Below are positions 1 through 64,000 of a DNA stretch of 64,000 nucleotides, in pieces. This DNA is from Diphasiastrum complanatum (Eukaryota > Streptophyta > Lycopodiopsida > Lycopodiales > Lycopodiaceae), in assembly GCA_029204225.1 (NCBI GenBank), contig CM055113.1, positions 6,358,647 to 6,422,646 on the forward strand. The letters are read 5' to 3'. A program made the translations under genes and the position numbers. The stretch's first letter is position 1. Every line of letters begins with the position of its first letter. Under the pieces are notes generated by a model. That model was not told the DNA's origin. It worked only from the letters and a program-made list of their open reading frames with translations, and ran no database searches.

Positions 1-108
1 ATTGATCTAATCATTGGTTGATTAGTAGATCATGTAATCTAGCTTCCAACACCTCTTGAGGATCTAATCTAGATCCATTCTTGGTCTTTATTTCTCTGAA
101 ATTTAACA
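1..108 (+). repeat. 3' end of an LTR (copia-type family)
   Basis: This is the last ~108 bases of an LTR cut by the window edge. It matches 26693-26810 almost base for base apart from a ~10-bp indel. It ends in CA immediately before a primer-binding-site-like sequence at 109-121, which places the 5' LTR/internal boundary. The LTR ends at 42549 and 61242 have related wording (a 'gatcc' run followed by a T/A-rich end). Confidence 0.8.
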
Positions 109-121
109 TGGTATTAGCGCC
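109..121 (+). other. tRNA primer binding site (initiator Met type), mutated
   Basis: TGGTATTAGCGCC directly follows the LTR end. The usual plant copia primer site is TGGTATCAGAGCC, complementary to the 3' end of initiator tRNA-Met, so this copy carries two changes. The bases after it (caagtacaagag) are shared with the intact site at 42550, showing the same or a sister family. Confidence 0.75.
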
Positions 122-153
122 AAGTACAAGAGATTAAAGCATTGATCTAAACA

Positions 154-540
154 ACACCCAGATTGGCAAGTTTTTTGAGAAAACTCACTAATCTTGAGTG
201 GACAAGTTTGAAGAGTTAGTTAGCCTTGAAATTTGTGCATCAAACTTGGTTGTGGGATGTAGGGGTACTTTTCACACGTGTGAGGCCATACAACACCAGT
301 TTTGGAGCTATATTTTTCAGTTTGATGCTATATCTTACTCATACACCCAAACTAGCAAGTTTTTTAACTAGCTAATCTTGAGGTAGCGAGTTTGAATAGA
401 TAGATAGAATCATTATATTTGTACCAAATATTGTTGTGGGCTTCAGGTGTAATCCCACAAGTGTGAGGCCGTACATAACCTGTTCTGAGCAATAAAATTC
501 AGTTTTGGTGCTTTTAATGTCTCATACACCCAAAACTAAT
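154..540 (+). repeat. ~185-bp tandem repeat in retrotransposon leader
   Basis: Two head-to-tail copies start with acaccca at 154 and 343, and a partial third starts at 525 (spacings 189 and 182). Each full copy contains a run like 'ctaatcttgag', then 'gttgtgg', then a CACRHGTGTGAGGCC box, then 'cagttttgg'. The repeat lies directly downstream of the primer binding site, in the untranslated leader of the element. The rest of the leader (541-1583) shows no gene I recognise. Confidence 0.75.
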
Positions 541-1583
541 CAATCTAGTGCATTTTTCAAGCTCTCTAATGCATTGTTTCTATTCCTTTGATTTGTTCTT
601 GGTATAGATCAATCATGATTTGAAGCTTTATTACAGTACATTAAAGCTGATTCTCAGATGCTTTGGGTCTGCATTAAAGTTGAGAGTGAAAGATTGCCAA
701 AAACCATAGATTAAGGAGTGATTTGCAAGGGGAGAGATTGAAATCCATTGTATCTTAATTCTAGATGTGTTCAAGAGTGAAAGGGTTGAGACTAGAAGCA
801 TCTAACTGCTAGAAGTCAGCCTTGAATAAGTCCTCCAAGTGAAATTCTAAGTGAATTTCTAGAGCACAAACACTCATAAAAGCAAAATCTACCAATACAA
901 GGTGATAAGCATTGTTGGAGAGTTCTAGAAGTGATTTTTGAGATCTAAGTCACATTGTTCCACTCCTACTCAAAGAGTTGAGTTTTATTGGCTTGAAAGA
1001 GAGTCATAGAGGTGTGTGAGTCACATGTGTAGAGTTTGATCCAAAAATCCTAAGAGTTCCTTCCTTTGTAGAGGGCAAGATCTAGTAACTCATTTCTTGA
1101 CTTTGGTGGAAAAATTGTCTTCTTCATTGTGATCAAATCTTGCTAAGTGGCATTAGCTCTTTTTAAGCACATATCTTAGTGAGAGAGAAGTATCACATTT
1201 CTGAAAATTTGAATTTCATTCCAACTCTAAAGAGGTAGAGTCATTGGTACCTGGTGGAGTCCAATAGGGGTGAATGAATTCAATTTTTGAACACAATTTG
1301 ACATTGTATGCATGAAACTCAAATAAGTTCTAATTCAACTTTCTTTGTGAGAGGGTGAGGGTCAAGTTGTGATTCAATTGGGAGTGTAGAACAAGGAGGA
1401 GTCCATATTTGAGTGTTCATACATGGTTGGGATCGTTGTGAATCTTTAGATGTCTAATTTTTAAGCTTGGTGAAAGATTCTTGACATAGATTGTTATCAA
1501 ACCATTTCATGTCCATTCCAAATCTCAAGAGAGATATTCTTTGGGTCAAGAGGGATTCCAAAAGGGCTGATTGGAGCTGATCT
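541..1583 (+). other. retroelement leader, non-coding
   Basis: About 1 kb between the leader repeat and the first gag-like frame. It has no convincing coding sequence on either strand. The text repeatedly uses words such as 'agagttgag' and 'gagagtgaaag', similar in style to the leaders at 42.6-43.3 kb and 61.3-61.9 kb, so it is best read as the long untranslated leader of the same element. Confidence 0.5.
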
Positions 1584-2060
1584 TTGTGGATGCTACAAAA
1601 TGAAGACCAATCCATCCAAGGAGAACCAAAGCAAGGGGCCCGAGGTGAAGGATGGAGCTTCAAGTGCAAAATCAAAGGCAAGAAGGACAAATCCAAGGAA
1701 ATGTGTTTCCTTTGTGGAAAGATGCATGAGGCTTGGAGTCTCACAAGGACTTACAAGAGTTGTCTTCAAAAGTCCATCACCACACATCTCAAACCTCCAA
1801 AAGTTTTTCATTTGGAAGTGCATTTTTTAGTTCAAGATGCAAAGAAAGATGTTTCTTTTATTAATGTCACTTGGATTTATTTCATGTTCTTGGAAAGCAT
1901 TTTTTTTGGAACTTTGGATAAGTTCAAAGTTATTGTTATGATCCAAGAGAAACCAAGAAAAATTAAGGAGGAGCAATCACAAAATGAAAATAGTTCCATT
2001 TATGCTCTCATGACATCTTTTGAAGAACTATTTTGCTTTAAAGAGATTTTTGTATCTTAA
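1584..2060 (+). pseudogene. gag-like fragment with broken zinc knuckle
   Basis: A 158-residue frame with a lysine-rich stretch (~27-40) followed by CFLCGKMH at residues 41-48. This is the first part of a CX2CX3HX4C knuckle as found in nucleocapsid regions of some LTR-retrotransposon Gag proteins. The last Cys is missing; Leu is at the expected place. A second frame at 1600-1830 reads a plausible basic N-terminal half up to the same Cys codon, so a frameshift near 1700 probably joined two frames. No protease or polymerase follows. Decayed Gag of the element starting at the window edge is the simplest reading. Confidence 0.45.
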
Positions 2061-2189
2061 ATGTGGATTAAGGCAATACTAGTTGAGTGTGATGCCTTAT
2101 TAGATAGCAAAGCATATTTTTCTTGTAAACTTACATTGAGTATATAGACAAGGAAATGGAAATGTCTTCATGATGTATTTTCTAAGATC

Positions 2190-2906
2190 ATGAATGATGT
2201 GTTCATTGATAATGTTGAAAGTTGTAAATTTTCAATTTTAAAGGCAAATTGTAAACTTCTTATGAGAATAAGTAAAGCATCCAAAGTGGACACTTATATC
2301 CATAAGCAAGTAGTTAGCTTTATTGAGATGGAAATACTTCTTGATTTCAATATTAGAAAAATCTTGTCAAGTTGTGGTGATTTTTGGACTTATGGTTCTA
2401 GCATAAGTAATATTGTTGATCATAGAAAGTGCACAATGTATGGTTATGTTTATTGTGATCATTATGAGACATGGAGGTCTCGAATTTCCATCAAGGAGGA
2501 GCACCAAGAAGTTGATCTTGAGGAGTCATCTCAAGGTTCAAGTGTGCCAAGGATTGAGGAGGAGAGTCTTTCTCAACTTATGATTCCAAGAAGAATATCA
2601 AGAGACATGGTTGAGCTCATATGGCTCAAATTTCAAGGGAAAGAGGAGCACATTTCAAGTGGTATACATCTCATGCTTACTTCTCTTATGTCATTTGGTG
2701 AATCAATTTGCTTTAGTGAGACTTTTGCAACTCAAAGTTGGAGTAAAGCAATACTAGTTGAGTATGGTGTCTCTCTTGAGAACATAGTTGATGTTCTTAA
2801 TGATTTCAAATTGATTTTAGATCAATTAGAAAGAAAATGGTTATTTCATCAAATGTATGCTCTTGAGTCTTCAAGAGCAAGAGTGATTTGCTCACTCATA
2901 GTGTGA
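2190..2906 (+). CDS. hypothetical protein of retroelement interior, copy 1 of internal duplication
   Basis: A 238-residue frame that I do not recognise. Its first half (KANCKLLMRIS, TYIHKQVVSFIEMEI, then CDHYETWRSRISIKEEHQ) is repeated in the next frame (EANCKLFMRVS, TYLHNEVFSLIRSEI, CDPYESRRTLQVHQRSQHQ). Its second half (LMTSLMSFGESICF-like and SWSKAILVEYG) repeats text upstream around 2010-2100 (ALMTSFEELFCFKEIF, WIKAILVEC). The block therefore contains two diverged copies of a ~650-700-bp unit. It lies inside the LTR element that begins at the window edge, probably as a passenger or gag-derived region. Whether it is translated is unknown. Confidence 0.4.
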   Translation: MNDVFIDNVESCKFSILKANCKLLMRISKASKVDTYIHKQVVSFIEMEILLDFNIRKILSSCGDFWTYGSSISNIVDHRKCTMYGYVYCDHYETWRSRISIKEEHQEVDLEESSQGSSVPRIEEESLSQLMIPRRISRDMVELIWLKFQGKEEHISSGIHLMLTSLMSFGESICFSETFATQSWSKAILVEYGVSLENIVDVLNDFKLILDQLERKWLFHQMYALESSRARVICSLIV

Positions 2907-3241
2907 AAATTTGTCTTATTTCATGTATTGAGGCAAATTGTAAACTCTTTATGAGAGTAAGTGAATCATTCTCTAAGAACACTTATCTCCATAATGAAGT
3001 ATTTAGCCTCATTAGATCTGAGATTAGAATGGAAATCAAGCATGAAGATATGATGCAAACTCTTGGTTATTATAGCATGCATAGTCTTGCCAATGTTGAT
3101 GAGCCTACTTCTCGAGATCTTGGTAACATGATGTTGGATCTTTGTGATCCTTATGAGTCAAGAAGGACTCTTCAAGTTCATCAAAGAAGTCAACATCAAG
3201 GAGGCACTATCATGGATTTGGTGATCTCGGATCTTCATTAA
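2888..3241 (+). CDS. hypothetical protein, copy 2 of internal duplication
   Basis: A 117-residue frame overlapping the previous one by 19 bases in another phase. It is the diverged second copy of the unit described at 2190-2906 and ends with a natural-looking tail. Paralogy of the two units is seen directly in the translations. No known domain, signal peptide or membrane segment is evident. It is likely a fragment of one longer duplicated frame broken by an indel near 2900. Confidence 0.35.
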   Translation: MLTHSVKICLISCIEANCKLFMRVSESFSKNTYLHNEVFSLIRSEIRMEIKHEDMMQTLGYYSMHSLANVDEPTSRDLGNMMLDLCDPYESRRTLQVHQRSQHQGGTIMDLVISDLH

Positions 3242-3752
3242 ACTCATTGGCTCATCTTCACACCTATGAACCTACAATGATCAGTCTTAAGTGTTGTAAA
3301 TAGATGTAAACCTAAATTCAACTAATTTGAGACTATTCATGTTCTCAAGCATGGAATTTCAAGAGGTGTAGTGTTTGATATTAGCAACTAAGAAGCAAAG
3401 TTGGAGGTTAATTTATTAGCTAAGGTTAGAATAAAGATCATTTAGGTCAATGTATGAATAGTATATTGTATAAGAAAATATGATTTTAAGCCAAATCTTT
3501 TACTTATGAAATATAGCATGCACGTAATAAATTAGAATTTAATTGAAAATTATAACAATAAGATTATTTTCTTGTCATAAATAATAAGATCTCACTAACA
3601 CTTGTTGAGATATTTAGTGAATCAATATAATTATAAAAACAAGTAAATCAATGAATTTATTTAAATTGGTATGTCTTGGATTCGTATGCCAAGAGTCACT
3701 GACCCAACAACCTCATTAAATAAATTGCGTCTCCATCTATCCCTCACACAAG

Positions 3753-3950
3753 TCATATACAATTTGTTTGTGACATGTCATTATCACCTATTCTTGTTCT
3801 TAACAAATATAATATATCTTTGTTGAGTGCGTTTGTAATTAGGTCTACGGTCATGTCTGGGTATTTGACAAATAGGTATTTTCTCCTCGCTTTATCCAAC
3901 TTCTGTTGTTTGCCATCAAGAATGTGATCAATCAGTGATAGAGAGTTCAT
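3753..3950 (-). pseudogene. possible copia RNase H C-terminal tail
   Basis: The frame contains a stretch reading PDMTVDLITNALNKD followed by a short hydrophobic tail. This resembles the ADI(F/L)TKAL signature at the end of copia RNase H domains. Only this short motif supports the call, and flanking sequence is non-coding, so it is at best a small relic. Confidence 0.3.
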
Positions 3951-4744
3951 TCTCTCTTTCCTTTTGCTTCTATTGGCATGTGTACACCATGAGTGTCAGG
4001 CCCTCCTCCTTGTTCTCAACTTCTGTGATATTAACTTGGTCAAGAATATATTGTTTGACGGCTTGTTTTTTTATGCAATCATGCACCATGTGTCCTGGTC
4101 CCATCACAGGTTAAGTCCATTGGGTTATGTCTTAAAGGTCATGTCTTCCAAACATGGCCCCCAAGTTGTGGCTAGAACCATGACCCAATGATCACTTCAT
4201 TATTTGAATAGCCTATTCAGAAAATCTGATTCCATATCCCTATCTGAAATGCAACTCCTTGCCTTAGCGGTTTTCGAGACAGTACGAGTTTTGGAGCGCC
4301 TATCAAGGGCCAGTACAAGTGATGCCTAAAATGTATCTCCCTACCCCTGTCTACGTTGTGACTTCTGGACCCCAATTAAAATGTGACTACTTACCTTAAA
4401 TGAAACTCTCTACCTAGATGAAACTCTCTCTGCCCGTGCTGCCTACATTCACTTCCTAACCTCAACTAAAATGTGACTCCATGTAGTTGCCAAAAATGTG
4501 ACTCCCTAGATCACTATCTAAAATGCAATACTTTGCCTCAATGCGACTTTAGCCAGCTTCAAGTTGTTGATTTCCAAAAACTTGAGGTAACTTCCAAGTT
4601 ATTAAGTTTCAAAATTTTTTTATTGAATTATGTTATTATAGTGATGTGCGTATATTTCTTTTACTCTTCCAATACCTAACTAGTAAATAAGTGTTTGTCC
4701 TAAGCCTTTTAATCATTGTATAAGGACCCAACCATCCAGGCCTA

Positions 4745-5490
4745 AAATTTCTTTGCTAATTTTATTTTCTTTAAAGGATAATGAGCTTAAAGCTTCACAC
4801 TTTTGGGTCTTTAAAAGCACATCCTTAATATAATTTTTTTGGTTAATATAATCTGAAAACTTTAGAAAACATTGTTAATCTGGGACTAAGAGTAATTCAA
4901 GAATATCGACCATATAAAGTATGAAATGGATTCTTGAACAATCAATGTATGAAAAGCATGTAGAACATAGAGAGAGTACATTGATATCATCTATTCAGCC
5001 TTGCAATCTTAACTCAAATCAAGTTCAAGTTGATGTTTTGATTGACATTTTAAACGCATGAATTCAAGCCTATACAAAAGGATAGGCACTTTGTTGGAGG
5101 CAATTTCTTATGCAACTCCTTCACATTTCTTTTCTTATATGCATAAAACTTTCTACTAATGTCATTTTCTTTGAAGGTTAATAAACATAAAGTTTCGGAC
5201 TTTCTCTGAAGTTTTTAAAAATACATCTTTATAATAATCTTTCCTGTTTTTTTGTTGTGTAATCTATAAATTTCGTAAAATTGCCATTACATGCATATCA
5301 TTGTTGAGCAATTTTAAAGTTCGAAAAATATTGTAAGAGTCTAAAAGTAGGTGGAAATAACATATGGTTTTCTATTATTTTCAACTTGAATCAACTTTGA
5401 GAATGATTTAATTGACTTTTTTTAAAGCATAAATTTAAACCTATATTAAAAGATAGGCGCTTGGTTGAAAGTTATTCCTTATGCGATATT
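4745..5490 (+). repeat. ~370-400-bp tandem duplication in AT-rich DNA
   Basis: Two diverged copies lie head to tail. 'attttctttaaaggataatgagc' at ~4763 pairs with a similar run at ~5163, and the 'gataggc' landmark with its preceding words at 5081 pairs with 5452. The start of a possible third copy is at ~5510. The surrounding interval 3242-5720 shows no convincing gene; 4240-4560 also has irregular repeats of 'taaaatgtgactcc'. Confidence 0.65.
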
Positions 5491-5720
5491 ATGCCCCTGC
5501 TTAAAATATTTTCTTTAGAATCTTTTCGTTTTTGAGAGTCCTAGAAGCCCTATGACATTTCCCTTCTTGCTAAATTTTGTTCATAAGCAAGGTATAGTGT
5601 AGAGAATTTATGATTAAAAAACAATGTTTTATGATAAATGGTAGAGCTCAAATCCCATACAATGAATTTTTAACTCTATTATTTATAAGAATCATTTTTT
5701 CATTTGAATTCACAAGATTA

Positions 5721-6191
5721 CTATGAGCTACATATTATCATACTATTTACAAAAGCCAAGGAAGAACATCCATTTGTCAAAAATAACATTAATGAATTGT
5801 ACCATAATTGTTCATGAATGTCACAACGCAAATCGCACATAAGAAACTTTTGTACCAAGGCCTTTAAAAAAATTCTCATGTCTTTCTCGCTGAAGTTTGA
5901 GGAATCTTTTGATGAACATAAATCTAAAAGGGTGAAAGTCGTCAAAACATTGCCTCGACTTTTTTTCTTTTTTTTGTGATACTCACATAATAGATTTTTT
6001 TGATGAGCATTCACAGAGTCTATCTTCTCAACATGTTTTTTCATCTTGGAAAGTGTACCTTTCAAAATAGTACACCTTGATGTGGATGCAATCAAAGGAG
6101 TAACCGATAGCCTATCAGGCGGAAACAAAGAATAACTAAAATTAATCAAATGTTTATATTCGCAAGAATCTTTGAATGGCTCTTGCCCCAA
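5721..6191 (-). pseudogene. downstream remnant of HAD-phosphatase-like gene
   Basis: A 156-residue frame on the same strand and just downstream of the HAD-like exon. The upstream words (WPYLL..., then GQEPFKDS) could continue the same protein. Residues ~80-100 are a lysine run. I recognise no independent domain. It is probably the C-terminal region of the gene that contains 6281-6640, separated from it by a stop or a short intron. Confidence 0.3.
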
Positions 6192-6280
6192 TCAATTGTT
6201 TTCGATATAATACGATATGCTTGGAGCATCTCTAACACAAAGCAAATATGGCCAAAGAATTGTGTTCAGAAAATCAACTT

Positions 6281-6640
6281 CTAACAATTGTTAAAGGGAT
6301 GAAGAAAAATCCCATTACCAGGTGGATTCATACAAGCTTTGTATGGAGCATCATCAATCAACAAAGTATTGATTGGAAGCATTTCGTAGCATCTGTTCCA
6401 GAGGTAGCTCAATGGCTCGAAAAAGGCTCGAACTTGTCGGTTTCCGGGCATTCTATACTTTGTCTCACTAAAGCATTTTGTTTGATCCCAAACAATATGA
6501 AAGTTATAACGTCGTTTTCCAATTACATTAAAAAATGTAACACATTCTTGGATGATTTGCATTGTCATAGAGCTCCATTCAAGTTAAGTATTATATATTT
6601 CATAGGCCGATGGCACATTGATAGTCCCAATCCTGCAATA
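6281..6640 (-). pseudogene. FCP1/NIF-type HAD phosphatase domain remnant
   Basis: Read on the minus strand, a tract ending in tattgcag (intron-acceptor-like, near 6640) leads into KYIILNLNGAL (~6569-6601). A stop or frame break follows, then WDQTKCF, then NTLLIDDAPYKACMNPPGNGIF (~6300-6370). These match the motif I loop and the conserved (L/V)DD(S/A)PYKA-NPP segment of plant FCP1-like HAD phosphatases, nuclear enzymes that dephosphorylate Ser/Thr on protein tails. The motif I nucleophile Asp is Asn here and an in-frame stop separates the motifs, so the copy is probably inactive. Confidence 0.55.
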
Positions 6641-6784
6641 CAATCACATTGCAATTAAAAAAAACAAACGTGCCATTCATTGAACTTTAATTTGATACAT
6701 TTATAATCATCTTTTTGATAGGACTTGGCAACAAGATAAATTGTCACTCCAAAGAACTTTATAATAGACTGAATACCAAAAATT

Positions 6785-7345
6785 TTATTCTATAAATGTT
6801 CCAAATTCATTGATGGTTGCAAAATCCATTTCGTCCAAAATTTGTTGAAGCTCTACATTAGTTTTGGAGCATGCATATGGTTGATGCAATATGTTTCCAT
6901 GAGTAGGTTTGAATTTATAAAGAGATCCAATCCTAGCTTTACCAAAACTAGTATTCAAAACAATTCTGATTTTTTCATCCAAATAATGAAGAGCATAATC
7001 ACATTGAATGTTTGAATTACTTGGACATTTCAATGGACCTTTTCCACTTCCAATATCCACGATAGAAGAAGAATCAACAATAGAACAATCCACTGAAAGT
7101 GATTCAAAGAAATCAATGTCACCACGCTTGACAAGTGAACAACCAATCTTCTCATTTGTGATTGTAGCACATTGCAATGTTTGAAAATACTCCTCAGCAT
7201 TATTTACCAACATATCTTGGTCAATAGCATGCACATCCATATTTGTTTCTAATATTGCATCGTATTGTAAGTCTTGCACTTTGCATGAATTTATAGTCTC
7301 AAATTCAACTGCATCCATTTTTGAAAGTCGTAATTGAGAACAGGC
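6785..7345 (-). CDS. hypothetical exon upstream of HAD-like remnant
   Basis: A ~187-residue open stretch preceded by a pyrimidine-poor but AG-ended acceptor-like site (tttggcag at ~7346). The protein is acidic and has no domain I can name. It contains IVDIGSGKGPLK, which resembles the glycine-rich motif I of SAM-dependent methyltransferases but may be chance. It could be the N-terminal region of the HAD gene or an exon of the gene upstream. Confidence 0.35.
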   Translation of the reverse strand, partial: ACSQLRLSKMDAVEFETINSCKVQDLQYDAILETNMDVHAIDQDMLVNNAEEYFQTLQCATITNEKIGCSLVKRGDIDFFESLSVDCSIVDSSSIVDIGSGKGPLKCPSNSNIQCDYALHYLDEKIRIVLNTSFGKARIGSLYKFKPTHGNILHQPYACSKTNVELQQILDEMDFATINEFGTFIE

Positions 7346-7668
7346 TGCCAAACAACACATGAGAATATAAATATAAAAACAATTTTCAAACCAATATAAA
7401 ATTTATAACTTTTATTTTAAATTTAATACATACCAAACTAACAAGTACAATTCAAAATCCTTATTAGAAAACAGCTCAAAATATTGTCAAACTAGTCTAG
7501 ACAACTCAAAATAAATTCAAGTAACATCTGCGGCACACAAAAAAAAGTACAACAAGATCAAATATAATTTATGTCATGAAACTTATTTACTTCAAGTTTG
7601 ATTCAAATAAAAGTACATCTTTTACAAATAAACATCAACAAAAGTTGAAACCATACATAATTAGAATC

Positions 7669-8091
7669 TTAATTACCAAGATTATGTTCATCATTATTTT
7701 CCTCATGCAAGTCCTCTTGTATTTGGAAATCTTCATTGACTTGCTCGTTTGGATCCATAGCATTAGAAACAACAATATTTTCATCATCATCCACATTATC
7801 AAATATGTCTTTTTGAACCTCCACAAGTTGCATGAGTGCTGTTGTTGCTTCCTTCGAGAATCCAACATGTTCACCAATAAATTGTTCTTTACTATCATTG
7901 ACATCTACTACATCTGAATGCGAAACTCTTTTGTCATCCCTTGAAACTTGATAATTAACAATCTCGTTATAAAATGCCTTCAAAAACTTCTCTCTTTCAG
8001 AGATGTCAACAAAAGAGATTGGACATCTTTTGTTAACAAGACATGCCCTTCCTAATCCTCCATATGTAGATCCATCCAGTATGTAATCAGA
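7669..8091 (-). CDS. last exon, methyltransferase-like C-terminus
   Basis: The exon opens with SDYILDGSTYGGLGRACLVNKRCPISFVD after an AG acceptor at 8092-8093. The pattern (hydrophobic-LDG-x-G-GxxxxACLxxxR, then xxFxD) fits the motif I SAM-binding region and following strand in the C-terminal part of N6/N4 DNA methyltransferases (PF01555-like order). A very acidic tail (DNVDDDEN..., EDLHEENNDE) and a stop follow. Joining a donor at 8260 to this acceptor keeps the frame (TLTG/SDYI). The SAM-site glycines are altered from the usual GxGxT, so activity is doubtful. Confidence 0.45.
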   Translation of the reverse strand, partial: SDYILDGSTYGGLGRACLVNKRCPISFVDISEREKFLKAFYNEIVNYQVSRDDKRVSHSDVVDVNDSKEQFIGEHVGFSKEATTALMQLVEVQKDIFDNVDDDENIVVSNAMDPNEQVNEDFQIQEDLHEENNDEHNLGN

Positions 8092-8260
8092 CTCAAATGC
8101 AACAATAAAACAAAGAGTGTTAAATTGTGTGTTCACAATGGACAAACATTAAAAAACTGTGATGACTATTTATGAGAATTATGCTACAATTCATCTAATA
8201 ACATCATCATAATATATATTAATAAGTCATTCGTTTACTCTATACAACAAATATGTACAC

Positions 8261-9049
8261 ACCTGTCAATGTGGCAACCAAATGACTCCAGATTTCATTA
8301 CATTTTGCTCGTGGATGAACAATGCCACTAAAAAGCTTCACCATGCTATATTTTGGAGTGCTCATCATTATTTGATGACGATGTAGTAATTTCTCTTTGG
8401 AATTTGCATCATGTCTTTTTTTGATAACAGGAGGATCAGGACTTGCTATCTCATCATATATAAATTGCAATCCTTTCTCTTGCATAAGACCTATAAGGTA
8501 TGGATTTTCATCATCTTTAGAAACAAAGATGAATAAAACTGTATCAAATTGACAGTTTTGCAACTGTGCATCCACTCCTCCGTTGAACTTATAGAACCCA
8601 ATTGTCATTTGCACATGGCCTACCAGTCTTTCTATCTCTCGAAAGCAACATCTTAGGTTTTCACTTGATGAAAGAAAAGCAACTATGTGGTAATGTGTTG
8701 ATGTTGTTTTAACATCAACCAAATTAAAAAACTTACGGAAGGAGAGCTCAACACAATCAGAGAAAGAAGTGGAATCGAATATGCCTAATGTGATATGTAA
8801 AAAGGGTATAGGAATGCGAAACGGATCTATATCGATAAGCTTGTCAATCCTATGAACAATCCAAGGGTCGTTTGTTTGAATGACTTTGACACCATGGACA
8901 AAATCATACCTATCTTTGATAGCCTTCGTAGCATTATCTGGAAAAGGCTCTGTTTCTTTATTTCTAAGTTTAGCCACCTCTAGCCAACTACAACATTTTG
9001 AAGATAGATCTTTCAGAAACTCAGAGGTGAAACTATATTTTTCCTCCAA
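8261..9049 (-). CDS. central exon of ParB/methyltransferase-like gene
   Basis: An open frame of ~263 residues that runs to a GT donor at 8260. The last part (FSGIVHPRAKCNEIWSHLVATLTG) fits the helix that precedes motif I in permuted N6/N4 DNA methyltransferases. A clear DPPY/DPPW catalytic motif is not visible; the nearest text is ASPDPPVIKK. The 5' end overlaps the upstream exon in another phase around 9033-9049, which implies a 1-base frameshift and so a pseudogene or an assembly error. Confidence 0.4.
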
Positions 9050-9283
9050 ATAATGCCATTTTTGGTGGAGGTTTTTTCAAGGCTTCAACAAAATATTGTT
9101 TGATATCATTTTTAATAATTCTTTCATCTTTGACTCTCGTGCAAAATTTTTCCAATAACAATTTTTTTTTCAAATGATCAGCATCCTCCAATGGAAAAAA
9201 GTGAATGGATCCATCGATCAAGCCATCAAAGAGAACTGACATGTCTTTCTCCTTCAATCCTTGAACAGGTCGCAATAAATGAC
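9033..9283 (-). CDS. exon of ParB/methyltransferase-like gene
   Basis: The exon begins HLLRPVQGLKEKDMSVLFDGL after an AG acceptor at 9284-9285. A consensus GTGAGT donor at 9371-9376 defines a 93-bp intron upstream, and the splice reads ISG/HLLRP without a stop. The protein section is lysine-rich (DADHLKKKLLLEKF). No separate domain is recognised. The intron holds a short (GTTT)n run. Confidence 0.45.
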
Positions 9284-9659
9284 CTTTCACAACAAACAAA
9301 CAAACAAACAAACAAAAATAATTTAAACTTAAGTAATTATTGTAGAATAACATTTTACATATCATAAAACACTCACCTGATATAATTGACATCTCAGTTG
9401 GATTATCGCTTATTTCACCGGAACTGTTTCATAACCTTCCTAGCCTCCATAGCTAACAAATTTTTTTCCATTTCTTCTAGTTTTCATCCTTCAAATAGAC
9501 CCAATTGTATATTTCTTTTGGATCATTTTTTCTCAAAACATTACTCAACATGCTTCTGAAATTCTACACTAACATAAATAAAGATGCATTAGTTATTCTA
9601 TAATAATCATTTGAAAAAAAAAAAACATTACTAGCAGTAATTATCTAAATCAGAAAAGA

Positions 9660-10373
9660 AGATATACCTTCCACTCTTTAGGAGCTTGCCCACCTTTTTT
9701 GTGTTTTGGGACGACCCAATGACTCGCATTGTAGTCTTGCTTGTAGCAATTGCTCCATGTATGAGCTCTTTAACTTCCACTTTTCTGATATTTCATTAAG
9801 CGCCCTTGATATAGCAACACACTCAGTAGATGAAATCAAATGGCTCAAGATACGTGATTTTCGACTTTGGTAATATTTTTTTAGAATATGTCCATTTTCA
9901 ATTTTTTCACCTTATTTCCATAACAACGCTAAAATATTTTTAGCCGCGTCGACTGTGTGTTGGCCATCAACTATATAAAAGCGAATATATGGTTTATGTA
10001 CATCCTCAACTCTTTGGACTTCTACCAATTGAATTGTACTGTCCTCTTTTTTATGAAATGGAATTAGATCAGTTGGTGCAGATATGATTTCAGGTGTTTG
10101 CAAAAAAGAAGCAACCATATTACTGCAATACTTCAAATTGAAAGGTCTGCAATTGTATTGAGGAGGAGACAAAACACACCTTTCAACAGATGTCACCGCT
10201 AAACTATTTGAAGAACATCTACAACGGGCTTCTGGCTGATCTCCAACAAAGAGAACCAATCCTATCATAATTTTAAGTTCAGATGTTAAGTTAAATAATT
10301 TGAATTTGTTGAAGACTTGGCCATCTTCAAGGACTTCCACAAACTTGCATTTAGAACAAGTTTGTAGATACAC
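9660..10373 (-). pseudogene. ParB-like domain region
   Basis: The segment contains PTDLIPFHKKEDSTIQL, then KPYIRFYIVDGQHTVDAAKNI. The VDGQHxxxAAK block corresponds to the conserved (V/I)DGxHR..AA motif of ParB/sulfiredoxin-fold domains; Arg is Thr here. After a stop near 9912 the same frame-style continues (AISRALNEISEKWKLKSSYMEQLLQAR) to ~9690. ParB-like domains are often fused to or next to DNA methyltransferases in phages and mobile elements, which fits the methyltransferase-like exons downstream. Its upstream portion (~10195-10373) is shared with 46.2-46.4 kb. Confidence 0.45.
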
Positions 10374-10400
10374 TTTACTTTTTCAACAGCCTGTAGAAAT
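10195..10400 (-). repeat. segment shared with 46210-46400
   Basis: About 200 bp here and at 46210-46400 are clearly alike in nucleotides. On the minus strand both encode a run close to EVL(E/Q)DGQVFN-FKL--LTSELKIMIGLV. The protein-level conservation in one frame suggests both are fragments of one gene family, the ParB-like one, rather than an LTR. Confidence 0.7.
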
Positions 10401-11060
10401 ACACTAAGTTTGTACAACTCGCATTTTTCACACTTTTCGAAAAAATACAACAGTCTCACAAATTGAAGAAAAAACACTAAGTGTCACACATCTCGCATTT
10501 TTTCGAAAACTGCGACACTTGCCTTCGGCTTCTTTCGTTCAATTATTTCGAAGAAGTCAACTTATGTGTAGGTCAAAAGTTCAACTGTTTTCAACACCTT
10601 CGGTTTTTTTGCAAAATGTGAGAGAGAAAATTTTTGAAGGTCATCTACTTTTCAGAGTTGAACTCTTTTAGGGCACTTTTGGCTTTTTCACAAAATCCCG
10701 AAGAGAGAGAAAATGCCGAAGGTTGTCTATTTTGAACGAGGAACGTTCCCAGCCACGTCCCAGCATTTTCGATGTTAGAGAAAACCACTTCCCCTAAAAT
10801 GTGAAGTGAGAGATGTCCTCGGGCACGTCAACATTCCCTGATTCGTTGACTATGTGTACAATGTATAGTTGTCACACAAGCCAAATACTTCCAAATACAA
10901 CGACTTGCCTAATTATATGACAATCATTTATTGTAATTAATACATGGATGCAATCTATAAATGGATCATCCAAACACACTCTACGTGATGCTCCATCCAT
11001 GAGACGAATTATTTTGAGCCTCCCAGTTACGCCGTCATTATGGTTGTAACTGTCATTGTT
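10401..11060. other. non-coding, short degenerate repeats
   Basis: This stretch holds diverged repeats of words such as 'ctcgcattttt', 'aaatacac-aagt' and 'ccttcggctt/ccttcggttt', but no gene I can support. The first part continues the ~30-bp repeat pattern also seen at 46380-46480. Confidence 0.5.
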
Positions 11061-12640
11061 GTGCTTCAGTGTATTTTTTACAAGTAGAGGTGAGAAAGTC
11101 CTCCAAATCCAAGGTAGAGCCTCCAAATGTCCTCCAAGCAACCTGCAAGCTTCAAGATGCTTTCCAACTCCAAGCTAGGATGCCTCCACTTGCAAGTAAG
11201 GATCTGCAAGCCTCCAATGATCTCTCCTCCACTTGTGTCCCTACTCTTTAACCACAAAGATAGATAACAAGCTGGCCTCAAGTATTCCCCACCCAACCAT
11301 AGCTAGATCCAAGCTCCAAGCAAGACCTATCTAGCACCCCCTTTCTAACCATAAACAAATCACAAGCATATCACAACACTCCATAGAATTCTCAAGATCC
11401 AAACCCTACTTATGTCCCATACCATAAGCAAGATCCAAACCTCAAGCATACTACCACAAGAAAGCACTCTAAACACTAGTAGAAACACTAGAGCATAAGC
11501 AAAGCAAACAAGAGAGATCTCCCCTCCCAATGGGCGCCCTACTACCCTCATATAGATGGCCCATGGACCCTTCCAATGCACTATGGAATTCCATGCACAT
11601 CCAATGAGAGAGAGAGAAGCCTAGGGGAGTTAAAGAATCTCCAAGAGCCTCCATAGGCTTATGGAATGTCAAGAGACTCCTTCCATAACCTATGACTCTT
11701 TGAATGCCTTTCTTGTGGGAGTTGGGAACTCAATGGACACCTAGTAGAAGGGTGCCCTCCTACTAGGTCCCATTGCCCAAGTTGTGCAAGTATACTTTGG
11801 TCCTAGACCAATAAAGTGATATGGTTCAAGGTTGAGGCCCAAGGTTTAGATAAATAGTCATCCAATGACTTTCTAACACCTCTCTAGGCTCCATACCTCC
11901 ATCCAAGGCATAGACACCTACCTGCCCTTAACCAAAGACACTAGTACCTTAATCTAAGACACCCTACCTTTAATACTAAGGGTACTCCTTAACCAAGGGT
12001 CACGTGACTCCATACCTCCAACTAAGGTATAGTCACTTGCCTATCCTTATACAAGGGAGCATACCCTTAATCTTAAGGGTACCTTGCCATTTAGCCCCCA
12101 ATACTAAATGGATTATTAGAGGTCAGAAGTACTGCTAGTTACATAGGTATGTAACAGTAATATAGCAGCAACACATTTTTCTATCTGTGTATAACGTAGA
12201 TGAATGCTTGTTGAGATTTGAATGCACTTCATTTATGTTTAATCATGCTTGTTCACTCACTCTAATCGGAACACGGATGTCTACAACTCCTCAGTTTTTT
12301 ATCAGAGAATAGCTGTCTTTGATGCCTGAAGAACTCGCCATCATTTTGTTGCACTATCACTCCAAAGTTTTTGAACTTTTTATCGAATCTGATTTATAGT
12401 AATACCTCACACCATTTCTAATCTCTTCGATGGACTGTACTCATTCTATTTTTGTGAGTATCAATTAATTTATCAGATCTTGTTGGACAACAGAACATTC
12501 AAACTGTGAATATACTTAGCATAAACATTCTATTAGATTATTTTTGCATCTAGCAGCCTATTGCAACGAGAGAGCTGTTCCGCAAATATTCTTGCTCTCT
12601 TTTCCGTTCGCGTTCTACATTCTCCCTTGCCCCATCAGTT
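11061..12640. repeat. CTCCA/CCAAG-rich repeat region with ~119-bp duplication
   Basis: The + strand is pyrimidine-biased and built from recurring 'cctccaa', 'ccaag' and 'aagcctcc' words. 'ccatacctcc' starts two similar segments at 11891 and 12010 (119 bp apart), each followed by 'aaggtatag-cac' and 'taatct' phrases. From ~12100 to 12640 the sequence is unremarkable non-coding DNA. No gene is supported. Confidence 0.5.
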
Positions 12641-12650
12641 ATAACCCATC

Positions 12651-13020
12651 ATGGTGGTTTTCAAGAAAAATGATAAACTAAGGATATGTGTGGATTTAAA
12701 AGAATTTAATAAAGTCACAAAAAAAGATCACTTCCCTTTATCATTAACTGACGCCATGCTGAAAGAAAAGAGAGGAGCAAAGGCATTGAGCTTTTTGGAT
12801 GGCTTTAGTGGTTATTTTTTTATTCGATTAGATCCTAAAAACATTCATAAGATTGCATTTGCCATAGAGTTTGGTACCTATGCATATCAGGTGATGCCAT
12901 TTGGACTCTGTAACGCTCCATCAACCTTTCAAAGAGTGACGCGCTTTGCATTTAAAGATTTACTGCATAAAATTTTAGAGTTAGATCTAGATGATATTTG
13001 TAGTGCATTTCTTTCCTTTC
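12651..13020 (+). pseudogene. Ty3/gypsy reverse transcriptase fragment
   Basis: The translation carries the RT core in order: KLRICVDLKEFNKVTKKDHFPL, FLDGFSGYF, AFAIEFGTYAYQVMPFGLCNAPSTFQ and, at 12980-12991, the catalytic box as DLDD instead of YLDD. Homology stops a few residues later and the frame runs into unrelated sequence. RNase H and integrase are absent, so this is a truncated pol relic. Confidence 0.85.
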
Positions 13021-13149
13021 CTAACCTCAACCCAAGATCTAATCAATCTAGCATCAAAGAGATGAAGTTAGTTGTCACACATAGATTCGTTCCCATGAGA
13101 GCGATAGTACAATTCAGATTTCAACATGAATGGAAGATTCACATCTAAT

Positions 13150-14490
13150 TCTAACATCCACTAATTCTAAGCATTAACACTACATCCACTAACACTAGAT
13201 CCACAACAAGATAGCCTACTCTTTTTCTCTCTCTCTTTCTCCCTCATAAAAAGTATAAAAACATGCAATCCCAATAACAATCAGATCCAACAATTAGCAA
13301 AACACAAATAAGCATGAGAGATGGAGAAAAAATAATAGAGAGCAAGGACATTCATCAATCCATTTCACAAGTGAATCAATCTGCTTTATTGAAATGAAGA
13401 AATGAAACATGTGTAGGAACTCGAGTTGGTCCCATTTTTATAGTAGAGAGAAGGACTCTGGCCTCTGAATCCTATTGGTCCAATTTTGCCTCCCTAATTA
13501 TTCAAATTTAAAAAAGAGTGAGAAATATCCAAATTGGAGGGAAACCCAACTTTATTCACTAACTTGACATTTAGGCCCTACGACATTAAAAGTCCCGCAA
13601 AAAAGACCTAAAGTCCTAATCAAATAACTATGTGATCATTGGGTTGGACTTACACACGCAGGGTGCTAAATCCCTCTCACTTATTAACTAGGGTTAGGGT
13701 TGTCTTGGAATTAGCAAACCCTCTAACAGTATCCCCCACCAAAACTGGTGGCGGTCCCATGACACCTGCGAGATGCAGTTACTGTGGGCTTTTATTGGCC
13801 TCGCGACGAAAAATGATACTGCACCTTCTCCATAAAATTGAGTCGAGAAGTGTTAAAATCCAAAGTATGCAACAAAAAACAACGATGGATTCCGTCAATC
13901 CATTTTGAAGTTGTCCAGGACATGAATCGAAATTCTCAGGAGCCTCCCATCATTGCTGCGCGAAAATACAGTCGAGCCACCGGTAGCTGATCCTTGATAT
14001 TCTCTTAGGCCATTGGCTTATTTGGATCGAATGCCAAAGGAGGAAGACAATCATCCCATTTCGTTGCCACAGATGCCAACAGAGTCAAGTCTTTCGCAAA
14101 AAGCGCCGATTGTCTCACTGTCGGATGTGGAGAGTGTATATACTCCCGCTGGTATGCTTGTATTGCTCGGTGGAAATCTACTGATATTTCCCAACTGTAA
14201 GGTTGATGGATGATTGGCCAATTTGGCGTATGGATCGTATTTTATCCATGGCCAATCCCAAATCCTTCCATCTATTCCTATGCAGCATCGGTACATAATA
14301 TGGATCTACACGCAATTGGCGAGGGTTGGCCACATAATTTCTAATAGATTTTGGAGTTTTCTCAAAAATAGTAACTCTCCAAGCTGGCTGCTCTCCTAAT
14401 GTAGGTATTTTATCCAATTCCTTGTCGGCCCCTATTTTAGAGGTCTTAAACTTAAGGACCCAACCACCACGCGAGGACTCATGAGGATGC
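13150..14490. other. non-coding interval
   Basis: Mostly AT-rich, followed by a more mixed stretch (13640-14490) with short minus-strand open frames that may continue the unrecognised protein at 14495-15926, for example a frame at 14178-14417. A short 'agggttagggttg' at ~13691 looks telomere-like but is only about two units long. No gene is firmly supported. Confidence 0.4.
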
Positions 14491-14494
14491 CGCG

Positions 14495-15082
14495 CTAAAA
14501 AACTCTGGATTTGGTCCTCGACGCTGATTGGTCTTCTGAATAATGGTGTGGTCCTCGATGAAGATGGACCCGGTTGTATTGCCTATAAAATTGGCTGTTG
14601 TTCTTTAACTTCAGGGCTCCACCCTGGTCCATGCCCGAATCCAACCCTATATCCATTGGTGCATCAGCTTGGTGCGGAGGGAAGATTTGTGACATGACCG
14701 AAACTGAAATTTGAGGTCCAGCTTCCAACACCTGAGCGACCGCTTTTTCATATGCAGTGATGGTTGTTTTAGGCTTTGCCAACTCAGTTGAAGCTGCACC
14801 TTTGAATTTGTCAAAGCGACCTTGGAATCCTTGAAACGTGACTTTGTAAGTTTCAACTTTCTTGAACAAATACGCGATCTCCATCAAAATTACCGGATGA
14901 TCAGGTATTTGAGTTTGAAGATATGCATCAGGCTCAAGGGTGGTCGCATCCAATTTGCCTCGGAGACGATTGCGATCTTGCTCTGCCATCTGTGGTTGAC
15001 CCTCGAATAATTGCACTTGTTGCTTTGCATCCTGTACGGCCTTGTCCACCTGATCTTGAGCGGTTGTGAGCACATTCTGCAA
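14495..15082 (-). CDS. unrecognised protein, helical/coiled-coil-like
   Basis: A 195-residue frame rich in Gln, Lys and Glu at the start (QDQVDKAVQDAKQQVQLFEGQPQMAEQDRN, written here only as a helix-like tract) and mid-way (KVETYKVTFQGFQGRFDKFKGAASTEL). The heptad-like spacing suggests a coiled coil. It follows 15309-15926 on the same strand after a short gap of stops, so both may be parts of one broken protein. I do not recognise the family; a retrotransposon-associated accessory ORF is one possibility. Confidence 0.35.
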   Translation of the reverse strand: MQNVLTTAQDQVDKAVQDAKQQVQLFEGQPQMAEQDRNRLRGKLDATTLEPDAYLQTQIPDHPVILMEIAYLFKKVETYKVTFQGFQGRFDKFKGAASTELAKPKTTITAYEKAVAQVLEAGPQISVSVMSQIFPPHQADAPMDIGLDSGMDQGGALKLKNNSQFYRQYNRVHLHRGPHHYSEDQSASRTKSRVF

Positions 15083-15308
15083 TGAGCTGACTTATTATTC
15101 CAGACGATCAGCTTTCTTGCTGATGAGAGTATTTTTCGATCCATATCTGAGATTCGTTGTTCCATTTTTTTTTCTTATCCAGCATAGACTAGATCACTTG
15201 CGCAAGGCTTGAGACCAAACCGAGAGCATCACTAGAATTGACTATTGTGGAGGTGGTAGCAGTAGAAGGACCTGGTGGTACTGTCCTTGGTTGGCATGGA
15301 ACATGTGA

Positions 15309-15911
15309 CTATAATTCTTCTTCTTCAAAGAGGTCTTTCTCTTCATAGGCCTCAAGCACTGTGGTGTCGAACTGCTTTGGTGATTTGACAGCTTGCTCAA
15401 CCCGAAGTGTGACTGGTGCAGCTTCAGCTTGAGGTTGCTGGGCTATCTGAAATGAATCTTCAACACCAGTAGTAGTATCATGGAATCGTTTGAATCCTCT
15501 TCCAGGGGATTGGAGTTCAATGGGCACAGGGCGCTGGGGCATTTCAAAAACTTCGAAGGTCCCAAGGGAGTCGGAATCATCGAACATATCCATGAAATAC
15601 TGAGTGTTTGGGAAAACAGCTTCTGTGTGTGGGGGTGAGGCAGCCTGGGCAGCTGTGATGGAAATGGTAGCCCCAATGGTCACAAACTGTTCGTGAGAGG
15701 AAGCAGAGGCGAGGGAAGCATCAAAGGCGGGGGGAATAGGTAGTTCAGTGCAAATAGCAACAGGGGGTGGAAGCGCACCTGATGATGTCTGCATAGTCCG
15801 ACGTCGTGACACGGAAGGTGAGTCATGAATGACGATCTCATTGCATGGATGACGTCGACTATGTGAGCTGGAGGCTTGTTGAGATGATTCGGCTAGTGCT
15901 TTTTTTTTAGG
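15309..15911 (-). CDS. unrecognised Ser/Pro-rich protein
   Basis: Start chosen at the Met that begins MPKKKALAESSQQ, just past the end of the gypsy RT relic. The first ~60 residues are basic and Ser-rich (QASSSHSRRH, SVSRRRTM); the rest is Ala/Pro-rich with acidic patches, ending YEEKDLFEEEEL. Low complexity and disorder are likely. The ORF abuts the RT fragment with almost no spacer, which suggests recombination placed it there. Function unknown. Confidence 0.35.
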   Translation of the reverse strand, partial: PKKKALAESSQQASSSHSRRHPCNEIVIHDSPSVSRRRTMQTSSGALPPPVAICTELPIPPAFDASLASASSHEQFVTIGATISITAAQAASPPHTEAVFPNTQYFMDMFDDSDSLGTFEVFEMPQRPVPIELQSPGRGFKRFHDTTTGVEDSFQIAQQPQAEAAPVTLRVEQAVKSPKQFDTTVLEAYEEKDLFEEEEL

Positions 15912-16552
15912 CATCTGTGTGAGCATAAAATTGAACCGTCCAATCTGGAGAACGAAGTATCGATGCTGAAATTAATGTTTTTTTTAATTTTTCAAAGGCT
16001 TCTAGTGCCTCTACTGTCCAAATAGGAACAATAGTCAGTTTGTATATAAGTTGTGCTAAATCCGCAAACAAGATAATAAAAAGTCGATAATAGTTCACAT
16101 GACCCATAAACACATAAACTCCACGAATCATTATTGGCGGTGGCAATTCTACAATAATCTTGATTTTAGAATAATCTGTGGCAATGCCATGTCTCGATAT
16201 CACATGCCCAAGCACAACTCTGTGGGAAACCCATATCTAACATTTTTCTGGATTCAAGGAAATTTGATACTTGCGACATCGTTCAAATACTTTTTCCAAT
16301 CGATCCAGGTGGTCTGTATCTATGTCATGAACTCCCAGGTCATCCAAGTAAATTTCAAATTTTTTTTGTAGATCATATCTTTAAAAGCAAATTGCATTAC
16401 TCTTTGGAATGAACTTGGTGCATTACAATGTCCAAATAACATTACTTTGTAAGCATAGGTGCCCCATTCTGTTACAAAAGTGGTGTTGTGATGATATGCA
16501 GGTGCAATCTTTACCTAGTTGTAACCACTAAATTCATCCAAGAAACTACGTT
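15907..16552 (-). pseudogene. Ty3/gypsy reverse transcriptase fragment
   Basis: Across several frames the minus strand reads SFLDEFSGYN near 16540, then YKVMLFGHCNAPSSFQRVMQF, then, after a lost catalytic segment, LGHVISRHGIATDYSKI, VYVFMGHVNYYRLFI, FEKLKKTLISASILRSPDW and FYAHTDA. That is RT palm/thumb leading into the start of RNase H. Frameshifts and stops are numerous in the 16216-16540 part. The relic is cut at both ends, by the DUF7869-like pseudogene upstream and by the MPKKKA ORF downstream. Confidence 0.8.
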
Positions 16553-16564
16553 TGTGAAATTTCC

Positions 16565-17680
16565 ATGACTAACTGTTGTCATCATAGATGTTGTCAATTG
16601 GCAAGACGTGATGTGGTTTTAAAGACACGAGTAGAATATTGGGGTCAACCATTTTCGGATAGACTCAGTTTCATATGGGATGCAATGTCATTGTCTCCCA
16701 GAGGTAGTACTACGCTAATGCATGATGGCTTTGAAGTTTGTCAAAAAGCATGGTATAGAATCTATGGAATTTCAAGAGCCACATTTCATTGATACAAACG
16801 AGCATGGCTTTCAGGTTGTGTGAAAGGCATACATGGAAATGAAGGCATCTCAAAGAAATCTCAACACGTCACTGCAACAAAAACAATATGGCATTTTGTA
16901 AAAACAACGGCTGATCGAATTCCCAACAAAAGTCGAACAACTATTGAGGGAAGACGAGAAACACAATACATGCTACCAAGTATTTACAAACAAAAGGATG
17001 TCCTACAACAAGTAAATCAAAACTTGAGAATGGCACGCATAAAAGGAGTATCTCAAGTGACATTTAATAGGATGTGGAATAAAGAATCCAAAGAGGTGCA
17101 TATAGCAAAAAACAATGGATTTTCCAAATGTGACTTTTGTACAGCAATCAAAATGAAGCTGATGTCTACAAAGGTTCAAGTTGAAAGAGCACAATACATG
17201 AAAGCGAGGGATGAGCACAACAAATTGAAAAGACAATGTCGTAGTGAGTATTATCGCAATCGTGCGCTATCATGTACAATGCCAGAAGAGTTCCTGTGCA
17301 TAATTCATGATAAAATGGATCAAAAAATGACATGTGTACCAAGATTATTTCCTGAGCCAAAGGCAACAGCCCAAGCATTTCTGTTGCCTATCTCTTTAAC
17401 ATGAATGCTAACACATGGACATGGTCCAAATGGATATGGTCATTTTGCGCTTGGACTTTGGAAAGGTGATTCTAACTTCACAATAGGTTCCATGGCAAAA
17501 TGCTTGAGGGATCTTCAGCTATTCGATGGGAAATGCATGGGTGATCTCCAAAACCTACACCTAGAAACAAGAGAGAACTTATTCACATCATTACTTTCAC
17601 AAAAGACTATCAATAACATACAAATTTTAGCTCCAAATCCTAAATCAAGGTCTTTCAAAGCGAAGGAAGACTCTCTTTGA
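16565..17680 (+). pseudogene. DUF7869-like putative transposon protein, broken
   Basis: One reading frame runs across the whole interval, interrupted by TGA stops at 16790 and 17402. Recognisable blocks in order: CQKAWYRIYGISRATFH, KTTADRIPNKS, SKCDFC (a Cys pair), HDKMDQKMTCVPRLF, LTHGHGPNGYGHFALGLWKGDSNFTIGS. This arrangement, with an (I)xDxMDQ segment, a GH-rich segment and an HDSN-like segment, resembles the DUF7869 family, thought to be DNA-transposon-encoded in plants and other eukaryotes. The region past 17655 shifts frame. No terminal inverted repeats were found by eye. Confidence 0.6.
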
Positions 17681-19646
17681 GCAATATAGAAATTATTGGA
17701 AAAAAAAATGGCGAAAAAATCCTATAGACCCAAGTAGATAGGAATCTTGTCAAAGTGTTCTTTGGAGTTGGCATGTGAGCAAAAGCCCAGACTCTATCGA
17801 ATCCCTAAAAATTCCATTGGTGGCAAAACAATCGGCAATGCAAAATTTGCAACATATTTGAGTTGCATGGTATTACATCATGTAATGCACATCAGTGTCA
17901 TATGAAATTATGTGACATTATGTACTTCCACTAGCAACTTTATTTCTCATATGTATTTCTAGGCTATTAACAATGAATATCATCTTCTTTGTCTGAATGA
18001 TCTATCTTAAGTATGAATGTGTGAAAGCTTATAGAAATTTTCTTTTACTGTATCTCTCTGCAATGTTAGACAAAAATAGACAATGTCTAACATGGCATAG
18101 GGATACAATAAAAGATAATCTTTTACATAAGCTACACATTCATATTTCTTGCATGTGAATGGAAAAGAGCCAATTAGCTTTGCTCTTTAGCTCTAGCATT
18201 TGTCATAGCCAAGTTTGTCTTTCGAGAAGTGACAAGAATTCAGCTTGTTGGTCTACTCTTTTGAAAAATCTAGAAAAGTGTTTTGGGACACGTATTCATG
18301 CATGTGAGGCCAATGATTTCTCATGTCGATGTTGTAGAAGATAGTCCATCCGTGATTTATGGAGTTGAATATCAAAATATGTGGGTGGAATACCTACAAA
18401 CATTTTATTCCTTATTAATGAATCATGATGTTTGGGCATCATCCTGGAGTCCTTGGCTTGACTTTGAAGATTTGTCAGCTCCACCATTTTTGACTCAATA
18501 GGTAGTAGAGCATGCATTGTTTGTTTCTTCCAAGCATTGTTCTAGACTGAATATGGATGCACAAAGCAATTTGAACTTGATTATCCTGAGTGTGGCTGGA
18601 TATGGGGCTTCAGGGGCTATTATAAAAAAATTTACATTGTTTTTATAACAGCGTTCCTGAGTTCCAGAATGTAGTGTTTCAGAATGCTACGTTTCGAATG
18701 TGCCGTTCCAAAGCAACTTAGCTTGGGATGCATTCATCAATTGCCTCAAATTTATTTGAGTAATCATCAAGAGACTCGTTGAAGCGATTCATAAAACCTA
18801 AAGGTGACTAGTTTCCTATGCTGAGAAATCCTTGCATGGATTTTCAATAAGATATTCTTAAGACATTTTAGATCATAGTTTCATCCATAAGATGTCTAAG
18901 CCTAAACATGGAATTCACAACTACCACTTCATCATTATGTCTTAAATGCAAAGATATAGGCTGAATGTTTTCCAACTTGATTGCCCAAGGCATGATACTC
19001 AGACAGAACTCCCCAAAGACGGGCAAAATCAGCGAGCCAACAACCTACCTCATCCATTCTTGTTGTAGGCCATATGTCTGATAATGACAGCATTTGGATG
19101 GTGTATAAACACACCAGTGTGTAAACTTTAAACATGTAGCTAACAAGACTATACACTACAAAAAATACATATTATTAATGAATGGAGGTTAATTTAATAA
19201 GAGTCTATGGAACATCTCTCTCTTTCTCTATGTCTCTCTCCAATACATCTCACATATTACTAGTTTTTGTCCCAAAATCTTAAAACTCTATCTCTATGCT
19301 ATTTAAGACTAGGAAAGTTTTACCAACCAAAACACAAAACCGAAGAGACATTTTGAGCAAACATTTTCTCTCTCGCCAGTTTCAAAATTTTTTTACGTTT
19401 TAGTAGCTCCATGATGTGCTCAAAATTTTTTACCTGAGCTAGTAGCTCCATGATGTGCTCAAATCTCTCTCAGCTCCGCTGAATGATGTATTTTGCTAGT
19501 GACCTATCCAATGAAGATGACAACACGCAAATCGCTCCCAAGCAGATGTGTACAACAATCGAGCAACTGAAAATAAAATCAAAGCATAGAGTAAGAACAA
19601 AAGCTTTGACTAGCATAACAAGTGGCTAACAAGAAAGCATGGATCA

Positions 19647-19652
<6 letters not shown>
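17681..19652. other. non-coding or unassigned interval
   Basis: Short open frames occur on the + strand at 18159-18344 and 18283-18501, the latter containing WVEYLQTFYSLLMNHDVWASSWSPW. It looks protein-like but I cannot assign it; it could be a relic of the element at 16.6-17.7 kb. A ~24-bp phrase 'agctagtagctccatgatgtgctcaaa' recurs at ~19404 and ~19438. The remainder shows nothing I can support. Confidence 0.4.
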
Positions 19653-19730
<78 letters not shown>

Positions 19731-19736
19731 TTTAGT
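19653..19736. repeat. (TC)n microsatellite
   Basis: About 42 uninterrupted TC units. The first of five long CT/GA tracts in the window. The interval 19737-20460 after it holds no supported gene. Confidence 0.98.
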
Positions 19737-20459
19737 CTATTCCAAAGTGATTGACAACCATATCAATTAAAAATTGATATACATTCTAGTTTAAAAATTC
19801 TTATTCAAACATCATGTTTTCCTTAGCTTCTGTTTGAAATTTGTCCACTCCTACTTGTTTCTACTTTTCTTCTATCTTGTCACTGGAATCATTTCTTAAT
19901 ATGTATCTGATTTGCTCTTACTCTGCCAATGAGAAGTCATTTGCTAAATTGTTTCTGCCTTCCAGTTTCAAGCCTTACTGATATTCAAGATTGTTTCCAA
20001 CATTTTTTTGACTGTTTGATGTGTATTTTTCCCTCTCAAAGGAGAATGTGGAATACACCAGAGGAAAAGGACATGATCTGGCCACATGAAAATAATCTTA
20101 AACATGATCATCAACTTCCCGTTGTGTCTGAAAAATAGTGTGAACCAAAACTTGTAAGTAAAGACATGAAATGTAAGAGGAGTCCTTATCTTTCTGCTCT
20201 TGCATTGAGAACATTTTTTCTTAGTTTTTTTAATCTGTAGATCCGACAAAGCAAGCATCTAGGATGAAAAAATGTCTACAAACAGTTATGCTGTGATGGA
20301 AGACTGCAAAACAATCTGTTCTGAGGTCGAATCAGTGAATCAGATTTTTTTCTGATTACAAAACCTACAAGCACATTGTTTGCTTTCCCACCCTACGTGA
20401 AAACAACATTAAAACAGGTTGTAGCTTGCATTTACCTTTTTATGAAGCCTATAAGTAGT

Positions 20460-20985
20460 CAGTCATCTTCGAAGGTCAGTCATCCTCGCTCTCCCTGCTC
20501 TTCACAGTCCCTCGCTCTCCCTGCTCCTCACACGCTCTCCCTGTTCTACTCTGCATCAACAAATTTTCCACGCTCTCCCTGCTCATTCAATCCGTTATCA
20601 TCGAATCTGACCTGCATGGTTGGTCTATCATATGAATGATCACCGTCAGATCCCGTTCAACTAATCCAACCAAGAGGAGGATCGCATCAGGTCCTGTTCA
20701 ACTAATCTGACCAAGAGGAGGATCTCGAAATAGTAAGCCTATGATCATTCATCATTGAGCTACATCAACACAACGCTTTGATCTGAGCCTAATCAGCAAA
20801 TTTTTCAGCTTCACAGTCCCTCGCTCTCCCTGCTCTTCACACGCATCAACAAATTTTCTAGCTACTCCCTCGCTCTCTCTGCTCTTCACATGCATCGACA
20901 AGCCATCACACACATCAACAAATTTTCCAGCTATTCCTTTGCTCTCCCTGCTCTTCACATGCATCAACAAGCCATCACAAACACA
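20460..20985. repeat. direct repeats of CTCTCCCTGCTC and ATCAACAAATTTTC
   Basis: 'gctctccctgctc' or near variants occur at ~20490, 20515, 20573, 20823, 20870 and 20941, usually followed by 'ttcacacgcatcaacaaattttcc'. Within the block, 20646-20686 and 20687-20726 are a ~41-bp tandem pair containing 'gttcaactaatc' and 'accaagaggaggatc'. On the minus strand the repeat gives a repeated peptide frame (CDGL-MHVKSRES), likely fortuitous. Confidence 0.65.
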
Positions 20986-21479
20986 CAAAGATGGCGTTCA
21001 AAGCCCTATCTCGTTTTTTTTCCCAAAACCCTATCTCGTTTTTCTAAGAGCCCTCTTTTTTTCCAAAGCCCTGTCTCGTTTTTTTTTTTCGAGGCCCTAT
21101 CTCATTTTTTTTTCAAACCACGTTTTGGGGAGCAAAACGTAGTCCGATCTGGTTTTCTCTAAATCTCATTTTCCTAAAAGGAGAACTTGGAAAGCCCTAT
21201 ATCTCAAATCGTCTTTTCCCAAGGCAAAAATTGTAAAGCCAAATATCATGATTTTTCAGAAGCAAAATTGTACAAAGAGAGAGAGAGAGGGATTTTGCCT
21301 AGGCCCCCCAAGCAAAACTTTAGAGAGAGACACACACGCACATCTGCAGACAAGGTTCACGAGTCAAGATTAAGGCTGAGCTCACTTAATCAAAGCTCAA
21401 GTGCTGGAGTGTTAGCACTTACTCGAACTCTTAAACTCTTATATACTTTGTTACAATAATATTAATTTGTGTTGGGTTT

Positions 21480-21900
21480 GATAAAAATACAAATGTGTTA
21501 AAATACACTTGACTAATTAAATGAGACCACTGTAGTTTGAGAAAGACCGTGCAAGCTATCATTTTTGGGTGTTCAATTAGGTGTGATCATGATCCTAGTG
21601 AAAATTTTGACCTTCGTGATTTATGTTGGTCATTGGCAACAGTCATTAAATTTTTTAAACAAATTCTAAGCACAATTCCAAATCTATAGGCATATAAAGA
21701 CTCAAATAATAGTCAAAATAAAGTGGTTCAAAACTTTATCCACCAAGATATCTAACTTGGATAACATTTGGCTATTTTAATAGTAAATGAAACAAATTCA
21801 AACTACTTAAGCAGATTCCTAACTTAGATATATTTGGTCTTAAGAAGTCTCAAATCATGAATATAGTCTCAAGGAAACAGGTCATTGACTCTAATTATTT
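21480..21900. repeat. diverged copy of the 25540-25910 repeat
   Basis: Shared phrases in the same order include 'attccaaa-ctatagg', 'tcatagtcaaa' or 'aatagtcaaa' and 'gtctcaaatcatgaatatag'. At 25.5-25.9 kb this text lies immediately 5' of a polypurine tract and LTR, so the copy here is probably a relic of the 3' non-coding interior of the same element family. Upstream, 20990-21480, shows T-rich and GA-rich low-complexity sequence only. Confidence 0.5.
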
Positions 21901-22078
21901 CATTTTTTTGTGACCACCATTGCTTTTCTCTACATCAGACGTCTGGCTAAAAAAATTCTCTATAAACCAAAAACCTAGCGAACCGTTGTTGCAGCTCTCT
22001 GCTTGCAAGCTAACACAAACCATTCTCTATAACAAAAAAAAAAAATTAGCACACCGCTACTTTAGATCAACGAGTATG

Positions 22079-22080
<2 letters not shown>

Positions 22081-22164
<84 letters not shown>
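22081..22164. repeat. (TC)n microsatellite
   Basis: 42 uninterrupted TC units. Long frames through it (runs of Ser-Leu) are artefacts of the repeat. Confidence 0.98.
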
Positions 22165-22166
<2 letters not shown>

Positions 22167-22199
22167 GTTTTAGTGATGAAACTACAAAAATATTTGATT

Positions 22200-23340
22200 A
22201 CCTCGAGCAATGCCTCTGGGTATGGCTCCAACACGAGCTCTGCTCGAGTAAGCTAATTAAATTTTTCCTGACTATCCCAAAGGGTTTGAAAAGAATGTTT
22301 TTTAACTAGAGCACAACTCGGGTTATCTAGTTCATTCTTGCAATAAGGTGTCACTAATAGTGTTTTGGTTTAGGGCTAATGTGACAAATAGAGTATCAAA
22401 AATACTTCTAACTAGAAGATTGCTCGAGTTTGTTAGATCATTTTTGAAAGGTCATCAAAGTAAGTGATATTGTTCACATTGCCATTCATGAATTATTTTC
22501 CTCTAGAAGACATAAGATATATCTCTCGAGTTGGAGCAATTTTTTGTACTATTTATGTGTGCACATATTTCTTCAAACTCAAGCATTGCTCAAGCAGGCT
22601 AGAAAAGATCATTTATGAAAATTTTGTTCATACTAGGATAGTATTCTAGTAGTTTGCATTGTTGGAGTAATAGAATATGCCGTCGACTCGAGCATTGCCT
22701 GACTAGGAGTATTTAAGCTTGAGCACTATTCCAGTAGGCTGACACTTGTGGTGGGAACATGGGCTATCAAACTTGATTTGTAGCTCTTGATAGATTGTGA
22801 TAAAATGTAAATAAGATATGTGTCTTTTCATATAACTACTAAAAAAAATGTTTTGTCTCGAGCATTGTTTGAGTTTACTACATCTTTGCTCTATGGCTAT
22901 CAAACCTAATTTTCCTGGCTGATGAAATTTTTTGACAGTAATCTCTTTTGGAAGCATTATCAAACATTTTCTCAGATTCGATGGGTGTTCAAGTACGATG
23001 GCAAAAATCATTTGTGAAAAATCTATGATGGTTCTTGAAAATTCATCTGTAGCAAAGCTATTTGTTCAGACGTGAGCACTTCTCAAGTAAGCTAGAAAAA
23101 TTGAACCCGGTATAGCTTTGCGCCTTCATGTCAAGATTTTGACTAGTCACATAGTTATTATTTTTCTAACTGGAGCTTGGATTTTTTCTAAGTGACCACC
23201 AAAGTTGATCAGTGCTCGGATTTGGTGGTTAAACATCAGTTGATATGAAATATCTATGGTGGTTTGATAAAAATTCAATGGTGACAAGGCTCTTTGTTCC
23301 ATCACAAGCATTGTCCGAGTAGGTTGCAATAATATTTCAA
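22200..23340. repeat. dispersed CTCGAGCATTGCTCGAG-type motif array
   Basis: Variants of CTCGAGCATTGCTCGAG followed by 'taggctag' or 'taagctag' recur at about 22203, 22230, 22304, 22408, 22575, 22687, 22708, 22855, 23070 and 23305. The ideal motif is a palindrome around a single base. Spacing is irregular (~30-215 bp) and words such as 'atcatttatgaaa' and 'gctatcaaac' recur between copies, suggesting an old, decayed tandem repeat. No coding frame explains it. Confidence 0.65.
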
Positions 23341-23518
23341 ATATGTTCAATGGTGTCCAAACTCTACAAAGTAATTGACAATAGATTAATCTTTTCACAT
23401 CTCTTCACTTTCACATCAAATGGAAGATAAATCCATACATTTATTTAAAATATTCTTTGAAGATATCAACACTTTATTCACAAGAAATTAGGACCCATTA
23501 AGCTTCATGAAACCACCA

Positions 23519-23909
23519 TCAAGAAAGCATAAGAAAAAACTTCCATTTTAACAAAGAAGGAAGAGAGTCTTCCTCTGGGATTTTGATCTCTTCTGCCTCT
23601 TTTTTCTTTTCTTTGGCCAACTTTTGTTGATGTGCAATCTCTTGGTTCTGGTACTGGATTTTATTTTTGAACACTTGGTGTTGGCTTGCCAACCAATGCA
23701 TATGGTAGCTTGTTTTGGATAGGCTGATCATTGAGCGTCTCTGCTTCAGAGAGCTTCTCAGGGTTGGTGATGGTTGGTTATTGATCAGGTTATGAGTTGA
23801 TGATGTTAGTCCAAAGAATAGATGTTGTGGAGAGAATGAGGGTGGAAGTGGAGGGAGTGGAGAGATAACGTTAGTAGAAATAGTGGTGATGGTGGTTGGT
23901 GGAAGGGTC
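23519..23909 (-). pseudogene. 3' part of unrecognised ORF split by copia insertion
   Basis: Read on the minus strand, the frame continues from the sequence at 28257-29195 if the copia element at 23910-28256 is removed. It has Pro/Ser-rich text, then a lysine/glutamate-rich helix-like stretch (QKLAKEKKKEAEEIKIPEEDSLP) and a stop at 23519. No family is recognised. Confidence 0.45.
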
Positions 23910-24694
23910 TGTCAGAATTGGTGAACTCCTGCAACTTTGTCGCAACACGAACAAGACACAAAGGTTGAACGAGAACAATTCGTGATAGTCAACGTGTCTT
24001 TGACTCAAAGCACGAACGATTCATGAATCAATCTCGAATCATAAACACACCTCCAGGACCGCAAACCGCAAAAGGGGCGCAGAACGAAGACTACGAAAAG
24101 AAACGAAAAGATTAAAACAAATGAAGAGAAACCCTACGCGCTGCCAGTTGGCAGCTCAACGGGCTTCATGCCCAACTGAAACGAATAGCAACGACGGAGA
24201 CTAACTAACTAGTTGATTAGCGTTAACTAGTCTTGTGATTCTACGTTTAGCTATCTTGTAAACTCCACACAGTGGAGGTATAAACGATCCTCTTTGGATC
24301 ATAACAAAATAAGAGAGATAGTGAATAAAGAGATATGTAAGAAACATAGAGAGACGTAGCGAATAGAGTAAGAAAGGAAAAATACCATAGTTGTGCATGA
24401 AAGTTTGCCAACAAGCAGAACACACCGATAGAGCAGAGATTCAATCCGCCAACGAACGAGAAACTGACGATCTCACTCTAAAACCAAACTGACAATATAG
24501 TTGCTCTATTTCATGTATCTCTTGGCCTTGTGCTGTGTCTCTTGATTGCTAGAATAAAATATGTTTTGTGATGTGTAGTCGAGTGTCTAAGATCCCGTAA
24601 GAGCTTTCACACAAAAAGAAAATTCAAAGACAAAAAATTGTTCGCAAATCAAAAGAGAGGACGAACACGAAACAAAGAAAAAGCTTTCGCAACA
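23910..24694 (+). repeat. 5' LTR of copia element
   Basis: Starts TGTCAGAATTGGTG and ends CGCAACA. It is the partner of the 3' LTR at 27484-28256; the two are 785 and 773 bp and clearly collinear with scattered differences, so insertion is not very recent. Flanks: GGGTC before this LTR and GGGTT after the 3' LTR, a 4-of-5 target site duplication. The first internal bases (TGGGGGCACTACTG) are not the usual TGGTATCAGAGC primer site. Confidence 0.9.
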
Positions 24695-24742
24695 TGGGGG
24701 CACTACTGATATCCCAGCAGTGATACTTCCACACAACACAAT

Positions 24743-25393
24743 ATGGCTATGACAATCTAGACCAGAATAGCAATCAATCTTGATGGTGCAAATTACAGAA
24801 TCTGGAAATTCAAAATCAAAACACTCCTGAAGGGCGAAGGCATCTGGTCGGTGACCGAGCTCTCAGAGGTGCAGCCTCCAGAGGGAGACTCGAGGAGAGC
24901 TGAATGGAACAGAAAGGATGAGCGCACAATGGTGATCATCGTTTCATCCATAAATGGAAATCTATTCATGTAGATTGAAGACTACGAAAGCAGCCATGCA
25001 GCGTGAGAAAGATTAAAGCAGAAGTATGAAGTGAGGACTGCAACTTCAGTCATGCACCTTCACAATCAGCTGCAATCCATACGGTGGGATGGCAACCAGT
25101 TAGATCAGCACGTTGAGAAGATCAAAACGATCTTCACTCAACTCGCTGCATCAGGACAGGAGCATCCGGTCCCAGCACCACAACAACTGATGTACTTTTT
25201 GAAATCTCTATCAACGTCCTATCAGCCGCTAAGAATGCTCATACTAAATCTACCAGATATGACATTCGACAAAGCAGTCAGTCTTGTCTTCCATTACTCT
25301 GCTTCTACCTATACAACATATACAATCTGGCAACATCCTCTGGACACACCAAGTGAGGAGCAAGCTCCTAAGATGTCACTACGCAACAGTTGA
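24743..25393 (+). pseudogene. copia Gag (UBN2-type), degenerate
   Basis: A single frame from an ATG at 24743 with in-frame stops at three places (for example TAG at ~24758 and TGA at ~25010). It contains LDGANYRIWKFKIKTLLKGEGIW, the typical N-terminal Gag signature, and later LHNQLQSIRWDGNQLDQHVEKIKTIF and LMYFLKSLSTSYQPL. The protein would form the particle that packages the element RNA. The C-terminal zinc knuckle and protease are missing. Confidence 0.85.
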
Positions 25394-25539
25394 AATTTGA
25401 GGCTAGGACTTGCCGGTCGTAGTCAACAACCCTACCCATACACCGCAATTCGATGGACGACATGGATACTTGAAAACATGACTCTCCAAAGAACGAAAGG
25501 CATAATTTGAATATTTTAAAAAAAATGATTCATGGAAGG

Positions 25540-26810
25540 TGTGGCATAAGGTCCTTAAATCATGTGCAATTTGGTCTTCACAAGATCATAACATAAATTC
25601 ATTATTAAAATGGATTTTTAATTTGGATTGAATTTGGTCTAAAATGTCTCAAATCATGAATATAGTTTGCATAATTTTGTGTCCAATTCTTGGCAATAAT
25701 TACTAGAATTTCCAAACAATAATAAACTACAATTCCAAAACTATAGGAAAATGACTTCCAAATCATAGTCAAAGTAGGCATAGTTTAAATTTGTCATTAA
25801 AAAGTAGGCTTATCTAACTAAACACAATCACTTTTTATCTCCCTAAATTGCTCATTTTAGGTGGTAAGAAGTCTCAAAATATGAACATTGTCTCAATTTA
25901 GTTGAATATGTGTTTGCACCATAGATGTATCAAGCTAGTTTTGAGGAGGAGTGTTAAAATTGGCAAAAGGTAACTTGGTTAAATGTTGTAAATACCATAA
26001 TGACTTGTACCTATCATCATTAGACATGTGTGGAGCATGTTCCCATGTGTGAAATATATGCCTAAGTCATTTAGATAGATCATATAGGTTGTACATATCA
26101 GTTAATTTGGAAACTAGTGGCTAAATTGGCCAAAAACTAGTTTAGTAGTATTATGCCACTTGGCACCATTCTAGTGGTAGAAAATGCTATATCACATGGG
26201 TAGGAGTGGTCCCCCACATGTGAAATATCATATAGAAAGTTCAGATCCATTGTATATGGTTTTCATACATGTCAAAAGTCAAATCTCCTAGATTGTAGGA
26301 CCTATCTCCTAATCTGTAGGAATCTAGAAGGTCAACACTAGCCACCAATGATGATGTGGCAATGGAATCTTAGACAAAGTGGATATGGATAAGCACTATG
26401 ACCTATCTCACACATGCTGGAAGTGGCTTAGAGAGGAGAGTATGATGATTTTTGTATTTAATCCATGATGGATCCACTTTGAGAAATCAATGAGGCAAGA
26501 TCTTGGTTTGGGAGGCATATCTTGAGTATTCTCATATTTGTGTTGTGATTTTATGGTTCTATTGCTTTCTAACACTTGTGTCGTTCACTCTCTGATGTAA
26601 GTCCATATAGGTACTGTTCTTCACACGTATGAAGGTAGTAGGTATCAAGTTTAATCATTTGCTTGTTGTTCTTGCTAGATTTTTGATGGAGAATTGATCT
26701 AATTCTAGATGTAATCATTGGTTGATTAGTAGATCATGTAATCTAGCTTCCAACACCTCTTGAGGATCTGATCTAGATCCATTCTTGGTCTTTATTTCTC
26801 TGAAATTTCA
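25540..26810 (+). mobile_element. nested fragment: 3' interior plus LTR of the window-start family
   Basis: A polypurine tract (gaggagga, ~25944-25950) precedes TGTTAAAATT at 25952. The presumed LTR runs 25952-26810 (859 bp) and its last ~118 bp match the window start. Sequence 25540-25950 is AT-rich 3' interior. Copia coding sequence resumes at 26811 (LYDMSRKDIVTC). The left boundary is uncertain and I see no target duplication, so it may be a recombined fragment rather than a clean insertion. Confidence 0.65.
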
Positions 26811-27380
26811 CAGAGCCTGTATGACATGAGCAGAAAGGACATTGTCACATGTCTCAAGATTTCAAGGCCAGACATTGAGTTCTGCGAAGCTTGTTAGAAA
26901 GGCAAGTAACATTGGAATCCATTCACACACGAGGGAAGAAGAGCCAAAGAAGTTCTTGAGCTTGTCCACTTTGATGTGTGTGGACCGATGAAAACAGATT
27001 CGCTCTCAAGTTCAAGATATTTTCTAAAGTTTATAGATGATTACAGCTGAATGACCACAATCTACTACTTGAAGAAGAAATCCGATATATTTGATTCTTT
27101 CAAGGAGTTCGTGGCATTCGCGGAGCGACACACCTAAAAAAAGATACAAATTCTTAGATCTGACAATGGAGGTGAATACAAAAGCACATAATTCTCAAGA
27201 TTTTGCGAAGAACAGGGGATCAAACACCAGTTCACTCCTGCATACACACCAGAATACAGCGGTGTGGCAGAAAGAAAAAACAGAACGCTAGTCGAAGGAG
27301 CCAGATGCATGATGGCACAGGCTCAATTGCCAGGTCAATTCTGGGCCGAGGCAATAGCTGCAGCTATACACCTGCAAAAC
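26811..27380 (+). pseudogene. copia integrase fragment
   Basis: Contains CEAC and surrounding zinc-binding-type text, [10 protein letters not shown] (first catalytic Asp), LRSDNGGEY (second Asp) and YTPEYSGVAERKNRT (catalytic Glu region), then MMAQAQLPGQFWAEAIAAAIHLQNRS. Several stops and a frameshift near 27130 break it. It would insert element cDNA into the genome if intact. Confidence 0.85.
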
Positions 27381-27483
27381 AGATCTGTAGATCTCCTCAC
27401 GAAACCGCTCGACAAGACACTCTTTACCAAGCAAAGAGAGGCAATTGGATTGAATGAACAAAGCTGCAAGGTTCAAGAGGGAG

Positions 27484-28256
27484 TGTCAGAAATGGTGAAC
27501 TCCTGCAACTTTGTCACAACACGAACAAGACATGAAGGTTGAATGAGAACAATTCGCGACAGTCAACATGTCTTTGACTCGAAGCACGAATGATTCGCGA
27601 ATCAATCTCGAATCGTAAACACGCCTCCAAGACCACAAACTGCAAAATGGGCGCAGAACTAAGACTACAAAAATAAATGAAAAGAACGAAACAAGCGAAG
27701 AGAAACCCTTTGCGCTGCCAACTGGCAGCTCAATGGGCTTCATGCCCAGCTGAAATGAATAGCAACAATGGAGACTAACTAAGCGTTAACTAGTCTTGTG
27801 ATTCTACGTTTAGCTATCTTGTAAACTCCACATAGAGGAGGTATAAACAATCCTCTCTGGATCATAACAAAATAAGAGAGAAAGTGAATATAGAGATCTA
27901 TAAGAAACAGAGAGAGACATAGCAAATAGAGTAAGAAAGCAAAAATACCATAGATGTGCATGAAAGTCTGCCAACGAGCAGAACACAGTGAAAGAGCAGA
28001 GAGTCAATCCCCAACGAGCGAGACACTAACGATCTCATTCTAAAACCAAACTGACAATATAGTCACTCTATTTCGTGTATCTCTTGGCCTTGTGTTGTGT
28101 CTCTTGATTGCTAGAATAAAATATGTTTTGTGATGCATAGTCAAGTGTCTAGGATCCCGTAAGAGCTTCCACATGGAAAGAAAATTCAAACACAAAAAAT
28201 TGTTCGCGAATCAGAAGAGAGGACGAACATGAAACAAAGAAAAAGCTTCCGCGACA
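27484..28256 (+). repeat. 3' LTR of copia element
   Basis: Begins TGTCAGAAATGGTG after the purine tract caagagggag and ends CGCGACA at 28256. It pairs with 23910-24694. Minus-strand frames shared by both LTRs (for example HAQLWYFSFL / HAHLWYFCFL) are shadows of the LTR sequence. Confidence 0.9.
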
Positions 28257-29195
28257 GGGTTAGACTTCCTTCTAATTTATCCATTTTTTCTACTTCATCA
28301 TCGCTTATTTCCATTAGGTCTGCAGCATCAAAATATAGTGAAGTGTCTGTGAGAACGTGGACTTCTTGGGCCTGTGGTTGGTGGGCCGCTCTCGTGTCTT
28401 GGGAAATGGTATTTCCCTCTCCTTCTCCCCCCCAAAAAAAACATTGTGCCTTTGGTGAGCTTGGTGGCGTCGACATTGTAATCAAGATGGGGGGGAGTGG
28501 TGACTTGATCAAGTGGCACCATTGTGGTATCCCGTGTATACTGTCGTAGAGGTTGCTGCTCCATCACCTCTGTCTATGATGTGTATGGGTGAGGAGTGTT
28601 GCTGTGATGCTGTATCAGAGGTCGAGCTGCCATCTATCAAGCTGGATGATGTCGAATGTGATTGAGTGGGTTGGCTCAATGCTCTTAGTTTCCTCTAGAG
28701 GGGCTTTCCCTCATATTTGGACTCGTTTGGCTCTGTGGCATTCGGAGATCGCCTCTTTGCCATCAGCTTTAATCTTGTCCATTGCTGGCATGTTTTAGAT
28801 AGCTTGGTCTTGGATGTATCTATTTTTGGCGTTGCCAAAGATCCTTCTGCTGTTGGATCTTGTTGGGAGGCTATTGGTGTTGCCTGTTTCGTCACCAGCT
28901 TGATGATGCTTGTATTCAGTCTTTTTAGTGTTGGCCCTCGTGGTGACAATATGTGAACGCGAGACTGCTTGAACTTCTTGGATTGGATTGGAATGTCCCA
29001 AGCTTTGTTGGCCACCTGCAATATCTCCCTAAGTTTAGGTTTATTGTGTACTTGTTGGATCATGAGATTTGTCATGAGATATCTGAAGAAACAAAATGTT
29101 TCTGTTACCAAAGCTCTGCTAGCTCTCGACTCCCAACCTAATGAATATCTCAAAAACCTCAAAGATGAAATGTTCGCAAACATCACGGACAACAA
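28257..29195 (-). pseudogene. 5' part of unrecognised ORF split by copia insertion
   Basis: The minus-strand frames 29195-28695 and 28567-28257 are joined by nearly open sequence and one frameshift at a C/A homopolymer near 28430-28440. The product is Ser/Thr/Gln-rich with basic patches, then acidic (YFDAADLMEISDDEVEKMDKLEGS) just before the insertion point. It shares a general style with the ORFs at 14.5-15.9 kb but I see no firm alignment. No known domain. Confidence 0.4.
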
Positions 29196-29199
29196 GAGA

Positions 29200-29930
29200 A
29201 GGTCAAACTATGCGAAATGAAAATGTTTGCGATACCCAAAGGTCAAATACCCTCGACACCTCATGCACAAAAGGACCGAGAAGATCAAAGAAGTACTATA
29301 AAGTACAAATCCTCGATATGATATGATGACATCAGCAGAAGAGCGTTATGATGTGCCTAATCCACCGCTCTTGTAATCTGAGATTAGTCTTATATTGTTT
29401 AATCTATCTAATCAAGAATGTTACTCTGAATATATGCAGTTGCTAGATGCACTAAGGATATACACAAACACAGATAGACAAAATACAAAATAGAGAAGTC
29501 CGTCAGTGAGCGAGACAATTTTGTAAGCAGGATCCACAGAGATCCAAGAAGTCCGCTAGTAAGCGAGACACTATATATGGGAGAACACCGCTTCTCTCAC
29601 GCCAATGCACTGTGTGGGTTTGTCACACAGTGCTTGAACAAAAGAAGTTCAATAGATGATGTTGTAGCTGTTATGCACATATCATTATAAATTTGTCTAA
29701 TCTTGATTGAATTGTTGTCTGCTTATTGTTTGTGTATCTCATTCACTTTGTTTTATCTATTTCGCACATAGGTTCAATCTTGTTGAATGCTGAATTAACT
29801 TAAACGTAGGTCAGCAGTGTCTGTCTACATTTTGGAGAATTGTAGGAATGATATAGCAGGCAATGACCATCAATCATATCCGAACTCCATCCGAATTGAT
29901 TCGCATTTCGATTTGTGACGAGTCGCATCA
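29200..29930 (+). repeat. probable 5' LTR of copia element (left end uncertain)
   Basis: Non-coding sequence with typical LTR features that ends CA at 29930, one base before a primer binding site. It includes repeated 'aagtccg(t/c)(c/t)agt(g/a)agcgagac' at ~29496 and ~29548. The left edge cannot be set without a second LTR copy. Confidence 0.6.
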
Positions 29931-29931
29931 G

Positions 29932-29943
29932 TGGTATCAGAAC
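29932..29943 (+). other. primer binding site
   Basis: TGGTATCAGAAC matches the plant initiator tRNA-Met-type primer site TGGTATCAGAGC with one change, one base after the LTR end. Confidence 0.8.
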
Positions 29944-30064
29944 ATTCAAGGTCAGTAGTCAGAACTTCTTATAGTCTGACATAGCTGCAAAGCTATCAGA
30001 TCCAGGAGACAAGTATTCAGAACAAGAAACCAGAAAGAACAGCTGAAGAACACAATCTATAGCA

Positions 30065-30390
30065 ATGGCTTCAATAAGCAGTATACAATCAAAGATTAGC
30101 ACAATCCTTGACTCATCAGGGTCTAACTTCCTAGCATGCAAGGTTAAGACCTTTCTTATACTAAAGGGAGAAGGATTATTTCCCTGGGTAGACGACACCG
30201 AGGAGATGCCTACAACTATAGGCAAGGAGCTATGTGAATGGAGAGAGAAGAACAACAAGGCAGTAGTTGTGTTGTCATTATCCATTGAGGATAGCTTGAC
30301 GCTTGACCTCGCGACACTCGATTCATTGATTTCTGCAATGATCAAGGAATCATTCACAGAAGGACATCTTCCTATACAGCGCAGCACAAT
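30065..30390 (+). pseudogene. copia Gag N-terminal part, fused by deletion to integrase
   Basis: ATG at 30065 starts a frame with a Gag-like N-terminus (FLACKVKTFLILKGEGLFPW, then WREKNNKAVVVLSLSIEDSL). Near 30385 it passes directly into sequence that, in another frame, encodes the integrase motif QHNGVAERKNRT. The Gag C-terminus, zinc knuckle, protease and catalytic Asp residues of integrase are therefore deleted. Confidence 0.75.
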
Positions 30391-31660
30391 GGTGTTGCAG
30401 AAAGAAAGAACAGGACTCTCATGGAAGCCGCTAGGTGCATGATGGCCTATTCTAAGGCTCCAAGAGTGCTGCGGGCTGAAGCAGTAGCTATAGCTGCTTA
30501 CATTCAGAACAGGACAGGAAAATTTGGTATTCCTCACACAACACTACACGAACTATGGTGGGGTAAAAAACCCAATCTGACTCATATTCGAATCTTTGGC
30601 TATACAGCATATGCACATGTTCCTAACAAGCTTCAAAAGAAGCTTGATGAGAAAGCAGAAGAAGGATATCTTGTAGGATATGACAATCATTCGTCATACT
30701 ATAGAATCTATATAGCAGAGACAAACACAATGAAGACAGTCAGAGACGTCAAGTTTGATGAAACTAAAACAATGGGCAACAATGATCCTATCAGTTATGA
30801 AGTTCTTGGAAGACAATATGATGATCTACCAATCACAATAGAGGAAGCAGAGGACGAACAACCAGACAAAGATATTCAAGTTGCACCTCAGTCAAGCAAC
30901 GAATCAGATAAAGAAAGATTCGCAAGCCAGCCTACTGCTACAACACCTATAGACCAAAATGGTTCCAGACCTAGCAGAACAGATAAAGGAAGGAGCATTG
31001 CAGTACCAGAAGGACCTCCCAGAAGATCAACAAGAGAGCGAAGAGTGCCAGCAAGATTTGTGTCAGGTATCTCAGCTTGTACATCTGAAGAGAAGATCAA
31101 CAAGAGAGCGAAGAGTGCCAACAAGATTTGTGTAAGGTATCTCAGCTTCTACATCTGAAGAGTTTTATGGATTCAATGGAGAGCCACAAACATTCGAGGA
31201 AGCAATTGAATGTCCAGACAAGGACAAATGGATCCAAGCCATGAATGAGGAGATGGAATCCATGAAGAATAATGAGGTATGGACATTGTAGCCATTACCA
31301 GATAAGCGAAGAACTATACAATGCAAGTGGCTATACACGCTGAAGTATGGACCAAATAAAAATATTTCAAAGTATAAAGTTAGACTTGTAGCGAAGGGTT
31401 TTTCTTAGAAATATGGTATCGACTATGTTGAGACTTTCTCTCTAGTCGTGAAACATTCGTCCCTACGCCTACTGTTTGCATATGCAGCAGCTTATGATCT
31501 CAGGATTCACATCATGGACAAAAAGACAGCATTCTTACATGGTGAGCTAGATGAAAAATCTACATGGATCAACCTCCAGGCTACATTTTAAACTCACTTC
31601 CTACTTATGCATGCAGAATGCACAAGAGTATCTACAGTTTGAAGCAATCAGCGCGACAAG
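30385..31660 (+). pseudogene. copia integrase C-terminus and reverse transcriptase N-terminus
   Basis: The frame from 30421 reads ARCMMAYSKAPRVLRAEAVAIAAYIQNRT, LHELWWGKKPNLTHIRIFGYTAYAHVP and GYLVGYDNHSSYYRIY, the standard integrase C-terminal region, followed by a polar linker. A 70-bp duplication at 31021-31160 throws the frame. RT then starts: FEEAIECPDKDKWIQAMNEEMESM, CKWLYTLKYGPN, KVRLVAKGFS, FLHGELDE, YMDQPPGY, HKSIYSLKQS. It stops near 31660 against the oppositely oriented gypsy element. Confidence 0.85.
31021..31160 (+). repeat. 70-bp tandem duplication inside copia pol
   Basis: 31021-31090 and 31091-31160 are two copies differing at only about three sites (31051/31121, 31064/31134, 31079/31149). 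As 70 is not a multiple of three, the duplication shifts the reading frame and ends it at 31158. Confidence 0.95.
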
Positions 31661-31664
31661 AAAA

Positions 31665-32130
31665 AATGGTGCCTCCTTCAAAATATATGTCCAAGGACAA
31701 TCCCATGGGTTACCCAGATTTGACATCTCTCAGGGTTTAGTGAGATTCCAAATTTACGATAGCGAATGAAGATTTTTTCTAGTGCTTCGAGGTGCTTGTC
31801 CGTGGAGGAATGAAAACCAAGGTCATCAAGATAGATCTCGACAATCCTATGTAATGTACCAAAAAATAGCCACTAAACCCATCCAAGAAGTTGAAAGCTT
31901 CAGCTCCTACCATTTTCTCAAGGATCTGTGTAGTTGAGGGTAAGGGAAAATGGTCTTTTTTTGTAACTACGTTAAGATTCTTGACATCGACGCAGATATG
32001 AAGCTTGCCATTTTTCTTGGGTACTACCACAATGGGTTATACCCAATCAGTATATTGGACTTCATAGATGAAACCAGCATCGAGCAATTTCTTAATATCT
32101 TCATCGATTCACTCGCGATAAACGGAGTTA
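31665..32130 (-). pseudogene. Ty3/gypsy reverse transcriptase with internal deletion
   Basis: Minus-strand text reads PIVVVPKKNGKLHICVDVKNLNVVTKKDHFPL and FLDGFSGY, then jumps to RIVEIYLDDLGFHSS (catalytic YLDD at ~31823-31834), KHLEALEKIF and a degraded LGHI. The segment that normally holds the PFGLCNAP block is missing, so the palm domain cannot fold normally. RNase H and integrase are absent. Confidence 0.85.
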
Positions 32131-32132
32131 CT

Positions 32133-33121
32133 TCAGTACGGCTTAGTCCAAATAGGCTTAGCGTTCTCCTCTAAAGGAATAGTATGGACCGCTATTTCAG
32201 ACGGGATCCCTTTCATTTTAGTATAATTCCATACAAATCCATTCCTGTATTTGCGGAGTAAGATCTCCAGATCAAGAAGTTGACTTGGCGTGAGGTGGGC
32301 TCCGACGTGAACAATGTGATCCACATCCTCATCAAGATCTTTAAGATTTAGTTCTATGGTTTTGGTTGGGCCTTCAAAGGATTGGAAAACTTTTGTAGGT
32401 TCCCATCGTGGTTGTGGCAGTTGGATGACTACGTCATCAAGTGTGAAGTCCTTAAACTTGCTTGGTAGATCAAAAGGTGGTTCCACAAAGTTCTCCAGAA
32501 CTTTGGGGATCACTTGTGTGGATGTGCTGCTAGATGTGGAAGCTTGATCAGAGGGTTTGTATTTTAGGTGTTTAAACAATGGCTTGATTGGTTGCTTAGG
32601 CTTCTCGCGCGTCTATTTTTGTCGCTCGGTTAATTTTGTGTCAAGTATGGGATTTTTTCGGAACAAGGTTTTCCAATTTGTTGGAAAGGCGGTGTGGTTG
32701 CCTCATGAATCAATTCTTCATCTATTGTATTCCAGACTTCGTCTGGATACATGTCCCATGTGTATACTTTGGGTTTGGGCCTATATGTTTGTGTGTTGGA
32801 TACTCTGGAGATCAATTGCACATGAGCCAAAGGCCCTGGCGACTTGATCTCTTGTGGAATCAATTTCGGCGGATAACGTTTGTTATCTAGATAAAGGAGT
32901 ACATGTTCATCTGTCAGTTGAACATCATTTATCAAAAGAATACCTTCTTCCGAAACTTGTGCGATAGAGACACTAGGTTCTCTTGGGAACCCAACTATGG
33001 GAATTGGGTCGATCATCATAAGGGGAATGATGGGTGTATCAATGTCTGTAGAAGTTGGGAGAAGATACACTTCTTCTGCAGCGGTTTCGATACGATATCT
33101 ATTGGAATCAGCACAGTCCAC
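32133..33121 (-). pseudogene. gypsy protease-to-RT linker region
   Basis: Two frames (32630-33121 and 32133-32579) cover the stretch between protease and RT. The second ends LTPSQLLDLEILLRKYRNGFVWNYTKMKGI...HTIPLEENAKPIWTKPY, the well-known lead-in to gypsy RT (F.W.Y..M.GI, H.I.L...A.P). The first is a polar spacer. A stop and frame change near 32600 separate them. Confidence 0.75.
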
Positions 33122-33277
33122 AGTGGCTAATGCTTGACCCCAATTTATTATGTTTGTTGATCTTGTATGGTGGCCTCTCGATTGGCTCGGGACACTATCT
33201 GATTCGTCATAAGTTGTTGATGACCAATCATCGTAAACTTTAGCGGGCTTTACATGGCCAGTTGAGTCAACAGTGAC

Positions 33278-33661
33278 TCATTTGTCGTTATTGCCAAAGG
33301 TGATTTTGCTATGCTTCCAATCTTGGACAACGTCTACCATCTGTAGCCAGGGTGTGCCAAGAAGGAGTTTATATGTATTTGCATCATCTGGTAAATCAAG
33401 AATGACGCAATCAATGGTAAATTTGACACCTGCAATACATACTGGTATATTTGATAAGTGACCTACTCGCTGATCGGCCATACAAAGTTTGTAACGTGGC
33501 TGATCTAAGGTGTGGAATCCCCATGACTTTGCTAGTGACAAAGCCATTATGTGTATGTCTGATCCACTATCAAGGATAGCGGATACTGTTGGATAATCTT
33601 TATAGGTCATAGGTAAGGTAATGCTAGTCCTCTTAGCAACATCGATGTTCATCAAATTCAT
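33278..33661 (-). pseudogene. gypsy aspartic protease domain
   Basis: SAILDSGSDIHIMALSLAKSWG places the catalytic DSG at ~33563-33571, and ILDLPDDANTYKLLLGTPWLQ gives the second conserved (LLG.PWL) block. This retropepsin-like domain normally cleaves the Gag-Pol polyprotein. The core appears intact, but the polyprotein around it is broken. Confidence 0.85.
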
Positions 33662-35860
33662 TGGAATCTGAGGAATCTCCGGGATCTTGTCTGGTTTTCG
33701 CTATTCATCTGGGATAGTAGGTAGTTGAAAACTATGATGGATATACCTTTGGAGATGGGTGAAAGATTTTATTGTGCTATTAAAGGGCATGGTGATTTGA
33801 GCCTGTAGGAGTTCAAAAAATACTTCGAGTCCCTGTAGGAGTTGCTCTTTTTTGAGGATCGGAGCAGGTAACGGACCATTCATTTTCTATTCTTCCTGCA
33901 AAAACTCATCTTGAAATTCTTTGTATTGCCTTTGTTCCACGCATGGGTCTGGGTAATCTCTTGGTAAAGTGGAAGCTATCAAGGAGCTTCCCGTATGATC
34001 AACTTGTTTTTTGAGGTTGTGCTACTATTGTTGGGTTTGGCGCTGAGCTCTAGTAAGGACTCTAATAGGTTTTGATTAGATATGTTGTGCTGGAAGTAAC
34101 CTGTTAGGTTGCTTTTGGCAATCTTTGAAACTGTGTTTTTGAACACAGTCTAGACATTCAGCATGTAATTGGTTTTTTACCTTGTAGTCGATCATGAAGT
34201 GTCTCGTTTCGCCACAGATAAAAATTTGTTGCTCATGGGTCCTGTGGCAATTGCATAGCCATCTTGGATAGCTAGGTGTCCTGGATTTTTTGGGTTTGTG
34301 GAATACTCATCTCGTTTGCACAAGCATGAGGTATCTTCATGATAGTGTGTTGAACTACCAGAAGTGGGTGTTTATTTGGATGGTATGTGTGATCGTAGGA
34401 GTGGTCGACAAGATGTGTTGGTGCAGGTTCTCTATGGCGTCGATGTTTTTGGGCTCCTACGTCAGGTTGTCCCCTTAGAGGTAGATCTAAGAGTGCTAGT
34501 TGAGGTTGAGGTTCATGCTTTGGTTGTCTAGGCAACTCTTGGATATGAATTTGGGTATTATTTCATGGAGGATATTGCTGTGGTTGGTTTTGTGAAACAA
34601 ATTGTTGTCTAAGAGGCTTGTATTGTCCTCCTGATTGATCATGAGATTGGTACCTCGGATTGTAATAACAGTAGAATGAGGTATGGCCCATAAAGTCACA
34701 GATGTCACATTTAATCAGGGAAGTTTCTGGGATTGGTTGGTATGATGGGCGCCCATTGCTAGTGTGTGCACCTCTGCAATGAGGGCACTAGGTATTTTCC
34801 CATCTATGGTGGATCTAGCCAGTGGGTAACTAACCTGAAATGGAGCTCTGGATAGACTTAAGAGTATTTTGAAACTCTTTCGTGAGTTTCTCCATCTGTT
34901 GTTGGTGTTGCTGGTTAAGCAACTCCATATGTGTTTTCCATAATTGTTCCTGAGTTTTTTCTTTTGGTCTAGGGTCATGGACAACATGGTGTACTCTCCT
35001 TTCTCGAGGTTCATCAACATCTGATCCCTCGTCTTCTTCACGGATAGCGTCAAACATGGCTTGTTTTAATGATGTGTACTCATCATTAGATCAAAGTTCG
35101 TGTCTAATCCATCTTGGAAGTCCAACTAGGAATCAGATCATGAGCATGGACTCTGTGGATTTTTCTTGTACCTGACTTTTTAATCTTTTTAATCCTTTTA
35201 TATAGTCACGTACCTTTTTTTCTTTTGTCATTTTGATATTGCTTAATTTGACAAAAGGACTCTCAATCAAACAAAACGGTTTGAATCACTTGATGAAGGC
35301 TTCCTTCAGGAGTGACCAATCTCATTTATCTTCATGATCTAGGTCAAAAGACCATTCTCGTGCTCAATCGATGATGGTCATTGAGAAGAGTTGTACCGTG
35401 GCTTCTGGAGAGGTTTCGCCATAGACATCACATGCGTTCTCAAAGACTTGAAGAAATCTTTGAGGGTCATAATTGTCGTCTTACTTAGGAAGATCGAGTT
35501 TTGGTGTTCCTTTTTCAGTACATGGTCTGTGGTTAGCAAAGGCTCTGTTTAAGTGAGCTCTTGTTTGTGAGGATTCAGCAGCGTGAAATTGCGGTCGGTC
35601 GTATGCAATGTCTGCTGGCCTAGGTTCCCATCTCTTGAATGGGTTTGTAGATGGCTCATGGATTTGGGATTTCATTCGAGAGTACCTATTGTATTTAGCC
35701 TATTTTGTGGAGGGAGATCCCATCTCCAGTGGATAATCCTCTGTGGTATTAGGAACGTAAGGACAATCCATATGAAAAATCTAGACTGCCTTAGGATTGT
35801 ATATATTAGGCCTCTTGGACTCTTTTTGTGATTTTGTTTTATTGTGTTTTTTTTTTTTTG
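33662..35860 (-). pseudogene. gypsy Gag, heavily degenerate
   Basis: In pieces, the minus strand encodes a retrotransposon Gag: TPKLDLPK, YDPQRFLQVFENACDVYGE, EWSFDLDHEDK, EAFIK-FKPF, VRDYIKGLKRLK, FLVGLPRWIRHEL, a charged stretch EEDEGSDVDEPRERRVHH and a Gln-rich helix (LLNQQHQQQMEKLTKEFQN). Stops are frequent. A clear zinc knuckle was not found. Confidence 0.7.
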
Positions 35861-35999
35861 TACTCTGGATGTAAAATAGAGGAAGTTATATTAATCAGAA
35901 TATAAGGAGTTTTATGTATCCAAATGGCACAAGATTCAATATAGTGATATTGCAGAAGGGCTTAGTTGAGATCTGTGACAAGTGGCTAGTAGTAGGGTC

Positions 36000-36790
36000 T
36001 AGTCAAATATAGAGTTGACTTCTCTATGGACTGGGCTCGGGTGAGATCTCAAAGCAATGATGGTTGAGATTTGAAAGATAGGCGCAGTTGAGATATCAAT
36101 GAGGAGACTCGATCAAGAGCTGAAGCAAGAGGTTTGGTCGATATTGTGACGGAGAGACCCGATTGAGGACCTAATGGAAAGATGTGGTCGAGATCTGGAT
36201 GGAGAAACATGGTCAAAATTTTGATAGAGATACTCGCGGTTGAGATTTGGATGTAGAGGCTCGCGGTTGAGATCTAAAAGGAAGGCTCAATCGAGACTTG
36301 AGCATGAGACTCTGTTGAAAGCTAACATAGATGATGCGGTTGAGATCTGAACGTGAGACTCGGTCGAAAGATGACCGATTGGGCTCAATCGAGATCTTCA
36401 CGAAGGGGCTCGGTCGAGACCGTAACGAGAAGACTCGGTCGAGGTGGGAATAGATAAACGCGGTCGAGATCTTGAGTTATGGCTTTAGGTAAGATGTTAA
36501 GGAGAAGACCCCGTTGAGATCTCAATGAGAATATGCGGTCGAGGATTGAATGAAAAGTCGCGGTTGAGATTTCAACTGATTACTTTGTTCAAGAAATGTA
36601 CTCGAACCCGGTCGAGATCTGAAGTCGAGGCGGAGTCGAGTGTTTACAAGGCATGTAAGGACGAAATGAATATCGGCTCAGCCCGGTCCAGACGTGAGTC
36701 GTGGGACTCGGCCAGGTAATGAACGTGAAGTCAGGGTCAAAAGCAGAGTAAGGCACGCGGTCGAGACCAGAGTGATGAACTTGGTGGAGA
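36000..36790. repeat. ~25-bp degenerate minisatellite
   Basis: About thirty diverged copies of a 24-28-bp unit close to TCGAGATCTGAANGNGA followed by GACTCGG. The box CGGT(C/T)GAGAT recurs, for example, in the runs at 36236-36290 and 36400-36480. The array lies between the Gag region and the primer site of the minus-strand gypsy element, so it is in its leader. Confidence 0.8.
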
Positions 36791-36868
36791 TGGCGATCGT
36801 GAGACTTCATATTTTTTTTGTTAACACATAGTGGATGGTGTGGTGAATGTGTATGTCTGTGTAGTAGT

Positions 36869-36881
36869 GGAAATGGTGCCA
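36869..36881 (-). other. putative primer binding site of gypsy element
   Basis: The minus strand reads TGGCACCATTTCC, close to the TGGCGCCGTTGCC primer site of some plant gypsy elements. It follows a short sequence with an 8-bp inverted repeat (TGTTCACA at 36884-36891, TGTGAACA at 36909-36916), the likely tail of the 5' LTR. The remaining LTR is not recognisable. Confidence 0.5.
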
Positions 36882-37329
36882 AATGTTCACAAATTCCTAC
36901 AACAAATCTGTGAACACAATTACTTATCTTTCTTTTTGGTTTCTTGAATCTGAAACCGGGTGTTTCTGCTCATTCCAGGTTACTGGTTCTTTAAGATTAA
37001 TCTTCTCAGTTTGAACCATTTCAAGAAGAAAGATTTAACGTTTACTCAGACATGTTTCCTAGCCTGTCAATGGGATGATCAAGATCTGTTCACTCCAGCT
37101 ACATGCACATGCATTCACATGCAACCAAGGCTCGTTCACAGGCAGATCAATGTTTCAAAAGTAACTACCTCATGGTTTAACACTCGTGAGGGTGATGGAT
37201 CATCAGATATAGGAGTATTGTATCTGGATAGCCAACCTATCTTTCACCAACCTTACATAGATGAGGTGGCTCGACAAACAAACAAATACCTTAGAATGGA
37301 TCATATTCAGCCTGATCATGATTAGTCAC

Positions 37330-38235
37330 CATAAGGGTGCACCTATCCTTTTGAAAAATTAGAAGGATGGGGATTATTTACACATGCATCAATCAAAAGG
37401 AATTGAATAAGGTTACCACTAGAAACAAATGCTGGTTAACTAGAATGGAGGATCTTGTAGACCATCTTAGTGGAGTTCAATACTTTACTAAGATCAATCT
37501 TAGAACAAGATATCATCAAATAATGATGACAGTGCCAAAATTGGGGTCTTAGTTTACCATTTGGGTCAACGAATAATTTTATTGTGTTTCAACTATTTGT
37601 CATTCATATTGGGAAAAAATATGATGGTGTTCTTAAATGATATGCTCATGTATAGTAAGACACTCAAGAGAATGTCAAGCATCTTCAAATTGTGTAAGTC
37701 ATTTTAGGTAGAAGAACTTGTATGCTAAAGAATCAGAATGTGAGTCATGAAGCATATACTTGTATCTTGGACATAAAGTCACTTCAATGGAGTGGTTGAC
37801 AATTGACTATGAAAATAGTTGATTGGAATTGTTAGGCGGTTGAAATTATGTTTCGATTTTAAAGTTTTCTTTCTGAAATCTTTTGAGGATTACGCTACAG
37901 TGGCAGCACCCATTAGAGCTCATTTATAAGGAGTAAGAAGCAAGAAAGGAAAGCCTAGTCCACCTACAACTATACGTAATGATCATTTAGATTAGAGATC
38001 TTGAGATGTCAAACATGTAATTGTTTCTGTTTTGGTAGTTGTGGATCTATACAAACTATACGTTGTGAAAGTTGACGCAAATGATTTTGCAACTGGAGGG
38101 ATTCTATTTCAAGAGGGTAAAATGGTGGCTTTTGAAAAAACTAATTCTCAGATATCTAGTCAAACTCTTCCAATGCTAGTGTCTATCTTTTATTTTTGTA
38201 TACTTAATACTACACAACTTCAACCAACAAGTTAA
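37330..38235 (+). pseudogene. Ty3/gypsy RT and RNase H relic
   Basis: RT motifs appear at 37367-37552: CINQKELNKVTTRNKCWLTRMEDLVDHL and YFTKINLRTRYHQI. Weakly, after frameshifts, come ENVKHLQIV and a degenerate LGHKVT. An RNase H start follows at 38032-38160 (YVVKVDANDFATGGILFQEGKMVAFE). Catalytic boxes are eroded. The frame at 36960-37325 just upstream is open but unrecognised. Confidence 0.75.
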
Positions 38236-38666
38236 AATTGTTTCTTGTTTTTTTCGACTCACAATGATACACCTATTAAAAGTTAGGTAGTAAATCTTAT
38301 TCAATTGACACTCATGAGAATCATAAGAATGTGTATCTTTCATAAAAAGTATCATGAAAATTGTTAGTAATCCAAGAAAAAAAAGGAAAAGCGTCAAACA
38401 TTTTCACGCTATGAAAACATATTCTCAGTATAAGGTGACATGTTCAATTTTGAATAAATGAAAGCCGAGATGCTGTAGTTACATCAAACTTCAGAAGAAG
38501 AACAAGCTTCTAATGCCATCCTGAATGATCAGTTATTCATTTGGAAGTATCACCTATAAGGACTTCTAATTAAAGCATTTATGGACACAATTCTTGTACA
38601 AGCATGACGCCCGAGAGATTAATGGTCATGGTAGCTAAATACAAAGCAGTTATCACCGGACTCGTC
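38236..38666. other. AT-rich intergenic spacer
   Basis: The spacer between the gypsy relic and the 3' end of the LEA_2 gene. I see no gene. It would contain the LEA_2 3' UTR on the minus strand, but no clear poly(A) signal is assigned. Confidence 0.4.
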
Positions 38667-39353
38667 TCAGTACCGGTATCTGCAGAGGCTGTCCAAAAGC
38701 TGTGAACCACTTGGACTGTTGACAGCGCTTACGATTATCTCACATCTGACCCTCACCCAAGACTTAGGCGATCTTAGATGCCCGACAGTTGCTAGTTTCA
38801 TGAGGGCTTGCATCTCCACAACAAAATTGATACTGTCACTAGCGTTGTCTGCTTTGAGAGTGTAAGCTTGAGTTTGCTTCAGCAACAAGCGTGGTTGTAC
38901 TAGAACAACCCCGAAACTTATATTGCTCTTGTGTGGTAGAACGTACATAGGCAAGGTGACGTTGGCGATGGGGAGTTGCCAATAATCTAGCTCCACGTGA
39001 ATCCGTTTGAAGAAAATGTCGTGCTTAGCGTTGGGATTCTTAGCATCAAACTGCAAGCTTACTGTGGCAGCAAGAGTGTGGGAGTAGTAATCGCCAAAGG
39101 CTGGCACCGACACATTCTTGCTCTGATTTGAACTCAGTTTGTGGATGATGAGAGTGGAGATGGTGGCTCCTTGGATATGAAATGTTGGGATCTTGGGATC
39201 CACGACAATGAAAATGATCAAGAGTATGAAACCGAATGTTAAGGAGGCAACGCTGAGGATCGTCACACACCAGCCCAGAGCACGGCACGTTCTGACCCGA
39301 CGCAACTCTCTCCTCTGGTACTTGATCATTTCCAAATGATGAGTAGATTCCAT
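38667..39353 (-). CDS. LEA_2 / NDR1-HIN1-like (NHL) membrane protein
   Basis: A 228-residue single-exon frame with start and stop, the usual length for this plant family. Residues 1-27 are basic and cytosolic (RRELRRVRTCR); residues ~28-51 form one hydrophobic membrane segment ending VVDP. The next block, PKIPTFHIQGATIS, and the later SLQFDAKNPNAKHDIFFKRIHVELDYW are hallmarks of the LEA_2 (PF03168) beta-sandwich. NHL proteins sit in the plasma or other membranes and are linked to pathogen and stress responses. The gene is intronless, has good codon flow and is not interrupted, unlike everything around it. The precise member is not identifiable by eye. Confidence 0.85.
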   Translation of the reverse strand: MESTHHLEMIKYQRRELRRVRTCRALGWCVTILSVASLTFGFILLIIFIVVDPKIPTFHIQGATISTLIIHKLSSNQSKNVSVPAFGDYYSHTLAATVSLQFDAKNPNAKHDIFFKRIHVELDYWQLPIANVTLPMYVLPHKSNISFGVVLVQPRLLLKQTQAYTLKADNASDSINFVVEMQALMKLATVGHLRSPKSWVRVRCEIIVSAVNSPSGSQLLDSLCRYRY

Positions 39354-40390
39354 TATCTTAGATAGATATCTGATCTGATTATTTCAATCGCTGTCATTCA
39401 ATATCAACCAAGTGTTGATCGAAATCAAACTACTTTCAGGAACTATTTCCAAGTTTCTCTGAGACGATCAAAATTCATTTCTCTGCATATCAACTCCTTT
39501 AGAAGATCAATCTAGACTGCCTTTGCCTTCCGGAGATGTTAGGAGACATGATGTTTCTCAACCCACAGCATCCATAGCCTTTTATACGGCTTTGGTATTT
39601 ATTTGCAGATGGGCTATGTTGTTCACTTCCTTAGCATCTGTTGCTAACCAGATCTCGCCATGTTCTCGCTCCCTTGTTGGGTTATCGTTCCAATCGCCAA
39701 GAGGCACGAGTAGTTGCAAGAAGAAGAAGAAGAAGGAATCGAGAGTAAAAAGAGTGTAACTGCTTTAAGTGCATACTTCCCCTAAAGGTCGAAAGTTAAG
39801 GACACTCCGGCTTTAGCCCATGGTCAGGCTATCACAAAACAACTCATGCCTTTCTTTGTGGGGTGCAATAAAAGGGTTTGAGTGTGATTTGAAGGCCAAA
39901 CTTAACATAGGTGTGTAAGGGGTCTTGAGACTCCACCCCTCTGTCTAACTTGCCTAGTGCTTGTGATATCAAAGTCTCGTTTTGAAGAGTTCACAACAAC
40001 CAGCTCAACAAGCAAAATGTGACTCACGAACCTTTTGCTTGAGATGTTGTGTAATTTCAGGAGTGTTATGTTCAAACCTTACGTATTCAACCTTGTGCTC
40101 AAAAGGTTGTGTAATGTGCCATGTGCCAAAATCTTGGGCCCTAACGTATTGTGTGTGGATCTTCTATGTTGGGAAAAATGTGTCTCACCTTGGGCAACTG
40201 CCCTCAATGGAAGGGTCTTCAACTATATATGTTCACCCCGTCCCAACACTGAAGAGAAGAAGAAGCTTTTATGCACACAATAATTTTAGTTCATTTCAAG
40301 GTGTCCTTACCTAGGGAGTTAGCCTCTACCTGCAAACCTATTCATGTTTTATGCTAGTTCATTATCCCAAGATTTGTTATACTCACAAAT
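39354..40390. other. upstream region of LEA_2 gene and spacer
   Basis: The first ~150 bp upstream of the start would be the LEA_2 5' UTR and promoter, but I cannot place a convincing TATA box. A short + strand frame at 39523-39759 is probably not a gene. From 39980 to 40300 a phrase 'ttgtgtaatttcagg / ttgtgtaatgtgcc' and 'aaccttacgtattcaacc' recurs, suggesting an old duplication. Confidence 0.35.
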
Positions 40391-40660
40391 AATCAAACAT
40401 TTAAATAGATGCTTGAAATTGATAAACATAATCCTTGGATCAATGTCCACAATCTATTGAAGAAGCGGATCAAATGAAACTATATCCTCATCATTTGATT
40501 ATTAGTTCTCTCATGTATGCCATGATATATACTAGACCTGGCATTGCTTATTTGGCTGGTACATTGAGAGAATATATGTCAAATCAAAGTTTCATTCATT
40601 GGAAATATCTATTAGAGTTGTTATATATTTGTAGTCACTAATACTTATTGAACTATTATG
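40390..40660 (+). pseudogene. copia RT C-terminal fragment
   Basis: The frame at 40435-40641 reads PHHLIISSLMYAMIYTRPGIAYLAGTLREYMSNQSFIHWKYLLELLYIC. This matches the conserved copia segment (Y....GSLMYL...TRPDI.Y......R.M..P...HW....R.LRY) after the RT palm. Sequence on both sides is not recognisable as pol. A small relic. Confidence 0.8.
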
Positions 40661-41905
40661 GGGAAGATTCGAATGATAATTCAAATATTGAACTTAATCT
40701 TCTTCAAGGTTTTACACATGCCTTTTCAGAATAAAATAACATAAATACTCTTCTTTTGTTATTTGGATTTTCTAATAAATAGATTAATTGCACCTTTATT
40801 CATCTTATTCAAATTCTTTGCTATTATAGTTTGTTGCATCCTATCTATAGTAGTTAAAACATCCAAGGCAGACTAAGTTATTGTCAGTGAAATTCATTCT
40901 CTAATCACAATTTTTGAATGATAATTCATTGAAGATTATTTATAGATGTGTCTGTCTAATCATGTTATGCATTATCTACATTTTTGCATCACTGTCAACA
41001 TTTTATGGAAAATTTATTCAACATCATCATCAATGATTTCCAACAATCCTCACTAATGAAATCACTAATCACTAACAAGAAGTTTTAGGATTATTAACAC
41101 AATGTCACACCTCCCTCCATTCTCCTTCCGACACGTGAGATAACTCTTCATTTCTGGAAGCACGTTGGTTAGAAAGATGCCACTTGAAAATTTATCATTT
41201 AATTGCTAATTGTACACGTCATGAATCGCTATATGATATTGGTGTTTAACGCTTATCACGCATCACTAAGACACATCTGAATCATTTTTCATGTAATAAA
41301 TAGTATAAGAAATTGACTAACATGCTAAACTAATCTAGGATAGGTGTCTACAATGCTTAGGGCACATGGTAGTTGAATACTTATATTGTCTTTTCATGCA
41401 ATGGTTTGATGGTTTCTTGAGAACTAAGTAAATTTTTGCATTCTAAACCTAGTTTTAGGGATTCATCAACATAGTTTAATACGATATTATGCAATGAATT
41501 TTTGTTGTGAATGTTTGTGTCGATAGCCCATACTCTTTGAAATATAGTAGCCTACCAATGTGGCCAAAATACTCCATCTTGGTTAGGGGTCGCACTAGCC
41601 GCACTTGCCTTCGCAAAGTCTAGTGAAATACTAGGCTCGAAGGTCGTCAACAAAATCCCAATGCTCAATAAACAAAGCAGCAAATTTATTGACTCTATAA
41701 AATGACACCCACTTGATGATTGTTTCCCTCTTGTGCCTACACCAAACCCTTGGAAGATAGGGTGTGGCATAATGACCTATGTGGTTGGAAGTACTACTCG
41801 GTTTAGTGCAAGATAAAATCCACCCACCTATGAAATTCACCTAGTTCACATTGTGTGGGCCCCTCATTTAAAGATACGAGCCTCGTCTGATTCACGGGCA
41901 ACCTG
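40661..41905. other. non-coding interval
   Basis: AT-rich sequence; no gene, strong repeat or element end is evident. Minus-strand frames at 41552-42003 have no recognisable content. Confidence 0.4.
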
Positions 41906-41909
41906 TGTG

Positions 41910-42549
41910 AAGAATTGCCAAAAATTGGCAAATCTAGCTTAATAAAAAACCATGGAGAATCATGTAAAATATACATAAGTGGGTACCACACATGTGAGGC
42001 CATGGAGCCATGTGGGAAACCTACTTTATTATAGGCTAGATCAGGTCTAATGAGTTGGTCAAGTCAATTTGGTAGTGATTCCTAGTTTATAGGACCTACA
42101 TCCTAGATTTAAGGTGAAAATTAACCAACTAGCCACCTACTTTTGGCATGACTCTAGGATATAGGCTAGGATTGCAAATTAGGTGAAAGCCAAGTTAACT
42201 TCCTTATTACAAGCTACAAATTCACCTACCTTTACAAAGGAAGAGCGCATTGGCAATCTCGAGCTACTCCACTATGTACATGTGATTTTGTGATTCTAAT
42301 GCAACCAAAGTGATTCAGCCTTCCATCTATGTTTGCATGACATATAGCAGGCCTCATTTTACACGTGTGAACTTGGATCTACACTTATGATCAATGCTTT
42401 TGATTGTTAATGCTTGTTGTTTGTCAAACTGCCAATTAGGATCAACATTTGTGTCACTAGTTTTTTGATAGATTGTTAAGCAAGCACTCAATCACTCTTG
42501 TGGATCTTTCTAAGATCCATTTGTGGTCCTAAAATACAGTACTTTTAAA
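41910..42549 (+). repeat. probable LTR (left end uncertain)
   Basis: Ends just before the primer site at 42550. It shares wording with the LTR at 25952-26810, including 'ggacctacatcctag', 'ccaactagccacc' and 'gatcttt/aagatccatttgtggtc', and contains two CACRYGTGTGA boxes (~41986 and 42360). It is a diverged LTR of the family seen at the window start. Confidence 0.6.
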
Positions 42550-42562
42550 TGGTATCAGAGCC
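42550..42562 (+). other. primer binding site, initiator tRNA-Met type
   Basis: TGGTATCAGAGCC, the canonical plant copia primer site. The following 'aagtacaagagcat' is shared with the site at 109. Confidence 0.9.
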
Positions 42563-43318
42563 AAGTACAAGAGCATAAACCATTGATCTAATGCAAATCC
42601 ATTTTTGACAAGTTTTGGTGCTAAAACCTAGTATTGAGAGGATGAGCTAGAATCTCAACTTTGGCGAGGGTATTTGATTCCAAACTTGATAGGGATCCAA
42701 ATCCGTATTATTCACACATGTGGGCACCTCCGAACTTGCATTTAATGCATGATATTCATTTGATCCATAAAAATCCAATTTGTGAGTTCTTTGGTGCTAA
42801 TCCTAGGAAAAGCTACCAAGATTGAGTGCCATTGATTAGATTTGACTTTTTTTTCATAAGATCTAATTAATCTAGGCTGAAATCAAGTCCTCTAAAAGTG
42901 TTTTACAGGTCTTGAAAGTACATCAAGAAGTGTGAGTGAGATTTAGTCATGTTTTTGTCCAAAAATGGTGAAAATTGATAGGATTTGATAAGTCTTTGAT
43001 AGAATCTCATCTAATCTTCATTTCATCTTTGTGAGGGAGTGTAAGAACTGTGACTAGAAGTCCAAAGAGAGGGCTAGAAGTCAAATTTGAGGTAATAAAG
43101 ACAAATGAAACCTTTGTGAGTTTCTAGGTTCAAATGAAAACCAATTTTCTTGAGCGTTATTTTGTAGAAACCTTCCAATAAGTTCTTGTGAATCAAGATC
43201 AAGGGGATCTTGCCACTTGAGTCTTTGTGAATATCAAGTGAGCTACTAGTGAGGAAAAGTTTGGAAAAGAGCTTAGGGAGGGCCAACAAGTACATCATTA
43301 GTACAAGTCATTGGGTGG

Positions 43319-43420
43319 ACTCCTTCTTGGATCTAGTGAGAGTTTAAATTGTACAAACTACTCAATATGGGAAGTGAGGATGGAGTCACTATTAGTGCTC
43401 CAAGACCTCTTTGATGTTGT
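43319..43420 (+). pseudogene. copia Gag start, truncated
   Basis: The frame reads SSLLGSSESLNCTNYSIWEVRMESLLVLQDLFDVV. This aligns throughout with the Gag start at ~62012-62115 (SSLLEPSERLTTSNYSIWKMRMESILILQDVMDIV). It stops at 43420, where LTR sequence of another family begins. The leader 42563-43318 has no other coding content. Confidence 0.8.
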
Positions 43421-43690
43421 CATCTGCCAACAAACTAAACACAGCGAAATAGTAGAGTTTCAGGCCGCCAATGAGTGAGACACTGATCATCTCGCTCTAA
43501 AGATCAAACTGATATTATAGTTGCTCTCTCTAGTTCATCTCCTTGTTTTCCGCTGTCTTGATTGCTAGAATGATTTCTGTTTTGTGATTTGTAGTTGTGT
43601 GTCTAGGGTCCTGCAAGGTTCTGCATAAGAAAATTCAAAAAAAACAAATCCGTTCGCGATACAAAACCCGTTTACGATAGAAGACAAAGG
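43421..43690 (+). repeat. LTR fragment of the 23.9-kb copia family
   Basis: The sequence parallels 24411-24690 and 27966-28250 ('tctgccaacaa', 'gcgagacactga-gatctc', 'tgattgctagaat', 'ttctgttttgtgat', 'gtctagg-tcc'). Only the last ~270 bp of the LTR are present and its end is not clean. Confidence 0.8.
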
Positions 43691-45547
43691 AACAATGAAG
43701 ATCACCTTCAACAACAAATTATCTATTTGTAATTCTAATGTCCTTCATGTTTCACAGTTATCAAAGAACCTGTTATCAGTCTCTAAGATAATTGTTGAGG
43801 GCTACACTGTTACTTTCTCATCAGAGTAGTGTACAATACTTGAGGAAGATACTACTCTAACTACGTGCACTAGAATCAGAAATCTTTACATACTCTCTAA
43901 TTTAGTTGCATTAGCTAGTATCTCTAATGCAAATGTAAACGACAGTGATGTTCTGTGGCCTAGTCAATTTGGACATGTGAATACAAGATCACTTTCTTAT
44001 ATGCGTTGTAATAATTTAGTTGATGGACTAAATTTCCGTTCTTCATTAGATAGGAAATCTTTCTTTTGTGAATCATGCATCTTTGGGAAGCACTCTAGAA
44101 ACAAGTTTCCAAAATCACATTCCATCAAAATAAGACATGCATTGGCTCTTGTACATAGCGATCTTTGTGGTCCAATGCCAACTCCGTCCTTAGGAGATGC
44201 AATCTATTTTATCACTTTCATAGATGTTATTCTAGATGGTCTACAGTCATGTTCATTAAGCACAAATATGAAGCCTTTGAATGCTTCAAGAGATTCAAGG
44301 CCATGGTTGAGACACAAACGTCTATAAAAGTAAAGGCACTCCGAACTGATGGTGGCAACGAATACATCTCTAACGAGATGTTTGACTACATGGCTGAACA
44401 TGGTATTAGAAGATAGTTCACCACTTCCTATTCACCTCAACAAAACGGGATTGCAGAATGGAAGAATCAACTCAGCCAGATCCATGCTACATCAAGCACA
44501 CCTACCTGCGAAGTTCTGGGCCGAAGCTACTACCATAGCCTATTACGTACAGAATAGATCTAGCACCAAAGCCGTCAACAACAAAGCTCCTTATGAAGTT
44601 TAGCATAGGCACAAGCCTAGTGTCAGCCATTTAAAAGTCTTTGGTTGTATATGTTTTGTTCACATTCCTAAATAGCTTAGGAAGAAGCTGGATCATAGGA
44701 CAAATAAATGTATTTTCATTGGCTATCCTAATGAACATAAAGCTTATAAAGTTTATGATCCATCCACCAATGTAGTATTTGCCTCTAGGGATGTAATATT
44801 TCAAGAACATACATACTATGATTTCAAACAACCATCGATAAATGATGCTATGCCATTTCATCCTATTTTACATAGCATGGATTCTTTCGACGTTGATATT
44901 CCTTCTACGGAACCTGCAGGTACAGCTACAGAAGCCGAGTAGCTGACAATACTTGTCATTAGACCAAACCAAGCTAGCTCTAACAGATCTGGAGAAATTC
45001 AAGAAGAAGCAACATCACATCCTGGTCAATCAAACGTCCGTAGATCCTCACGAACTCGAACAGTTCCTGAGAGGTATACACCTCAATCATTCTGGACTTC
45101 ATCAGAAGAACTAGAGAGTTTAAACAAAGCAATTAACTCCAAGGATGCTGTGAAGTGGCAAGAAGCTATGGAAAATGAGTACAACTTACTTTTGACGAAT
45201 CAGACCTGGACACTAGTCGACTTCCCCACTCACAAGAGAGTTATTGATGACAAGTGGATCTTCAAGAAGAAGATCAACTCTAATGGTTCCATTGCTAAAT
45301 GGAAAGCACGGTTGGTGGCTAAAGGATTCACTCAAGGCCAAGGAGTGGATTATCAAAAAAATTTCAATATTGTCATCAAGATGCAGTCAATTAGGACTCT
45401 CATTGTGTTAGCAGCTGATAATGATGTTGTAGTAAGCTATTGTCATACAGACAGTATGTTGGTTGATATTTTGAAAAAACCATTGTCAAGGAAAAAACAT
45501 TCTACTATGGTAGGATTGTTAAGTTTCAATCTGAATTCAGATTTGTA
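43691..45547 (+). pseudogene. copia pol: pre-integrase, integrase, partial RT, RNase H tail
   Basis: Order seen: LSKNLLSVSKIIVEGYTVTF; LWPSQFGHVNTRSL (pre-integrase His region) and CESCIFGKHSR; LVHSDLCGPM (Asp); ALRTDGGNEYISN (Asp); YSPQQNGIAE (Glu); LPAKFWAEATTIAYYVQNRS; LKVFGCICFVHIP; an acidic/Ser linker; RT KWQEAMENEYNLLLTNQTWTLV, DDKWIFKKKIN and ARLVAKGFTQGQGVDYQKNFN. At ~45430 RT jumps to the RNase H tail (SMLVDILKKPLSRKKH). Multiple stops. The RT catalytic YVDD and RNase H active site are deleted. Confidence 0.85.
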
Positions 45548-45568
45548 GCAGTAAGCTTAAGAGTGAGT

Positions 45569-46200
45569 GCTGGAGTTTAATCTTACCCCTACTCATCCTT
45601 TTCTCGCCCCCTTTATCTCTTAAGGAAAATTCCTCTCTCAAGCATTCTACAGAAATACACTATCTTTTACACAATCTGTACTAATACACGTAAGTCCAAA
45701 TAGGCAGAACTGCAATCTAAACCACAAAGTCTTGCTTACGGTCATATGCGAAGCTCACCGCCAAGAATCACAAAGAGTCTAGCTTATGGTTACTTACGAA
45801 AGTGAACCAAAGTAAACCGCAAAGACCTGCATTATGAAGTCAAAGTAAACCAACCTCAACAAGTCCGCAAGGACTCACATACGAAGACCAACGGAAGGAG
45901 TCAACGCAATGAACCACAACACTCCAGTCTATAGTCCATGGTGATAGCAAACCGAAGGAAGCCAAAGACACCGCCAGACACCGTAAGTTATCACTTACAA
46001 TCACCTAAGAAGTGAATGAATGGTAGCTAACCGAAGAAAACCGCCAAGTCAACAATTACAGTTGACATACAATTTCAACTTCACACTCCTGCAGTCAGAG
46101 GCTACGGTTACAACGGGGCCACTTTTTCTCACCCTTGACATGTAAAAAGGAGATTCTCTTGTTGTACCTCTTCACATCTTCATCTGATACCTGTAGGAAT
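45569..46200 (+). repeat. probable 3' LTR start and LTR-like sequence
   Basis: TGCTGGAGTTTAATC follows a purine-rich tract at the end of the copia frame, the expected place of a 3' LTR. The region is full of short recurring words ('aaaccgaagga', 'caaagtaaacc', 'cgcaag(g/t)act'). The right end is unclear and no partner LTR was found. Confidence 0.4.
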
Positions 46201-46204
46201 CATA

Positions 46205-46500
46205 ACTTAGACCCAAACTATTTGAAAAACGTCTACAATAGGCTTCCGGCTGATCTCCAGCAAAGGATAACCAATCCTATCATAATTTTAAGTTCAGATG
46301 TTAAGCTCAACAATTTGAAGTCATTGAAGACTTGGCCATCTTGAAGGACTTCCAAGAACTAGCATTTAGAACAAGTCTGCAGAAATACATTACTTTTTCG
46401 ACAATCTACAGAATTACACTAAGTGTCACGACAGTCTGCAAAAATACTCTAAGTGTCGCAACAATCTGCAAAAATGAAAATAACCGATCTACAAATCATG
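46205..46500 (-). pseudogene. fragment of the ParB-associated protein family with ~30-bp repeats
   Basis: The minus strand encodes EVLQDGQVFNDFKLLSLTSELKIMIGLV, matching the 10195-10373 region. Upstream on the minus strand (46375-46480) a ~27-34-bp unit like 'acaatctgcaaaaatactctaagtgtcg' occurs about three to four times. This is a broken second copy of that gene segment lying next to copia LTR-like DNA. The interval 46500-47115 after it has no supported gene. Confidence 0.55.
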
Positions 46501-47159
46501 TACAAAGGCTGGTAATGATCTTTTAAACTATAATTAGAATAACTAAAGATCTTTTGACAACTGTATAAACATTTGAACGTTTGAAGAGAAGTGAGATGAT
46601 CGATCAATGTACTCACAAAGATCAAACGACCAAAAGCGGTCTTCTAGTAGCTAACTCCTCAAAGTTAGTGATCAATTTAGAGAGAGAAAAGAGATTCTGA
46701 AAGATAGCATTCATTAGCTTCTGTAAGTAGGATCACATGCATCGCACGATTGTTTTGTGATCTGATATCATTGTTACTACAACACTCTTTTATACAAAAG
46801 TGCTATTTTTTATATCAGTTGTATTCATGTTGAATGTTTGAATGCATCTTACTCTTTCTCTATATCATCAGAACTTATCTGTCAGAAATAGAGAATAGCA
46901 TGATTGTCTGAGATGCCTATTTCTTCGCATTCTCTATGGTTGCCTACAACACCTACTCTAACATCTAAACAAATCAGAACTGCTCTGCATTCTTAGTCTC
47001 TAAAGTTATCCAAGATCCTTATTCATCAGTTTTTGAACTATTTCATCATTGTTTTCTTTGATTGGGGGGTGACGGCCTCTATTCCGCTGCGGCCTATCAA
47101 ACCACCCTTCGTGTGTGTTAGTTTGTCATCATCCCCAACAACCACCTACAACATCCTTG

Positions 47160-47244
47160 CATGGCATATATGAGGCCTATGCCATGCCTATGTGGTCTAC
47201 CATGCAAGCCTCCTTTGGTAGGCCTACATGGCTTGCCATGTGTC

Positions 47245-47337
<93 letters not shown>

Positions 47338-47870
47338 GGTCCACTCAAGCCTACATGGCAGAGCTCGGTTGGCTTGTCGCACAAGCCTAGGGTAGGCCGG
47401 CATGGCTTGCCATGTGGCAAAACCCAAGCTTGCATGATTTGCCATGTGGCAGGCCTACGTGGCTTGACATGTGGGGGGACCCTATGATAGGCTTGGTAGA
47501 TAGTAGGCCTATGTGGCCTACATGGCTTGCCATGTGGCAGGCTTACGTGGCTTGACATATGGGACCCTATGATAGGCTTGGTAGATAGTAGGCCTATGTG
47601 GCCTACTATAGAAGCTTATGGTAGGCCATGTGGCAAGCCACACAAGCCTATGGTAGGCTTACGTGGCTTGCCACATGGATAGTCCCAAGCCTACATGGTT
47701 TTCCACATGGTAGGCCTACAAATTTTGAGCCCCAATTCTCTCTCTCTCTCTATGTCCACTCAAGCCTACCTAGCAGAGCTTGGTTGGCTTGCCATACAAG
47801 CCTATGTTAGAACTATGTGGTTTGCCATGTGGCAAATCCCAAGCTTGCATGACTTGCTTGACAAAATTTT
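47160..47870. repeat. GC-richer repeat block of GGCTTGCCATGTGGCA units
   Basis: The block is built from variants of 'catggcttgccatgtggcaggcctacgtgg', an imperfect palindrome. An 88-bp tandem pair lies at 47441-47528 and 47529-~47612. The segment 47335-47443 recurs at 47752-47858, each time preceded by a CT tract: 44 units in the first case, about 7 in the second. No gene is supported. Confidence 0.8.
47247..47334. repeat. (CT)n microsatellite
   Basis: 44 uninterrupted CT units inside the repeat block above. The Arg-Glu and Ser-Leu frames through it are artefacts. Confidence 0.98.
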
Positions 47871-47879
47871 ACAGCAAAT

Positions 47880-48557
47880 TCAATCCCAACAAATCCTAAA
47901 AGTGATGGAGGATGCACAAATAGAAGATCTATATCCAAACTATGAGCTAGAATCAAGACTAGTTACCAAAACTAGCAAATTTGGCATTTAACTCCACATT
48001 AGGCACATAGATTTGATCAAGTGAACCAAAGTAAAGTACAACAAGCTTCTCAAACCTGTAAACAAGTTCAACACCTTCCAATCCAAACAATTAATGCATA
48101 AAAACACTCACATCCAATAGCTAGAAATCGTCACCAAAAGACAATGATGATAGAAGTGAAAAAACTCGATTTTTCTTGATAATTTGATGGAGATCCCATC
48201 ATGTATTTATACATTTCAAGCTCGGATCTGAGCATATTAGGGCACCTCTGAACTTTTCATACCCTAACTCTAATATCTAACCTAATAGGTCATTGGATTC
48301 ACCCTAACTTGGGGTCAAGATCTCGAGATCCAAAAACAATGAAAAATATGCTATTTTTAGATCCTAGAATTTCTCTAGCCTATCCAACACATTTTTGCCT
48401 CATTTCAAAGATGCTATCACAATGTAATATGATGAATGAACTTATTGAAAAGCATCCTATGTGATTTGTCATGTGTGGCATCTATTTACATGGTCATCTT
48501 GCCAAGTACAATGCATGTGACCAAAAATGGTCAAGCTAGAATTGTAAAATTTCAATA
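47880..48557 (-). repeat. 3' LTR of minus-strand copia (right end set, left end uncertain)
   Basis: On the minus strand a polypurine tract (gaaaggaggag, 48558-48568) precedes TATTGAAATTTTACA at 48557, probably a mutated TGTTGAAATT LTR start. The text down to ~47.9 kb is non-coding. The far end is not identified. Confidence 0.55.
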
Positions 48558-48571
48558 CTCCTCCTTTCAAT

Positions 48572-49540
48572 CTAGCTAGATGATAACATAGCTTTACTAA
48601 TCAAGCCAAGGGCTGATATAAGCTTCAAAAAAGTATTCTTTTGAAGAGGCGTTGTCAATATATCAGCTATGCATTCTTCACTTGAAACATGCTCCAATGA
48701 GACCTCCTTAGCTTGGACCTTCTCTCTTACAAAGTGGTGAGCAATCTCTATGTGTTTGCTCCTTGCATGGTAGATTGGATTGGATGCTAGGTGTTGGGCT
48801 GAGATGTTGTCATTGTAGATGAGTGGAATGACACCTGATCTGGTGACTTTGAGCTCCTCAAGCAACCTCTTGATCCATAGTACTTCCTTGGTTGTGGTTG
48901 TTAGAGCCTTGTACTCGGCCTCGGTTGATGAAAGAGATATTGTTTCTTGCTTCTTTGATAGCCAAGAAACCACACCTTCTCCAATGTAAGTTGGGCACTT
49001 GTTGACTTTCTATCCTTATTGTCCTCTAAAAAATCGGAATCACTAAAAGCATGCAAGTTAATGGATTCACCTTTATAAAGGATCCCAAAATCTAGTGTGC
49101 TCGAGATGTATCTCAATATTCTTTTGGCACATTTCCAATGGATAACTAATGGATCTTGCATATTTTGACTAATCCTGCAAACACTATAGCAAATATCAGG
49201 TCTTGTTATGGTTATCCACATTAAGGAGCAAATAAGTTGCCTATAAAGAGTGATGTCCTTGAAGGATCTTTCATCCTCTTTATTGGTCACTTTTACATCA
49301 TGCTCCATAGGAGTCTGTACATGCTTGCATCCATGCATGTTGAATCTATTGAGTAATGAAATGGCATACTTAGATTGACAAATGAAGACATAATCTAAAT
49401 ATCTAAGTACTTCTAAACCCAAAATGAAGTGCAAAAGCCCGAGATCTACCATCTTGAACTCTTTGGATAGATCTAGCTTAGTTTTCTCAACACCTTCTAA
49501 ATCATCTCCACTAAGTATGATATCATCATCTCTCATTGAC
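48572..49540 (-). pseudogene. copia RT end and RNase H
   Basis: The frame 48901-49542 begins at DDIILSGDD (the RT catalytic box with its first residues lost) and continues FKMVDLGLLHFILGLEV, YRQLICSLMWITITRPDICYSV, HWKCAKRILRYIS and HAFSDSDF. A frameshift near 48985 moves to 48572-48973: VSWLSKKQETISLSSTEAEYKAL, NPIYHARSKHIEIAHHFVREKV and ECIADILTTPL. RNase H degrades the RNA template during reverse transcription. The copy is truncated upstream at a chimeric junction (49527). Confidence 0.9.
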
Positions 49541-49565
49541 AAACTCGATGGAGATAACTACCATC
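49527..49565 (+). pseudogene. 39-bp Gag-start fragment at a chimeric junction
   Basis: 'tcatctctcattgacaaa' and the bases after it match 50367-50404 exactly for about 38 bp, encoding SSLIDKLDGDNYH. At 50.4 kb this is the start of a real + strand copia Gag. Here it abuts the minus-strand RT frame exactly at its catalytic box. Confidence 0.8.
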
Positions 49566-49624
49566 TTTCAACCAAGCATGAGATAGCTACAAAACTTTGG
49601 TTCTTCATTACTTTCTGAATGAGA

Positions 49625-50204
49625 ATGATATGTATATATATAGGAGAGCCAAAATTCGTGGTATTCCTTGCATTCAATGCACATCCTACACCTATTCAAG
49701 TGTAAACAAATATTAACTTGGAACCTAACTGCTAGCATGCATAGGTTACACCTAACTTCTACCTACTTTCTCCAAATGGCAATTTCTCAACTAGCCATGT
49801 ACAAATCTACATGCATGTGTCCATTAGAGTGATTGCATGCTTTGCATCTACTATGGAAACTTAGGACATTATGCATTTATTGTGGCTCGAGTTTCTACAA
49901 GGTCATAATTGACCAATTCCATGTGAATCTCTATATGCATGTCAAACTAGACATTGTCAACATTATTGGATATCATACTAGACCAACTAGACTTTATGCA
50001 TGTCACTGGAATTTGATCTACCTAACCCAAACTCGCCCTATTCTACAAGGATATGTGCTCAATTCACATATCTTGGATATGTACAAAATATTTACATGGG
50101 TAGGATCCCCTAAACATTAACAACAGATGATAGATATGTTTTACAATTTTTAACACGCTCAAACCTTCCAACTTCCGCTACCGGTCACCCACATTTTTAT
50201 GACA
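49625..50204 (+). repeat. probable 5' LTR with TATA box
   Basis: Non-coding sequence ending in gaca at 50204, just before a primer site. TATATATATAGG at ~49633-49644 is a good candidate core promoter of the element. The left edge is uncertain. Confidence 0.5.
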
Positions 50205-50217
50205 TGGTATCAGAGTG
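50205..50217 (+). other. primer binding site, initiator tRNA-Met type
   Basis: TGGTATCAGAGTG, matching the consensus for 11 bases, directly after the presumed LTR end. Confidence 0.85.
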
Positions 50218-50349
50218 GGTGTTTCAATAATCTATATTTCTACTGCGGATTATCAGTCTTGTTTCTATCAAGATGTCTTTCTAGCAAACATGTAGCCAAC
50301 AGTATTCCGACAATCGTTGTTTCTACCAACGATCTTGTTCAACCAGAAT

Positions 50350-50960
50350 GGATCCATTATCTAGTTCATCTCTCATTGACAAACTCGATGGAGATAACTA
50401 CCATATTTGGAAATTCAAGATGAAGGTTATACTACTAGCCAAAGAACTATGGGACATAGTTGATGGCACATAGCTCAAACCAAAAGGTGATGCAGCTATC
50501 ATCACCAAGTGGAGACTGAGAGATGAAAAAGCATTTGTCATAATCACCCTCAACATCAAGGATACTCAGATTAGCCACATACATGCTGCTAGGTTACACT
50601 TGAGGAAGAAATTTTTCACCCTGAGAATGTCTGAAGTAGAGAGTGTTTTGAGTCACCTCAACATTTTCAAAAATCTTATGGCGCAAATGACTCCAACTGG
50701 CTCCATCATAGAAGATTCTGATGCTCTCATGACTCTATTAATGAGTCTACCTGAAGCCTACGAAAATTGGGTAATGGCAATTTCTACCCAGGAGCATCTC
50801 ACTCTATCAAGAGTAATTTTGCTGCTTCTATAAGAGAAAATCAGAAGATCTGCATCCTCCTCAAGCTCAGGATCGGATCCTCAAGCTCTATATTCAAAAA
50901 ATTAGAAGTTTAGATCCAAGAGATCTACAAAGTGAGGTTATACTAACAAGAAAAAAACAT
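50350..50960 (+). pseudogene. copia Gag (UBN2-type), degenerate
   Basis: ATG at 50350 (MDPLSSSSLIDKLDGDNYHIWKFKMKVILL), then WRLRDEKAFVIITLNI, LHLRKKFFTLRMSEVESVLSHLNIFKNLMAQM, DALMTLLMSLPEAYENW and ISTQEHLTLSRVI. In-frame stops at ~50473 and 50831. It continues to the zinc knuckle in the next feature. Confidence 0.85.
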
Positions 50961-51402
50961 GCAGACTGGACCAAATACTAGTTCAAGATCGAATTCAACC
51001 TCTTCATCATTCCATCCAGTGCAGAACCTATTCTGCAAATACTATAAGAGGACTGGCCATGAAATCAAGGACTACCGAACTTTGAAGTACAACAACGAAA
51101 AGAAGAAGCGGTTCCAACAACAAGCACATAGTGCAACAACTAGTCACTCAATCCAGCAACAAGAGGAAGATGAAGCTGCGTTCATGACCAAAGTTAGAGA
51201 ACAACAAGATATCGATGCTTGGTATCTAGATTCTGGAGCAACCCAACACATGACTTACTGGTTCAAAGACTATAAGTCATTCACCCACTTTCGAGTTGTG
51301 CAACTTGGAGACAACTCATCACATTCAATCGAAGGTGAAGGAATAGTCAGAGTTGAATTCAAAAGAGGTGAAGTCAAGTTGGTGTTAAGTGTTTTTACAT
51401 AG
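50959..51402 (+). pseudogene. copia Gag zinc knuckle and protease start
   Basis: FCKYYKRTGHEIKDYRTLK has the spacing of a CX2CX4HX4C knuckle but Tyr replaces the second and third Cys. The protease start WYLDSGATQHM (DSG at ~51228-51236) follows. Homology ends at ~51395 in 'gtgtttttacatagtctatagaaatacac', wording also found at 10.4 and 46.4 kb. Confidence 0.8.
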
Positions 51403-52558
<1,156 letters not shown>

Positions 52559-53164
52559 GGCCTTCTTTTATAGATTTTAGAGGTGAGCCTCCTTCACTCT
52601 GATTGACTACATTAAAATGGCAAGGATTCTAATCCAAGCTATTTAACTTAACACAATCTGAAGTTAGAAAACTCACATGTTTCATTTGAGTTCTAATTGG
52701 GCATCTTTAGCTTTTTATTGGCAACTTGACTTAGGGCCTCTGATATCATTTTAGAGTCTTACTCTCCTAGTCACTTATTCCTAGTTCTACATTACTTATT
52801 TGCGTGCCCATTGGGTTGGGGGCTTGTATATGCAAGAAGTTGGTGCCCTCGCACTTATTACTCTAACTATACTGTGTATTGTGGTGGGGCCCACTTGGCA
52901 AGCCTAGACCAACAATACTTTATTGATGAGACCCACTGAGTGCCCAACAAGGGATTAAATAGAGGATGTCTATGAATTACATTGAGATAGAAAGGGATTG
53001 ACTATCACTTATTGTCTCTATATCTATATTAATCTTTGCATCATAGAAGAGTCAATGAAAAAAATTGAGTTAGGAAGCAATGAAGTGTAGACTTGGACAG
53101 AGCTCCCATACTATAGAAACAAAACACATAAGCCATTAGAAGATTATAGGTTGGATGTTTCTAG

Positions 53165-53525
53165 CCAAGGAAGACAATGGATATCTCTACTCAAAAATGA
53201 TAATATGGTGGACAACGTGTATGTCTTTACTCATGACATATAGTAGAAAAAATAGTGTATTTCTACTTAGGATATACAAAATGACAAACAATGTGTATTT
53301 TCTCCTAAGAGAGACAAAATGACAAAATAATGTCTATGTCTACTAATGATACTATGATAGAGAACATAAAAAATAAGGTGTATATCTTTGCTCAAGGAAG
53401 ACAATGGAGACTATAATGTGTATTCTTGTTTAGAATAAGTAAAGGCCAAACAATGTGAGTTTTGTTTTATCAAAGAAGACAACATAGTAGACAATGTGTT
53501 CTCTAGATCAAGATAATGCATTTGT
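53165..53525. repeat. ~40-bp degenerate tandem array
   Basis: Nine diverged units of the type 'gacaatgtgtatgtctactcaaga' plus a short A-rich tail. The 'gtgtat' anchor falls at about 53179, 53217, 53256, 53293, 53333, 53378, 53418, 53456 and 53496 (steps of 37-45 bp). The rest of 52556-54302 shows no supported gene. Confidence 0.75.
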
Positions 53526-54300
53526 AGACTGTATTGGGAAACCTACAAATAAAATAAGAAATGTATGTGAGAACAAGCTTTTATTTGGAAGATTAAGCAA
53601 TGAGAAAAAGGGTTGTGTAGGTCTCCATCATTTGATAGAGTTATGAAAAAATTGAGAATTTTCCATGCCAAAGAAAATGAAATTTTGGAAGGTATTGAAA
53701 TTGAGGGATATGAAACATCCATGGAGCTTTGTTAGAGAAAGCTTTTTGACACAGACTACATATGCTTTGCCACAAGATTTACATTAAAGTTAGGCAACTA
53801 TGGTGCAGATTTCTCCCACTACAACATGTGCATATATTAATGTTTATGATACTCTTATATATATATGTGACTTCATATTCATGAATCAAATGGTCTACAT
53901 ATATGCGACTATACATTTTGTTTTTCTTCACCCATAGAACACCTTTTACAATGATTCCACTTTCTCCCAAGAGTAATAACATATAAGAAAGCCAAACAAA
54001 TTTGAAATACATAACTAATTTATACAAATATGCTCATTGCATTATGCGCTTCTCTGATCACTCTATATATTGAAACCTTTTGTCAACTACTCTTTGTACT
54101 CTAAATGCTTTATAATATATTTATTGCAATTGTTCTAAAACTTAAGATCATAAAAATCATTTGATAGTGATGGTTTTTTTAAATTGAGATACAACATGTG
54201 AAAATATTTGCATATACATGAGCTTTTTCCAAACTAGATAATGATTCCATGCATATCAAATATCTATTATGTTTGAAAATTTTACACATAAACAAAAGGG

Positions 54301-54452
<152 letters not shown>

Positions 54453-56391
54453 ATCATGTAAAGAGATGCTACATAATTTATTCTAGTAACTATGGACTAG
54501 TCAACAATCTTAGTTACGTATCTTATAATGCCTATGCACAAATATAAATAAATAATTTGGAGCTAAGTCAATCTGCATATGAGATCATAATTGACATTCC
54601 AAGCATGCTAGTTTGTGTAAAAAAATAAGAATTTTTACCATGTTAAATACATTTTTCACATTACCATAATATACTACTATAAGCAAATATCCAAAGATTT
54701 AAAATCAGAATAATAATGATTCCGTAGAATTATTTTATTAGCATTTAACAATGATATCAAGACAAAAACAACAACTTTTTGTAACATTCGAGCACCAAGA
54801 TTCAATGTTCCAATATACCTAAATGTGTTAGATATATGCTTTACAAAAGATTTTGATTACAAATTTTACTCAAATGTCTCTTTTATGATCTCATTTTGAT
54901 ATCACATATCAACAATTTCAAACTATACAAAAATGGAGGTTCCATGTGGTGCATAGAAGAAGCTTTACATGCATGCATTATAAATCTTACAAATAGATAG
55001 TATCAGGTGAAAAGAAACCACTCTAATTTAATGGTTGGTAAATTTTGATGATGCACTATTTAAAATAACTTATCTTGAAAAAGATTTGAAAAAATATCTT
55101 ATTTCACATGTTTAGCTTTGATCAAAGGATTCTCCATGATACTTTCTTGTCTCTCACACTCAAAAAGATTTATATGGACTATAACAAGATTTTTAATTAT
55201 TGTGTGACAACATTAGAAAATGGAAAAAATTGTGATAATCTTCTACAATACCCAAGCTAGACAAGCGTGGTTGAATAATTCATTCTCAAATCTCAATTGC
55301 CAAGGAACAAGTGTATGTAGAAGCCTTGTGTCCCAATCTTAGGCTTTGTTGTTAGACATTTTTCTTGTTAATGTTATAGTTTACGAATTGTTATAATTGT
55401 TAATGTTATAGTTTACGAATTCTCCTAACTTTCCAATGTAATTTAACAATACTCTAGAAGTATCACACACATTCAAGAAATTTTTTTGAAGATTTTATCG
55501 TGTCACATAAGTGGATAATATAGTATTTTTCAAGTCTAGATTAGAATTTGCATATGAGTTTATTTCATGGTCAAACATGATGATAGAAATTATTGTATAA
55601 TAGATTGAAACCTTCCAAGCCCTATTGTATAATAGGTTTCCATTGCAAAACACATTCCAAAAATTCCAACAATGGATGGGTATTATGATATTATTTGAGG
55701 TTGATTCTATCTCCATTATGTATCACAACAATTTAAATTATACAACATCATTTGGTGTTCATCTTATCATGAGTACTATTCAATGGCTTCATGGCTAAAA
55801 AACGTCATTTCCCTTCTCATTCAACCAAGTAGTTTTTATGGATTTTTCTCTTCATGAAGGACAAGAAAATAACAACGAACATGTAGGTTCTCAAAATTGA
55901 TCAGCAAATTAGAAGTTGATCTTGATTAGCACATTAGTTGTTGATCAACACATGTTGAATTTTTTTTTTTTTTCATTTAAGGCCATTTCTTAGAGTTTTC
56001 AACTGTATCATGACACATTTATGGAGAATCGCAAATCATCAAATTTTTGTGTTCCATCAAAGCATCATAGTTATGTGAAATGATCTCAAGTCTACTTTGA
56101 GATCTAAGCACATCATCAAAGCAACTTGATTCATCTATCAAAGAAGTCATGAAAGTGTAAGGGGTGAGTGTGGTAGTGTCTTTCCTTTGCATATATTTTC
56201 TCATGCAAACTAGCCTTGATGGATTTTATTAGATCTTGATGATCTCCTTGGTGTGCTTGGGTGTGGAGGTTGATGCTCTACACCTTCATGTTAACTTAAC
56301 TCCTCCTTGAGCCTGTAAGCTCCTTGAGACCAACAATATTAAAAGAGCTTCCATTCACACATGAAACATCATTCTTGACATTAAAATCAAA

Positions 56392-57220
56392 TCAAATCTC
56401 CATGGATTTGAGATTTTGGTGCTCCAATATCTTCTCTTGAGAAACAAGTCCTCCTTTGGCTTCCATCACATCCAAATTGTGATTAGATCTCATACAAACA
56501 TCAAGCCTGAAAAGCCTACCATTTCTAATCCCTTTGGAAATGACATTTAATTTCTTGATGGTAAAGCAAGTATTGCAATCAAAGTTGACATCACATCCAT
56601 TTTCAATCAATTTACTTACACTCAACAAATTTCTAGATACTGAAGGAACATACAAGACATCTTGAAGTTTTGCTCTCCTTCTTGACTCAAGCCAAATATA
56701 AATGGTTTCTATCCCTTGAATCTCACATTTAATAGCATATTAAATGAGAATAGACTTCTTAGAACTTGAAAATGATGAAGATGAAGAGAAATGCTTCCTT
56801 TTCCTTGTGATATGTCAATCCATCATAGATATTCCCCATAGAAATTGATGATGTAGACATGGATGCCATGAATGAATCCTCTTGATGGAAGCCATCTCTC
56901 TCTTGGTTGCTGAAGCTCACTTTCTTCCCTTATTGATTTTCTTCATCACTTATACTCTTCTAGCACTTCAAGGAAAAATGCCCCTTCTTGCCACAATAAT
57001 AGCACTTGACATTGGATTTGTCCTTCTTGCTATTAGACGATGATGAGACATCATCTTCCTCCTTGGATTTGGCCCTTCTTTTGAAATGTGCCTTCCCCTT
57101 GCCTTTTTCTTTTCCATAAGTGAAACATGCCTCCTCTTCACCTCCTCTTTGCCCCATCCTTGCAAGCTTGTGCACTTGCCCACTCTCCTCAGCCACCAAT
57201 ACCCCTTTTAGGCTTTCCAT
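56392..57220 (-). pseudogene. copia Gag zinc knuckle to pre-integrase fragment
   Basis: The minus-strand frame 56960-57220 reads ESLKGVLVAEESGQVHKL, a charged linker and KCYYCGKKGHFSLKC, an intact CX2CX4HX4C knuckle. After a decayed protease stretch, 56392-56655 reads MYVPSVSRNLLSVSKLIENGCDVNF and the pre-integrase-like end GRLFRLDVC. It is related to the element at 62 kb (LEALQSVLISEESRQEYKLL, CFYCGKKGHYATNC). Integrase onward is missing. Confidence 0.8.
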
Positions 57221-58190
57221 GGATGGAAGCTCACCTCTTCTTTAATCTCATAAATTTTTGTAGATTTTGAGGCTCCTCCTCAATTACACTCACTATATCA
57301 ATGAGATATTGCAACAACAAGATGGATTCCATCCTTACTTTCCATGTGCAATAGTTTGATGAAGTCAAGCTTTCACTTGCCTCCAATAAAAGGCTCCTAT
57401 ATTGATGCCATGATGAGAAAGTGATTGAACACAGAGTTCACATGTGTGAAATGACTCTAGTAAATGATTTTGTGACCTCCAAAAACTTTATTTGAAAAAA
57501 ATCCAAAAAAATAAAAGGATCTACCAAGTTCTAGAATCACTCTTCACCAAAATCTAGTCAATGTGAAAAATGGATCTCACCAAGGTCATCCAAATTTGAC
57601 ATGAAAGATTTGCTTCAAACACATGAAAATCAGACCCAGTCACCTCTATTGGACAAATCCAAATACCCTAATCTTTATATTTGGATTAAACTTGAACTGA
57701 TTTGACAACAAACATTGTCCGAGTGGATTTTCACCAAACTTGACTAGCTTGAAAGAAACGCACAATTTTAATCAAAACTCTTATGATCCAAATGAATGGA
57801 TTCTGCTGATCTGAAATCCACCAAGTAGACACCTCTACCTAATCTCAAAGTTCATAGCCAAACTCCAAAATGGTGCATCAGCAACTTTTGGAGCCCTACC
57901 CATCTCAATCTGCAATTCAAGGTCTTTCCAACAAGTGTTCAATTGGTCTCTATGGATCAAAGACAAGATTGGTACACTAAATTAAAGTGGATGCATCTCA
58001 CACATGGTGTGAGCACTCCATACAACAAAATCTACCTATTGAGTCAAGAAATTACCCAAAAATAGTCCTCATTGAAGAATTTGAAGCTATGAACCAATCG
58101 AAATCCTTAAGCACTCTCTAATCTTGATTTTTTCACTCAAAACTTTGATTGAAATGATCTACGGTCTTCAAGCATGGATGGATATAGCTA

Positions 58191-58716
58191 TGATATCATT
58201 TCAAAAATGTGAATTACAGGATCTAAAATAGATCCTTTACCTCACATTGACCTACATGCATGAGAGTTTGCACACTACCAAATCTATCTTGATCAGCTCG
58301 AATTTTAGTAGGCTATCAAACAAGATTTGGATCTAGGCAAGAGCTCTTGAACACATCCATCCAAGACAAGCAAGTTTCATGCATATCCATGAAAAACCTA
58401 AGTGTCATTCAAGACTTTAGAGTGAGGAAAACATCCTACTCTTGGGTAGAGAGAGAAAAACCATGAGCTCTCAAGTAGAGAGAGATAGCACAAGAGATTT
58501 TGGCATCAAGACAATTCTATCTCTCAAAAGTGATCATAGCACAAAAGGAGCTCACTTCCATATAGTGATAGCTCAAGTTATTGCTCTAAAAAGTATGTGA
58601 TGACCTCTTAACATGATTAAACCTTATGATTTGAACCTCTCAATGTGATTGGACCTCAAAAGCGAATAGGATGAGGATTTTAGATTTGATGCATCACTTG
58701 CATTTTTGTCCTAACA
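58191..58716 (-). repeat. probable 5' LTR and mutated primer site of the minus-strand copia
   Basis: Minus strand: TGATATCATAGC at ~58192-58204 looks like a mutated TGGTATCAGAGC primer site. It follows LTR-like text that may start at TGTTAGGACAAAAATG near 58712. The leader between it and Gag (57221-58190) has CACATGTGTGAA at ~57439, as other leaders do. Boundaries are tentative. Confidence 0.4.
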
Positions 58717-58719
58717 CTT

Positions 58720-59600
58720 TAGTATATGTGTCAACACCTCATAGGACTCGAGATGGGAATCATCTAGTCTATGCCAAATCAACATAATGATATTATGTAC
58801 AATAAGGTAATGGATGTAGGTCCAACCTCATGATGACATTTGGCATGCTACCACTTGACTAGCTTTTGCCTATGTTTACATTGCTTTATGAAACAAGCTA
58901 ATTTATGACATACATGATCTACTACAATTAGGCCTACTATTCATGCTCCAAATATGTGAGATTGACATATGTACATGAAGATGTCAAATTATCAAGCTAT
59001 TATTTGCATAATCTTCACAACAAGCATCATGCGATGGGGGAGCAGAAGCATCGTCGATGCTAGAGTTGGGTGACAAGTCATCATTGATAGTGTGGGTATT
59101 GGGCATGGTGCATGGTGGGGGCAAGCTCCCACAACCTCTAGAATAGAGAAGAGGTGTGTGTGGTTAGAGGTGCGACGGGGGCTACTGCGATGGGCCACTA
59201 GTGGAGTGAATGGCACCAAGTCCTTCCTCCCTATGAGGAGCAGGATAGTGCATATCGACATTGGATGAAGGTGGAATCGAGATGAGGACGAGGTATTCGA
59301 TGGTGCTAAAATGCTCGAAGAGGGTAGCGGCATGCAAGAGGAGGATGACAAGTGGGAGGAAACCGGCATGTGGTACTATGCATGGGCAGATATAGATGTT
59401 GTCTAGCCTCTTCATACTACTCCAACATACACTAGGGCACATCTCAAGATGCTAATGCAAGATTTCGCTCCCAACTGTGACTTGTTAGCCCTAGTGATGC
59501 CTCGTTAGAGTGCTCACTTTGTGTTCCACAATATCGGCATCACCATTGGCACCACTCTATGAGTTGTACCTTCCCTCGAGCATATTTAACTCTGACTATA
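58720..59600. other. unassigned interval
   Basis: Minus-strand frames at 58992-59442 are Ser/Pro/His-rich and GC-richer than the surroundings. I recognise nothing in them on either strand; they may be an old captured fragment or chance. Confidence 0.3.
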
Positions 59601-59609
59601 ATCCAATCA

Positions 59610-59981
59610 AATCAGATGTTAGCATGGCAGTGAATAACTAGAATGAAAAAAACACACAAACCAAGTCCTAACACCTCATAAAAGCAAAAGGAACACCTCA
59701 GACACATGTGTTATTAAAACTTAAAACATGTTAGTTTGCAAGACTATGGTATGCTAGTGAACTTGTATACATCAAGAAGAATCTGTCATAACAAATTACA
59801 AACAATGAATCTACAACTAATAAAAATATTTTCTTAAAATTATAGGCGAAAAAAAAAAATGTATGTAACGAGAAATGCAGGGTATTGTTGTAAAGACACG
59901 GAAAAATTCACAAAACTGGATTAACAAATGATGAAGATTAAAACCAATTAGTCGATTCGTAAGAAGGAGAATAATCCAACA
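59610..59981 (-). repeat. 3' LTR start of minus-strand copia
   Basis: The minus strand has the tract aagggggag (59982-59990) followed by TGTTGGATTATTC starting at 59981, the classic polypurine tract/LTR junction. The far end is not determined. Confidence 0.65.
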
Positions 59982-59984
59982 CTC

Positions 59985-60505
59985 CCCCTTAATCTAAATC
60001 CTTGAATGCCTTGACCTTCAAACTTAGTTCTACACAGAATCTTCTGTGCGACTCCAAACTTAGTGCTTTAGTAAAAACATTTGCTATCATATCTTGCATT
60101 CTACAATATTGCAATTTGACCTCTTCATTGAGAACTTTGCTTCTGACGAAATGATACTTCAGTTCCGTGTGCTTAGTCTTGGAATGAAATCTAGGACTGG
60201 TTGATAAAATGATGGCACTTTGATTATCACAAAATAATATCATTGGAGCATATTGATTCAGACCGATATCTGAGAGTAAGTTCCTCAAACAAATTGCTTC
60301 CTTTGTAGTTTGAGAGGCTATGATATACTCTGACTCAGTGGAAGATAGAGCTATTGAAGATTGCTTGCAAATGTTTCAGGAAATTGGACCAATTGTTGAG
60401 GAAGAATGTAAATCCGGAAGTAGATTTACGAGTGTCTACCTGCCCAACTTGCATTTGTATAACCACTGCGTAAATTGAGTTTGTCGTTGCCGACTGCTCC
60501 ATAAT
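59985..60505 (-). pseudogene. copia RNase H C-terminal part
   Basis: Minus-strand text reads IALSSTESEYIIASQTTKEAICLRNLL, MILFCDNQSAIILSTSPRFHSKTKHTELKYHFVRSKV and YCRMQDMIANVFTKAL. These are the final RNase H blocks of copia pol, with two active-site regions present (STESEY, CDNQSA). Stops occur upstream of ~60360. The fragment ends where the plus-strand LTR at ~60531 begins. Confidence 0.85.
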
Positions 60506-60530
60506 GTGAAGAATTGAAAAAGATTATCTA

Positions 60531-61242
60531 TGTTAGATATAGGGGTCTTATGTTTTTTACATCAAGCATCAAGGTGTAGGATGTTGATAGGAATAAATTT
60601 GGCATAGATGGCAAATTATGCATTTCCACTTGTAATGCCACTATTGAGCCAAAATAGAGTAAGAGACTAAACACATGCCAATTAGAGTGTAGACAAGTGT
60701 AAAGTTTTTGTTTGATGAACTCCAAGAGGTCCAATAGGATTTAGAGGTGGAACCTTGTGAGGTCCAATAGGAAATTGAGGTGTGCTTGAATATAGTCCAA
60801 TAGAATTAAGAGGTGCATGGATCAATGATCCAATAGGATCAAGAGGTGACAAAATATGGTACAATCATAGTTAAGCATAGTGGTAGCTCGTGGACCTACT
60901 AGTATCATTGTACTCCTCATTTTGAAGCTAATTGATTTGGTGATTTCATGGATTTTGTGAGTTATTGGATTTCTAGCTTTCTCTCTCTACCCGAGAGCTC
61001 ATGATGTATTTTCTCTCTCTACTCCGAGGAGAGCAGCTTGTTTTTACTTAGATTATTTTTTGAATACTTCCCACATGTGTGAGTGAGAGTTGGAAGTGAT
61101 TGAATGCATGTAGTAGTGTGTTTTTGCCATAGAATCTAAGATTGATCTTGAATCTCAATCTAGTCTTGATCTTGTTGCATCTACACACCTTAGGAGATCA
61201 CAAGTACATGTAGTGGACAGTCCACACGTGTGAAATTCAACA
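60531..61242 (+). repeat. 5' LTR of the copia element at the window end
   Basis: Candidate start TGTTAGATATAGGGG at 60531 and end CA at 61242, directly before a perfect primer site, giving ~712 bp. It contains three similar phrases 'gtccaatag-att-agaggtg' (~60729-60845) and the box CCACACGTGTGA (61222-61233). The start is inferred because the 3' LTR lies outside the window. Confidence 0.65.
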
Positions 61243-61255
61243 TGGTATCAGAGCC
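61243..61255 (+). other. primer binding site, initiator tRNA-Met type
   Basis: TGGTATCAGAGCC, a perfect match to the plant copia consensus, directly after the LTR end. Confidence 0.92.
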
Positions 61256-61999
61256 TACCTAAGGTTACCATGCATTTTGATCCATCTAAGTGAAAAAAAT
61301 TTCATCAATCTTGAGCTAGAAGTTGTCAAGGCCCATTTTCCTAGCTATCTTGTTGAATCTTGGATCAAAAGAGATCAAAAGGACATTGATTGGGTCTGAC
61401 CTGGTACTGTAATGAAACAAGTGCTCAGACACGTGTGAGGAACATCCAATTTTAGTCTAGAAGTTCTCTCTCATGTTTGATCCATTTATCTTGCTTGATG
61501 GCTTATTTTGAAGCTATTTTTGTCTAATTTCTGTTGCAATCAGTTTCATTCCATTTGGTTGAGCCAATCAAAAGTTATAAGCTTTTGAAGAGGGTTAGGT
61601 AGGGCACCTAGACCTGGGTGGACACATTTGGTTTGGTCAAGAGATTGCTTGGTTGATCCAAAATCACAGTTGTATGCTTGCCAATCTCATCTATATGTGA
61701 TCTAGGCACTATTTTGAGATCTTAGCCATTTTGTTTCATGCAATATCATTGTATTTGAGTCAAATTTGGTTTTTTAGTGTATTTCACACGTGCTAAGAGT
61801 GTTATATCCTAACTTTGTCTATACTCCATCACTTGATGTGAATTAGATCTTGTTTTAGAGAGATTTGAGTAGCTAGTGAGAATCAATTCACAAATAGTTG
61901 CAAGATCTTTCATAGGAGGAGATAGTACTCAATTATTGGATCCTATTGAAAGTGTGTAACAACATTTATTGTTCATCATTTGAGTTTTCTTCACTTCAA

Positions 62000-62380
62000 A
62001 TGTCTTCAATGGGTTCATCCTTGTTGGAACCAAGTGAAAGATTGACCACTTCAAATTATTCAATTTGGAAAATGAGGATGGAGTCCATCTTGATCCTTCA
62101 AGACGTGATGGACATAGTTCTTGGCCTTGAAGAAGAACCACAAGTTCTTCAAGAGGTTCAAAAATACAAAAAGAGAGCTAGGATGGCTCTCCACTACATT
62201 ACGATGAATGTCTCTAATGAGATATTGAGGGAGATAGGTACTTGTACAACAGCCAAAGAAGCTTGGGATTGTCTCAAGACTATCTATGAGGCTAAGTTAC
62301 CTCTAGGCTTCTCACTCTTAGGAATCAAATCTTTCAAAGTAGCCAAAAGAGTGATAAGAGTGCATCTAGTTATGTTTTGA
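62000..62380 (+). pseudogene. copia Gag N-terminal part
   Basis: The Met at 62000 is chosen because it precedes SSLLEPSERLTTSNYSIWKMRMESIL, the conserved start shared with 43319-43420. Next come LHYITMNVSNEILREIGTCTTAKEAWDCLKTIYE. A frame change and probable small deletion near 62300-62350 separate it from the rest of Gag. The leader 61256-61999 is non-coding with two more CACGTGTGA-like boxes. Confidence 0.85.
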
Positions 62381-64000
62381 GAGTAAAAGATATTCATAGA
62401 GAGCTTGCTTGCATTGGTGATTCCATCAATCAAAATGAGCTAGTTCAAGTCATTCTCAATGGCTTGAGAAGTGAATTTGATAACCTTGTCCAATCCTATG
62501 CCATTAAGGAGGAGCTACCAAGTTTGGAGGCTCTTCAAAGTGTGCTAATTTCAGAAGAATCAAGACAAGAGTACAAGCTCTTGAGGATGGACAAGCTTTC
62601 TCTCACTCATAATGATGGCAAAGCTCTCTTTGCCAAGGATAAGCACAAAGGGAGGAGCAAGAACCAACATCAACAATCCTCAAGCAAGGACAAAGTCAAA
62701 TACAAAGACAAAGATGAGGAGGAAGATGATTCCTCTAATGCTTCATCATCCAAGCTCAAGAAGAAGAAGATCAAGTGTTTTTATTGTGGTAAGAAAGGTC
62801 ATTATGCCACCAATTGCTTCAAAAAGAAGAATCAACTCAAGCAAGCCAATATTACCAATGAGAAGGAAGACACTATTGTAAGTGAAGGAGAGGGATCTCT
62901 TATGGTCTCTAGTTTCTCATCTACTCCTTTCAAGAAGGACGACCTATGGTATATTGATAGTGGAGCCTCTTCACATATGTGTAGCTCCAAGGACTCTTTC
63001 TCTTCTATTGCACCTTATGATGGAGTCAATAAATCAATATACACTACAAATGATTTTGAATGTCCTATTGAAGGCATAGGGAACATTCCGTTGAAGTTTG
63101 CATCCTCTAAAATTCTTTCTCTCTCTAGAGTTCTTTCTGTACCTAAGCTTATCAAGAATCTAATTAGTGTTGGCCAATTGCTTGATAATGGCCTTGATGT
63201 AAAATTCAACGTTGATACTTGCACTATCAAGAAGAATGATGAGATACTTGCATTAGGATCTAGATTTGGTGGCATCTATAAACTAGATCCAAATGAGTAT
63301 ATGAATGCTTGTAATGTTGCTCTTGTGAACAAGCTCTCTATGGAGGAATTATGGCATAGGAGGTTGGGACATCCCAACTACAAATCCATGCTCTCTATGA
63401 TCAAAGAAGCCAAAGCTATTGGCTTGCCAAAGTCACTCTCCAAGAAGATCAAGCCTTGTGAGGCTTGTGCTATTGCTAAATCTCACAAAAAGCCATTTAC
63501 AAGATCTTCTATTTAAAGCAAGCATCCTTTGGAGTTAATCCACTTGGATGTGCATTTCTCATCAACTACAAGCAAGGGAGGAGCCACTTGTTTTGTTACT
63601 TTCATTGATGATTACACAAGATTTACTTGGATATATCTTCTTGCTTCAAAATCTATGGTGTTTGATCATTTCCTTATTTTCAAAGCTTATGTAGAGAAGC
63701 AATTCTCATTCAAGATTAAAGCTCTTAGAAATGATGGAGGTGGTGAATATATCTCCAATAAATTTCAAGATTTTTGTGAGCTTGAAGGCATTAAAAGAGA
63801 GTTTTCTTGTGCCTACTCTCCATCTCAAAATGGAGTGGCCGAGAGAAAGAATAGATCTCTATGTGAATGTGCAAAATATATGAGAATTGAGGCATCTTTG
63901 CCCAAAGATTTTTGGGGAGAAGCCATTAATTGTGCAAATTATCTTTGCAATAGGCTCCCACATATAGCTCTTGGAGGAAAGTCACCATATGAAATCTTAT
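62362..64000 (+). pseudogene. copia Gag-Pol: zinc knuckle, protease, integrase (runs off window)
   Basis: One continuous frame with a single TAA at 63514. In order: the rest of Gag; a lysine-rich linker; CFYCGKKGHYATNC (~62775); protease WYIDSGASSHM (DSG at ~62956); the pre-integrase zinc region (LWHRRLGHPN, CEACAIAKS); then after the stop LIHLDVHFS (Asp), FIDDYTRFTWIYLL, ALRNDGGGEY (Asp), YSPSQNGVAERKNRSLCE (Glu) and FWGEAINCANYLCNRLP. The encoded enzymes mature and insert the element. It is the best preserved retroelement here; RT lies beyond the window. Confidence 0.92.

Follow-up and report, generated by a model that had tools for sequence, protein, structure and literature searches.

A decayed copy of a dispersed Diphasiastrum complanatum gene family with ParB-like, degenerate methyltransferase-like, and phosphatase-like parts

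The window, meaning the whole 64,000-nucleotide stretch of DNA that was analyzed, contains one decayed, 5'-truncated copy of an intron-bearing gene family that is dispersed in the 1.74-Gb genome of Diphasiastrum complanatum (Table 1). Members of the family are ordered as an N-terminus, a ParB-like domain, a degenerate permuted methyltransferase-like domain, a linker, and a NIF-like phosphatase region. We favor the reading that the gene in the window is dead and was once an accessory gene of the transposon type, with a probability of roughly 0.55.

Table 1 Features of the truncated gene copy and its flanks, in window coordinates
Feature	Position	Strand	Remarks
Dispersed repeat, not part of the gene	10192..10409	-	Abuts the truncated gene; opens the first ORF of the preliminary description
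ParB-like domain	9681..10191	-	DGQHT motif 9954-9968; in-frame stop 9912-9914
GT-AG intron, phase 1	9284..9376	-	Sequence reading
Methyltransferase-like exon	8261..9283	-	Frame change near 9057-9064
GT-AG intron	8092..8260	-	Frame kept; exact acceptor uncertain
Motif-I exon	7677..8091	-	Degenerate SAM-binding motif I (SDYILDGSTYGGLG) and acidic tail
GT-AG intron	7345..7676	-	Joins motif-I exon to linker in frame; donor/acceptor text identical in L035
Linker exon	6785..7344	-	Ends NEFGTFIE-stop
NIF/FCP1-like phosphatase region	6120..6643	-	Frame change near 6269-6281
C-terminal part after phosphatase region	5721..6119	-	Similar text in L039, L046, L031
Downstream stretch	3784..5753	-	Among 20 loci compared, common to L031/L032 only

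Comparison with other copies revealed that the family homology begins abruptly at 10191, and the window copy is without the family's N-terminus. The preliminary description had extended the gene to 10373 and overlooked this chimeric 5' end. Residues 1 to 64 of its first ORF (10192-10382) were rejected as part of the gene, being another high-copy repeat that matches many genome places, most of them with stops, and that also occurs in L038; window positions 10201-10409 and 46215-46424 are 86% identical. The damage it had noted was borne out by reading and by copy comparison, both for the in-frame stop and for a change of frame, which had been put near 9040 and lies where the methyltransferase-like match is split (9302-9057 and 9064-8261). 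In the phosphatase region, about 136 bp are missing at 6574-6577, directly behind the motif-I-like LNLNG. Broken at several points, the window copy is unlikely to make a full protein. Toward the downstream side, the match to L031/L032 spans 6023-3784 at 94.9% identity; the one ORF tried in the downstream stretch had no Pfam family. An Rfam search gave no useful match.

The preliminary description dealt with a single gene and missed its multi-copy nature. Among the matches listed, 64 of 150 covered the ParB part and were merged to 62 ParB-like places on 21 contigs, with groups on C4, C6, and C10. At least 26 of these 62 places have a methyltransferase-like exon downstream, on the same strand and no more than 3 kb away, and none has one within 3.5 kb upstream; the former count is a lower bound because it used 73 of 116 exon matches, those omitted being mostly smaller pieces beside a listed match and duplicates on other contigs. 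Twenty loci were compared, of which the near-identical L032, L035, L045, and L050 were dropped before profile construction to give 17 rows with the window; the methyltransferase profile was built from 12 rows. Three pairs (L031/L032, L044/L045, and L049/L050) were near-identical over nearly the whole 10 kb.

The phosphatase-like region, which lies inside the span of the preliminary description and was not reported there, matched Pfam NIF (PF03031) above the cut-off of 21.8 bits in L034 (E 3.1e-13, 50.1 bits), L039 (41.1 bits), and L048 (25.3 bits), and below it in L050 (18.0 bits) and in the window fragment (E 0.0057, 16.8 bits). A PDB search with the window piece returned UBLCP1 (E 0.046). 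The catalytic motif I of NIF/FCP1-like HAD phosphatases is DxDx(T/V); this motif was not found in the six copies seen (window, L031, L034, L039, L046, and L048), all of which have NLNG or DLNG instead. The region thus resembles PF03031 phosphatases in matching most of the profile and in possessing a LIDDAPYK-type motif, and differs from them in its motif I and in adjoining ParB-methyltransferase-like exons. In 9 of the 16 distinct loci compared, it lies next to the ParB part in the family order; these loci include a subfamily whose ParB part shares only 39-41% identity. In L037, the phosphatase region is also present, inverted and rearranged. We assign slightly less than an even chance to the alternative that the ParB-methyltransferase-like gene and the NIF phosphatase gene are two neighbors that travel together rather than one protein. 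The linker ORF ends at a NEF(G/E)TFIE stop in all five copies printed (window, L031, L034, L039, and L046), and because of this shared stop no in-frame path from the linker into the NIF exon was seen. A conserved TTGCAG acceptor, however, precedes the NIF exon in four of these five copies, and therefore that exon has an upstream exon; reading of the loci identified no first exon of its own, and divergent subfamilies keep the two parts on the same strand and in the same order.

Divergent subfamilies have been under past purifying selection, which included the degenerate methyltransferase domain, and close copies drift. Between subfamilies, dN/dS was 0.08-0.25 for the ParB part (rough values, resting on the 8 pairs of 65 in which dS was finite, as it was saturated in the other 57), 0.12 for the methyltransferase exon (finite in one of two pairs), and 0.21-0.29 for the motif-I exon. 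The NIF region gave 0.22-0.27 in five pairs; values of 0.53-0.63 for NIF in L046 versus L047/L048 and 0.65-0.71 for the linker indicate weak constraint there. Within subfamilies, the ParB ratio was 0.34-1 in 23 of 26 pairs and exceeded 1 in 3. The past constraint would also suit an ordinary family of plant nuclear genes that expanded in this lineage by tandem and segmental duplication, left many pseudogenes, and was no transposon passenger; its product would be a chromatin protein or one that binds DNA, partnered by a phosphatase. The groups of places on three contigs fit this alternative, as do the pairs that are near-identical over nearly 10 kb, as segmental or haplotype copies would be. No transposon ends, target-site duplication, or linked transposase were found in the 9.9-kb loci read. 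Transposase-like ORFs beside L034/L035 were rejected as part of the family and assigned to a separate repeat of 9,444 candidates, because the 150 scored places include 148 others, and in these the homology never starts before residue 18 and mostly starts at residue 20. Nevertheless, we consider the gene-family alternative rather unlikely, in view of the spread over 21 contigs, the relaxed ratios within subfamilies, and the location of the described eukaryotic ParB-methyltransferase protein in a transposon (PMC12477816, in the portion available).

The two frame-keeping GT-AG introns and the motif-I-like tail of the preliminary description were confirmed. The 3' splice site of the second intron is only approximately placed, since the residues just ahead of it, 'VESDYILDG', are retained in other copies as well, and the intron count was incomplete, as a further in-frame intron leads into the linker exon. 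The exon text after the first intron, 'GHLLRPVQGLKEKDM', recurs in L034 and L043 and with one change in L031, and tblastn with the L043 exon matched the window exon at 57% and 50% identity. Searches of Pfam, PHROGs, and PDB gave no methyltransferase match for the methyltransferase-like exons themselves, and single-sequence AlphaFold models were of unusably low confidence (mean pLDDT 42.6 and 34.2). Profile-profile comparison (hhalign) was informative, using as one reference a second methyltransferase family of the same genome, L051, which matches Pfam N6_N4_Mtase (E 2.1e-12; over the cut-off in 150 of 150 scored places, with 1,605 candidates) and, in PDB, RsrI and CcrM. The family aligned to L051 with a score of 44.2 (P 1.1e-5; 0 of 300 permutations, top 27.9) over the stretch holding motifs X and I. 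Against 12 phage methyltransferases plus L051 the score was 29.8 (0 of 500 permutations, top 23.3), and against the 12 phage methyltransferases alone it was 23.3 (0 of 200 permutations, barely above the top value of 23.2). Motif I reads DG(F/S)TYG(A/G)LG in the window, L035, and L043, versus DLFSGSGTT in L051, and FxGxG was not found. The open methyltransferase pieces of the window, L034, and L043 contained no (D/S)PPY motif IV; the earlier remark of 'no clear DPPY' holds, with the caveat that the window and L034 have a 'PDPPV' some 60 residues ahead of the motif-X/I stretch, which is absent from L043. These comparisons support the reading of the second domain as permuted (beta-class) amino-methyltransferase-like, with homology in the motif X/motif I half. 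A chance likeness of motif I in a domain unrelated to methyltransferases, which would suit the empty library searches and the lack of DPPY at the expected place, is very improbable given the L051 alignment over both motifs.

The VDGQH-type motif, 'YIVDGQHTVDAAK' at 9939-9977 of the minus strand, was likewise confirmed by reading and by copy comparison. The ParB-like stretch is more than chance because other parts of the genome hold close open relatives (83% identity, E 2e-47), and L004/L033 hold a related open frame of 450 aa. DGQHT is intact in 11 of 17 aligned copies, a set in which L044/L045 and L047/L049 form near-identical pairs. All 17 have QHT, with T in place of the arginine of the DGQHR/GxxR motif, which we take to be the position of the active-site arginine. 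For ParB/sulfiredoxin-like proteins, the available part of PMC5512222 places an arginine in the active site. Pfam ParB_N had 0 matches in the genome, versus matches in 10 of 14 control genomes. The PHROGs ParB family phrog_1033 matched 9 of 12 members weakly (best E 0.0048, versus E 4.5e-4 for a family of unknown function in one member), and NCBIfam DGQHR matched 1 of 12 (E 0.052). With hhalign, the family scored 21.8 against phage ParB (0 of 300 permutations, but top 21.1, and with the motif out of register), and the ParB piece of L051 scored 14.0 against the family, a value reached by 29 of 300 permutations; the plasmid ParB set was too uniform to build a profile. A PDB sequence search with the ParB, methyltransferase, and T1 pieces gave no useful match. 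The motif of the preliminary description therefore stands, and membership in the ParB family, which rests on that motif and on weak library matches, is unproven. In L051, the upstream text appears ParB-like by eye only.

As a transposon-type accessory protein, the intact product would have bound DNA of the carrying element or of the host and, without catalytic activity, possibly altered the element's chromatin or transcription as a binding factor or SAM sensor. RNA polymerase II or a different chromatin-bound protein may have been the target of the neighboring phosphatase-like domain. The family may derive from ParB-methyltransferase proteins of eukaryotic transposons, with the large L051 family as a relative in the same genome. 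The capture or horizontal acquisition proposed earlier was not substantiated, prokaryotic and viral relatives not being found at the sensitivity used: tblastn against phages gave five records only, all with E about 0.5, viral contigs yielded no relative with queries from the window family or from L051, and prokaryotic genome contigs yielded none of the family. A bolder reading, which we regard as improbable, is a plant ParB-methyltransferase lineage that lost methylation, stayed long under selection, and became coupled to a polymerase-CTD-type phosphatase, serving as a DNA-binding module that shields or activates mobile elements, or that the host has recruited, and writing no methyl marks; beside it the genome would carry a far larger repeat family of ParB-methyltransferases that look catalytic. 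Permuted-class amino-type (N4C/N6A) DNA methyltransferases are little documented in eukaryotes, and L051 together with this degenerate, formerly constrained family would offer a test of whether plant transposons write or read such marks.

Within the genome, L051 shares the homologous C-terminal methyltransferase half, and differs in its intact motif I, its strong Pfam match, its greater number of candidates, and the lack of a phosphatase in the 3.2 kb examined. The bdelloid rotifer N4CMT (PMC8885841) is similar in having a permuted N6_N4_MTase domain in a eukaryote, introns, and an attached chromatin-related domain; unlike the present family, it belongs to the host as an allelic pair, deposits 4mC at transposons, and carries a chromodomain, and that paper's text does not mention ParB. 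The designation 'undescribed system' was too strong, because a ParB-methyltransferase accessory protein of an algal transposon, Sola1-1_Ec32 of Ectocarpus, is already in print (PMC12477816, available portion). The present family differs from that protein in belonging to a green plant whose genome is large, in its degenerate methyltransferase motifs, and in the NIF-like phosphatase region that follows; the loci read yielded neither a transposase nor element ends. As far as the accessible text of PMC12477816 goes, the nearest known kind is the ParB-methyltransferase accessory proteins of algal transposons, of which the present family is an altered version.

The gene lies on the minus strand of C22, a large contig of the 1.74-Gb assembly, in a window that also contains LTR-retrotransposon pieces. 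Thirty-seven chlorophyll a/b-binding matches mark the source as a green photosynthetic organism. The ParB-type motif (VDGQH), in-frame stop, frame change, and two introns reported in the preliminary description were all found by sequence reading and comparison of copies. The gene extends past the last exon described there, through a third in-frame GT-AG intron (its donor and acceptor text identical in L035; L numbers denote other loci fetched from this genome) and a linker exon into a NIF/FCP1-like phosphatase region. Its 5' end is chimeric, and the start of the first ORF originally proposed was rejected as part of the gene, being a different repeat. Besides its 5' truncation and in-frame stop, this copy has frame changes and has lost ∼136 bp of the phosphatase region, directly behind a motif-I-like LNLNG.

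Features of the window and related loci (window coordinates unless a locus or contig is named)
Feature	Position	Strand	Remark
Start of homology to the family	10191	minus	
In-frame stop	near 9912	minus	
First intron	9284-9376	minus	
Frame change	near 9057-9064	minus	
Second intron	∼8092-8260	minus	
Third intron	7676-7345	minus	
Dispersed repeat	10192-10409 and 46215-46424		Also in L038; lengthens the open frame of the gene by chance
2-kb downstream stretch	3784-5753		Common to L031/L032 only (94.9%), among 20 loci compared
Short ORF	near 3753-3995		Also shared with L031/L032
203-aa open frame	16793-17404		CxxC-type text; Pfam gives no family over cut-off; may belong to another mobile element
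Repeat shared with L035	L034:5856-7100		Transposase-like ORFs
N6_N4_Mtase family member (L051)	C12:10145600-10148800		

When the ParB-like exon was searched against the genome, 64 of the best 150 scored of 5,646 candidates covered the ParB part, and these merged into 62 places on 21 contigs. The methyltransferase (MTase)-like exon gave 116 matches, with identity as low as 27%. With 73 of these matches compared, it followed in the same orientation within 3 kb at no fewer than 26 of the 62 ParB places and lay upstream within 3.5 kb at none; within 10 kb on any side, the count was at least 28. The window and 20 fetched loci comprised 16 distinct sequences once near-identical ones were collapsed, and 10 of these contained the phosphatase region (tblastn, 1e-4), which in L037 was inverted and rearranged. 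The subfamily L047-L050 keeps the same order despite ParB identities of 39-41% and phosphatase identities of 32-35% (tblastn). The phosphatase may be fused to the ParB-MTase-like protein or may be the product of a neighboring gene: the linker ORF ends at the same stop in all five copies printed, and a conserved acceptor precedes the NIF exon in four of them.

In the ParB-like part, DGQHT is intact in 11 of 17 aligned copies and QHT in all 17, with threonine at the arginine position of DGQHR-type motifs. PHROGs ParB matched 9 of 12 members weakly (best 0.0048; a family of unknown function scored better in one member); profile comparison gave a marginal score with an alignment out of motif register. 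Counting the adjoining methyltransferase-like part as evidence alongside the motif and the PHROGs matches, we consider the domain likely, though unproven, to be ParB-like.

The methyltransferase reading is supported by profile comparison, which linked the family to L051, a member of a second, separate family; direct library searches with the exons returned no methyltransferase match. Pfam N6_N4_Mtase had 1,605 candidates in the genome, and all of the best 150 scored exceeded the curated cut-off; most of them aligned to the profile's C-terminal half. L051 matched this profile at 2.1e-12, RsrI (1.3e-5) and CcrM (7.1e-5) in the PDB, and 188 phage records. Over the motif X and I stretch, the window family scored 44.2 against L051 (P 1.1e-5; permutations 0/300, top 27.9), 29.8 against a phage methyltransferase set plus L051 (0/500, top 23.3), and 23.3 against the phage set alone (0/200, but top 23.2; reversed 15.8). 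The N6_N4_Mtase places form a very large family in this plant genome, and motif I (DLFSGSGTT) is intact in L051. By eye alone, the frame-broken text upstream in L051 resembles ParB; the piece of it put to profile comparison gained no support. Motif I (FxGxG) is altered in the window family, and DPPY is missing from its expected place, as previously observed; a PDPPV shared by the window and L034 sits ∼60 residues ahead of motif X and is absent from L043. These motif changes make methylation by the family unlikely.

Ratios of dN/dS (NG86) were calculated exon by exon, between and within subfamilies. Between subfamilies, dN for ParB was 0.2-0.6 and dS was saturated in 57 of 65 pairs; the remaining eight (dS about 2 or more) gave 0.08-0.25. 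The MTase exon gave 0.12 (window versus L043; L043 versus L034 was saturated), the motif-I exon 0.21-0.29, and the linker 0.65-0.71. NIF ratios were 0.22-0.27 for five pairs among L034, L031, L039, and L046 and 0.53-0.63 for L046 versus L048 and L047, with the other six between-group pairs saturated. Within subfamilies, ParB ratios were 0.34-1 in 23 of 26 pairs and >1 in three; values were 0.65 for the MTase exon, 2.53 for the motif-I exon (64 codons), 0.58-0.77 for NIF, and 0.49-2.79 for the linker. The protein, including its degenerate MTase, was therefore constrained on deep branches, with relaxed ratios among close copies. In the same copies (L031, L034, L039, and L046), dS was saturated in most pairs for ParB but ∼0.9 between related groups for NIF; the first MTase exon was saturated like ParB. 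This mismatch could be due to exon exchange or alignment effects.

Neither element ends nor a transposase was found beside family copies in the fetched loci, which makes an ordinary gene family a serious rival explanation. The transposase-like ORFs by L034 were rejected as part of the family because they belong to a different repeat. That repeat had 9,444 candidates; among the best 150 scored, 148 others were 76-92% identical, many with open frames. Its ORFs, of no assigned family, may be transposase-like.

The family is most likely of the same kind as the ParB-methyltransferase protein of the brown-algal (Ectocarpus) Sola1 transposon, as described in PMC12477816. The system had been put forward as undescribed, an overstatement given this algal protein; for this ParB-MTase-phosphatase combination in a plant, no report was found among the open-access titles and abstract openings listed. 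Compared with the algal protein, the window family differs in its host, a green plant, in its altered catalytic motifs, and in its added phosphatase region.
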